A stretch of DNA of 44,526 bases. It comes from Nitrospirota bacterium (GTDB lineage: Bacteria; Nitrospirota; Thermodesulfovibrionia; SZUA-242). Of this stretch, positions 1 to 44,526 are shown one piece after another. A program made the translations under genes and the position numbers. The stretch covers positions 1-44,526 of the forward strand of contig QJVM01000254.1 in assembly GCA_003235715.1 (NCBI GenBank). Reading direction: 5' to 3'. Position 1 is the first letter of the stretch. Each line of letters opens with the position of its first letter. The notes under the pieces are model-generated. The model saw nothing but the letters and a program-made list of their open reading frames with translations, made no database searches and was not told where the DNA came from.

Positions 1-167
1 GTACTTGGAACAAGTTGGGGCAGAACCCTTCCGGCGCCCGTTCCGCCAACTCCCTGCCGATGGGTGAGTATCTCGCGCGGGGCCCAGCTCATTCCTGCAC
101 CCGTGCTGGAAAGGTTGTTGACGTGACTGTAACCCTTTGCAACATCCCGAATTTTATGGATTTCCTG

Positions 168-176
168 TGTTATAAT
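168..176 (+). promoter_or_regulatory. Extended -10 promoter of galU
   Basis: TGT followed by a perfect TATAAT (171-176) forms an extended -10 element. No good -35 box lies 16-18 bases upstream, which is tolerable for TGn-type promoters. Counting seven bases from the end of the -10 puts the transcription start at 183-184, on the ATG at 184. There is no purine-rich ribosome binding site in front of 175 or 184. The transcript is therefore probably leaderless; this is inferred from spacing only. Confidence 0.6.
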
Positions 177-183
177 GCCCACT

Positions 184-1065
184 ATGCCAATAGCTAAAAA
201 GGTGACCAAGGCGGTGTTTCCTGCTGCAGGTTTGGGGACGCGGTTTCTTCCGGCCACGAAGGCCTCACCCAAGGAAATGCTGCCGATCGTGGACAAACCC
301 CAGATCGAATACGCCGTAGACGAGGCGTTGGCCTGTGGTATCACGGAGTACGTCATCATTACCGGAAAGAACAAACGAGCCATCGAGGATCATTTTGACT
401 TTGTCTACGAACTGGACGACAACCTGAGCAGAAAAGGCAAGGACCAGGTTCTGGCCTCAATTAACCGGTTCAGCGCCTATAATTTTGCCTACATCAGGCA
501 GGGCAGGCCTCTCGGGCTCGGACATGCGGTCCTTTGCGCTAAGCCCTTTGTCAAGGATGAACCTTTTGCCGTTATCTTGAGTGATGACGTGATTCATCCG
601 GATGACGAACTGATGAAACCCATGATAGAGATTTATGAAAAGCGGCAGGCGCCTGTTCTGGCTCTCATGGAGGTCCCCCAGGAAGATGTAAGCAAGTACG
701 GAATCGCGAGTGCCGAGCCTGAAGGCGACGGCCTTTTCAGAATTACCAATCTCATCGAAAAACCGAGCCCCAAAGATGCGCCGTCCAATCTGGCCGTCAT
801 CGGGCGCTATGTGCTGACCCCGGACATATTCGAACACCTGGAAGGGCTTCAGCCTGGCGCAGGTGGCGAAATTCAGCTCACGGACGGGATACGAAGCCTT
901 CTGGCTCGACGGCCCGTTTACGGATGTCTGTTCCGCGGGCACCGATACGACGCAGGAGACAAACTTGGCTTTCTTAAAGCCACCACGGAACTTGCCCTGC
1001 GCGATCCGTCTCTTCGGGACGCGTACCGGGAGTATCTCATAGGACTTAGTTCAAGGTTGAAATGA
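184..1065 (+). CDS. galU: UTP--glucose-1-phosphate uridylyltransferase
   Basis: GalU makes UDP-glucose from UTP and glucose-1-phosphate in the cytoplasm, feeding cell-surface polysaccharide and glycolipid synthesis. The 293-residue product has the usual family length. The N-terminal nucleotide-binding signature AAGLGTRFLPATKASPKEML lies at residues 14-33, and the family motifs LIEKP and GAGGEIQLTDG follow further on. I chose the ATG at 184 because family members begin only a few residues before the signature and the promoter at 168-176 would start transcription at this codon. A second ATG at 175 lies inside the -10 box and would add three residues. The stop codon overlaps the hsp20 start (ATGA), so the two genes are probably translationally coupled. 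Confidence 0.96.
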   Translation: MPIAKKVTKAVFPAAGLGTRFLPATKASPKEMLPIVDKPQIEYAVDEALACGITEYVIITGKNKRAIEDHFDFVYELDDNLSRKGKDQVLASINRFSAYNFAYIRQGRPLGLGHAVLCAKPFVKDEPFAVILSDDVIHPDDELMKPMIEIYEKRQAPVLALMEVPQEDVSKYGIASAEPEGDGLFRITNLIEKPSPKDAPSNLAVIGRYVLTPDIFEHLEGLQPGAGGEIQLTDGIRSLLARRPVYGCLFRGHRYDAGDKLGFLKATTELALRDPSLRDAYREYLIGLSSRLK

Positions 1066-1445
1066 GTCGTATGAAACTGGACATGCTTGGAATCAAGGCT
1101 GAAGCCAGGGAGGCGGAGGATTATCCGCTTCTCGATCTTCTGGAAACACCGGACCAGGTGGTCATTGAGGCCGACTTGCCCGGAGTCAAACTGGAGGATA
1201 TTTCCCTTTCCTATCTTGACGGTGCGCTGATTATTGAAGGCCGCAAGCGGGAAGATACGGAGAAAGGGAACGTCCGGTATCTCTGCATGGAACGCACGTT
1301 CAGCCGGTTCAAGCGAACGTTACAAATTCCCGTCCCCGTGAATGCGGCGAGCGTCAAAGCGCGTTATAAGAACGGGGTTCTGACCGTGACCTTTGGAAAG
1401 GTCATGGAAAAGCGGGGCCGCCCCATCCGTATCCCTGTTGAATAG
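1062..1445 (+). CDS. Hsp20/alpha-crystallin family small heat shock protein
   Basis: A 127-residue small heat shock protein, an ATP-independent holdase chaperone that forms oligomers in the cytoplasm. The alpha-crystallin domain covers roughly residues 28-118: VVIEADLPGVKLEDI is the first strand pair and YKNGVLTVTFGK is the conserved G-x-L strand near the end. A C-terminal IxI-type motif (IRI) follows, used for docking in oligomers. Its ATG overlaps the galU stop. Lon protease follows 79 bases later, so a holdase and a protein-quality-control protease are in one transcription unit. A dedicated heat-shock promoter inside galU was not evident. Confidence 0.93.
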   Translation: MSRMKLDMLGIKAEAREAEDYPLLDLLETPDQVVIEADLPGVKLEDISLSYLDGALIIEGRKREDTEKGNVRYLCMERTFSRFKRTLQIPVPVNAASVKARYKNGVLTVTFGKVMEKRGRPIRIPVE

Positions 1446-1524
1446 CCCGCTTCCAGCCGGGGCGTGAACGGACGAAGGGACAGGGAATGACCAAATCAGG
1501 TATTACCTCACAGGGAGCGAAACC

Positions 1525-4071
1525 ATGGAGGATTTGAAGGACAAAAACACCAGCGGGAAGGATGAACCCGAAACAGATTCGCCGGACGATCGAAAGCCGG
1601 AGGAGAGCGTCGAAGTGACCACAACCCCTTCCGATAAATCAGACGCTACCCAGGACAAGCCGGAGGAAGACGGGCAGCCCTCCATTCCAGGAGTTCTTCC
1701 GGTCCTGCCCGTACGGGACATCGTGATCTTTCCCAATATGATTCTCCCGTTGTTTGTCGGCCGGGATCTTTCAATCAAGGCCATCGACCATGCCCTTTCA
1801 GTCAACCGGATGATCCTTCTCGTCGCCCAGAAGGATTTGAATACCGAGAACCCCAAACCCGAAGATCTGTTTAAGATGGGGACCGTAGGGATGATCATCC
1901 GCATGCTGAAGCTTCCTGACGGGCGTATCAAGATTCTTGTGCAGGGGCTCACGCGGGCGCGGATTCTCCGCTACGCGCAGACCGAACCCTTCTTCTCCAC
2001 AGAAATTGAACAAGTCAATGACCCACCCCATCTCAAGGTAGGGATCCAGGAAGAAGCTCTGATGCGCACGGTAAAACAGCAGCTGGAAAAGGTTGTTCAG
2101 CTCGGCAAGCCGGTGGTTCCGGACATCATGGCGGTTCTCGAAAACCTTGAAGAACCGGGCCGTGTGGCCGACCTGGTCGCTTCCAATCTGGGCCTCAAGG
2201 TTGAACAGGCCCAGGAAATCCTTGAAGTTACGGATCCTATCACCCGCTTGAAGAAGGTCAACGATGTGCTTGGCCGGGAGATAGAACTGCTCCAGGTACA
2301 GCAGAAGATTCAGTCCGATGCTCGGGGCGAAATTGACCGTTCACAAAGGGACTACTACCTCCGAGAACAGCTCAAGGCCATCCAAAAGGAGCTGGGAGAG
2401 ACGGATGAACGGGCCGAGGAAATCCAAGAACTCAAAGACAAAATAAAGGCGGCCCAGATGCCTGAGGTCGTCTTAAAGGAGGCCGAAAAACAGGTCCGCC
2501 GTCTCGAGAAGATGCATCCGGACAGTGCCGAAGCCGGGACCATCCGAACGTATATTGACTGGCTTGCGGAGGTGCCTTGGGCAAAATCCACAGAGGATCA
2601 TCTGGATATTCGCAAGGCCAAGAAGGTGTTGGACGAGGACCATTATGACCTCGAAAAGGTAAAGGAGCGTCTTCTGGAATACCTGGCGGTCCGCAAACTG
2701 AATGCCACCATGAAAGGGCCCATTCTCTGTTTTGTCGGCCCCCCCGGAGTGGGCAAGACGTCGCTCGGCAAATCGATTGCCCGTGCTCTGGGCCGGGAGT
2801 TTGTGAGGATGTCCGTGGGGGGGACGCGGGACGAGGCCGAGATCAGAGGCCACCGGAGAACGTATGTGGGCGCCCTGCCGGGCCGGATCATGCAGGGTCT
2901 GAAGAACGCCGGGACCAATAACCCGGTCTTCATGATCGACGAGGTCGACAAGCTGGGAAGCGATTTCCGGGGAGATCCGTCGTCAGCCCTGCTCGAAGTT
3001 CTGGACCCTGAGCAGAATTCGGGGTTCGTGGATCATTATCTGGCGGTGCCCTTTGACCTGAGCAGGGTTATGTTTATCACGACGGCCAACCAGCTGGATC
3101 CGATTCCCCCGCCGCTCCGAGACCGAATGGAGGTCATTTACCTGTCCGGATATGCCACAGAGGAAAAGGTGGGTATCGCGAGAAATTACCTTATTCCAAA
3201 GCAGATGAAGGAGCACGGGATCAGCGAGAAACAGATCCAGATCGAGGAGAAAGGGCTTCTGGCCACCATTGAACAATATACGCGTGAGGCCGGGGTGCGA
3301 AACCTGGACCGGGAAATTGCCAACCTCTGCCGGAAGGTGGCCCGAAAGATTGCCGAAGGAAAGAACCGCCTTTACCGGATAAACGGGAAGAATATCCATA
3401 CCCTTCTGGGCTCTCCAAAGTATCTTCCCGAGGAGGGACGAAAGAAGAGCGAGGTCGGGGTTGCGGTGGGGCTTGCATGGACCGAGACGGGTGGCGATAC
3501 GCTTTATATCGAGGCCACGACCATGAAAGGGAAGGGATTGCTTTCTCTCACGGGTCATTTGGGCGATGTTATGAAGGAATCTGCCCAGGCGGCCCTGACG
3601 TGCATCCGGTCCCGCGCAGGGCGTATTGGTATCCGAGAGGAATCCTTTGGGGAGCAGGATATCCACGTGCATGTTCCGGCCGGAGCCATTCCCAAAGATG
3701 GCCCTTCGGCGGGAATTACCATGGCCACGGCCCTGGCCTCTGTGCTTACCGGAAAACCGGTCCGGAAAGATGTGGCGATGACGGGTGAAGTCACCTTGAG
3801 GGGCCGCGTTCTTCCTATCGGCGGACTCAAGGAAAAGACGTTGGCCGCCCGGCGGGCGGGTTTGACCACGGTGATCCTGCCCAAGCTCAACCGGAAGGAT
3901 ATTGACGAGATTCCAGAACACCTCCGCAAGGACATGAATTTTGCTTTCGTGGAAAATATGGACGAAGTACTGGCGATAGCCTTGGAAGGTCAGAAGAGTA
4001 CGAGCTCATCGAGAGCCCCCAAGGCCCCTGCCCGGAAGGCCTCTTCCTCCAAAGGCTCCCGGAAGAAATGA
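1525..4071 (+). CDS. lon: ATP-dependent protease La (Lon)
   Basis: An 848-residue cytoplasmic AAA+ protease that degrades misfolded and regulatory proteins. The order is an acidic N-terminal extension (about residues 1-50, rich in D, E, S and P), the LON substrate-binding domain starting at PVLPVRDIVIFP, a coiled-coil middle, the AAA+ module with Walker A GPPGVGKT at 405-412 and Walker B FMIDEVDK, and the protease domain. The catalytic dyad is Ser728 in DGPSAG and Lys771 in GGLKEK, 43 residues apart as in E. coli Lon. The ATG is preceded by AGGGAG with a 7-base gap. The tail is basic and Ser/Ala-rich. The stop overlaps the thiL start (ATGA). Confidence 0.98.
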   Translation: MEDLKDKNTSGKDEPETDSPDDRKPEESVEVTTTPSDKSDATQDKPEEDGQPSIPGVLPVLPVRDIVIFPNMILPLFVGRDLSIKAIDHALSVNRMILLVAQKDLNTENPKPEDLFKMGTVGMIIRMLKLPDGRIKILVQGLTRARILRYAQTEPFFSTEIEQVNDPPHLKVGIQEEALMRTVKQQLEKVVQLGKPVVPDIMAVLENLEEPGRVADLVASNLGLKVEQAQEILEVTDPITRLKKVNDVLGREIELLQVQQKIQSDARGEIDRSQRDYYLREQLKAIQKELGETDERAEEIQELKDKIKAAQMPEVVLKEAEKQVRRLEKMHPDSAEAGTIRTYIDWLAEVPWAKSTEDHLDIRKAKKVLDEDHYDLEKVKERLLEYLAVRKLNATMKGPILCFVGPPGVGKTSLGKSIARALGREFVRMSVGGTRDEAEIRGHRRTYVGALPGRIMQGLKNAGTNNPVFMIDEVDKLGSDFRGDPSSALLEVLDPEQNSGFVDHYLAVPFDLSRVMFITTANQLDPIPPPLRDRMEVIYLSGYATEEKVGIARNYLIPKQMKEHGISEKQIQIEEKGLLATIEQYTREAGVRNLDREIANLCRKVARKIAEGKNRLYRINGKNIHTLLGSPKYLPEEGRKKSEVGVAVGLAWTETGGDTLYIEATTMKGKGLLSLTGHLGDVMKESAQAALTCIRSRAGRIGIREESFGEQDIHVHVPAGAIPKDGPSAGITMATALASVLTGKPVRKDVAMTGEVTLRGRVLPIGGLKEKTLAARRAGLTTVILPKLNRKDIDEIPEHLRKDMNFAFVENMDEVLAIALEGQKSTSSSRAPKAPARKASSSKGSRKK

Positions 4072-5087
4072 AACTGACCGGTGTCGGCGAGGCCTCAATC
4101 ATAGGCCTTTTCCGGCACGCCTCCGAAGGCGGTACGGGCGATCTGCTCATGGGCATTGGTGACGATGCCGCCGTTTTCGCCGGAAAGAAGGGCCATTTCT
4201 GGCTGGCCAGCACGGACCTCCTCCTCGAGAATATACACTTTGATCCAAGAACGATCACGCCGTATCAACTTGGATTTAAAAGCGTGGCCGTAAATGTAAG
4301 CGACATACGCGCCATGAACGGCCACGCCCGTTACCTCCTTGTGTCGGTGGCCTTTCCGGAACATCTTGATTTTACCCATGCGGAGGAATTTGCGGAGGGT
4401 GTCCGCAAGGCGGAACAGCGCTTCGGGGTTACCGTTGTGGGTGGTGACACCTGCCGATCTCCATCGGTGACCTTCATATCGGTGACGGTCATCGGAGATA
4501 CCGTATCACCGGTTTACCGGTCGGGGGCCCGACCCGGCGATGCTCTTTACGTGACGGGAACACTTGGCGCTTCTGCAGCCGGTCTTGAAATCCTTAGACG
4601 CCTGAAAGCGCAGGTTGCCCTCGAGCCATCCTCTGCGAAAGACCTGCCCGCCCGTCTGGGACTGAAGGCTAGCGGGACCCCTTTCTTGAACGTGGTTCGT
4701 CGCCACCTTATGCCCCACCCCGTCATGGCTGATGTCGGCTCCGGGATATCGGCCATGATCGACGTCAGTGACGGGTTGCTCATGGACCTCGACCGATTGT
4801 GTACGGCCAGTGGGACGGGCGTTCGCTTGAATGCGGATGATATCCCTATTTCGGGAGATACCCGAATCGTTTCCTCGGAACTGGGGTTGAGTCCCACGGA
4901 TTTGGCGTTTCAGGGCGGAGAAGACTACGAATTGCTTTTCACCGCTCCTCAGGAGGCGTTGATCCACGGCGCCACCCGCATCGGCGAAATTATTCCCGAA
5001 GGCCGGGAGATGATTCGCCAAAACAGGAGCGTGGTCTGGCCGAAGGTCACCGGCTTTGATCACTTTGCCTCCGGTGGAAATGACTGA
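4068..5087 (+). CDS. thiL: Thiamine-monophosphate kinase
   Basis: ThiL phosphorylates thiamine monophosphate to thiamine diphosphate, the last step of cofactor biosynthesis, and belongs to the PurM/AIR synthase-like ATP-binding superfamily. The 339-residue product has the expected landmarks: GIGDDAAVF (acidic pair D32-D33), STDLLLENIHF, a VNVSDIRAMNG segment, VVGGDTCRS, IDVSDGLLMDL and QGGEDYELLFT. These are the metal and nucleotide ligands of the family. Its ATG lies in the lon stop (ATGA). No TPP riboswitch is seen upstream, consistent with its place inside a housekeeping operon and not in a thiamine regulon. Confidence 0.95.
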   Translation: MKLTGVGEASIIGLFRHASEGGTGDLLMGIGDDAAVFAGKKGHFWLASTDLLLENIHFDPRTITPYQLGFKSVAVNVSDIRAMNGHARYLLVSVAFPEHLDFTHAEEFAEGVRKAEQRFGVTVVGGDTCRSPSVTFISVTVIGDTVSPVYRSGARPGDALYVTGTLGASAAGLEILRRLKAQVALEPSSAKDLPARLGLKASGTPFLNVVRRHLMPHPVMADVGSGISAMIDVSDGLLMDLDRLCTASGTGVRLNADDIPISGDTRIVSSELGLSPTDLAFQGGEDYELLFTAPQEALIHGATRIGEIIPEGREMIRQNRSVVWPKVTGFDHFASGGND

Positions 5088-5105
5088 GCGGCCATAAGCC
5101 TGGCT

Positions 5106-5552
5106 ATGAGTGCTGGAAAAAGAGGCAGACTTCGCGAAGCATTCAGGCAGATCCTGACGGTGGAGGACACCCCGCACCGGATAGGGGTTGCGTTTGGTCT
5201 GGGCCTCTTCATCGCCATGTCAGCCCTTCTTGGACTGCACACGGTTCTGGGCCTGGTGGTGCCCCAGGTGCTTCGCCTGAGCAAACGCGTTTGCCTGGCG
5301 GGCGTTTGGGTAAACAATCCCTGGACGATCGTGCCGCTTTATTCCTTCTGTCTCTGGGTCGGTCTCCTTCTCACCGGGACCTCACTGAATGTGCCGGAGA
5401 TCGACTGGGCTCACCTTTCTTTCCGTGTTCTGGTTAAGGACCTGGCCCATCTCATTCTGCCATTTATCCTCGGAACCACGGTGGTGGGTTTGGTTTCAGG
5501 CGTGGCGGGCTATTTTGTGGTCCGGAACGCGGTCATCAAGTATCGCTCATGA
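5106..5552 (+). CDS. DUF2062 family membrane protein
   Basis: A 148-residue inner-membrane protein that fits the DUF2062 family. A basic N-terminal segment is followed by about three hydrophobic helices: FGLGLFIAMSALLGLHTVLGL, IVPLYSFCLWVGLLL, and a C-terminal helix containing ILGTTVVGLVSGVAG. The motif WVNNPWTIVPLY matches the conserved N-P-x-T-x-x-P-x-Y core of the family. The molecular function of DUF2062 is unknown. The gene sits 18 bases after thiL, and its stop overlaps the rimO start by four bases, so it is co-translated with its neighbours. Nothing in the context gives a specific role. Confidence 0.82.
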   Translation: MSAGKRGRLREAFRQILTVEDTPHRIGVAFGLGLFIAMSALLGLHTVLGLVVPQVLRLSKRVCLAGVWVNNPWTIVPLYSFCLWVGLLLTGTSLNVPEIDWAHLSFRVLVKDLAHLILPFILGTTVVGLVSGVAGYFVVRNAVIKYRS

Positions 5553-6838
5553 AATATGCCCTTATCACCCTAGGCTGTCCCAAGAATCAGGTGGATTCGG
5601 AGAATCTTGTCCGTGATATCCGTGCCTGCGGTCACCAACCCGCGGACCCCAAGGATGCGGACGTCATCCTTCTGAATACCTGTTCATTCATCGAGGAGGC
5701 GAAGAAGGAATCCATTGATGCCATCCTCCGGGCTGTTTCATCAGGCAAGCGGGTTCTGGTTACGGGATGCCTGGCCGAACGGTATCGTGCGGAACTCCGA
5801 AATGAGATCCCTGAGGTGGAGGCCTATTTTGGCCTGAACGAAACCGACAGACTCCTCGAACGGCTTGGACGCGAAGGTTCGGGAACGCCCGCGGCAGGTC
5901 CGAGACCTCTTCTCAATGCGCCTCATTATGCTTACCTCAAGATTGCAGAAGGATGTGACAACCGGTGCACCTACTGTGTCATCCCGGATATCCGCGGGCC
6001 TTATCGAAGCGTACCCGCTGCCATGATTCTTGAGGAAGCACGACATCTCGTCGAGCAGGGCGTAAAAGAGCTTATCGTTGTGGCTCAGGACACGACTGCC
6101 TATGGGAAGGACCTCCCCCCGCCCGCAAGCCTGGAATCCCTGCTCCGCCAGCTTTCTGAACTTGACGTGCCATGGATCCGGCTCATGTATACCTACCCGA
6201 ATGCGCTTACCGACGGAATGCTGGATTTGATCCGGGGAAGTGGCAATATCTGTCACTATCTCGATATTCCGTTTCAGCATTCCGAGGCTTCTGTGCTCCG
6301 ACGCATGGGGCGACCGGACCAGGAGGACCCGCGCCGCGTCGTGGAACGCCTTCGGAAAAGGATTCCGGACCTGGCCCTCCGGACCTCCTTGATCGTCGGG
6401 TTTCCTGGGGAAACCCAGGCGGAGTACCTGGCCCTTCTGCGGTTTGTGGAAGAAACTGCTTTTGAGCGGCTGGGCGCGTTTGAGTATTCCCGGGAGGAAG
6501 ACACCCCTGCCGCCCGTATGAAGAGGCAGGTGCCGCGCGCGGAGCGGCGTCGGCGTCGTGATGAACTAATGGGTCTACAGGCCCGGGTCTCCCACCGCCG
6601 GAACCTGGCCCTGATCGGCAGCCGGGTTCACGTTCTTGTGGATGAGACCGAGACGGGTGTTTCAGTGGGCCGGACCTATGCCGATGCTCCAGAAATAGAC
6701 GGCAATGTCATCATCAAAGCCACGGTCAGGCCCGGCACCTTTGTCCGGGTTCGGGTCACAGAGGCCCAGGACTATGACGTGGCCGGCGTTCCAGAGGGGG
6801 AGGCAAAAGAGAATCCGGAAAGAGGCAGAAATCGATGA
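5549..6838 (+). CDS. rimO: Ribosomal protein S12 methylthiotransferase RimO
   Basis: RimO is a radical-SAM enzyme that methylthiolates an aspartate of ribosomal protein S12. The N-terminal UPF0004 domain carries the auxiliary cluster ligands Cys10 (LGCPKNQVDSE), Cys45 (NTCSFIEEA) and Cys74 (TGCLAERY). The radical-SAM cluster motif CDNRCTYC is at Cys136, Cys140 and Cys143. A TRAM RNA-binding domain is at the C-terminus. CPKNQVDSEN and NTCSFIEEAKKES distinguish RimO from the tRNA enzyme MiaB. At 429 residues it is slightly short but complete. Its start lies in the DUF2062 stop and its stop overlaps the next gene (ATGA both times). Confidence 0.96.
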   Translation: MKYALITLGCPKNQVDSENLVRDIRACGHQPADPKDADVILLNTCSFIEEAKKESIDAILRAVSSGKRVLVTGCLAERYRAELRNEIPEVEAYFGLNETDRLLERLGREGSGTPAAGPRPLLNAPHYAYLKIAEGCDNRCTYCVIPDIRGPYRSVPAAMILEEARHLVEQGVKELIVVAQDTTAYGKDLPPPASLESLLRQLSELDVPWIRLMYTYPNALTDGMLDLIRGSGNICHYLDIPFQHSEASVLRRMGRPDQEDPRRVVERLRKRIPDLALRTSLIVGFPGETQAEYLALLRFVEETAFERLGAFEYSREEDTPAARMKRQVPRAERRRRRDELMGLQARVSHRRNLALIGSRVHVLVDETETGVSVGRTYADAPEIDGNVIIKATVRPGTFVRVRVTEAQDYDVAGVPEGEAKENPERGRNR

Positions 6839-7683
6839 AGGGCCACCGACCGACCTTTCTTCAGATGGTGCTGTTTCTAACCACCTGCTTCACCACCCTG
6901 GCCGCCGGCGCCATGATGGAGGGCGTGATCCCGTGGGAGACGCCGGGTCGGCTGCTGGAGGGTCTTCCCTTTGCGGGCTCCCTGATGACCATCCTGCTGA
7001 CCCATGAGATGGGGCATTACATTATGTCCCGGCGTCACGGGACTCCGGCCTCGCTGCCCTATTTCATTCCGGCCCCATCCTTAATTGGAACCTTTGGGGC
7101 AGTGATCAAGATGCAGTCCCGCATTCTAGACCGTCGGGCCCTCCTGGATATCGGGGCCTCTGGTCCTCTGGCCGGATTTATCGTATCTGTTGTGGCTTCT
7201 GGTGTGGGACTTGCCCAATCCGAAGTGGTTTCGCTTGAGAATGCAGCCCCGGCCGGGACGATACAGCTTGGGGATTCCCTGATCTTCAAACTGCTTTCAT
7301 ACGCGGTGCTGGGCGTGGACTCGTCGGAGAGCACCGTGCTTCTTCACCCCGTGGCCTTTGCCGGATGGATCGGGCTTCTGGTCACCGCGCTGAACCTCAT
7401 CCCGGTAGGCCAGCTGGACGGCGGTCATATCTGCTATGCGCTCTTCGGGGAGGAAAAACACGGAACCATATCGAATGTGACCATCCCTGTGCTGGTTGGT
7501 CTGGGGGTTCTCTTCTGGCCCGGTTGGCTGGTATGGGGGCTTCTTCTTATTCTCCTTGGCAGGAAACATCCTCCGGTCATTCTGCCCTTTATCACCCTGG
7601 ACCCCCCGCGCAGAAAAATCGGATGGATTTCGCTGGCTGTGTTTGTCCTGACGTTCATCCCGGTCCCGTTCAGTGGCTTCTAA
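6835..7683 (+). CDS. Site-2-protease-like M50 membrane metalloprotease
   Basis: A 282-residue polytopic membrane protein of the M50 family. The zinc-binding helix THEMGHY gives H57-E58-x-x-H61, and the third ligand lies in IPVGQLDGGH (D195-G196). Several hydrophobic helices surround these motifs, and the C-terminus is again hydrophobic. No PDZ domain is visible, so it is not RseP-like; it resembles the compact site-2 proteases and plant EGY-type peptidases. Substrates cannot be predicted. Its start overlaps the rimO stop by four bases. The lipoprotein gene 30 bases downstream is a possible functional partner, but that is inference from position only. Confidence 0.9.
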   Translation: MKGHRPTFLQMVLFLTTCFTTLAAGAMMEGVIPWETPGRLLEGLPFAGSLMTILLTHEMGHYIMSRRHGTPASLPYFIPAPSLIGTFGAVIKMQSRILDRRALLDIGASGPLAGFIVSVVASGVGLAQSEVVSLENAAPAGTIQLGDSLIFKLLSYAVLGVDSSESTVLLHPVAFAGWIGLLVTALNLIPVGQLDGGHICYALFGEEKHGTISNVTIPVLVGLGVLFWPGWLVWGLLLILLGRKHPPVILPFITLDPPRRKIGWISLAVFVLTFIPVPFSGF

Positions 7684-7713
7684 GGGTGCCGAACTCCAGA
7701 ATAGGTAGATGCG

Positions 7714-8508
7714 ATGAAATACCCTGCTCCTCCGAGTCCCTCCTTCCGCCGCTGCGTCGTATGCACGCTGGCTCTTGTTCTTGCCGTGTTTCAGGCCGGC
7801 TGTGCCGGCTGGCCAACTCCCCAAACACGCGTGGCCCGTTTTGATGCCTCCCATGGAGAAATCTTCTCGGTCTTCGGGGCCAGTCCGCTGGACTATACGG
7901 AATTCGGGCGCATGATGAACGAGGCCGGTTTTAAGGTTATTGAGGAAGGGGAGTCCCTGTCTCCGTCATCGCTGGCCTCTGTCAGGCTTCTCGTGATTGC
8001 AGGGCCGACCCGCCCCCTGGAGGAGGCCGAGGTGAAGGCCGTGAATCAGTTCGTCCTTGACGGAGGCCGCCTTCTTGTTCTTCTTCATATTGCGCCTCCT
8101 GTAGCGCGCCTTACCGAGTCCTTCAATATATTCGTGTCGAACTTCGTAATATCGGAAAAGGACAACAGCATCGCAGGCCAATCTCAGGATTTTTACGTCA
8201 TGCGATTTGCAGAACATGCGCTGGCGGACGGATTGTCGCGGATGGCGGTCTATGGCACCTGGGGGCTACTTGCTGAAGACCCGGCCAAGGTTATTGCGGA
8301 AACATCGGCAGACGCGTGGGTCGATTTAGACCGGGACGGGAAGGTCGGCGCGGAGGAACCCCGTCAGGCCTTCGGCATCATCGCCACGGCCCAGCCGGGC
8401 CAGGGCCGTGTGGTCGTGGTGGCCGACGATGCCCCCTTTGCAACCCGATTCCTTGCCGAGGCAGACAACCGAGTCCTGGCGAAAAATATTCTCCAATGGC
8501 TGAAATAA
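7714..8508 (+). CDS. DUF4350-like (GATase-fold) lipoprotein
   Basis: A 264-residue exported protein. The N-terminus is a signal peptide with basic residues at 12-13, a hydrophobic core, and a lipobox-like FQAGC placing the lipidated cysteine at residue 30; the -3 residue is atypical. The body resembles the DUF4350/GATase1-like fold, with alternating hydrophobic strands such as SVRLLVIAGPT, GGRLLVLLHI and GRVVVVADDAPF. DLDRDGKVGAEE near residue 205 looks like a calcium-binding EF-hand or dockerin-type loop. The start has AGGTAG upstream. It is the last gene of the galU-lon operon. Function unknown; DUF4350 proteins are usually linked to the envelope. Confidence 0.7.
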   Translation: MKYPAPPSPSFRRCVVCTLALVLAVFQAGCAGWPTPQTRVARFDASHGEIFSVFGASPLDYTEFGRMMNEAGFKVIEEGESLSPSSLASVRLLVIAGPTRPLEEAEVKAVNQFVLDGGRLLVLLHIAPPVARLTESFNIFVSNFVISEKDNSIAGQSQDFYVMRFAEHALADGLSRMAVYGTWGLLAEDPAKVIAETSADAWVDLDRDGKVGAEEPRQAFGIIATAQPGQGRVVVVADDAPFATRFLAEADNRVLAKNILQWLK

Positions 8509-8510
8509 AT

Positions 8511-8572
8511 GGGCCTGTCTTCGGCTTGTTGTCTACAACCGGACTCTTGGCAGAAGGCCCGCCTCATTTTTT
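8511..8572 (+). terminator. Hairpin plus T-tract between convergent genes
   Basis: GGGCCT (8511-8516) can pair with AGGCCC (8555-8560), extended by TCT/AGA around a bulged G. TTTTTT follows at 8567-8572. It lies between the ends of the lipoprotein gene (+) and the TauE-like gene (-). The loop is long and six bases separate the stem from the T-tract, so this is a weak intrinsic terminator candidate for the plus-strand operon. Confidence 0.4.
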
Positions 8573-8932
8573 GAAGAAGATATAAGCTGCAAGAGCCAAC
8601 AGGATTACGGCAAATATCTTTCGAAACTGGTCTGTCGGAACCTGCTGGACCAGATAGGCTCCGACCTGGGCGCCCACAAGACCTCCTGCTCCCAAGAGAA
8701 GTCCGGCCCGGTAATCCACATTGGCAAACTTGTTGTGGGCGATCAAAGCGGAAATCGAAATTACGAGAATAGCCAGAAAAGAAGTTCCCACGGCCTTCTG
8801 GGCCGTGTACCCCAGATACAGGAGCAGGGGAACCATGAGAAAACCGCCCCCCAGGCCCGAGAATGAGGCCCCGAGGCCCACTCCAATACCAAGGACGAAC
8901 ATCACGATTGTGTGATAGCGGCTCGGATCCAT
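8564..8932 (-). CDS. Half-length TauE/SafE family permease
   Basis: A 122-residue, strongly hydrophobic protein with about four membrane segments that matches one repeat of the TauE/SafE (DUF81) transporters. The signature is GLGASFSGLGGGFLMVPLLL at residues 18-37, followed by KAVGTSFLAILVIS and a second glycine-rich segment. Full-length members have two such repeats (about 250 residues), so this one presumably works as a homodimer or with a partner. TauE/SafE proteins are associated with export of sulfite, sulfonates and related anions; the substrate here is unknown. It starts 21 bases after the AIM24-family gene and is surely co-transcribed with it. I see no truncation signs: both ends look natural. 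Confidence 0.82.
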   Translation of the reverse strand: MDPSRYHTIVMFVLGIGVGLGASFSGLGGGFLMVPLLLYLGYTAQKAVGTSFLAILVISISALIAHNKFANVDYRAGLLLGAGGLVGAQVGAYLVQQVPTDQFRKIFAVILLALAAYIFFKK

Positions 8933-8953
8933 ATCGCGTGCCTCGCCGGGGCG

Positions 8954-9871
8954 TCAGTTGTCCCCGTCCAGCATTCGACCCAGCCCGCCCAGAACCGAGC
9001 CTTCACCTTTGGCCGTACCCCCGGCCCGGGGGGCATGGGCCAGGATACGGTCCGCCATACGAGAGAACGGCAGGCTCTGGAGAAAGACCGTGCCGGTCCC
9101 CTGGAGCGTTGCCAGAAACAGACCCTCTCCCCCAAAGAACATGGACTTCAGATTTCCTGCCCGCTGAATGTCGTAACGAATCCCCGGAGTGAACGCGACG
9201 AGGCAGCCTGTGTCCACCCGGAGGGTTTCGCCTGCAAGTCTCTTTTCGATGATCGACCCTCCGGCATGAACGAAGACCATCCCGTCCCCCTGGAGCCGCT
9301 GGAGAATGAATCCCTCTCCGCCGAAAAATCCTGCGCCCAGGCGCCGGTTGAATGCAATACCCACCGAGGTCCCGTATGCCGCACAGAGAAAGGCATCCTT
9401 CTGACATAACAGTTCTCCGCCCGTGTCGGCCAAATCCACAGCAAGAATCTTTCCCGGGTACGGAGCGGCAAAGGCCACCCGCTGCTTCGCGCCCCCCGTG
9501 TTCGTGAAATGTGTGAGGAAGATAGATTCCCCCGTGAGGACCCGCTTCCCCGCATTGAGCAGGGTTCCAAGGATTCCGGAGCTGGCCTCCGACCCGTCCC
9601 CCATCCGGGCCTCGAAGGCGATGCCTGGCTCCATGTAATTCATGGCTCCGGCTTCGGCCACCACGGTTTCACCGGGGTCAAGTTCGATCTCCACAATCTG
9701 CATGTCATGTCCCATGATCTCGTAATCAACATCGTGACAGGTGAGGTTGGGATGGACCCGGTGACGCTCCTGGATTCTTCTGTACTTGGAAAAGACGACA
9801 CCGCACTTCGGGCATTCCGTGCTCTCGGACGAAACCGTGGATCCGCATTTGGGACAGGCCGCAACGGTCAT
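8954..9871 (-). CDS. AIM24/TIGR00266 family protein with N-terminal zinc ribbon
   Basis: A 305-residue cytoplasmic protein. Residues 6-23 form a zinc ribbon (CPKC and CPKC, Cys6, Cys9, Cys20, Cys23). The rest is the glycine-rich beta-barrel repeat of the TIGR00266/AIM24 family: [41 protein letters not shown] and [16 protein letters not shown]. The biochemical role of this family is not established. I chose the ATG at 9871 because GGAGG lies seven bases upstream; an in-frame TTG at 9877 is less likely. It is divergent from the selenocysteine-type thioredoxin reductase gene and upstream of the TauE-like gene. Confidence 0.88.
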
Positions 9872-10023
9872 GATCAAACCTCCATGGGATATAGGTGGAA
9901 GCAGGGGTTTTCAGATTCCTGAACGTCAGGAACCGAACAAGGGCTCCCCGGAAAAGCCGGCCTTCGTGTTGGCCGGACCCACACTTCCCCTCATGTTATC
10001 GGGTTTTGTGCTGTTTTCAAAAC

Positions 10024-10032
10024 TGGTATCAT
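10024..10032 (+). promoter_or_regulatory. Extended -10 promoter of the disulfide reductase gene
   Basis: TGG-TATCAT gives an extended -10, with a weak TTGTGC 15 bases upstream (10006-10011). The expected start of transcription is near 10039, leaving a leader of about 54 bases. The leader contains a strong ribosome site, GGGAGGT, at 10082-10088, four bases before the ATG. AACTGGT occurs twice, at 10021-10027 and 10035-10041, straddling the -10, and might be a regulator half-site pair. Confidence 0.45.
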
Positions 10033-10092
10033 TGAACTGGTTCCGCACGGCCTGCGGATCACCTGGAAAAGGGCTCTGATCGGGAGGTATAT

Positions 10093-11769
10093 ATGCCAGA
10101 AGTGCTTGATGACAACACACGAACGCAGCTCGGAGAAATCCTCAAAGAACTTCCTGAGACCGTAAAACTCGTTTTCTTCGGACAGAAGCCAGAGAGTCCG
10201 AGCTGTGCTCAACAGAGGACCATTCTTCAGGAAATCGCAGAGGTTTCGGACAAGGTGCGGGTCGAACGCTACGATTTTGTAAAAGACCGTGACAAGGCCC
10301 TCGAATACGGCATTGACAAAATACCTGCCACGGCAGTGGTTACGGACCGAGATTACGGAATCCGGTTCTACGGGCTGACCATGGGATACGAGTTCTCCTC
10401 TCTCGTGGAAGCCATGGTGCTTGTTTCCACGGGCCGCTCGGGACTCCCCGAAGATTTCAGCGCTCTGGTAGGACGCATCAAGCAGCCGGTGCATATCGAG
10501 GTGATGACCACACTGACGTGACCCTACTGTCCGGCCGCCGTGCATGCGGCCCATCAACTGGCCATGGCCAGCGACCACATCCGGGCGGACATGGTCGATG
10601 CGAGTGAATTCTCCACTCTTTCCCAGAAATACAACGTCTCCGGTGTCCCCAAGACGATTATTAACGGAAGCCAGTTTATCGAGGGCACCCAACCCATAGA
10701 CCGGCTTTTTCTAGAGATCCTGAAGGTTGTCCACCCCGAAGAATTTGAAAAGCTGAAATCAGAGGTCCGGGCGGCTCGCGGCGGAAGGCGGGTCCGGAAT
10801 CCGAACCCGGAACACATTTATGAAGTGGCCATTGTCGGGGGCGGGCCGGCGGCCATGTCCGCGGGGGTCTACGCGGCTCGGAAGGAACTGGATACCCTCA
10901 TGATTGCCCAGGAGATTGGAGGCCAGGTCAACTACACGGCTTCCATCGATAACTATCTGGGACTGCCGGGCATTGGAGGGAAGGAACTTACGGAAATGTT
11001 CCGGGAACATGTGGAGCGATATCCTATTGCCCAGGCTCTTGGGGACGAGGTTGTTTCCATTCGGCGGGATGAGGAGCACTACGTGGTCACTCTGAAGAAG
11101 GGGGTCGGGTATCGGGCCCATTCCGTGATCTATTGCTCCGGAAAGGAATACCGACGCCTGGGTATCCCGCGCGAGGAGCAATTCATAGGAAGGGGGATCG
11201 CCTTCTGCGCGACCTGCGATGCTCCACTCTACAAGGACCGTCGGGTCGCGGTCGTGGGGGGCGGCAACTCGGCCTTTACGGCCGCCCGGGATCTCGTGAA
11301 CTTCGCAAGCGAGATCTATCTCATTCACCGGAGGGACGAATTTACGGCGGACCCTGCCCTTATCCGGCAAGTGAGTAAAGCAGGGAATGTGAAAATCCTC
11401 ACAAACAGGGTTGTGCGGGATATTCTGGGTCAGGAAAAATTTGAAGGGATACGAATCCGTCCGTCCGGAGACGGGCCGGGAGAGGACCTGAAGGTGGACG
11501 GAATGTTCCTCGAGATCGGACTTATCCCAAACTCGGACCCGGTCCGGGAAATGGTGCAGCTGAATGAAAAAGGCGAGGTCCGGATCAATCACCGGAACGA
11601 GACAAACCTTCCCGGATTCTTTGCCGCAGGCGACGTGACCGACGTTTTTGAGAAACAAATCTGCATCGCCGTAGGCGACGGCGCCAAGGCGGCCCTGGCC
11701 GCCCATGAGTATTTACTCGAGCATCAGCTGACCCAAAGCAAGGTCAAGGTCGGCGATGCATGGGAATAG
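10093..11769 (+). CDS. Selenocysteine-containing disulfide oxidoreductase-thioredoxin reductase fusion
   Basis: Read through the UGA at 10519-10521, this is one 558-residue protein. Residues 1-235 are two tandem thioredoxin folds like protein disulfide oxidoreductase (TIGR02187) or the AhpF N-terminus. The first fold has only Cys38 (SPSC). The second has U143-P-Y-C146 where homologues have CPYC, followed by the cis-proline segment GVPKTIING. Residues 245-558 are a complete thioredoxin reductase: FAD motif GGGPAA (249-254), redox CATC (Cys372, Cys375), NADPH motif GGGNSA (389-394) and FFAAGDVTD near the end. NADPH electrons would pass from FAD to CATC to the fused UPYC site. The frame stays open on both sides of the UGA and there is no independent ribosome site for the second part. 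Annotation pipelines would split it at 10521. No Sec machinery genes lie in the window. Confidence 0.88.
10519..10521 (+). other. In-frame UGA, probable selenocysteine codon (residue 143)
   Basis: The codons run ACG-TGA-CCC-TAC-TGT, giving T-U-P-Y-C. The position is the N-terminal, nucleophilic residue of a thioredoxin-type CxxC motif, the classic place for Cys-to-Sec exchange. Translation continues in frame for 415 codons. A nonsense mutation at exactly this codon, with no other damage in a 1.7-kb gene, is much less likely. Confidence 0.85.
10533..10551 (+). promoter_or_regulatory. Candidate bacterial SECIS hairpin
   Basis: GGCCGC (10533-10538) pairs perfectly with GCGGCC (10546-10551), leaving the 7-base loop CGUGCAU. 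The loop begins 18 bases after the last base of the UGA, and its second base is G. Both agree with the usual description of bacterial SECIS elements: a hairpin just 3' of the UGA, within the coding sequence, with a G among the first two loop bases. Function is inferred. Confidence 0.65.
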
Positions 11770-11797
11770 GACCAACGGCTCGCCCAGCGTTCCCATG
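11759..11797. terminator. Inverted repeat between convergent genes
   Basis: CATGGGAA (11759-11766) and TTCCCATG (11790-11797) form an 8-bp perfect stem, extendable by two G-U pairs, that spans the thioredoxin reductase stop codon. It lies between convergent genes. There is no T-tract on either side, so it may be a Rho-dependent or mRNA 3'-end-protecting hairpin and not a classical terminator. Confidence 0.35.
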
Positions 11798-11823
11798 TGT
11801 AACCCCTGAGGCCGCGATTTGAT

Positions 11824-12282
11824 TTAGGGCTGGGGGTATTCCACGGGTAGTCCTGCCCGCTTCCAGGCGCTCATCCCGCCGCTCAGATTGTAGACCTCCC
11901 GGAAGCCCCTCGCGGCCAGCATCTGTCCGGCGGCATAACTTCTTCCCCCCACAGCACAGACGAGAATGAGCGGTTTAGCCGGGTCCAGATTATGCTGACC
12001 CCTCATGACCGAGAAGAAAGGGATGAGCACCGCACCCTGAATGGAGCCTTCTTTCAGTTCCTCAGGTGACCGTACGTCCACCAGGAGGATGTCCGACCGC
12101 GTCTCAAGCATCTTCCTGGCATCGGCCGGGCCGATCGATGCAAAAGAACCCTTTTGCTGGACGCCCCCTGCCGGCTGGCCGCCCGAAGATTCTGTCGTGC
12201 CTGACGTGCTTCCAGTCTTTTGCCCGCATCCCACAAAAAGAATCAGGACCAGGGCTATGATCCACCGATGTTTACTCTTCAT
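11824..12282 (-). CDS. Rhodanese-domain lipoprotein
   Basis: A 152-residue exported protein. The start at 12282 is supported by GAGGT just upstream and by the signal peptide that follows immediately. The lipobox-like LFVGC puts the lipidated cysteine at residue 19. A low-complexity Gly/Ser/Gln linker (about 22-47) leads to a single rhodanese domain: ILLVDVRSPEELKEGSI, then the active-site loop C109-AVGGRS, then VYNLSGGMSAWKRAGLP. The CxxGxR loop is intact, so sulfurtransferase activity is plausible in the periplasm or at the outer membrane. It is convergent with the selenocysteine-type reductase; whether they share sulfur or thiol chemistry is speculation. Confidence 0.88.
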   Translation of the reverse strand: MKSKHRWIIALVLILFVGCGQKTGSTSGTTESSGGQPAGGVQQKGSFASIGPADARKMLETRSDILLVDVRSPEELKEGSIQGAVLIPFFSVMRGQHNLDPAKPLILVCAVGGRSYAAGQMLAARGFREVYNLSGGMSAWKRAGLPVEYPQP

Positions 12283-12609
12283 CTCTACCTCGAATATCCG
12301 ATCCGGCTGAGGATCCGACGGAACAGCATCTGGTCCCCCTCCGGAAGGGTTCTGTTGTTTGGAAATTTTATCAAATTTCCTTGATTCTTTTAAAGGCATC
12401 CCGGCCCAGCGCCGAGGCCACATCCGTCCGGCCTGTAACCTGTTGAAGCGAACGAAAAAGTCTCCCCGGAGCCCCTTCATTTCGCAAACCTGATTTCCGC
12501 TAACTTCGGAGGAATGTGTCCCATTAAGGGGCCTTCCCTTCCGACGTCGAGCGTCTTCTCGGAACGACCATAACCCGCGGTGGAAAAAATCACGGCACTG
12601 AGCCTCACC
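12283..12609. other. Gene-free 327-bp region
   Basis: Between the rhodanese lipoprotein and the tRNA nucleotidyltransferase gene, both on the minus strand. It holds the leader and promoter of the lipoprotein gene, including the palindrome at 12361-12380. I see no convincing gene in the rest; the open frames there are short and lack family features. Confidence 0.5.
12361..12380 (-). promoter_or_regulatory. Perfect palindrome over a putative -10 box (operator candidate)
   Basis: GGAAATTT-TATC-AAATTTCC is a perfect inverted repeat with 8-base arms. On the minus strand it contains TAAAAT (complement of 12365-12370), a plausible -10 for the rhodanese lipoprotein gene, with transcription starting near 12358 and a leader of about 76 bases. 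ATCAA (12370-12374) and TTGAT (12381-12385) form a second, overlapping inverted repeat. The pattern suggests a dimeric repressor site. Confidence 0.4.
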
Positions 12610-15249
12610 CTATTTCGACCGGGATATTGAGGTGTTGGGAAACCTTTCCCGGACGAACCGGGTCTCCTCGTATTTGGTTCTGACTTTTCCCTCCAAACGA
12701 GCGTCCAGCAGAGCCTGAAATACTTCGTGAAACCACGGACCCGGTTCGTAACCCATGGCAATCAGCTCCTTGCCCGAAAGCAACGGCCTTGTCTTCCGGA
12801 GGTCTGTGATAAAGGTGGCCAGGGCTTTTTTCAGAGATTCGTCCTGAGTTGCCGCCATTCCAAAGACCAGCGGCTCCAGGTCAAAATCGCTGAGGGCATG
12901 GAACACCTCCCTAGAGCTGTGCGGCCGTGTCTTCAGACGATAATGAACAGCCTTGGTCTGGCCGATGAACCGCGCAATACGTTCGGCCACCTTTTCCGGA
13001 ACCGCGATCTGCTCAAAGGCCGAAACGGTTTCCAGTTCCCGAAGGTCGAAAAGCAGGGCCATGAACCAAAGGTCACTTTCGTTCAAGGGATCCGGAAGGT
13101 ACAGCAACCGATACCAGGCAATGACCTTTTCGAGACGCTCGAGAAGATCCTGAAGAGAAGGCCGGTAACGGATTGACGGGTGGATGCTCTGAAGCAGGCT
13201 GTATCGGCTCAGTTCCCGCACGGATTTGGCTGGACTGGTCTCCGAGAACATCAGTAACAGCTCGTCATAAAGCCTGGAGCCGGAAACCTTTTCCATCAGA
13301 TTCATTCGCACGGCATTCTTCATCAGATTGGCCGTGTGTTTGCCGATCCGGAAACCGAAGCGAACGGCAAAACGGATGGCCCGGAAAGCGCGTGTCGGGT
13401 CCTCGACAAAACTCAGATTGTGGAGGATGCGGATGGTCCGGTCCTTCAGATCCCGTTGCCCCCCGAAGAAGTCCAGCAGAACGCCAAAGTGCTGGCCGTT
13501 CAGTTTCACCGCCAAGGTGTTGATCGTGAAATCCCTTCGGTAGAGGTCCTTTTTGATGGAAGAGGCTTCAACTGTGGGCAGGACGCCCGGAGCCTCATAA
13601 TACTCGGTCCTGGCCGTGGCCACATCGAGTTTAAAGCCGTCCGGAAGAATAACCACCGCGGTGTTGAATCGCTGGTGACTTCGAACGCGTCCACCGAGTT
13701 CGCTGGCCAGTTCCCGGGCAAAGGCTATCCCCTGGCCTTCCACCACGAGATCCAGATCCAGATTCCGTTCATTTCGGAGCAGGTCACGCACGGACCCCCC
13801 TACCAGATAGACCTGAAACGCCATCCGGTCGCCCACGTGCCCGCACAGCCTGAGAAGATCGACCAGCGGCGAGGGCAATTTTTCAATAATGGCGGAACGG
13901 ATATTTCGCGTTGACCCCACCCGTTCGGTCGTGTCCTCCCCTTCGGTTCTCGTCCTCCGAATCAAATCCTCGTAAAGAACGCGGAGCAGGTCGGTCCGGG
14001 TAATGGCGCCCACGACCCGGCCATCCTCGAGAACCGGCAGAAACTTGCGGTTCCGCTCCACCATGAGACCTTCCACTTCCAGCATCGAGGTGTCCGGCGC
14101 GGCGGTCACAGGGTCTGTTGTGGCAAATGACGATAAGTGACGATTTCCAAATCCGTGGTGAAGCGCCCGCTCCACGACCTCGCGGGAGATCACGCCGAAG
14201 AATTTACCGCCCTTGAGCACAGGCATGACGTTGAAACCGAACTTTGACATCGATTCCTGTGCCTGCTTCAGTGATGCCGAGTGCTCAATGCATTTCACAG
14301 GGCTGGTCATGATATCGGCCGCACGTTTTACCGGGCGGACTCCCTTTTCAAGAAGTCCCCGCAGGGATTCTTCGAGGCCCTCCAGAGAATTCCCCTTGAC
14401 TACGGCAGAAGAGGCGTAGGTATGCCCTCCACCCTCAAAGTGACGGAGGATCTCCGCCACATCGATCTCTGCCACCCGACTCCGCCCGATGACGTGAATA
14501 CGGTCCTCCATTCTCAGGAGAACAAACAGGGCGTCACAGTCCAGAATGTCCCGGAGTTTGTGGGTGACCATGGCCGCATCCGGAATGTATTCGTCGCGTG
14601 AAGCCTGGGCGATCTGGACCAGAAAACCACTCACCTCATATTCCCGGGCGGATTCCAGGAGGTCATTGAGCAGGCCCAGTTGTTCCCGTGACGGTTCCCG
14701 CTCAAGAAAGGTCTTGACGACGTTCAGGTTGGCCCCCTGTTTCAAAAGATAGGCCATCGCCAGGAAATCCCGTTCCCCCGTGCTGGGGAAGCTGAAAAAC
14801 CCTGTTTCCTCATAGATGCCGAGTGCCATGGCCGTGGCTTCCACGGGTGTTATCGTAATCTGGCGCGATTGGAGCAGCTCCACCATCAGGGTGGAAACAC
14901 ACCCCACCTCTTCCACGACCTCCACGCTCCCTCGCAGATCGCCCTCCCGCAGAGGGTGGTGGTCATAAATATGGACGTCAAGACCCGGGTGCTCCAGAAG
15001 CGCACTGAAAGGCCCTATCCGCCGAGCATCCCTTGTGTCCACGAGGATCAGGCGGCGCACCTTGGAGAGGTCCACTTCGCTGGGTTTCTTAATGTCAAAA
15101 GCCCAGGCCGAACTGCGCATGAATTCACGAACCGTCCGCTCCTGAGCCCCAGGCATGGCGGCCTGCGCCCCGGGGTAAAGCTTTTTGGCTGCTATCATAG
15201 CAGCCAGGCCGTCAAAGTCCGTATTGATATGGGTCGTTATCAGATCCAC
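12610..15249 (-). CDS. tRNA nucleotidyltransferase with DHH and two CBS domains
   Basis: An 879-residue multidomain protein. The N-terminus is a DHH/DHHA1 phosphoesterase-like module (HINTDFDGLAA near residue 7, VDTRD, then YDHHPL), then a DHHA1 region with GGGHTYAS. Two CBS domains follow (DIMTSPVKCIEHSASL and TDPVTAAPDTSMLEVEGLM). The C-terminal half is a class II poly(A) polymerase/tRNA nucleotidyltransferase head with YLVGGSVRDLL and LDLDLVVEG carrying the metal-binding aspartates, RRDFTINTLA, and RAFRAIRFAVRFGF. This fusion is known from Deltaproteobacteria and some other deep lineages, where such enzymes add CCA or parts of it to tRNA. Whether this one adds CCA, CC or A cannot be decided here. 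Start is GTG, 37 bases after the ligase gene. Confidence 0.92.
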   Translation of the reverse strand: MDLITTHINTDFDGLAAMIAAKKLYPGAQAAMPGAQERTVREFMRSSAWAFDIKKPSEVDLSKVRRLILVDTRDARRIGPFSALLEHPGLDVHIYDHHPLREGDLRGSVEVVEEVGCVSTLMVELLQSRQITITPVEATAMALGIYEETGFFSFPSTGERDFLAMAYLLKQGANLNVVKTFLEREPSREQLGLLNDLLESAREYEVSGFLVQIAQASRDEYIPDAAMVTHKLRDILDCDALFVLLRMEDRIHVIGRSRVAEIDVAEILRHFEGGGHTYASSAVVKGNSLEGLEESLRGLLEKGVRPVKRAADIMTSPVKCIEHSASLKQAQESMSKFGFNVMPVLKGGKFFGVISREVVERALHHGFGNRHLSSFATTDPVTAAPDTSMLEVEGLMVERNRKFLPVLEDGRVVGAITRTDLLRVLYEDLIRRTRTEGEDTTERVGSTRNIRSAIIEKLPSPLVDLLRLCGHVGDRMAFQVYLVGGSVRDLLRNERNLDLDLVVEGQGIAFARELASELGGRVRSHQRFNTAVVILPDGFKLDVATARTEYYEAPGVLPTVEASSIKKDLYRRDFTINTLAVKLNGQHFGVLLDFFGGQRDLKDRTIRILHNLSFVEDPTRAFRAIRFAVRFGFRIGKHTANLMKNAVRMNLMEKVSGSRLYDELLLMFSETSPAKSVRELSRYSLLQSIHPSIRYRPSLQDLLERLEKVIAWYRLLYLPDPLNESDLWFMALLFDLRELETVSAFEQIAVPEKVAERIARFIGQTKAVHYRLKTRPHSSREVFHALSDFDLEPLVFGMAATQDESLKKALATFITDLRKTRPLLSGKELIAMGYEPGPWFHEVFQALLDARLEGKVRTKYEETRFVRERFPNTSISRSK

Positions 15250-15286
15250 GATCCAGAGGTCCTTTGGAAAGTTTCGCCGACTGTGT

Positions 15287-17059
15287 TCACTGTGATTTTA
15301 TGTTCTTCTGCATTTTGTAGAGCCGGACGATTTCCTTGACGCTGGTCGCATCCTCAGGCTTCTTGTCGGTCCGAAGAGCGCCCACGAACCTCGGGAAACG
15401 CAGGGCGTAGCCGGGCTCGTTCCCTCTGCGACCCGCGGTGTGCAAAGGAGAACGGGTCAGTTCGTCCGCCGTCACGGCAATGACGTACCGGGGCTCCACC
15501 CAGACGTCGGGTTCAATCTCGGACTGAACCCGCGCGTGTCGCTCCCGTATCCGGGATTCATCGAGCAGAGCCTTAAGGCCTTTCAATTCGTCCTCCGTGA
15601 AACCGGACCCGATCTTTGTTATGGTTTTGAATACGTCTTCTTTCGAATCATAAACGGCACCGAGGACTCCGCCGATTCCGAAGCGGGCTCTAGCCCCCTT
15701 GCCATAGAAATATCCGACGATACAAACGTCGACAGAGTCCGAGAGCTCATGACGGTAGCTCGGCTTCAACTTGATCCAGTTGAAGTTTCTTGAGCCTGCC
15801 GCGTATACGGAATCGAGGCGTTTGATCACCAGGCCCTCGAAGCCCTCGTCCACGGCATTCCCGAACATCCGCGTGATTTCCTCCGGGCGGTCCGTGATGA
15901 TCAAATCAGAGGTCTGGATCACGGTGTTGCCTCCAATCACCTTCTCAAGGCCGCGCCTTCGTTCGATGAACGGCCTTTCGGTCCAGTCCTCTCCGTCGAG
16001 ATACAGGAGGTCGAAGGCAAAGAACCGGAGCGGATACCGCTGGGCCATCTCATCCACCCCGTGTTTTCTCTTTCGCTGTATGGTCGTCTGGAAAGGAAGC
16101 AGCTGGCCTGTATTTTCATCACTGGCCATGGCCTCGCCTTCGATGATCAACGAAGACGCCTTTACATGCTTGCGCACGGCTGCTCCGATCTCGGGGAACA
16201 TGTCCGTCGTCCGTTCGAGATTACGGGAATACATCTCAAGACTTTTCCTGGTCATATGAATTTGAACCCGGAAGCCGTCGTACTTGTATTCCACGGCCGC
16301 TTTGCCCAGCTTCGCGAGAATCTCATCGGCCGAGGCCAAACGTTCGCATAGAGCCATCCTCACGGGATAGCCCACCGTGATATGCATGGCCCGAACGCCT
16401 TTCAGGCCCTTTTTAAACAGTGTTGTCGCAACCAACCCAAGGTCTGAACAGAGATTATAGGCCCGTTCAAGATCCGTCTTATGGGCCCGGTCGCCTCGGG
16501 ACAGGGCTAGCGCTTCCAGAATGGTCGGGTCGCCCACCCCCAGCCGGAGCTTGCCGAGAATGATCCGGGCCACATACTTGGCGGCCAGAGGAGGTACGCC
16601 TCTGAGTAGCTCGATGAGGAGACCAATCTTCCTTTCCTGACTCCCAGGACCGCTACATTGGGCAATCTCGAGCAGCACTTCATGGATGGCGGTTACGGAC
16701 TCGAAGTTTCGCCTCTCGTCCAGCATGTCAAAAAGGGAGGCTGGCGGAGCATCGCCGGCGGACTCCATCACCCTTTCGGCCACCAGACCCAGATCGCCGT
16801 GCTTGGTATACAGGGCGGAGACCTTCTTCTGTGAAAGTCCGGATGCGGACATCAGGGCACGCATCAACAGCTTGGACGAGATGCCCAGCTCGATGCCCCG
16901 GAAGGAAGGCCCCAGTTGGCCTTGAACGAGGTATATGATCCGGTCCACGTCTGAAGGCGACGCCTCGGCAAACTGTTCCGAAAGGATATCGAACATCTCG
17001 AGGCGCTTTGTGGTGGCCTCCAGGCGTTCGAGAAATTCAATTAATCGTGTAAATTTCAT
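15287..17059 (-). CDS. ATP-dependent DNA ligase (archaeal-type)
   Basis: A 590-residue ligase with the three-domain layout of archaeal and eukaryotic ligase I enzymes. It has an N-terminal alpha-helical DNA-binding domain (starting FTRLIEFLERLEATTKRLEM), an adenylation domain with nucleophilic Lys259 in KYDGFRVQIH, IIEGEAMA, FFAFDLLYLDGED and EGLVIKR, and an OB-fold domain ending in LRFPRF. All these nucleotidyltransferase motifs are intact. I chose the ATG at 17059 because homologues begin with this sequence; the frame extends to a TTG at 17098. Bacteria normally use NAD-dependent LigA for replication, so this enzyme probably serves repair. No Ku gene is nearby. It is followed closely by the tRNA nucleotidyltransferase gene. 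Confidence 0.94.
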   Translation of the reverse strand: MKFTRLIEFLERLEATTKRLEMFDILSEQFAEASPSDVDRIIYLVQGQLGPSFRGIELGISSKLLMRALMSASGLSQKKVSALYTKHGDLGLVAERVMESAGDAPPASLFDMLDERRNFESVTAIHEVLLEIAQCSGPGSQERKIGLLIELLRGVPPLAAKYVARIILGKLRLGVGDPTILEALALSRGDRAHKTDLERAYNLCSDLGLVATTLFKKGLKGVRAMHITVGYPVRMALCERLASADEILAKLGKAAVEYKYDGFRVQIHMTRKSLEMYSRNLERTTDMFPEIGAAVRKHVKASSLIIEGEAMASDENTGQLLPFQTTIQRKRKHGVDEMAQRYPLRFFAFDLLYLDGEDWTERPFIERRRGLEKVIGGNTVIQTSDLIITDRPEEITRMFGNAVDEGFEGLVIKRLDSVYAAGSRNFNWIKLKPSYRHELSDSVDVCIVGYFYGKGARARFGIGGVLGAVYDSKEDVFKTITKIGSGFTEDELKGLKALLDESRIRERHARVQSEIEPDVWVEPRYVIAVTADELTRSPLHTAGRRGNEPGYALRFPRFVGALRTDKKPEDATSVKEIVRLYKMQKNIKSQ

Positions 17060-17358
17060 AGGCAAAAAAGTTGAGTTCCTCCCCGGAACGAAACGCAAAG
17101 GTTAGCCACCAGACTCAGTATAGACCACTCCCCAAGAGGGCGGTAGGCAGCGTGACGGAAACCGTGAGGGAGGGCCTTCCCGCCAAATCCCTCAGACCCG
17201 GCGTTGGTCCCTAAGTCGGGATTACGGATGCTGACTTAAGATGAGATTGCTTTCCGAACTCCCTCCGGCAATCGATTCAATTCGAGCCCTACCAGGCAGG
17301 CCGCATTCCAGGTCCGCATTCTTCCAGGCCAGAGGCGGCCACAGGATATCGTTTCAAG
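17060..17358. other. Gene-free stretch upstream of the ligase gene with hairpin
   Basis: TGAGGGA (17165-17171) pairs with TCCCTCA (17188-17194), and GGG-CCTT-CCC (17072+100 to 17181) nests inside. This is a strong, slightly asymmetric hairpin about 105 bases upstream of the ligase start. A TATACT at about 17120 on the minus strand could be a -10. No tRNA or known riboswitch pattern was recognised. If the small frame at 17359-17580 is not a gene, the gene-free stretch is about 515 bases. Confidence 0.35.
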
Positions 17359-17580
17359 CTAAAACCGACCCTCACCCGAGGCGGCCCTTGTGCAGTTACA
17401 AACCTCTCGCGCGATAAGCAATTCTCCAGAACCGGTAATGCGCATTAGGCGGCCCAAAAGAAGTTCGGCATGTTCAGGAATGACCGGCCTTGACACGTGC
17501 TTTGCTTGTGAGCGAAAGAACCCCTCAATAACCGCCGATTGTGCACGGATTCGAAACCTTTCATCCAGAGACGTATTCAC
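17359..17580 (-). CDS. Small ORF coupled to larE, doubtful
   Basis: A 73-codon frame starting with GTG inside the larE stop (GTGA overlap), ending before the gene-free stretch. The deduced protein has no recognised domain. It is basic in the middle and contains EHAELLLGRLMRITGSGELL. The coupling is the only positive sign. It could be a real small protein or a chance frame in the larE 3' region. Confidence 0.2.
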   Translation of the reverse strand: MNTSLDERFRIRAQSAVIEGFFRSQAKHVSRPVIPEHAELLLGRLMRITGSGELLIAREVCNCTRAASGEGRF

Positions 17581-18419
17581 GGACGGCCCCCCGCCGTACC
17601 CTCCCCAGTGGATTCCCCATTCGGGCTCAGGCTCCCGCTTCGAAACCCTTCCAGATCCACGGTGACATAGCGGAAGCCGAGGTCCAGGAGGACGGAACTT
17701 ACCGAGGTGGACAGGAGCTTCGGCATATCGTCTCTGTCCACTTCGATCCGGGCAAGACCGCTGTGATCCCGAACCCGCACGTTTCTGAACCCCATTTCCT
17801 TTAAGACCGCTTCGGCCCGTTCGATACGGCCCAGGCCCTCCACGGTGATAGGATCACCGTGAGGAAACCGGGAGGCCAGACAGGCCATGGCCGGCTTGTT
17901 CCATGTGGCCAGGCCCATTTCTCTCGAGAGTTCGCGGACGTCCTGCTTGGTGAGGCCCGCCTCGGCAAGGGGGCTCAGAATGCCATGTTCACGGGCAGCT
18001 CGTCGGCCCGGTCGATGGGCGGCCGTATCATCCAGGTTGGTTCCATCCAGAACGGACCGAATATGCCGCTCTTCGGCTATCGCACGAAGGCGCGAAAAGA
18101 GGTCGCGTTTGCAGTAGTAACATCGGTCCACGGGATTCTTGATAAACAGGGGATCCTCCAGTTCGCCCGTTTTCAGAACCAGGAGGGAAACCCCCAGAGA
18201 GGCCGCGAAGGCCTTGCCTGCGCTCAGTTCCTTCCGGGCCAAGGTGGGGGAATCTCCCACAACGGCCAGAACGTTTTCCGAGCCCAGGATTTCCACACAG
18301 GAAGCAAGCAGGAAGGAACTGTCCACCCCACCGGAGAAAGCCACCAGTACCCGCCCCAGGGGGTGTAAGATAGCTTCCAGATTACGCTGTTTTATTTTCA
18401 GATTTTCTGGAGGATTCAT
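17577..18419 (-). CDS. larE: LarE-family ATP-dependent sulfur transferase
   Basis: A 280-residue PP-loop ATPase. AFSGGVDSSFLL (PP-loop S29-GGVDS) activates a substrate carboxylate with ATP. Cys180 in ACLASRFPHGD corresponds to the conserved cysteine near the active site, which is the sulfur donor in sacrificial LarE enzymes. Cys100 and Cys103 (CYYCK) suggest a possible iron-sulfur cluster form. LarE makes the sulfur groups of the nickel-pincer cofactor of lactate racemase-type enzymes. LarB and LarC are not in this window. Orphan LarE-like proteins are common and may act elsewhere, so the substrate is uncertain. No clear ribosome site precedes the ATG. Confidence 0.88.
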   Translation of the reverse strand: MNPPENLKIKQRNLEAILHPLGRVLVAFSGGVDSSFLLASCVEILGSENVLAVVGDSPTLARKELSAGKAFAASLGVSLLVLKTGELEDPLFIKNPVDRCYYCKRDLFSRLRAIAEERHIRSVLDGTNLDDTAAHRPGRRAAREHGILSPLAEAGLTKQDVRELSREMGLATWNKPAMACLASRFPHGDPITVEGLGRIERAEAVLKEMGFRNVRVRDHSGLARIEVDRDDMPKLLSTSVSSVLLDLGFRYVTVDLEGFRSGSLSPNGESTGEGTAGGRP

Positions 18420-18424
18420 GTCCG

Positions 18425-18553
18425 GTGCAGCCTACGAGGTCAAATATTAACCTATTATCGGGGGCCCTGCGGGTGCATTTCCATTTCCGCCCTTCGGACT
18501 TGCACAAAAATCCGGTCCTGGCCTATGTGACCAAGCGGATACACGTCCTATGA
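18425..18553 (+). CDS. Possible 42-residue leader ORF before aroK, doubtful
   Basis: A GTG-started frame ends in a TGA that overlaps an ATG at 18550 (ATGA) in the shikimate kinase frame. The peptide ends with [19 protein letters not shown]. No family is recognised. GGAGG lies 11 bases before the GTG, rather far. This could be a coupled small ORF or leftover coding sequence; it is not long enough to judge. Confidence 0.15.
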
Positions 18554-18585
18554 CGGCGTCATCAACCAGTTGTTTGAAGATACGT

Positions 18586-19104
18586 ATGCGGGACGGTATC
18601 AACGTCATCCTTGTGGGCATGCCCGGGGCCGGGAAGAGCACGGTGGGTGTTATCCTGGCCAAACGAATCTCCCGGGGATTCGTGGATACCGACATTCTCA
18701 TCCAGACCGCCACAGGCCGGTCCTTACAGGATGTCGTGGACCGTGACGGCCACATGGTTCTGCGAGAAACCGAGGAACGAATTCTCCTGAGGCTCCATGA
18801 AACGAATTGCGTGGTCGCTACGGGAGGCAGCGCGGTCTACAGTCAGGCGGCTATGGATCACCTGAAACAAAACGGAGTCGTTGTGTTCCTTGACGTGGAT
18901 CTGCCCACCTTGAGAAGGCGCGTACGGGACTATGAGTCACGAGGGCTTGCGAAAAGACCCGACCAGAGTTTCGCGGAACTCTTTGAAGAGCGCCATGCCC
19001 TCTACCTGAGATACGCCGATGTGGTTCTGGACTGCAGCCACCTTACGCCTGAAGAAGTCTGTGGCGAAATAGAAATGAGACTGAAGGACCGCTCGGGCCC
19101 CTGA
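18586..19104 (+). CDS. aroK: Shikimate kinase
   Basis: Shikimate kinase phosphorylates shikimate to shikimate-3-phosphate in aromatic amino acid synthesis. The 172-residue product (from 18586) starts, as usual, a few residues before the P-loop [11 protein letters not shown]. It continues with FVDTDILIQ (substrate-binding aspartate), [17 protein letters not shown] (the GG motif) and [17 protein letters not shown], which contains the lid and adenine-binding region. An in-frame ATG at 18550 would add 12 residues. Neither start has a strong ribosome site. The gene stands alone, divergent from larE and convergent with the next gene. Related gluconate kinases share the fold, but the motif set fits AroK. 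Confidence 0.88.
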
Positions 19105-19172
19105 GGGGGCCTCGCCGGTTTGTCGCGGCCAGGACCTGTGGCCACGGAACGGGCGCTCAGGAATCTGCCGGG

Positions 19173-19505
19173 TTACTCGCCCGGGCTTTGGGGAGTGCCT
19201 TTGCCGGGGGTCAGGACGGCCAGCCCTATACCGAGGAAGACGCATGCAATTCCAAGGGCCACAGCATATTTATACGAAAGGGCCCAGCGGCCCTCATAGT
19301 GAGAGTTGAGAATGGCCGAGAAGATATCCCCCTCGCCCGGAACAAACTCTCCCTCCCGGAACACCACTTCGTAATCGAGAAGTCGCGCGGAGACCGTCAC
19401 ATTGCCATCTCGAACAAGTCCGGGGGCCGAGGCAAAGGGATATAAAAGGGATGGAATGAACAGGCCCAGGATCATCAGGACTTTCGACACGTTACTGCGG
19501 TTCAT
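19173..19505 (-). CDS. Small membrane protein of unknown function
   Basis: A 110-residue protein. The ATG at 19505 has GGAGGA five bases upstream, which settles the start. The N-terminus holds a signal-anchor-like hydrophobic stretch (KVLMILGLFIPSLLYPFASA). The middle is polar and partly acidic (about residues 33-70, with FREGEFVPGEGD), and a second membrane helix near the C-terminus reads VALGIACVFLGIGLAVL. This suggests a periplasmic loop between two membrane helices. It lies downstream of rng on the same strand with a 156-base gap. No family recognised. Confidence 0.65.
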   Translation of the reverse strand: MNRSNVSKVLMILGLFIPSLLYPFASAPGLVRDGNVTVSARLLDYEVVFREGEFVPGEGDIFSAILNSHYEGRWALSYKYAVALGIACVFLGIGLAVLTPGKGTPQSPGE

Positions 19506-19651
19506 GATTTCCTCCGACAGGGATCGACCGGCGATATGAGGCGGCCTATTATAGGGCATTCCAGGGAGCCTTGCCCGAGAACTTCCCCGGTCATGGACTG
19601 TGACGGGCCCGACCAAGTTCGTCCGCCTTCCTGGATGCCTGGGCGAAATGC

Positions 19652-19671
19652 TCAGTGCATGTCAGTGCATG
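19652..19671. repeat. Tandem 10-bp repeat at the rng stop codon
   Basis: TCAGTGCATG occurs twice in direct tandem. On the minus strand this reads CATGCACTGA twice; the first copy carries the rng stop codon and the second lies just behind it. It looks like a recent replication-slippage duplication without effect on the protein. Confidence 0.8.
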
Positions 19672-21170
19672 GGTTTGATTTCGAAGTTTTCCTGGTGGAG
19701 CGAGGAGTCGGATTTCAGCGTAACGTGCAGGCCGTAACGTTTTTCGAGTTGTTCGAGTCCTCGCTGTTCCTCGTCATAGAGGAGGTCGATGACCGAGGGA
19801 TGAGCCAGCACCAGCAGGCGGGCGCCTCGCATCGTCGGACCCATCCGCCTGAGCTTGCTCAGGATTTCGTAACAGACTGTTACGGCGGATTTGACGACGC
19901 CTTTGGCCTCGCAGTACGGGCACGGCTCGCAAAGGACACGCTCAAGGCTTTCGCGTACCCGCTTCCGGGTCATCTGCACCAGGCCAAGTTCCGACACCTC
20001 CAGGATGGTATTCTTGGCGCGGTCCGGCTCCATGGCCTCCCGGAAGGCGGCAAGAAGTTTCTGTCGGTTTTCTTCCTTTTCCATATCAATAAAGTCGATG
20101 ATGATAATGCCGCCCAAATTCCGCAGACGGATCTGATAGGCAATCTCCTTGACGGCTTCAAGATTGGTTTTGAGGATCGTGTCTTCAAGGGTCTCTTTGC
20201 CCACATATTTCCCCGTGTTGACGTCAACGGTGGTCAGCGCTTCCGTCTGATCGATCACGATGTAGCCTCCGGATTTAAGCCAGACTTTCCGGCCCAGGGC
20301 CCGGGAGATATCCAGCTCAATTCCGAAGGCGTCGAAGATCGGTTCGTCGCTTTCATACAGTTCGATCTTCGATTCCAGTTTGGGAAAGTACGTACGGACA
20401 AATTCCAGAATTCTTTCGTATTCACGACTGGAATCGATAACGAGTCGACTCACGTCCTGCCGGAGCAGGTCCCGGATGCTCCGGAAGGCCAGGTCGAGGT
20501 CGCTGTACAGCATGTTGGGGGCTGAGCTGGTCTCATTCTTCCTCTGGACATTTTCCCAGAGAAGATGGAGAAACTCCATGTCCTTGGCAATATCCTCCTC
20601 AAGGCAACCCTCGCTTACGGTGCGGACGATGTAACCACAACCTTTCCGTCCCAGAGCCTGAACCATGGACCGCAACCGGTCCCGCTCCGCCTCGTCGGTC
20701 AAACGCCGGGATACACCAATGTGCTCGACGTTGGGCATGAGAACCAGGTATCGGCCCGGCAAGGTCACATAGGTCGTGACCCGGGCCCCCTTGGTTCCAA
20801 TGGGATCCTTGGATACCTGGACCATAATCTCCTGCCCCTCCTGAAGAAGGTCCTCGATGGGGGCATGGTGGTCGCTCCGCTGTTTTCCATTCAGGTGAAC
20901 ATCCTCGTCCTCCTCATCCACGAGTCCGGGATAGGCCATGTAGTCATTGAACACATCGGAGACGTAAAGGAAAGCCGCCTTGTCCAATCCCACGTCTATG
21001 AAAGCGGACTGCATCCCGGGCAGGATGCGGGCGATTCGGCCCTTGTAGATGTTTCCCACGAGGGACGCGTCGCGCTTTCGCTCGATGTAGAGTTCGGCCA
21101 TCTGGCCGTTTTCAAGCAGGGCCACGCGGGTCTCGTGGTCGTTTGCGTTGATGACGATTTCACTGTTCAT
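19662..21170 (-). CDS. rng: Ribonuclease G/E family endoribonuclease
   Basis: A 502-residue single-strand RNA endonuclease for 5'-monophosphate RNA, active in 16S rRNA maturation and mRNA decay. An S1 RNA-binding domain (about 36-130) has NIYKGRIARILPGMQSAFID and an acidic insertion (VDEEDEDVH). The catalytic metal ligands are Asp316 in DVNTGKYVG and Asp359 in IIDFIDM, 43 residues apart as in E. coli RNase E. The zinc link is CEPCPYC (Cys417 and Cys420, with Cys414 nearby). There is no long RNase E scaffold tail, so rng fits better than rne. It follows the elongasome operon, and RNase G was first found as a cell-shape gene (cafA) in E. coli. Confidence 0.94.
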   Translation of the reverse strand: MNSEIVINANDHETRVALLENGQMAELYIERKRDASLVGNIYKGRIARILPGMQSAFIDVGLDKAAFLYVSDVFNDYMAYPGLVDEEDEDVHLNGKQRSDHHAPIEDLLQEGQEIMVQVSKDPIGTKGARVTTYVTLPGRYLVLMPNVEHIGVSRRLTDEAERDRLRSMVQALGRKGCGYIVRTVSEGCLEEDIAKDMEFLHLLWENVQRKNETSSAPNMLYSDLDLAFRSIRDLLRQDVSRLVIDSSREYERILEFVRTYFPKLESKIELYESDEPIFDAFGIELDISRALGRKVWLKSGGYIVIDQTEALTTVDVNTGKYVGKETLEDTILKTNLEAVKEIAYQIRLRNLGGIIIIDFIDMEKEENRQKLLAAFREAMEPDRAKNTILEVSELGLVQMTRKRVRESLERVLCEPCPYCEAKGVVKSAVTVCYEILSKLRRMGPTMRGARLLVLAHPSVIDLLYDEEQRGLEQLEKRYGLHVTLKSDSSLHQENFEIKPMH

Positions 21171-21206
21171 ACGATAAATTTCACTTAAAAAATAAAAAGT
21201 TGTCCT

Positions 21207-21235
21207 ATTCTATCGTTTTGTCCTACGGGCGGCAA
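21207..21235 (-). promoter_or_regulatory. Sigma-70-type promoter of rng
   Basis: On the minus strand TTGCCG (complement of 21230-21235), a 17-base spacer and TAGAAT (complement of 21207-21212) make a good vegetative promoter. Transcription would start near 21200, giving a 30-base AU-rich leader without a clear ribosome site. It allows rng to be expressed apart from the upstream radical-SAM gene. Confidence 0.55.
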
Positions 21236-21262
21236 TCACTTTCTCCAGCCTTTTGCTTCCGC

Positions 21263-23725
21263 TTATGAGATGACGTCCATGGGGGAATGCCACCCGTTCA
21301 GAAAACCCTGCTGACGGACCCTCTCAACCTCCAGGGGAGGCAGTTGCGCAACCGGAAGGGCCAACAGGCAGGACAGGATTTCAGGAAGGCGCACCTTGAG
21401 GTCGCCCCGGTCCTGAACCCTTAGCATGAGGAACGGACCGTTCTGGCGCACCTCTTCTATGAGGGGCCTCAAGTTGATCACTTTGACCACCCCGTTTTCC
21501 ATTACGCGTTCAAAAGGCATTTCGGACCTAAGAGCCTCCCCCGGGATAAGGATGTCCCCCTGAAGCTGTACGGTGAATTCAAAACGACTGATAAATTCGT
21601 TCAAGGACGGGGTCTTGCGAAGAATGGGTTTGACGGCCCGCACCTCGATCCCCTCGGGAAGAACCCGGTTCAGGGCAACAACCGCCTCGTCGGGGACCAG
21701 TGGAGAAAGGACCTGCATGTCGAGATACTCGTCTGCCCCTGCGAACCCTACGCTCAGGGCGGGACCGAAAGAAATTCTTGGATGGGGGTGAAACCCTTGG
21801 GAATACTCCAGCGTAATTCCCGCACGCCGGAGACCACGAATAAAGGCCTCCTTCAGTTCCAGATGGGAGAGAAAGCGGCACACGCCTGCCTTCCGGTATC
21901 GAACCCGGAAGGAGGTCGCCTTCGGCAGGGAAATCGTTTTCGAGGCTTGCAGGGTTGTTATGTCCCTCCGGGCTTCCTCGGACTTGAGTCCGGGCGCGGA
22001 GTCGCACTTCAATCCGCACCCCATGCATTTCTCCCGGCATTCAGGCGTGATTTCGCTCTTCAGGGAACGCTCGAACTCCTTCTTCAGGAAGCCAGGCTGG
22101 ACTCCCGAATCAACCATGCGCCAGGGTAACGGCTCTGACACCCCAAAGGACTTCTCCGCAAGCCCGTATCCCATGCCTGTCTCCTGCATGGCCTGTTCCC
22201 ATAAATCAAAGCGGAAAGATTCGGTCCATCCATCGAAACGGCAACCCCTGAGGTACGCCGACAGCAGAAGCTGTGATGCACGCTCATCGCCTCTGGAAAA
22301 TATGGCCTCCAGCACGCTCATTTCCGGCTGGTGGGTTTTCAGGCGAATCTGGCGGCTGGTCAGACGCTGGCGAAGGGCTCCCTGTTTTCGGTGAATCTCC
22401 GCGAGAGGAATCTGGCCCTGCCATTGAAACGGGGTGTGCGGTTTCGGGACAAATGTGGAAACACTCACATTCACGTTTACCCTCCGGACCTTTTCGTTCC
22501 GGGCGATCTGGGCAGGGAGCCGGGCCATGCGCACGATTCCCTCGAGGTCTTCATCGGTTTCCGTGGGGAGGCCGATCATGAAATAGAGCTTGAGACTTTC
22601 CCAGCCCTCCTGAAAGAGAGCCTGTAAACCCTCCCGGTAAGCCTCTTCGCTGATGTCCTTGTTGATCACGTGGCGAAGCCGCTCGGTTCCCGCCTCGGGC
22701 GCGATGGTAAACCCCGTCTTCCTTTCGCCCCGGAGTTCCCGTAGAGTGGCCCGATCCACTGCTCCCACCCGGATGGAGGGCAACGACACGGCAATGTGCT
22801 GGCCCAGAAAACGGCGATTGGCCTCGCGGATGAGGGGAAACAGACACGGATAATCTCCGGCAGAGAGGGACGTGAAGGACAAATCCGCAAACCCCGTGTT
22901 TCTCAGAGATTCCTCGGCCAGCTCAAGGATCCTGCCGGGGGAACGTTCACGAAGAGGGCGGTAGATCATCCCGGCCTGACAATACCGGCACCCTCGGGGA
23001 CATCCACGGCCGATTTCGATGGCCACCCTATTGTGAACGGCCTGATGGGCCACCACCGGGCTTGTGGGAAAAAAGGCCGTCTCCAGGCTGTCCACGATTC
23101 TCCGGGTCACGGGCGGGGCCTCATCCCGTCCTCTCGCCAAGGGAACATAAACTCCGGGGACCCTGGCCAGGGCCTCAACGCGGGTGTGCCGAGGACGGTC
23201 TCGTAAGGCGGACAGGATTTCAAGGATTTCAGGGAGGGCCTCCTCCCCGTCGCCTACAAGGAAGGCATCGATGAAAGGCGCCATGGGCGCCGGGTTCACA
23301 GCACAAGGCCCTCCTGCTAGGATGACGGGATGGCCTTCCTTCCTCTCCTCGGAGAGGAGTGGGAGGTTCGCCAGGTCAAGCATGGCCAGTACGTTGGTAT
23401 AAGAGAGCTCATATTGCAGACTGAACCCGATGACATCAAACTGGTCTATCGGCCGTCCGGTTTCGAGCGAGGACAGACGCTGTCCTGTCCGGCGGAGAAG
23501 GGCTTCCATATCGGGCCAGGGGGCAAAACAGCGTTCGGCCGCGTAACCGGCCATGGAGTTTACCCGTCCGTAGAGGATCTTCAGGCCGAGATGAGACATC
23601 CCCACCTCGTAGGCATCCGGAAATGCAAGACAGATGCGGAACCCGGCTTCCGGTCGGTAACAGGCATTGGGTTCCCGATTGATATAGCGGCTGGGTTTCC
23701 GGACGCGGTGGAGAATCTTGTTCAT
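21263..23725 (-). CDS. TIGR03960 radical-SAM protein fused to a TIGR03936 domain
   Basis: An 820-residue protein. The N-terminal part resembles B12-binding-type radical-SAM proteins (AFPDAYEVGMSHLG, DVIGFSLQYELSYTNVL). The cluster motif CPRGCRYC is at Cys242, Cys246 and Cys249. A cysteine knot CREKCMGCGLKC near residue 570 may bind a second cluster or metal. The C-terminal region (from about FRVRYRKAGVCRFLSHLEL, with GFHPHPRISFGPALSVG) is the TIGR03936/DUF2344 domain. Function is unknown, though the family very often neighbours rng, rplU and cell-shape genes. Its ATG overlaps the rodA stop (TGATG), which fixes the start at 23725; the open frame continues 98 codons further into rodA but this is not coding. 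Confidence 0.92.
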   Translation of the reverse strand: MNKILHRVRKPSRYINREPNACYRPEAGFRICLAFPDAYEVGMSHLGLKILYGRVNSMAGYAAERCFAPWPDMEALLRRTGQRLSSLETGRPIDQFDVIGFSLQYELSYTNVLAMLDLANLPLLSEERKEGHPVILAGGPCAVNPAPMAPFIDAFLVGDGEEALPEILEILSALRDRPRHTRVEALARVPGVYVPLARGRDEAPPVTRRIVDSLETAFFPTSPVVAHQAVHNRVAIEIGRGCPRGCRYCQAGMIYRPLRERSPGRILELAEESLRNTGFADLSFTSLSAGDYPCLFPLIREANRRFLGQHIAVSLPSIRVGAVDRATLRELRGERKTGFTIAPEAGTERLRHVINKDISEEAYREGLQALFQEGWESLKLYFMIGLPTETDEDLEGIVRMARLPAQIARNEKVRRVNVNVSVSTFVPKPHTPFQWQGQIPLAEIHRKQGALRQRLTSRQIRLKTHQPEMSVLEAIFSRGDERASQLLLSAYLRGCRFDGWTESFRFDLWEQAMQETGMGYGLAEKSFGVSEPLPWRMVDSGVQPGFLKKEFERSLKSEITPECREKCMGCGLKCDSAPGLKSEEARRDITTLQASKTISLPKATSFRVRYRKAGVCRFLSHLELKEAFIRGLRRAGITLEYSQGFHPHPRISFGPALSVGFAGADEYLDMQVLSPLVPDEAVVALNRVLPEGIEVRAVKPILRKTPSLNEFISRFEFTVQLQGDILIPGEALRSEMPFERVMENGVVKVINLRPLIEEVRQNGPFLMLRVQDRGDLKVRLPEILSCLLALPVAQLPPLEVERVRQQGFLNGWHSPMDVIS

Positions 23726-24870
23726 CAGTAAAACAGCTGGAAGCGCCTCATCCGGACATTGATCAGGAGACCTACGGCTATAAAGTTCGTCACAAGGGCG
23801 GTCCCCCCGTAACTCATGAAGGGAAGGGGCACTCCGACAACGGGAGCGAGCCCGAGGGTCATGGCGATGTTGATGCAAATATAAAGGGTAAACATGGTAA
23901 CCACTCCCATGGCTACGAAATACCCGAATCGGTCCTTGGCCATCTGAGCGGTTTCGAGTCCCCTCAACAAGACGAGCAGGAAAAGCATCAGAAGCGCTAT
24001 GGAGCCCACAAAACCCCATTCTTCGGCAAAGATGGAAAATATGAAATCAGTGTGCTTTTCAGGAAGGAAGCGGAGAGCCCCCTGAGTTCCCTTCAGATAA
24101 CCCTTTCCCAGAAGCGCTCCTGAACCGATGGTGATTTTTGACTGGTTAATCTGGTAACCGATACCGGAGGGATCCGCCTGGGGCTGAACAAAGGCGAGGA
24201 TCCGGTTGCGCTGGTAAGGCTTGAGGCCTGACCAGAAGACACTCCCGAGAAACGGCACGGCCAGGGCTACAGACAGGATGAGGGCGATCAGAACCTTTCT
24301 TCTGACACCCACGATCAGCACCATTCCTGCGTAGATAAAGCAGAAGATGAGGCCGGTTCCCAGATCTGGCTGGAGAACAAGCAGGGCCAAGGGCGACAGC
24401 AGGAAGAGGGCCGAGACTCTGATGATGTCCCGCATTCCAAAGGGTCGCTTCACCTCTGCAAAATAACGAGACAGTGCAAGGATAAAGAAGATCTTGGCCA
24501 TTTCGGAAGGCTGAAAGGCCACCACCCCTAAAGAGAGCCATCGCTGCGCCCCCATGCCCATACGTCCCTTGATCAGAACCGCCAGGAGGAGAATCAGCCC
24601 CAGCCCGTAGAGGGCATAGGCAAACCTTTGCAGCCAGCGGTAATCCACGGCCACGGTGACGAGGAGGGCCGCCACACTGAAGCCCAGCCAACCCGCTTGG
24701 CGAATATGATAGGTCAACTGTATGTCTCCTGAAAGAGAACGCGTCGCGCTGTAGATGGTAAGAATGCCCAGCCCGGCTACGAGCACGACCAGGCCAAGAA
24801 GAACCCAATCGAAAGTGACAATAAACCTCCGATTGAACCGGGGAAGGGGAAGTAGAACCGGGTCAGCCAT
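23725..24870 (-). CDS. rodA: Rod shape-determining glycosyltransferase RodA
   Basis: RodA is the SEDS-family peptidoglycan polymerase of the elongasome and works with PBP2. The 381-residue product has about ten membrane helices and the conserved SEDS segments GAQRWLSLG, FQPSEMAKIFFILALSRY, QPDLGTGLIF, YQINQSKITIGSGALLGKG, and LPEKHTDFIFSIFAEEWGF with the catalytic-site Asp of the large periplasmic loop. The ATG at 24870 has GGGAGGTG upstream and overlaps the mrdA 3' end by eight bases. An upstream in-frame start at 24927 would lie within mrdA and lacks support. Confidence 0.96.
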   Translation of the reverse strand: MADPVLLPLPRFNRRFIVTFDWVLLGLVVLVAGLGILTIYSATRSLSGDIQLTYHIRQAGWLGFSVAALLVTVAVDYRWLQRFAYALYGLGLILLLAVLIKGRMGMGAQRWLSLGVVAFQPSEMAKIFFILALSRYFAEVKRPFGMRDIIRVSALFLLSPLALLVLQPDLGTGLIFCFIYAGMVLIVGVRRKVLIALILSVALAVPFLGSVFWSGLKPYQRNRILAFVQPQADPSGIGYQINQSKITIGSGALLGKGYLKGTQGALRFLPEKHTDFIFSIFAEEWGFVGSIALLMLFLLVLLRGLETAQMAKDRFGYFVAMGVVTMFTLYICINIAMTLGLAPVVGVPLPFMSYGGTALVTNFIAVGLLINVRMRRFQLFY

Positions 24871-26671
24871 CGTGGGCACCTCCCGGCCCCGGGGGGGCCA
24901 AATTTCGCTCCTTGGTGAAGGCCTCAATCATAACCTTGGCGATCGGCGACGCGGCACTTCCCCCATGTCCCCCATGCTCCACGAAAACAGACAACGCGAT
25001 CTGGGGATTCTCTGCGGGTGCAAAGGCGACAAACCATGCGTGGTCCTCCAGTCTACCCTTATCCTCCCCCTCGATTTCTTTCCACTCAGAAAGACTCGTT
25101 ACTTGAGCCGTTCCGGTCTTGCCTCCAATGGAGACCAGCTCAGATCGAGCAACCCTTGCCGTTCCATGCAGGTCCTCCACGACCCCTAGGAGAGCATCCC
25201 GGACCTTTTCCAGAATGTCGGGGCGAAACTCGGTTATTCCCAGCGTGCCTACCGGAAACCCCATGATCAGACGGGGTTGATGGAGTTTTCCTCCATTGAC
25301 GAGGGTTGCGGTCATTTGGGCTGCCTGAAAGGGCGAAACCGACACGTACCCCTGCCCGATGGCCGCGTTTAGAGTTTCGCCCGGATACCAGGGCTCCTTG
25401 AAGCGGGACCGCTTCCATTGGGACGAGGGAACGATCCCGGCGGCCTCTGGAACCAGACCGAGCCCCGGCCGGGTCCCCAGGCCCAGGGCCCGGGCATAAC
25501 GGGCAATCGTATCAATGCCCAGCTTGAGACCCAGGGAGTAAAAATAGACATCGCAAGATTCCACCAGGGCCCGCCTGAAGTCCACGAGTCCATGGCCCTC
25601 CCTTTTCCAGCATCTGAAAATGCGCGAGCCGAAGGATATCCAGCCCTTGCATGTGACCACATCGCTCCCGTCCACATACCCCTGCTCCAGTCCGGCCAGT
25701 GCCACCACGATCTTGAAGGTGGAACCTGGAGGAAACTGGGCTTGAAGGGCCCGGTTGAAAAGTGGCTTTCTGGGGTCTTCCAGCAGCCTGTTCCACTGAT
25801 CGGACGATATTCCCGTTGAAAAGAGGTTGGGATCAAAGGACGGCCGGCTCACGAAGGCAAGCACTTCGCCCGTATTGGGATCCAGGGCTACGGCCGCCCC
25901 GGTTTCTTCCCTGAGCGCTTTTTCTGCGGCCAGTTGAACATCCAGGTCCAGCGTCAGATAGATATCCTGTCCTTTTTCCGGGGGCACGTACCCTATTTGC
26001 CTTATCCGCTGCCCCAAAGCATTGACTTCGTAGACCCTGTCTCCGGGCTTGCCCCGAAGGCTCTCGTCGTACCGGGCCTCGAGACCCCACTGGCCTATAT
26101 AGGCATTGGCCGGAACATGTTTATATTCGTCCGAGTTCTGCTGGTCCGGCCTGAGTCGACCCAAGTACCCCAGGACGTGAGAGGCCATGTCGTCGTAGAG
26201 GTATCCTCTGCTGATTTCCACATCCACCCGAACCCCCGGCAGTTCCAATCGACGCGCTTCGACCAGAGCCACTTCGTCCAGCGATGCATCAATCTTGACC
26301 TTTAAAGGCTCCCCTCGCGTCCGTCGTTTGGTTTTCAGGATCGCCTCGAGTTCCTCAGTCTGCAGGGAGAGCAGGGAGGCCAGAAGTTCGGTACGGTCGC
26401 CGGGAAATTCCTCAGGGACGACCGAAATATCGAAGGCAGGGACATTCTTTACCAGGGGCCGTCCGAATCGATCATAGATGATTCCGCGAGGCGCCGTTTC
26501 CTTCTCAATCCGAACCCGGTTATTCTCCGCGAGCTGGCGGAATTCCAGGCCTCCCAGGACTTGGAGTTGCCAAAGGCGCAACGCGAGCACTCCAAAGGCT
26601 GTAAGCAGAAAGACCAGTACAGCACGGGTGCGCTTCAGATGGGCAATTCTTCGGTCTGTTGTGGCGTCCAT
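24863..26671 (-). CDS. mrdA: Penicillin-binding protein 2
   Basis: PBP2 is the monofunctional transpeptidase that crosslinks side-wall peptidoglycan with RodA. The 602-residue product has one N-terminal membrane anchor (VLVFLLTAFGVLALRLWQLQ), the dimerisation domain with RGIIYDRFGRPL, and the transpeptidase domain. The active-site motifs are STFK (Ser317, Lys320), SCD (from Ser372, the SxN equivalent in PBP2 proteins) and KTG (Lys518). The linker CKGW...FRCWKREGHG, with two cysteines, is typical of PBP2. The start ATG lies within the mreD 3' end (37-base overlap). Confidence 0.96.
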   Translation of the reverse strand: MDATTDRRIAHLKRTRAVLVFLLTAFGVLALRLWQLQVLGGLEFRQLAENNRVRIEKETAPRGIIYDRFGRPLVKNVPAFDISVVPEEFPGDRTELLASLLSLQTEELEAILKTKRRTRGEPLKVKIDASLDEVALVEARRLELPGVRVDVEISRGYLYDDMASHVLGYLGRLRPDQQNSDEYKHVPANAYIGQWGLEARYDESLRGKPGDRVYEVNALGQRIRQIGYVPPEKGQDIYLTLDLDVQLAAEKALREETGAAVALDPNTGEVLAFVSRPSFDPNLFSTGISSDQWNRLLEDPRKPLFNRALQAQFPPGSTFKIVVALAGLEQGYVDGSDVVTCKGWISFGSRIFRCWKREGHGLVDFRRALVESCDVYFYSLGLKLGIDTIARYARALGLGTRPGLGLVPEAAGIVPSSQWKRSRFKEPWYPGETLNAAIGQGYVSVSPFQAAQMTATLVNGGKLHQPRLIMGFPVGTLGITEFRPDILEKVRDALLGVVEDLHGTARVARSELVSIGGKTGTAQVTSLSEWKEIEGEDKGRLEDHAWFVAFAPAENPQIALSVFVEHGGHGGSAASPIAKVMIEAFTKERNLAPPGPGGAHDG

Positions 26672-27123
26672 ATCCAGTCCACGACCACCCAAACAAGGGA
26701 CAGCAAGATGGCCTGTTCAGCGATGCGGCCCGGCCCGAATGACCCCGGAGGGATGAAGGCCTGGCGGATAAGTTCGAGAAAGATGGAATGAAAGGCCGTC
26801 ATAAAGGCAAAGGCCAGCGCGAGGAGGGAGCGCGATTTGCGGGCCATCAAACGCCGAACCGAGGCCGAGAAAAAACCGGTAACTCCCTTGGCCAGAGTCT
26901 GTGGTCCGATCAGGCCCCCTGAAAAGAGGTCCAGAGCCAAACCGGCTAAGGCCCCGAAAAGGAGTCCTGTTCGTTCGTTGGTCCGTGTGGCCACAATGAG
27001 CACGGCCAGCAGCAGAAGGTCGGGAGGATGATCGAAGCGCTCCGGCAGCTTGGTCTGTACGGTCAACACTCCAAGGACAACCAACACGTACGCAACCTGT
27101 CTCACCCGTCTGATGTCCCCCAT
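26635..27123 (-). CDS. mreD: Rod shape-determining protein MreD
   Basis: A 162-residue integral membrane protein with about five helices, for example AYVLVVLGVLTVQTKLP, LLLLAVLIVATRTNE, GLLFGALAGLALDLFSGG and AILLSLVWVVVDWIW. GLLFGALAGLALDLFSGGLIG is the recognisable MreD segment. It links MreC and the PBP2-RodA pair. The start could also be the GTG at 27129; the ATG at 27123 is given. It overlaps the end of mreC by 22 bases, so translation is coupled. Confidence 0.92.
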   Translation of the reverse strand: MGDIRRVRQVAYVLVVLGVLTVQTKLPERFDHPPDLLLLAVLIVATRTNERTGLLFGALAGLALDLFSGGLIGPQTLAKGVTGFFSASVRRLMARKSRSLLALAFAFMTAFHSIFLELIRQAFIPPGSFGPGRIAEQAILLSLVWVVVDWIWTPQQTEELPI

Positions 27124-27926
27124 GTGCACGAACTTCCGGAAAGAATGACGAACACGTCCTCAACGCGGCTGATCCGTTCAGCCGGTCTCAGGGTCACCTC
27201 CTGAAAAATTCCATAATCAAGCTGTTTCACACTATCCAGCTGACCAACCGGAATTCCCTCTGGATAAATCCCGTCCAGACCCGAGGTGTACACCCAGTCC
27301 CCGTTGCGGGCCGGTGCGTCCTTGTGAACGTATTTGAGGAGACAGGCCTCGTCGCCGGTCCCGTCCATGATCGACTGTTCCCGAGTTTCTGCAATTCGAA
27401 CCGCGACAGAGGACTTGAGGTCTGTGATCAACAGGACTTTGGCTGAAGAATGGGAAACCGCGTAAATACGCCCGAGTAGCCCATTCATCCCGACGACGGT
27501 CATGTTTGGAGCCAGACCGTCGACCTCCCCTTTGTTCAGGGTAACGGTCTGGAATGGGTCTGTGGGGTCTCTCGCAATGATCTCTGCACCAGTGACTTTG
27601 CAGGACAAGACCTCCTTGAGCCCCAGAAGGGCTCGGAGGCTCCGATTCTCGTCTTCCACCTCAAAGCGGCCCTTCTGCTCGAGTTCCAGCCTTTCGATCC
27701 GTGCCCGAAGCTTGCGATTTTCCGCTTCGGTATTCACGAGCAGAAAGTAATCTTCGATCATGTCCCGAAAGCCATCCGTAACGAATTCCATCGCCTCCAT
27801 GAGGGGGGTGAAAATGGCAAAGAGTGGTTGATAGAACCGATCCGACCGAACTTGCCCGGTCATCGCCAGGAGAAGTACGACCATGAAAAAGACCAGAAAC
27901 AGAAGCTGTCGTCGTCTTGTGGCCAT
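27102..27926 (-). CDS. mreC: Rod shape-determining protein MreC
   Basis: A 274-residue bitopic protein: one N-terminal membrane helix (LLFLVFFMVVLLLAMTG), a coiled coil (about residues 65-100, with ENRKLRARIERLELEQKG), then the periplasmic two-beta-barrel domain with VTGAEIIARDPTDPFQTVTLNKGEVDGL broken by usual MreC landmarks (G-x-N-M-T-V and VLLITDLKSSVAV). MreC forms filaments that activate PBP2. I chose the ATG at 27926 because the membrane helix follows directly; an upstream in-frame start at 28025 would add 33 unrelated residues. A 171-base gap separates it from mreB. Confidence 0.94.
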   Translation of the reverse strand: MATRRRQLLFLVFFMVVLLLAMTGQVRSDRFYQPLFAIFTPLMEAMEFVTDGFRDMIEDYFLLVNTEAENRKLRARIERLELEQKGRFEVEDENRSLRALLGLKEVLSCKVTGAEIIARDPTDPFQTVTLNKGEVDGLAPNMTVVGMNGLLGRIYAVSHSSAKVLLITDLKSSVAVRIAETREQSIMDGTGDEACLLKYVHKDAPARNGDWVYTSGLDGIYPEGIPVGQLDSVKQLDYGIFQEVTLRPAERISRVEDVFVILSGSSCTWGTSDG

Positions 27927-28097
27927 GAACGATGTACGAAATAGGTGATAGGAGTTCCCCGTCGAATCAGCATGCAGCTTCTCTGGGAGGCCGCATACAC
28001 ACCTTATCCGAATCCCCTGCGACATGGAAAGACCGCAGGGTCTGGCGGTCAGGGATTCTTCAGAAACAGGCGGGGATTTTCTCTTCTCCGGGACGAC

Positions 28098-29126
<1,029 letters not shown>

Positions 29127-29525
29127 TTACACTTCCTCCACAACCTGAGTCTGGGCTAATTCATCGCCCAGCCGGCATCCCAACGGATTTCCCACCACCA
29201 AAAGGGCTTCAAACACCATAATGAGCCCGGCAAACAGCCATCCCAGCAGAGGCAGTTGCCAGAAGACGCGGGCCACGATAAAAGGAAGATTGCGGATGAT
29301 GGATTCCCGGAAAGACATTGTTCGCTCTGGTACGAGCGAAACCGTCTTCAGCCCCACGAGTCTCTTGCCTATACTTTGTCCGCCCGAGAACCCGTCTCTT
29401 ACAGCGATATAAAAGAGACTGGCCGTAAAGCCGATCTCCGGGAGTGCAGACCCGGCTCCCACAATGATCAAATCGATCATCGACGCCACCGCCCTGTTAA
29501 GAATTCCTGCTTTGGAATAGGACAA
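29127..29525 (-). CDS. RDD family membrane protein
   Basis: A 132-residue protein with about three membrane helices and the RDD-family signatures: RAVASMIDLIIVG near the N-terminus (Arg and the first Asp), SIGKRLVGLKTVSL in the middle, and FRESIIRNLPFIVARVFW later on. The function of RDD proteins is not established; some have been proposed as sodium/proton antiporters. It is the first gene of the mreB transcription unit and abuts mreB with no gap. Confidence 0.87.
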   Translation of the reverse strand: MSYSKAGILNRAVASMIDLIIVGAGSALPEIGFTASLFYIAVRDGFSGGQSIGKRLVGLKTVSLVPERTMSFRESIIRNLPFIVARVFWQLPLLGWLFAGLIMVFEALLVVGNPLGCRLGDELAQTQVVEEV

Positions 29526-29576
29526 GAACCGGGCTCCCGCTACCCGTAATAGCTCAAAAAATAAAGGATAATGCGC

Positions 29577-29606
29577 ATTCTATCAGAGCCCTGAAATGGA
29601 ATGCAA
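29577..29606 (-). promoter_or_regulatory. Sigma-70 promoter of the RDD-mreB operon
   Basis: On the minus strand TTGCAT (complement of 29601-29606), an 18-base spacer and TAGAAT (complement of 29577-29582), preceded by TGA, form a promoter with an extended -10. Transcription should begin near 29570, about 45 bases before the RDD start. It probably drives the shape-gene cluster. Confidence 0.6.
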
Positions 29607-29868
29607 GAAAAGACGCCGCTGCCTGGAGCCTCGAAAAACCTAACGCACAAGACTCCCTGGAATGGACCGGACAAAGGCCTTCCCGCCCCGAATCGTCCTC
29701 CCCCTGTCATAGGGAAAAGCGGGTTGCCCTCAGACCTTCCAACGGGCGACCGTTCAAGACCTGGTATGGGCGGCTGTTGAAAAGAAACAGATGTGTTGCG
29801 GCCGGGGAAGCGGTGATGAGTCGTTCTAGGACACCGCCGTCCCCCATCGTGAGGACAGCTTCATTCGG

Positions 29869-29897
29869 TTGAAACACAGGGACCGCTCTGGTACTAT
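29869..29897 (+). promoter_or_regulatory. Promoter of pyrE with TSS at the start codon
   Basis: TTGAAA (29869-29874), a 17-base spacer and TACTAT (29892-29897) preceded by TGG make a strong extended -10 promoter. Seven bases downstream is 29904, two bases before the pyrE ATG. No ribosome site precedes the ATG. The transcript should be leaderless or nearly so. Confidence 0.65.
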
Positions 29898-29905
29898 GCG
29901 GCCAT

Positions 29906-30490
29906 ATGCATCGGGACCCTGTCCATCTGCAACAGAATAAGGACGAATTGATCCGGATGATCAAGGAACGCTCCTTCCGGTCGTCGTCAACCCCTACCTT
30001 CCGTCTTTCTTCGGGTGCCATGAGTTGCTTCTACTTCAATATGAAGCCCGTGACTCATTCTCCATCTGGACTGAAAATCATCGGGGACCTCTATCTGGAC
30101 AAACTCGACGAACTTGATCTGCGCCCGGACGCCATCGGCGGTTTAACCATGGGCGCTGACCCCATTGCGGCAGCTGTGGCCCGAGCCTCCTTCGATCGTC
30201 CGCCCTGGATAGAAGGCTTCGTCATTCGTAAGGAACCCAAACAGCATGGCACAGCCCAGCAACTGGAAGGCAACGTGAAACCCGGAGACCGGGTTGTTAT
30301 CGTGGATGACGTGGTCACCACCGGAGCCTCCACCATCAAGGCCATCCGGGCCGCCGAAGCCCAGAAGGTCCGGATTATAGGGGTGCTCGTGCTTCTGGAT
30401 CGGTGCGAACAGAACGGTATGCAGAATATTACGGATTGCGGGTATCCGGTTTATTCCATTCTCACGATTAGAGATTTTGTAAACGGTTAA
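29906..30490 (+). CDS. pyrE: Orotate phosphoribosyltransferase
   Basis: PyrE joins orotate to PRPP, giving OMP in pyrimidine synthesis. The 194-residue product has the OPRT layout: an N-terminal hood with FRLSSGAMSCFYFNMKPV (substrate loop), GGLTMGADPIAAAVA, the flexible catalytic loop RKEPKQHGTAQQLEG, and the PRPP signature VVIVDDVVTTGASTIKAI. The loop shape and hood fit PyrE better than other type I phosphoribosyltransferases. It has its own promoter and probably a leaderless mRNA. The haem-type membrane protein gene follows after 22 bases. Confidence 0.9.
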   Translation: MHRDPVHLQQNKDELIRMIKERSFRSSSTPTFRLSSGAMSCFYFNMKPVTHSPSGLKIIGDLYLDKLDELDLRPDAIGGLTMGADPIAAAVARASFDRPPWIEGFVIRKEPKQHGTAQQLEGNVKPGDRVVIVDDVVTTGASTIKAIRAAEAQKVRIIGVLVLLDRCEQNGMQNITDCGYPVYSILTIRDFVNG

Positions 30491-30512
30491 CTCCGGCTGG
30501 GGGTGCCTGATT

Positions 30513-31226
30513 GTGACCGGCGATAAACAGATCGACCGCAACACCCTGGAAACGGCTGACGGTCAGGAGGACCGCCCCGCTTACGTGGCCTGGGAAGGTC
30601 GGGTGTATGATGTATCGGCCAGCCGGCTGTGGAAGGCTGGCAGCCACATGAGCATCCACAAGGCAGGGCAGGATTTGACGGCCCACCTTCCTCTTGCACC
30701 GCACGGCCCAGAAGTTCTGGACCGGGTGCCCTTCGTGGGGGGGTTGACCGAATCTTCCGAGGACGAAACCGACCAGCGCGAAGAGCTGAAGGAGTCGCTT
30801 TCCCAGCTGTACAAGAAATATCATCCTCATCCCATTACGATTCATTTCCCGATTGCTCTGTTTATCTTTGCCGGATTCCTTGATCTCCTGTATTTCCTCC
30901 TGGGGCGCCCGGTGTCTCTGGGGAGTGCTGTCCTTTACAGCCTGCTTTTTGCCTCGTTTACGGCGCCCCTGGCCATGGCCTCGGGGTTTCTTAGCTGGTG
31001 GCTGAACTACAATATGGCCCTGACCGCCATTTTCAGACGAAAGATAACGGGCTCTCTTCTGTTGCTGGTCATTGCGATGGTCTGTCTCGCGTTGCGGCTT
31101 CACGAGCCCATGGTCCAGGCTGAAGGGGGCCCGGCCGCCTGGGTTTACCACGGGCTTCTGCTCGCAGCATGGCCCCTCGTGGCTTTCATCGGCTACCAGG
31201 GCGGGAAGATTACGTTTTCGAGTTAA
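30513..31226 (+). CDS. Cytochrome b5-like domain fused to DUF2231 membrane domain
   Basis: A 237-residue protein starting with GTG. Residues 22-75 resemble the bacterial cytochrome b5-like/steroid-binding domain: AYVAWEGRVYDVS, then LWKAGSHMSIHKAGQDLT and APHGPEVLDRVPFVG. His45, His49 and His64 are the candidate haem ligands. After an acidic linker (about 79-95), the DUF2231 membrane part begins with HPHPITIHFPIALFIFAGF and has four helices, several with membrane-facing histidines. Such fusions suggest a small membrane-bound haem redox protein, but activity and partners are unknown. The half-ferritin gene follows 13 bases later. Confidence 0.82.
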   Translation: MTGDKQIDRNTLETADGQEDRPAYVAWEGRVYDVSASRLWKAGSHMSIHKAGQDLTAHLPLAPHGPEVLDRVPFVGGLTESSEDETDQREELKESLSQLYKKYHPHPITIHFPIALFIFAGFLDLLYFLLGRPVSLGSAVLYSLLFASFTAPLAMASGFLSWWLNYNMALTAIFRRKITGSLLLLVIAMVCLALRLHEPMVQAEGGPAAWVYHGLLLAAWPLVAFIGYQGGKITFSS

Positions 31227-31239
31227 GGGGGGAAGGACA

Positions 31240-31461
31240 ATGTGGACTGAAAAGGAACTCCGGGAAATGATCGAGATGGTGACCATTGCCATTCCCCGGG
31301 AAAAGGACGCCCACCGGTTTTATCTTCAGGCCGCAGAAAAGGCCCGGACCGAGGGGGCCCGCAAGATGCTTCTGTCCATGGCGCAGCAGGAGCAGACCCA
31401 CCAACATATGCTCAAGGACCTTCTGAAGAGCCTTCAGAACGAACTTGAGGAACTGTCCTGA
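31240..31461 (+). CDS. Half-ferritin (two-helix ferritin-like protein)
   Basis: A 73-residue protein with the ATG at 31240 preceded by GGGGGGAAGGA. It forms one helical hairpin. The putative iron ligands Glu21 (REKDAHRFY), Glu51 and His54 (QEQTHQHM) sit in an E-x29-E-x2-H arrangement, with Tyr28 seven residues after the first Glu. Encapsulated ferritins have the same spacing (Glu32, Tyr39, Glu62, His65 in the Rhodospirillum rubrum protein), while rubrerythrins have 33 residues between the glutamates. A two-helix protein must dimerise to make a ferroxidase site. No encapsulin is in the window. It is probably co-transcribed with the haem-type membrane protein upstream. Confidence 0.8.
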   Translation: MWTEKELREMIEMVTIAIPREKDAHRFYLQAAEKARTEGARKMLLSMAQQEQTHQHMLKDLLKSLQNELEELS

Positions 31462-31571
31462 AGCTTCGAGCCTCCGGTCCTGCAGAACCGTATCGGTAGC
31501 AAACAATAAAGGGACGAGCAGTCAGAAGAGCGGGCAAGGAACAAAGTTTCTATCCCCCCGTTGTGAGGCTT

Positions 31572-33143
31572 ATGGAAGCGGTATCCCGGGTTAAGCACAC
31601 CGATTTTCTCGTGATCGGCGGAGGTGCGGCCGGATTGCGCGCGGCCGTCGAACTGGCTGGGACCGGATGCAAAGTACTCGTGGTTACGAAAGACCGGCCT
31701 GTGGAGTCGAGTACAGAGTATGCCCAGGGCGGGGTGGCTGTGGCCCTGAGTGACGAGGATGAGGTGGCGATTCATTTTCGGGACACCCTTCGGGCCGGTG
31801 ACGGTCTTTGTCGTGCGGAAAGTGTCCGGACTCTGGTGGAGGAAGGCCCTGAAGAAATTGGCCGCCTGATGGAATGGGGAGCCCAGTTTGACCGGGAAGG
31901 GGTGAAACTGGCCTTCGCCCGGGAAGGGGCCCATTCCCGAAGACGTATTCTGCATGCCCGGGGGGATTCCACGGGTCGGGAGATCATGCGCACCCTGATC
32001 CGGACGGTCCGAACCCACCGCAACGTATCCCGGCTCTCCCATGCGTGTTCTGTGGACCTGGTCGTTTCTGATAAAACCTGCCGTGGGGTGCTTGTGTCTC
32101 AGGGGTCGGAGCTGGTCGTCTGCTATGCGCGCGCCATTGTTCTTGCAACCGGTGGTGCCGGACAGCTCTATTCCCGCACGACGAATCCACTGGTGGCCAC
32201 GGGAGACGGCATGGCCATGGCCTATCGGGCTGGTGCCCTGATGGAAGATATGGAGATGGTGCAGTTTCACCCCACCAGTCTCTACGTTCCGGGCGCCCCC
32301 CAGTTTCTCCTGAGCGAAGCGATGCGCGGAGAAGGGGGAATTCTCAGGAACGCACGCGGCGAACGGTTCATGACGCACTACCACGAAGATGCAGAGTTGG
32401 CCCCACGAGACGTCGTGACCCGGGCCATTGTGTCAGAGATGGTCAGGTCACGAAGCCGGAACGTTTATCTCGATATGACCCACTTATCCAGGGAGTTTCT
32501 CAAGAGAAGATTTCCCAGAATCTATGCGACGTGCCTCACCTACGACGTGGATATTGCGGACGAACCGGTTCCGGTGTCACCGGCCGCTCATTATTTCATG
32601 GGAGGTGTACACACGGATGTGGACGGTCGTACGACCGTACAGGGTCTTTTCGCGGCGGGTGAGGTGGCCTGCACCGGTGTTCACGGGGCAAACAGACTGG
32701 CTTCGAACAGTCTGCTCGAGGGCATCGTCTTTGGGGCGCGGTCCGCCCGTACCGCCGCGGCATATGGTTTGGCCAAGGAAAGGCCTCGGGGCGGTCAGAA
32801 GGTCAGGGTCATAATTGGCGAGCGGGGAGGACATGACCTCGACAAGGTCCGGAGCGAACTGCGCCGGGTGATGTGGGATCGGGTGGGAATTATCCGCTGT
32901 GCACGCTCTCTGGAGCAGGCGGAAGAAAGACTGCGGCGCTGGGACCGCCTGCGTACGTGCCAGGGAGTTTCACGAGGCGAGATAGAACTGCGAAACCTTC
33001 TTGATGTGGCGTGGATCGTTCTCGAGTCGGCAAAGCGAAGGTCGAACAGCGTGGGCGCACATTACCGATCCGACCACAAAGGGAAGGAGAAAGGCTGGAA
33101 GCGCCACATCCGTCTTCAAAGGGCACCCGAGCCGTTGTTCTGA
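31572..33143 (+). CDS. nadB: L-aspartate oxidase
   Basis: NadB oxidises L-aspartate to iminoaspartate for NAD synthesis and can use fumarate as electron acceptor under anaerobic conditions. The 523-residue flavoprotein shows FAD-binding VIGGGAAGLRAAVELA, SSTEYAQGGVAVAL, HSRRRILHARGDSTGREI, PVSPAAHYFMGGVHTD and FAAGEVACTGVHGANRLASNSLLEG. These features separate it from fumarate reductase subunits. The start may be the GTG at 31563 or the ATG at 31572; neither has an ideal ribosome site. nadA and nadC are not nearby. It ends in a region convergent with the rhomboid gene. Confidence 0.95.
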   Translation: MEAVSRVKHTDFLVIGGGAAGLRAAVELAGTGCKVLVVTKDRPVESSTEYAQGGVAVALSDEDEVAIHFRDTLRAGDGLCRAESVRTLVEEGPEEIGRLMEWGAQFDREGVKLAFAREGAHSRRRILHARGDSTGREIMRTLIRTVRTHRNVSRLSHACSVDLVVSDKTCRGVLVSQGSELVVCYARAIVLATGGAGQLYSRTTNPLVATGDGMAMAYRAGALMEDMEMVQFHPTSLYVPGAPQFLLSEAMRGEGGILRNARGERFMTHYHEDAELAPRDVVTRAIVSEMVRSRSRNVYLDMTHLSREFLKRRFPRIYATCLTYDVDIADEPVPVSPAAHYFMGGVHTDVDGRTTVQGLFAAGEVACTGVHGANRLASNSLLEGIVFGARSARTAAAYGLAKERPRGGQKVRVIIGERGGHDLDKVRSELRRVMWDRVGIIRCARSLEQAEERLRRWDRLRTCQGVSRGEIELRNLLDVAWIVLESAKRRSNSVGAHYRSDHKGKEKGWKRHIRLQRAPEPLF

Positions 33144-33211
33144 ATGGGGAGGGTGTGCTGCCTTTTTCCTATGCGAAACGGCACACACGAGACCACGGCT
33201 GAGGGGGCTCT

Positions 33212-33233
33212 GCCGTCTCCGGTTTCAGACGGC
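33212..33233 (+). terminator. Hairpin downstream of nadB
   Basis: GCCGTCT (33212-33218) and AGACGGC (33227-33233) form a perfect 7-bp stem with loop CCGGTTTC in the 147-base convergent gap after nadB. No T-tract follows, so termination is only a suggestion. Confidence 0.4.
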
Positions 33234-33290
33234 CCCGCTCGATGAATGTCTGGAGCGACGGCCCAGCATGGAGGCCTGGGCCTGCCTGAT

Positions 33291-34478
33291 TCAGGGAGCT
33301 CGGACATCCAGGGATGCAATCTGGCGTCGGGCTTCCTGCTCTGCCTTGGGCGAGGGGCTCGCGTCCAGAACCTGAAGGAAGTACTGATAGGCGGTGGCCG
33401 CCTCGCCTCGGCCATGAAGAATGGCCAGCCCTGCACCCAGACAGGCCCAATCCAGATAAGGGCCCGCGGGATAATCCCCGATATAACGACGAAACAGGGT
33501 CAACGCTTCTTCATAACGGCGATTCTGAAGAAGATAGTCTCCGAGGCGCATGATGTCGTCCGGCCCCACCCCAAGGCGCTCAGAGGTGCTTGCGAGAGAA
33601 AGGAATGTCCTTACGGCTCCGTTAAGGTTGCGCTGGCTGATCAGGGTCCGGACCCGTTCCGGTGACTCCTCCGTTTGAACGGTTCGGGAGAACGGGGACT
33701 TCCAGGAAGGAATTTCCTTCTCGGAGGGCTCCGAAGGGGCTTCACCTGAGATACGGTCGAGGCCGTAAGCCACCGCGAGACCAGCCAGAAAGCCCCCTAT
33801 ATGGGCACCATGGGCGACGCCGCCGCCCATCTTCGGGGAGAGCAGAAAAGGGAGCAGATTATCGATCACCAGAAAGAAGCCGAGGACCAATCTGGCCGGT
33901 AACAGGATGACATCCATAAAAAAAGGGAAAAGGAGCATCATCACTTTGACGCGATTTTTGGGAAACCATATGAAGTAAAAGCCCAGAACACCCGAAATGG
34001 CGCCCGAGGCCCCGATCATGGGGATGGTCGAATGCGACGAAAAGAGAGAATAGAAGAGCGTCGCCGCCGCCCCCGTAGAAAGATAGGCGAAAAGATAACG
34101 CGCGGAACCGAGGCGGTACTCCACGTTGTCTCCGTAAATCCACAGGAACAGCATGTTCCCGATAAGGTGCATCCATCCCCCATGGAGAAACATGGAGAGC
34201 ATCAGAGGGGTTACCCCCGGAGAAGCCGCCTTGTAGGCATGCTTAAAAAGAAACAGGTCATAGGCACTGATGCTCTGGAGGATGGCCTGCAGGGGATAGC
34301 CCCGTGCTGCCGGAATCGACTGGATATACTGAAGCAGCGCAGGGTCCCTGGGGTCTGGGGCCGAATAGGAAAGCGGCAACGTAATGATGGCAAAGACGGC
34401 GATGTTGACGGCGATCAGGGCATAGTTGACCACCGGTCGGCCGGGAGGATTGGGGGTATCGCCGATGGGAATAAACAC
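33291..34478 (-). CDS. Rhomboid intramembrane protease with C-terminal TPR-like region
   Basis: A 395-residue membrane protein. The six-helix rhomboid core has the start-loop segment HGGWMHLIGNMLFLWIYGD, the catalytic serine in GASGAISG (Ser158) and the catalytic histidine in AHGAHIGG (His226). An amphipathic cytoplasmic tail from about residue 250 includes a helical repeat-like segment (LGDYLLQNRRYEEALTLFRRYI and later helices) that looks like one or two TPR units. The start GTG has GGAAGG five bases upstream. Rhomboids cleave single-pass membrane proteins; the substrate here is unknown. Confidence 0.92.
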   Translation of the reverse strand: MFIPIGDTPNPPGRPVVNYALIAVNIAVFAIITLPLSYSAPDPRDPALLQYIQSIPAARGYPLQAILQSISAYDLFLFKHAYKAASPGVTPLMLSMFLHGGWMHLIGNMLFLWIYGDNVEYRLGSARYLFAYLSTGAAATLFYSLFSSHSTIPMIGASGAISGVLGFYFIWFPKNRVKVMMLLFPFFMDVILLPARLVLGFFLVIDNLLPFLLSPKMGGGVAHGAHIGGFLAGLAVAYGLDRISGEAPSEPSEKEIPSWKSPFSRTVQTEESPERVRTLISQRNLNGAVRTFLSLASTSERLGVGPDDIMRLGDYLLQNRRYEEALTLFRRYIGDYPAGPYLDWACLGAGLAILHGRGEAATAYQYFLQVLDASPSPKAEQEARRQIASLDVRAP

Positions 34479-35074
34479 GGAAGCCTTCCAGTGAAGTTCT
34501 AAGGGTCAGCCCGACAAGCGGTGCCGGCCAGAAACTCCCCGGCTATAGTACCCCAACGCCCGAACCTGCCGCGACCGAGGCCCAATCCCGTTCAGAAATG
34601 GCTTTGAAATTACCGTCAGCATAAACGGCCCAATCTTGAACCTGACCGATTTCACCCCATAAATATGCGATCCTTGTTTTGGAGGCCGGCCATGACATCC
34701 GGTACATCACATCACATTCCCCGATACTGACGCGATGCCCTGACCCGGGCCAATACGCCTGAGCGTACCTCTGTCTCGGGTAAGTGAGACGCCGTCTCCC
34801 GCCTGTTCGGCACTCCCTTTTGGGTTGGTGAGCGCCAGCCCTGCCCCCGGATTTTGCCCGTTTTCGTCCCCGGGTCGGGGGTCCACACACCGAAAGAATG
34901 AAAGGGCTCCTATGGTCTCACCACCGCCAGCGATTACGAACGTCGGCGGCCAGCCAACCGATACGCGTCGGAAACCGTGGAGCTGAGCAGACTGCGTCTG
35001 AATCCCTTCATTCCATCACCCGGAGACCGTATGCGGAGGTGTCGGCTCCAAGCCTGACGGCCTGAAGGGCGGCT
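34479..35074. other. Nearly gene-free 596-bp region
   Basis: It lies between the rhomboid gene and the prohibitin-like gene (same strand). The only thing with protein-like composition is the minus-strand frame ending at 34543 (listed separately). The rest (about 34800-35074) has no frame, repeat or RNA fold I recognise. Confidence 0.5.
34543..34710 (-). CDS. Orphan small ORF or gene remnant
   Basis: A minus-strand frame whose last 55 or so residues look like real protein: aromatic and polar residues in balance, with KTRIAYLWGEIGQVQDWAVY and then FKAISERDWASVAAGSG. The 5' part of the frame (further upstream to 34890) is Arg/Gly-rich and looks like non-coding translation. Candidate starts are GTG 34710 and ATG 34707 or 34698, with GGGGA upstream. 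It may be a small gene or the 3' remnant of a decayed one. No family recognised. Confidence 0.3.
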   Translation of the reverse strand: MMYRMSWPASKTRIAYLWGEIGQVQDWAVYADGNFKAISERDWASVAAGSGVGVL

Positions 35075-35917
35075 TTACTTGAATGATCTCGGATCGATGA
35101 AGGGAATGGCGCCACCGGTCACCGAGGGCATGTGGCCATCCCACTTTTCGATCGCCTTGAGCGAGGCCTCGATCTTTCGCAGTTCTACCAGATCCTTGCT
35201 GAGGACCTCTCGTTGGAGTCGAAGGGCTTCGGCTTCGGCCTTTGCGGCGGCCACTTTCTGTTTGGCCTCGATCTCAATTCGTTGAAGATCTCTCTGGGCC
35301 TTCATGGCGAGCTGTTCCGCCTCCTGCTTGGCTTCGATGGCAGCGGTAAACTGTGCGGAAAATGCGAAGTTTACGATGGAAAAATCCTCAACCAGGATGT
35401 GATTTTTAAGAAGCCGGGCGGTCAGCAGGTCCTTGGTCTCGTTCTTGACCTGTTCCCGCTTCGTGATCAATTCCTCGGCCGTATACTTGGCGGAGACGGC
35501 TTTCAACATTTCTTGCACCGCGGGATCGATGATCCTTTCCTTGAAAGCGGTTCCCAACTCCTGAAACACGATGTTGGCCTTTTCCGGATCCACGCGAAAG
35601 TTGATGGCGATGGCCGAGGAAATATTCTGGAGGTCCTTGCTGGCGGCGGCCACTTCGGTCTGGGCTTTCTGAATTCGAACGTCAACAATCTGGACCTTCT
35701 GGACCACCGGGATAATAAAGTGGAAGCCCTCGCCGAGTACCGTATCCTGCACGGCTCCGAAATTCATCACCACGCCCCGGGTTCCGGCGCCCACAATGAC
35801 CCATGGTTTGACAAAAGAGAAAAGAAAGAGAAGCACGAACACGACGAAAAGATATTTGATAAAGGACGGGACCGGTTGCCCGGGTCTGGGGATATTCAGG
35901 TTGATGGGATCGGACAT
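35075..35917 (-). CDS. Prohibitin-like SPFH/band 7 membrane protein
   Basis: A 280-residue protein with one N-terminal membrane helix (YLFVVFVLLFLFSFV), the SPFH domain (VGAGTRGVVMNFGAV, GEGFHFIIPVVQ, VDVRIQKAQTEVAAASKDLQ) and a long Ala/Glu/Lys-rich coiled coil (about 180-250). It forms ring-like membrane scaffolds in its family; the layout matches prohibitins more than HflC/HflK. The ATG at 35917 follows a near-perfect AGGAGGT with a 5-base gap. It sits 86 bases after purB. Prohibitins often modulate membrane proteases, but no FtsH is in the window. Confidence 0.92.
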   Translation of the reverse strand: MSDPINLNIPRPGQPVPSFIKYLFVVFVLLFLFSFVKPWVIVGAGTRGVVMNFGAVQDTVLGEGFHFIIPVVQKVQIVDVRIQKAQTEVAAASKDLQNISSAIAINFRVDPEKANIVFQELGTAFKERIIDPAVQEMLKAVSAKYTAEELITKREQVKNETKDLLTARLLKNHILVEDFSIVNFAFSAQFTAAIEAKQEAEQLAMKAQRDLQRIEIEAKQKVAAAKAEAEALRLQREVLSKDLVELRKIEASLKAIEKWDGHMPSVTGGAIPFIDPRSFK

Positions 35918-36003
35918 GAAACCTCCTTTCAAGGTGGATATTACTGAAGTAGGGTATCACATTTGAACGAAGAAGAACGGCCTGCTGCCTCCGGCCCTCG
36001 CCC

Positions 36004-37320
36004 TCAACCCTTTCGGGATCGGGAGGGTCGGCCGAAGACGCGGGCATAGAGGGCGTCTATGTGCTGCAGGTAGGGGTCGAGCCTGAAAATATGCTCCAGG
36101 TCTTTGGTTGAAAGGTGTTTGGTCACATCGGGATCGTGGGCCAGTCGCTCCCTGAAATCAATGGCCCGTTCCCAGCTTTCCATGGCGTTTCTCTGGACGA
36201 TGCCGTAGGCTTCCTCCCTGGAAAGCCCCCTGTCGATCAGGGTCAACAGTACCCTCTGGGAATAGTGAAGGTTTCGGCTCAAGGCCATGTTCTCCTTCAT
36301 TCGCTTCGGATACACATGCAGGTCTGAAAGAATACGGGTCAATCGGGCCAGCATGTAGTCAATCAGGATCGTTGTGTCAGGAACAATGACGCGTTCCACG
36401 GAAGAGTGGGAAATATCCCTTTCGTGCCAAAGCGCCACGTTCTCCAGGGCAGAAATCAGATTGCCCCGAACAACCCGGGCGAGCCCGGACAGGTTTTCGC
36501 AGCCCACGGGATTTCGCTTGTGTGGCATGGCGGAAGACCCCTTCTGTCCCTTACTGAAAGGCTCTTCGGCCTCTCGGACCTCGGTACGCTGGAGATGCCT
36601 TATCTCCACGGCAATCTTTTCGATGGAGGCCCCCAGGATGGCTAACGCGCTCATGTACTCGGCGTGACGATCCCGCTGAACGACCTGCGTGGCCACGGGC
36701 TCAGGCCGAAGCCGGAGTTTCCGCAAAACCTTTTCCTCGAGCTTCGGAGGGACATTGGAAAATGTTCCCACCGCACCCGAAAGCTTGCCCACGCTGATGA
36801 TGTCCCGTGCCTTCTTCATCCGCTCGAGGTTGCGCTTCATCTCTTCGTACCAGAGCGCGAACTTGAGGCCGAAAGTCATGGGCTCGGCATGGACGCCGTG
36901 GCTTCGTCCCATGATGGGGGTCATCCGGTAACGGAAGGCCTGGCGCTTGAGAACGGACATGATGGCCTGGAGGTCCCCCATGATGACCCCGGCCGCTTCC
37001 CTCATTCCGAGGGAGAGGGCCGTATCCACGATATCCGAGGACGTCAGACCCTTGTGGATGTAGCGGCCTTCCCGGCCGACCTTTTCATTGACCGAGGTCA
37101 GGAAGGCAATAACGTCGTGCTTGACCTCCAGTTCGATCTCGTCGATCCGCTGCACGTCGAAGTCGGCCTTCTTGTGGATCACATTGAGAGCCTTCCGCGG
37201 AATCTCTCCCAGTTCGGCCCAGGCTTCGCAGGCGGCGATCTCCACATCGAGCCAACGGCGGTACCGGGCTTCGTCTGTCCACAGGCGCCCCATTTCGGGT
37301 CGGGTGTATCTGGGTATCAC
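36004..37320 (-). CDS. purB: Adenylosuccinate lyase
   Basis: PurB acts twice in purine synthesis, cleaving SAICAR and adenylosuccinate. The 438-residue product starts MIPRYTRPEMGRLWTDEARY, with the fumarase/aspartase superfamily signature GSSAMPHKRNP, SSDIVDTALSL, and GRSHGVHAEPMTFG with the catalytic histidine. Length is typical. The start is GTG with GGGAGGA eight bases upstream. It follows nusB by 39 bases, at the end of a ribosome/riboflavin cluster, so probably shares its transcript. Confidence 0.97.
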   Translation of the reverse strand: MIPRYTRPEMGRLWTDEARYRRWLDVEIAACEAWAELGEIPRKALNVIHKKADFDVQRIDEIELEVKHDVIAFLTSVNEKVGREGRYIHKGLTSSDIVDTALSLGMREAAGVIMGDLQAIMSVLKRQAFRYRMTPIMGRSHGVHAEPMTFGLKFALWYEEMKRNLERMKKARDIISVGKLSGAVGTFSNVPPKLEEKVLRKLRLRPEPVATQVVQRDRHAEYMSALAILGASIEKIAVEIRHLQRTEVREAEEPFSKGQKGSSAMPHKRNPVGCENLSGLARVVRGNLISALENVALWHERDISHSSVERVIVPDTTILIDYMLARLTRILSDLHVYPKRMKENMALSRNLHYSQRVLLTLIDRGLSREEAYGIVQRNAMESWERAIDFRERLAHDPDVTKHLSTKDLEHIFRLDPYLQHIDALYARVFGRPSRSRKG

Positions 37321-37359
37321 GTCGAATTCCTCCCTGTGTTGGTATCTTCCTGAAAGACG

Positions 37360-37800
37360 TCAGGGTTCGGGCTTTTCCTCTGCCCCGGTTCCGTCCGGGA
37401 CCCGTCGGGCAATCTGGTCCAAAAGGCCGTTGATAAAAGAAGCCGAGTCCAGGGTGGAAAACTCCTTGGCAATTTCCAGGGCTTCGTTGATAGCGACGGC
37501 GGTTGGAATGTCAGGCCGGAAGAGAAGTTCATAGGCCGCCAGTCGCAAGAGGCTTCGGTCGACCGCCGCCATACGCTCAAGGGCCCAGTTCGCCGCGGTC
37601 TGTCGCAGGACTTCATCGAGCCGGTCGCGGTGAATCCAAGCCCCGACCACCAGCCCCTCCGTGAATTCCCTGAGATCTTCCGGCTCCCTCTTATCCGCCC
37701 AGAATTCCTGAAAGCGGTTTGGCCCAGGCTCTCCGCCCCCTATGTCCAAACTGAAAAGCAGTTGAAGGGCGTAGCGTCTGGCCTTGCGGCGCCGGCTCAT
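37360..37800 (-). CDS. nusB: Transcription antitermination factor NusB
   Basis: NusB binds boxA RNA with NusE (S10) in rRNA antitermination. The 146-residue all-helical protein has the family start RRKARRYALQLLFSLDI, WALERMAAVDRSLLRLAAYELLF and the highly conserved TAVAINEALEIAKEFS with FINGLLDQIAR. The ATG has GGGGA upstream. It follows ribH by 22 bases, the usual order in many bacteria. Confidence 0.96.
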   Translation of the reverse strand: MSRRRKARRYALQLLFSLDIGGGEPGPNRFQEFWADKREPEDLREFTEGLVVGAWIHRDRLDEVLRQTAANWALERMAAVDRSLLRLAAYELLFRPDIPTAVAINEALEIAKEFSTLDSASFINGLLDQIARRVPDGTGAEEKPEP

Positions 37801-37822
37801 GATATTCCCCGGTCCGACGGAA

Positions 37823-38284
37823 TCAGAGTTTCTTGAAAAGGCGGGCCATTTCGATGGCGCTCATGGCGGCTTCGGCCCCTTTGTTGCCGCTCTTGGTTCC
37901 TGCTCGCTCGATTGCCTGTTCGATACTATCGGTGGTCAGGACCCCAAATGCCATGGGCATCTGCGTTTCCAGGGAGGCGGAGGCCACGCCCTTGGAAACT
38001 TCGGCGGCCACATATTCGAAATGGGGGGTTCCGCCGCGGATGACCGTGCCCAGGCAGATCAGGGCATCGTGTTTCTTCTTCGTCCCGAGCTGTTTGGCCA
38101 CGATGGGGATTTCAAAAGCGCCCGGGACCTTGTATATCTCGATATCCGTCTCGGAGGCTCCGTGGCGGAGCAGCGCATCCACCGCTCCGTCCACCAGACG
38201 GGAGGTGATGAAATCGTTGAAGCGGCTCACCACGATGCCGAACTTGAGTTTTCCTGCCTGGAGATCTCCCTCTATGGTTTTCAT
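37823..38284 (-). CDS. ribH: 6,7-dimethyl-8-ribityllumazine synthase
   Basis: RibH condenses the RibBA products into lumazine, the precursor of riboflavin, and forms icosahedral 60-mers in many bacteria. The 153-residue product has the family landmarks [23 protein letters not shown] (phosphate-binding), [19 protein letters not shown] with the catalytic His, and [15 protein letters not shown]. The ATG at 38284 follows GGAGGT; an upstream GTG (38296) is embedded before that site and is less likely. It lies between ribBA and nusB. Confidence 0.97.
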
Positions 38285-38332
38285 TCGAACCTCCACATCA
38301 TTAATGGTTCCGGGTGGTCCGGGGACCGCCGG

Positions 38333-39550
38333 CTATACGTTTTCAAGAAGGTGCCCGAGCTTTTCCTTTTTGGTACACAAATAGCGGAGATTTCCTGCGC
38401 AGGGGTCTCCTTCGATGGGTATCCGGGTTGTGACTTTAAGTCCGTACCCCTCAAGTCCCACGATCTTCCGAGGATTGTTCGTCAGGAGCTGGATCTGAGT
38501 CAATCCAAGGTCCACCAGGATCTGGGCTCCAATACCGTAATCCCGGAGATCCGGCTTGAAGCCGAGTCGCTCGTTCGCTTCCACCGTGTCCAGCCCACTG
38601 TCCTGGAGTTCATAAGCTCTCAATTTGTTGGCGAGCCCGATTCCCCGCCCCTCCTGTCTCATATAAAGAAGAACGCCACAACCCGCCTGGTCTATGGTCT
38701 CCATGGCCTTGTGAAGCTGGTCCCCGCAGTCACAGCGGTTCGAGCCGAAAACATCTCCCGTGAGGCATTCTGAATGGACCCGGACGAGTACATTGGTTCC
38801 GTGGGCCACATCGCCTTTGAGCAGGGCCACATGCGTGGTGGCATCCACCGAATTTTCGTAGGCCACGGCCCTGAATTCGCCGAAGCGCGTCGGGAGTTTC
38901 GTTTCAGCGATGCGCCGCACCAGGCATTCGTTCTTCATGCGGTATTCGATGAGATCGCGGATGGTCACGATCTTCATGTTGTGACGGGCCCCGAACTTGA
39001 TCAGGTCCGGCATTCGGGCCATCGTCCCGTCGTCGTTCATGATCTCGCAGATGACCCCGGCCGGGTTGAGGCCCGCCAGACGGGCCAAGTCCACGGAGCC
39101 TTCGGTCTGACCGGCACGCTGGAGCACCCCGCCCGCCTTGGCCCGGAGGGGGAAGACATGACCGGGCCGGACCACGTCGGACGGCACGGCGTCGGCCTGG
39201 ACCGCTGTCAGGATCGTATGCGCCCGGTCCGCGGCCGAGATTCCCGTGGACACGCCTCGTGCCGCCTCGATGGAAACCGTAAAGGCGGTCCCGAACTGGG
39301 AGGTGTTCACGTCGGCCATCATCGGAAGGTTCAGACGCTGAACCTGTTCGGGGGTAATGGAAAGACAGATCAGGCCCCGACCATACTTGGCCATGAAATT
39401 AATGGCCTCCGGAGTGACTTTATCGGCCGCCATGGTGAGATCACCCTCGTTTTCCCTGTCTTCATCGTCCACAAGGATCACCATCTTCCCTGCACTAATG
39501 TCTTCCAGGGCCTCTTCAATCGTATTGACCTTGAATTTGCTTTTGCTCAT
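38333..39550 (-). CDS. ribBA: Bifunctional DHBP synthase/GTP cyclohydrolase II
   Basis: A 405-residue fusion for the two entry steps of riboflavin synthesis. The N-terminal DHBP synthase (about 1-205) has [22 protein letters not shown] and [10 protein letters not shown]. The GTP cyclohydrolase II half has the zinc cysteines in [27 protein letters not shown] and the tyrosine segment [10 protein letters not shown], all intact. One oddity is Gln148 in RAGQTEGS, where E. coli RibB has the metal ligand His153 (GGHTEA). The start ATG overlaps the ribE stop (ATGA). No FMN riboswitch is visible in the cluster. Confidence 0.96.
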
Positions 39551-40197
39551 GATGCGTATCCTTCCTTCTTCAACAGCGCCCAAAGGGCCTGCTCCTTCCT
39601 ATCTGACAGACGAGGAGCAAGCAAACGGGCTACATATTTTCCGATCATATCCGCCTCGAGATTCACACGGTCACCTTTCTTTCGAAACCCGATGGTCGTT
39701 TCCGTGGCCGTATGCGGGATAATGGCTACTGTGAGGCTCTCCCGGTCCAGTTCGACGATGGTCAGGCTGATCCCGTCCACCGTGATGGACCCCTTGGGGA
39801 TGGAAACTTCCAGGATGTCCGCGGGAGCCAGGATCCGGTAATACGTGTAATCTCCGGCTGGGGTTACCCGCTCCACGGTTCCGACGCCGTCCACGTGTCC
39901 CGAGACCAAGTGACCACCGAAGCGATCCGCCATCTTCATGGCCCTTTCCAGGTTGACGGGGGAACCGGTCCCGAGTTCCCCAAGGTTCGTGTGGCGAAGG
40001 GTTTCGGGAGATACGTCGAAGGACAGCTCCGAGGAGCCCGATTTCACCACGGTCAGGCAGACGCCGTTTACGGCAATGCTTTCCCCCAAAACCACGTCGC
40101 TCAGCGGAAGAACCGTTTTCAAACGGAGTCTCCGTCCCCCTCCCTGAGGAGAAGACGATACGAGTTCTCCTGTCCCTTGAACCAATCCCGTGAACAT
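39547..40197 (-). CDS. ribE: Riboflavin synthase alpha subunit
   Basis: Riboflavin synthase dismutates two lumazines into riboflavin and RibH substrate. The 216-residue product shows the internal duplication of the family: [15 protein letters not shown] with [11 protein letters not shown] and FDVSPETL in repeat one, and [15 protein letters not shown] with [14 protein letters not shown] in repeat two. It begins five bases after the small membrane protein gene and its stop overlaps ribBA. Together with ribBA and ribH it gives the pathway except RibD. Confidence 0.96.
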
Positions 40198-40202
40198 GAC
40201 AC

Positions 40203-40616
40203 TTAATACTCAGGGTCTCCGCCGGCCTTGATGCTGAACGTGTACGACGTGATGTAGTAATCCATGAAATAGACGTCCTCGGTCCAGGCCATGCTCATAA
40301 TCGGGTTGAAATTCGGGGTGCGTTCAATCCGTATGTTTTCTGGTGGTACCGTAAGTCCCAGGTGCGAGAACTCTTCTTGGACCTTGGCCCTGAGTTCGGC
40401 ATCAGAATACGTACTTTGTCTTACGATCTCCGCGACTCTCCCCTTCATCACCCAATTGTTGTAGTGGGGCGTTCCAAACAGGACGCCAACATAAAGGGCC
40501 GCGCCGAGAAAGAGAAGGCAAAAAAAGACCTCGCGTCCTGTATCCCCACGCTGCGAATTCAGGGTCTGTCCGAACGCCAACGGCTCTAGTGTACGAGACT
40601 GGCGATGCGGCTCCAT
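40203..40616 (-). CDS. DUF4845-like small membrane protein
   Basis: A protein of about 137 residues (143 if the ATG at 40634 is used). It has a basic N-terminus, one membrane helix (VFFCLLFLGAALYVGVLFG) and a periplasmic domain with MKGRVAEIVRQS and later IRIERTP and VYFMDYYITSYTF strands. Position just after lepB and the length match DUF4845 proteins, which follow lepB in many Proteobacteria; the sequence match itself is only approximate. The start lies inside lepB. Function unknown. Confidence 0.7.
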   Translation of the reverse strand: MEPHRQSRTLEPLAFGQTLNSQRGDTGREVFFCLLFLGAALYVGVLFGTPHYNNWVMKGRVAEIVRQSTYSDAELRAKVQEEFSHLGLTVPPENIRIERTPNFNPIMSMAWTEDVYFMDYYITSYTFSIKAGGDPEY

Positions 40617-41251
40617 CTCACTTTTCCGGACCATGGCGCGTTTGAATCCCAGGACCAGTAAAGAATCAACGCCTTTCCACGAATGAGGCCCCGATCGACA
40701 AACCCCCAAAACCGGCTGTCCAGACTGTAATCCCGGTTGTCCCCCATGACGAAATACTTGCCTTCCGGGACGGTGACCGGCGCCATGTTGTCACGGGGTT
40801 CTCCCGGCGGTCGGATTCGCGGGTCACCGTGCACGGCATAATCCTCATCCAGAGGCACGCCATTTCTGTAGACCACCTTCTCCCGGATCTCGATGACATC
40901 ACCCGGGATTCCGATCACCCGCTTGATAAAATCGCGCGCCGGATCCTGGGGGTATTTGAATACGATGATATCGCCCTGTTCAGGAACGCCGCCGAGGGCC
41001 GGGGTATGAAACAAAGTCTTTTCCGTGAAGGGGATGTCTACCGGCGTTCCGAACGTCAGCTTGTTCACAATGAGGTGGTCACCGATCTTCAACGTCTCGA
41101 GCATGGACCCCGAGGGAATTTTGAAGGCCTGAAACATAAACGTCCGGATGAGGAGGGCCAAGACCAGGGCCATGCCAATGGCCTCAAGGGTTTCCCTGGT
41201 TTTGCTCTTGACGGGGGCGCCAGACTCGACGTGCAGATTATTTTCTTCCAT
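40586..41251 (-). CDS. lepB: Signal peptidase I
   Basis: LepB cleaves signal peptides at the outer face of the inner membrane. The 221-residue product has one N-terminal membrane helix (IGMALVLALLIRTFMF), the catalytic serine in IPSGSMLETL (Ser49) and the catalytic lysine in DFIKRVIGIPGD (Lys110), followed by the conserved GDNRDYSLDSRFWG. An N-terminal basic/polar segment precedes the helix. The ATG at 41251 is chosen; an upstream frame to 41293 adds 14 residues. It follows lepA after 174 bases. Confidence 0.95.
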   Translation of the reverse strand: MEENNLHVESGAPVKSKTRETLEAIGMALVLALLIRTFMFQAFKIPSGSMLETLKIGDHLIVNKLTFGTPVDIPFTEKTLFHTPALGGVPEQGDIIVFKYPQDPARDFIKRVIGIPGDVIEIREKVVYRNGVPLDEDYAVHGDPRIRPPGEPRDNMAPVTVPEGKYFVMGDNRDYSLDSRFWGFVDRGLIRGKALILYWSWDSNAPWSGKVRWSRIASLVH

Positions 41252-41425
41252 ACGTTCTTTCACACATCCTTGCTGCGAATGGTTCCGCAGCACCCTAAAA
41301 AGATTCTGTACACAACTTTTTGACAGACGCTTATCTTACAGGAATTTAAGGGATTTTTTCTCGGAATGCGAATCCAACAGAAGAAGATTGCCCCGAGTCT
41401 TTCACGGGGAATGACATGAATTCCG

Positions 41426-43216
41426 TCAGTCCACCTTGAGGACGCTGAGAAAGGCTTCCTGAGGGATTTCCACCTGTCCCACCTGTTTCATACGCTTCTT
41501 GCCTTCCTTTTGTTTTTCAAGCAATTTCCGTTTTCGGGTGATATCCCCGCCATAGCACTTGGCCGTGACGTTCTTTCTCAGGGCCGGGATAGACTCCCGG
41601 GAGATGACCCGACCCCCGATGGCGGCCTGAATCACGACTTCGAAAAGCTGACGTGGGATGACCGACCGAAGCTTTTCCGCGACCTGTTTTCCCCGGTGAT
41701 AGGCGCTCTCCCGGTGAACGATCATCGATAGGGCGTCAACCGAATCGCCGTTCAGCAGAATATCCAGTTTCACCAGGTTGGCCTGGCGGTAGCCTGCGGG
41801 CTCATAGTCCAGTGACGCGTATCCCCGGGACAGGGACTTCAGACGATCGAAAAAGTCCCAAAGGATTTCGTTCAGGGGCAGGTCGTAGATAATCCGGATT
41901 CGGTCCGGCCCCAGGTAGCCAATATCCACCTGGGCCCCCCTTCGGGACTGGCACAGATCCAGAATCGGTCCCACGAATTCGCCCGGCAAGAAGATGGTGA
42001 CCCGGACAAAAGGCTCCTCAATAGAGTCTATGTACTGCGGGCTTGGCATTTTTGCAGGACTATCGATCTGGATGGTTTCGCCGTCCGTTTGGTTGATGCG
42101 ATAAATCACGGTGGGCGCGGTGCTGATCAACGAAAGCCCGAATTCCCTTTCCAGCCTTTCCTTCACTATTTCCAGATGCAACAGGCCCAGGAAACCACAC
42201 CTGAAGCCGAACCCCAGGGCCACGGAAGTCTCAGGCTCATAGCGAAAGGAAGAATCATTCAGGCTCAGCTTCTCCATGGCATCCCGCAGGTCTTCGTATT
42301 GCTCGGTGACGGTCGGGTAAAGTCCGCAGAATACCATGGGCTTGACTTCCTTGTAGCCGGCGAGAGCCGTGGAGGCCCGACGATCCACCCGGGTTACCGT
42401 ATCCCCAATCTTCGTGTCCTGGATGCGCTTGATCCCGGCTACGATATATCCAACCTCGCCGGCAGAAAGGGACGCGGTCTTTATCCGCTTGGGCGTGAAC
42501 ACACCCACCTCGAGGGTTTCATAGCGTCCGCCTGTGGCCATAAGCTGAATCCGGTCACCCGGCCTGAGCGAGCCGTTAAAAACTCTGACCAGTATGAAGA
42601 CTCCCAGGTAGTTATCAAACCAGGAGTCAAAGATGAGCGCCTGAAACGGCGCGTCGGGATCCCCGGCCGGGGGAGGAATTCTTTGTACTATGGCCTCAAG
42701 AATTTCGGGGACGCCCGTTCCCTTTTTGGCCGAGGCGGGGAGGGCGTGGGTGGCGTCCAATCCGATGATCTCTTCGATCTGTTCCGCGACGCTGTCCGGA
42801 TCGGCGCTAGGCAGGTCAATCTTGTTTATGATCGGGATGATTTCGAGGTCGTGGTCTGTCGCCAGGTAGGCATTGGCCAGGGTTTGGGCTTCCACCCCCT
42901 GGGTCGCATCGACCAGCAGCAGGGCCCCTTCACAAGCCGCCAGGCTGCGGGAAACCTCGTAGTTGAAATCCACGTGGCCCGGGGTGTCGATCAGATTCAA
43001 TGTATAGTCCACTCCGTCGAGGGCCCGGTAGGTGAGGCGCACGGCATGGGATTTAATGGTGATGCCCTTTTCGCGCTCCAACTCCATGGCATCCAGGACC
43101 TGGGCTGACATCTCCCGGCTGGAGAGCGCCCCCGTGAGTTCCAGGAGCCGGTCGGACAGGGTGGTTTTCCCATGGTCAATATGGGCAATGATGGAGAAGT
43201 TTCGGATGTGCTTCAT
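41426..43216 (-). CDS. lepA: Elongation factor 4
   Basis: LepA (EF4) is a translational GTPase that acts on the ribosome, with roles in back-translocation or ribosome assembly. The 596-residue product has the G1 motif AHIDHGKT (residues 11-18), the switch region [12 protein letters not shown]3 [19 protein letters not shown] (G4), and the LepA-specific C-terminal domain with [20 protein letters not shown]. Length is typical. It starts 25 bases after the ROK kinase gene. No good ribosome site is seen before its ATG. Confidence 0.97.
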
Positions 43217-43241
43217 AACTGGGGAAGATTCAGAATCGCGG

Positions 43242-44255
43242 CTAATGAGATTGAAGAGGTCGGGCTATTCCCGGGTCTGCAGAGGAGGGGGCCGGATTCC
43301 CTTCGGCCATCAGATCAAGAGCCAGCCGGGCCGCGCCCAGGACACCGGCATCGTCACCCAGGGTTGACGGAAGAAGTTTCAGGTCTCGGTCCAGCGGCTT
43401 GAACGCCAGGCGTGTGACCCGGGTCTGGACTTCCGGTTTGATGAACTGCCATGCCCCCAGCAGCCCCCCGCTGAAGATCACCGCCTCCGGGGAAAAGATG
43501 TTAACCAGATTGGCCACTCCGCTTCCAAGGTGAAAGGCGGCGTCTTTTATGATTTCGCGACAAAGCAAGTCCCCTTCCATGGCGGTCTTGAAGATGATCT
43601 CGGCCGTTACCTTGTAGTAGTTCCCGTCACAACAGGCGCGTGCCAGGCTATCCCGGCCCGAGACCAGTTCCTTAACCGCGCGGTCCACGATGGCGGTGGC
43701 CGACGCATACGATTCCAGGCATCCCCGGCGACCACACTGGCATGCCGGCCCTTCGGCATTAATGCTCATATGACCGAGTTCCGCAGCAATGTCGAGGAGT
43801 TTTCCCTTATGAACAACGCCGCCGCCAATGCCTGTTCCGAGGGTGAGTAACACAAAATCATTGAACGGCTGACCTGCGCCCTTCCACTTTTCTCCAAGGG
43901 CGGCTGCCGCAGCATCGTTGACCAGCCCCACGGGGATGGAAAGTTTCTGCGTCAGGGCCTCCACAACCGGCAGGTCTACGATCGCCTCAAGGTTGGGTGA
44001 CCGCAGGATGCGCCGAGTTCTCGGGTCCACCAGGCCTGCGGCCGCAAGCACGACCGCCTGAGCCCGACCCTCCGAAATTTCCGCGACCATCCGGACGATG
44101 GTTTCCTGCAGGAGGGCGGCTTCCTTTGGGGTTTCTTCCCTGTTTCGGGCCAGGATATGTCCCGCCTCATCAATCAGGGCGGCCCTGACATTCGTACCGC
44201 CCAGATCAATCCCGACCACCGTAGCCGTCGCCCGGGATGTTTTTCCTTTTTCCAT
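43242..44255 (-). CDS. ROK family glucokinase
   Basis: A 337-residue sugar kinase, probably glucokinase, making glucose-6-phosphate. The phosphate motif [14 protein letters not shown] opens the protein, [12 protein letters not shown] and [18 protein letters not shown] follow. The CQCGRRGC motif is the ROK zinc site, and ELGHMSIN contains the sugar-binding region. GlcK, rather than a fructokinase or ROK repressor, is supported by the lack of a DNA-binding head; the exact sugar is not proven. It heads the lepA-lepB transcription unit and has a probable near-leaderless promoter. Confidence 0.9.
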
Positions 44256-44264
44256 GGGGTTGTT

Positions 44265-44273
44265 ACGATAACA
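44265..44273 (-). promoter_or_regulatory. Possible near-leaderless promoter of the ROK kinase gene
   Basis: On the minus strand TGT-TATCGT forms an extended -10 element. The predicted start at 44258 is three bases from the ATG at 44255, and no ribosome site is present. The -35 region is poor. The string GTGTTAT is shared with the galU promoter and also occurs upstream of the adjacent M16 peptidase gene. Confidence 0.4.
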
Positions 44274-44371
44274 CAGCCCCCGGGGTTTAGGAAACGCGGG
44301 AGGACTCCTGGCCGTCCCGTGTTATTCTAAAACCTCATTGCCGTTAACCTTTTGAAGAATAAGGAGTATTC

Positions 44372-44526
44372 ATGCACTCTTCCATTGCCGCCGGGAAGCA
44401 GCTTGGGGGATATCGGATTAACCGGGTTGTGCCGATCGAGGATATCCAGGCCATGGGGATCGAACTCGTCCATGAACGGACGCAGTCCCGCCACGTGCAC
44501 CTGCAGACCGCCGACGATAATAATCT
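44372..44526 (+). CDS. Presequence-protease-like M16 peptidase (5' end only)
   Basis: Fifty-one codons are present before the window ends. The ATG is preceded by AAGGAG with a 5-base gap. The residues GYRINRVVPI, GIELVHERTQSRHVHLQT and DDNN resemble the N-terminus of PreP/Cym1-type M16C metallopeptidases, whose zinc site lies further downstream, outside the window. The rest of the gene is needed to confirm this. It is divergent from the ROK kinase gene. Confidence 0.7.
   Translation, partial: MHSSIAAGKQLGGYRINRVVPIEDIQAMGIELVHERTQSRHVHLQTADDNN

Follow-up and report, generated by a model that had tools for sequence, protein, structure and literature searches.

A recurrent Nitrospirota gene pair encoding a cytochrome b5-like/DUF2231 membrane protein and a single-hairpin half-ferritin

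The two genes and their products

The stretch of DNA that we analysed (the window) comprises 44,526 nucleotides from a Nitrospirota bacterium (contig QJVM01000254.1). It carries on its forward strand a gene for a cytochrome b5-like membrane protein, followed directly by a gene for a very small ferritin-like protein:

29906..30490, + strand: pyrE (orotate phosphoribosyltransferase), upstream neighbour, outside the module (TIGR00336 over cut-off)
30513..31226, + strand: cytochrome b5-like and DUF2231 membrane protein, 237 aa, GTG start (Pfam PF00173 and PF09990; model; relatives)
31220..31239, + strand: 3' end of the first gene and intergenic gap, with a purine-rich, probable ribosome-binding site (sequence read)
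31240..31461, + strand: 73-aa single-hairpin rubrerythrin-type half-ferritin (Pfam PF02915; two-helix model)
31563..33143, + strand: nadB (L-aspartate oxidase), downstream neighbour, outside the module (TIGR00551 over cut-off)

Thirteen bases (31227-31239) separate the two genes of the pair, and the purine-rich GGGGGGAAGGA precedes the ATG of the half-ferritin gene at 31240. An earlier note on this DNA had described the same arrangement (a fusion gene, a 13-base gap and a 73-residue half-ferritin), which proved exact when the coordinates and lengths were read again. The pyrE gene ends 22 bases before the pair. Neither pyrE nor nadB recurs in the regions compared at the other three pair loci.

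The first protein has the conserved domains of cytochrome b5 (PF00173; E = 4e-5, 24.0 bits against a cut-off of 23.7) and DUF2231 (PF09990; E = 8e-10, 39.3 against 26.4 bits). The cytochrome b5-like domain occupies residues ~1-79 and the four-helix DUF2231 membrane domain residues ~100-235; the AlphaFold model (pLDDT 83, pTM 0.58) shows four long helices in addition to the b5 domain and a linker helix. The closest solved structures to the b5 domain are small archaeal b5-domain proteins (6NZX, E = 2e-26, Z = 14.6; 6VZ6, E = 1e-26, Z = 14.2). For the DUF2231 bundle we accepted no structural relative as trustworthy: apart from b5 proteins, Foldseek returned E values of 0.27 or higher, and the VIA-align rows were helical bundles of many kinds (Z of 12.7 at most). 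The open-access literature searched under the name DUF2231 yielded no function for the domain.

An alignment of 14 rows (one of them a fragment from genome G434, with the relatives at loci L018, L020 and L021 left out) identified six histidines (H45, H49, H64, H104, H106 and H111) that are kept in all 13 rows reaching these positions, as well as H213, which is kept in 8 of the 14. H45, H49 and H64 are candidates for the two axial haem ligands, H64 having the spacing of His63 in cytochrome b5, and H104, H106 and H111 form an HPHP-x4-H stretch that enters the first membrane helix. No invariant histidine was found on a second transmembrane helix in this alignment and, thus, the sequence does not support a transmembrane haem/quinol route through one subunit. 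We also identified a second b5-domain protein in the window's own genome, G000 (L010:700-1842, contig G000:C253), joined to a CopD-type membrane domain and with a b5 match of 23.3 against 23.7 bits. Across the sampled genomes of the phylum, b5 matches are frequent in ORFs of roughly 300-420 aa.

The second protein matches the Rubrerythrin family (PF02915; E = 6e-10, 40.1 bits against a gathering score of 22.8) over profile positions 1-61 of 137, which is one hairpin only, and the gene stops at 31461. Pfam detected no rubredoxin domain within the 73 aa. The predicted fold of the single chain (pLDDT 97) consists only of helices 4-34 and 38-72. The sequence has the ligand set E21-x29-E51-x2-H54 and a tyrosine at +7 (Y28), with the spacing that the earlier note had reported. 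All four residues are kept in the four complete half-ferritins of the pairs, and a contig-cut copy keeps E21 and Y28 over its remaining part. The half-ferritins of G404, G175 and G434 also exceed the PF02915 gathering score. Within NCBIfam, the best match of the half-ferritin is a stretch of MbfA (residues 97-151; E = 2.6e-7, 30.4 of 450 bits). At least three further, longer ORFs of the window genome are ferritin-like and, read by eye, consist of two hairpin-like halves (L002:1483-1959, L003:1444-2040 and L004:1354-1956) and, therefore, the half-ferritin is not the sole protein of this kind there.

Recurrence of the pair and other partners of the membrane protein

When the membrane protein was searched against 395 genomes of the phylum, 91 gave matches, nearly all of them to the b5 domain only; the full-length matches were in G000, G175 and G227. 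Outside the window, the half-ferritin found its best match (45% identity, E = 1.3e-13) next to the membrane-protein gene of G175. Searching the family of G175 (19 genomes) added G395, and a profile search of the class (230 genomes) added G404. A full-length cytochrome b5/DUF2231 gene is present in five of the 230 class genomes and is followed directly downstream, on the same strand, by a half-ferritin gene in four of the five (four genera, three families). The genes are separated by 13 (window), 14 (G175), 33 (G404) and 87 (G395) bases. The contig end truncates the G395 half-ferritin, and another contig seems to begin with the rest of it. A further, contig-cut pair was seen in G434, in which a half-ferritin gene follows the last 105 residues of a DUF2231-like protein (E = 0.007, below the cut-off) located at a contig start, so that any b5 domain would lie beyond the visible part. 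The pair spans families f1, f3 and f7 and probably also f10. The best matches to the half-ferritin profile came from G175, G404, G000, G395 and G434 (E of 5e-17 or lower, a threshold set in retrospect from the distance to the following match at 1.4e-12), and all five genomes have a DUF2231-type gene directly upstream. The earlier note had suggested surveying whether the two genes recur together, and they do, in three families or in four with the contig-cut case.

An all-against-all ORF comparison of the four pair loci (window positions 22001-44000 and 14.0, 9.0 and 8.5 kb of G175, G395 and G404, respectively) identified these two genes as the only ones shared near the pair. Two other ORF matches came up: the window ORF at 37360-37800 shares 31% with a G395 ORF that lies well away from the pair, and opposite-strand frames of the half-ferritin itself match weakly. 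The neighbours scanned around the pairs include TelA, a molybdopterin oxidoreductase, shikimate dehydrogenase and the end of a chemotaxis receptor. Relatives of the membrane protein are 36-44% identical to the window protein; those of the pair loci share 41-44% with it and 49-55% among themselves. The half-ferritins are 41-47% identical to that of the window, with 64% between G175 and G404. The pair is absent from the other two genomes available for the window's family, G001 and G002. Among 72,556 plasmid records, none matches the half-ferritin and four match the membrane protein, none of them over 80% of its length. Judged by gene order and sequence conservation, the pair is a real, recurrent two-gene unit.

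Outside the phylum, we scanned named genomes once by exact peptide words of the window protein, a procedure that reaches close relatives only and therefore under-samples the distribution. The scan recovered 11 relatives (one from Deferribacterales, nine from Campylobacterota and one listed as 'bacterium'). Ten have the b5 domain, and L021 matches from residue 83 on only. As far as the contigs reach (that of L020 ends just after the membrane-protein gene), no half-ferritin of this type lies beside any of the 11. In six of them, from Campylobacterota, the ORF runs on into an oxidoreductase to reach 827-847 aa:

L012:796-3339 (strand not given): b5/DUF2231-oxidoreductase fusion ORF (ORF reading)
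L013:1798-4314 (strand not given): b5/DUF2231-oxidoreductase fusion ORF (ORF reading)
L014:862-3405 (strand not given): b5/DUF2231-oxidoreductase fusion ORF (ORF reading)
L016:6016-8553 (strand not given): b5/DUF2231-oxidoreductase fusion ORF (ORF reading)
L017:5992-8475 (strand not given): b5/DUF2231-oxidoreductase fusion ORF (ORF reading)
L018:816-3299 (strand not given): b5/DUF2231-oxidoreductase fusion ORF (ORF reading)

The Pfam run, made on L012, identified the C-terminal fusion partner as the POR/POR_N part (PF01558 and PF01855) of a thiamine-dependent 2-oxoacid:acceptor oxidoreductase and the product of the next gene as a TPP-binding beta subunit (PF02775 and PF12367). The L015 relative is split over two ORFs, L021 consists of two overlapping ORFs and L019 stands alone. 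A gene for an Fe/Mn superoxide dismutase lies upstream in L012 (by Pfam) and in L014, L016 and L020 (by eye).

Within the class, the exception is G227 (L103:1498-2625), which has a response-regulator receiver domain fused in front of the cytochrome b5/DUF2231 protein. The fusion gene lies between a histidine kinase gene and a receiver-GAF-kinase gene, and the 3.7-kb locus contains no half-ferritin. The response regulator fused at the N-terminus in G227 and the 2-oxoacid oxidoreductase fused at the C-terminus in L012 argue that both termini of the membrane protein are cytoplasmic, an orientation with which the charges of its loops agree weakly. The variety of partners fits, and suggests, a role for the cytochrome b5/DUF2231 protein as a reusable redox anchor, and is also compatible with sensing. 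An independent pairing of b5 and ferritin-like proteins was observed at L117 (726-1607), where a gene for a 189-aa protein with a ferritin domain (PF00210) directly precedes one for a 79-aa stand-alone cytochrome b5.

Relationship of the half-ferritin to rubrerythrins and encapsulated ferritins

The earlier note had read the ligand spacing as a special link to encapsulated ferritins (EncFtn). However, the E-x29-E-x2-H motif with tyrosine at +7 occurs twice, once per hairpin, in 26 of the 28 next-best, double-hairpin loci of the half-ferritin search (L052-L079; L059 and L076 have no motif ORF), a set chosen by similarity to the query and hence favouring equal spacing. The spacing is, in these sequences, common in rubrerythrin-type proteins rather than an EncFtn hallmark and, thus, the EncFtn link is not diagnostic. 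The EncFtn-like family PF22277 gave no match listed at E of 10 or lower for the half-ferritins of the window, G175 and G404, in a scan whose HMMER filters let few matches above about 0.1 through. The window half-ferritin matched the EncB family NF058679 far under the cut-off (4.6e-5, 23.4 of 90 bits) and TIGR04535 also under it (8.8e-4, 19.2 of 125 bits), and some sequence similarity to EncFtn is real. A review gives the bacterial EncFtn signature as HxxxE-E62-x-E-H65 (HxxxEExEH) and names short FLPs without an apparent targeting peptide (PMC11202242). None of the outer residues of this signature (H, E and E) is present in the half-ferritins of the window, G175 and G404, and one is present in that of G434. 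Furthermore, the chain ends at residue 73, without the short C-terminal helix of EncFtn or the targeting peptide that most of these proteins carry.

The encapsulin family PF04454 was not found in the window genome (95.83% complete, 271 contigs), which extends to the assembled genome the earlier remark that no encapsulin gene lay nearby. A search of nine genomes, G000 and G175 among them, and another of the less complete G395 (79%) and G404 (84%) gave no match either; the control of the search was positive in 3 of 14 known genomes each time. PF19307 matched none of four genomes, and its control was likewise without a match. Given that PF04454, a family match at cut-off, the signature and the C-terminal parts are all missing, we rejected membership in EncFtn. 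The EncFtn/FLP proteins (TIGR04535 and PF22277) resemble the pair half-ferritin in the half-ferritin format, the ligand spacing and the tyrosine but differ in their shell, targeting peptide, C-terminal helix and full HxxxEExEH signature, which were not found in the latter. Of the earlier reading, what holds is that the half-ferritin comes without an encapsulin and that gene order links it to a haem-type protein of the membrane; a special link to EncFtn is not supported.

Half-ferritins were also observed in other settings. Three EncFtn-like ones (L087:2735-3013, L088:2514-2804 and L089:2545-2919) have no encapsulin read nearby, and PF04454 gave no match in genome G041. The single-hairpin protein of L087, the one of the three covered by the scan, is over the PF22277 cut-off. 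Stand-alone half-ferritins lie beside a dehydrogenase E1 gene in L081:935-1180 (by Pfam), L082:2741-2986 and L085:1734-1976 (both by eye), and others are divergent from GcvH and a dihydrolipoamide-dehydrogenase-type gene in L138:3194-3394 (by Pfam) and L139:2844-3044 (by eye). These loci may represent a second half-ferritin theme, linked to lipoate enzymes.

Among solved structures, the pair profile matched 2FZF first (2.5e-12) and the EncFtn domain 5N5E second (5.5e-8), making 2FZF the best solved sequence match of the half-ferritin, as PF02915 is its best Pfam match. Foldseek with the 73-aa hairpin placed rows of 5N5E at the top (E = 0.011 and 0.019), then 2FZF (0.12), with 7S5C and 5DA5 also present. 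The hairpin superposes on 2FZF with 0.9 Å over 61 columns. Fold comparison gave no decision between EncFtn and rubrerythrin, since the hairpin matches both. Rubrerythrin-type double-hairpin proteins (PF02915; 2FZF and 1VJX) share the E-x29-E-x2-H ligands and the tyrosine at +7 in each hairpin. Unlike them, the half-ferritin has one hairpin instead of two, no rubredoxin domain and a membrane b5 partner. A tree of 62 single hairpins (10 half-ferritins and 52 halves from 26 of the 28 loci, without L059 and L076, the contig-cut L090 copy and G434) joined the single-hairpin proteins at 98/86. The pair half-ferritins did not form one clade in this tree (2 changes, with few columns and long branches) and, therefore, we claim no origin for them.

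A possible membrane-coupled diiron enzyme

We propose, at a little short of an even chance, that the pair encodes a split, membrane-coupled enzyme of the rubrerythrin type in which a cytoplasmic b5 haem reduces an inter-chain diiron site, most likely for peroxide. The two genes, their conserved adjacency and ligand residues and a predicted single hairpin are observations; the metal and haem content, the physical contact between the proteins, the direction of the electrons and the substrate are inferred. Both genes would encode one redox unit. A four-helix bundle assembled from two half-ferritin chains could hold a diiron site, to which each chain would contribute E21, E51 and H54. The rubrerythrin-type centre would in this way be split over a homodimer or a higher oligomer. 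A b-type haem would reside in the N-terminal b5-like domain at the cytoplasmic face, with the DUF2231 bundle as its anchor; this haem could receive electrons either from the membrane, probably through quinol, or from a soluble donor. No export signal is visible by eye in the half-ferritin, which would allow the two proteins to meet on the cytoplasmic side. There, the b5 haem would pass electrons to the diiron site in place of the rubredoxin of an ordinary rubrerythrin, which would most likely serve to reduce peroxide, or possibly O2, to water. The electron donor on which rubrerythrins depend is usually rubredoxin, and cytochrome b5 feeds electrons to diiron desaturases. The ligands alone cannot tell a peroxidase from a ferroxidase; in our judgement, peroxide reduction is the likelier of the two because the partner is an electron carrier. 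Against the proposal, the membrane protein also occurs without the half-ferritin (in the 11 loci outside the phylum, as far as their contigs reach, and in the G227 locus), G001 and G002 lack the pair, and no histidine of a second membrane helix is invariant.

Related arrangements have been described. Ferriperoxin from Hydrogenobacter thermophilus is reported to be a rubrerythrin-like peroxidase without a rubredoxin domain, driven by NADPH and ferredoxin:NADPH reductase (PMC3317640). It is set apart by description, with electrons that come from NADPH and no membrane haem partner mentioned in its abstract (PMC3317640). In Thermococci, according to another report, the gene for a cytochrome-b-like DUF4405 protein has two ferritin-like genes and one for an aldehyde oxidoreductase in its vicinity, and in T. 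barophilus DUF4405 is fused to a b5 domain, with iron-dependent electron transfer proposed (PMC5898192). The likeness extends to the membrane electron carrier, the cytochrome b5-like domain and the ferritin-like genes, but these are archaea, the membrane domain is DUF4405 with two haem histidines rather than DUF2231, and section 3.6 of that report neither gives the size of the ferritin-like proteins nor describes this two-gene unit (PMC5898192). The idea being already in print reduces the novelty of our proposal yet supports its direction. In the open-access literature that we searched, we found no description of a cytochrome b5/DUF2231 and half-ferritin pair.

Iron handling is a rather unlikely alternative, in which the half-ferritin would act as a ferroxidase, or buffer iron on a small scale, while an iron-releasing reductase would be provided by the b5/DUF2231 protein. 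Bacterioferritin-associated ferredoxin, which releases iron from bacterioferritin, provides the model, and electron transfer from haem to ferritin is known for bacterioferritin. In addition, L117 places a ferritin-domain gene beside a small cytochrome b5 gene, and the ligand set with its tyrosine at +7 equals the EncFtn ferroxidase centre (E32, Y39, E62 and H65) as described for it (PMC5012862). However, a storage cavity is not evident in a 73-aa hairpin that lacks the C-terminal helix, the genomes searched yielded no PF04454 shell, and there is no iron transporter among the scanned neighbours of the pairs (L080:7912-9012 had no family match, and the others were judged by eye). It is more improbable still that the pair is a split, MbfA-like iron exporter, with the half-ferritin oxidising or sensing Fe(II) and DUF2231 moving iron across the membrane. 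MbfA is likewise a rubrerythrin-like protein at the membrane, as a single chain fused to an exporter domain, and a stretch of it is the best NCBIfam match of the half-ferritin. Yet DUF2231 is not known to be this exporter domain, and MbfA lacks the b5 domain, which export would not need. The fusion of the membrane protein to a 2-oxoacid oxidoreductase also points to electrons, not ions. The literature describes MbfA as a rubrerythrin-like ferritin bound to the membrane (PMC3413700) and reports an iron-export defect in its mutant (PMC4902296).

We give a similarly low probability to redox or oxygen sensing, in which the b5/DUF2231 protein would sense the state of haem, quinone or oxygen and the half-ferritin would be its signalling or adaptor partner. 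The G227 receiver-domain fusion, located between kinase genes, and the chemotaxis-receptor gene whose end lies convergently beside the G404 half-ferritin are consistent with this role. However, the receiver fusion occurs in only one of the five class members, no regulator was seen by eye next to the pairs of the window, G175 and G395, and the diiron ligands, which an adaptor would not need, are fully kept. Finally, the genes could be chance or hitch-hiking neighbours with no joint function, as small genes may ride along and both are absent from G001 and G002. Conservation of the same order in four of five cases, at 41-55% membrane-protein identity and in otherwise different surroundings, makes such a pairing unlikely, and we regard it as very improbable.

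The split, membrane-coupled enzyme that we prefer could be one use of a general-purpose redox anchor that faces the cytoplasm and links soluble oxidoreductases to the membrane. With the half-ferritin, the anchor would form a quinol-driven, membrane-tethered, split-rubrerythrin diiron peroxidase; with the oxidoreductase of Campylobacterota, it would let the oxidation of 2-oxoacids supply the membrane directly, without ferredoxin. We consider this broader scheme possible, though doubtful, and a membrane-anchored 2-oxoacid oxidoreductase would be unusual. The two-gene unit is further evidence that a genome need not encode an encapsulin to carry a half-ferritin. If the proposal is true, the pairing with a membrane b5 protein would wire the diiron defence against peroxide in a different way, right at the membrane, and the uncharacterised DUF2231 would gain a testable role.
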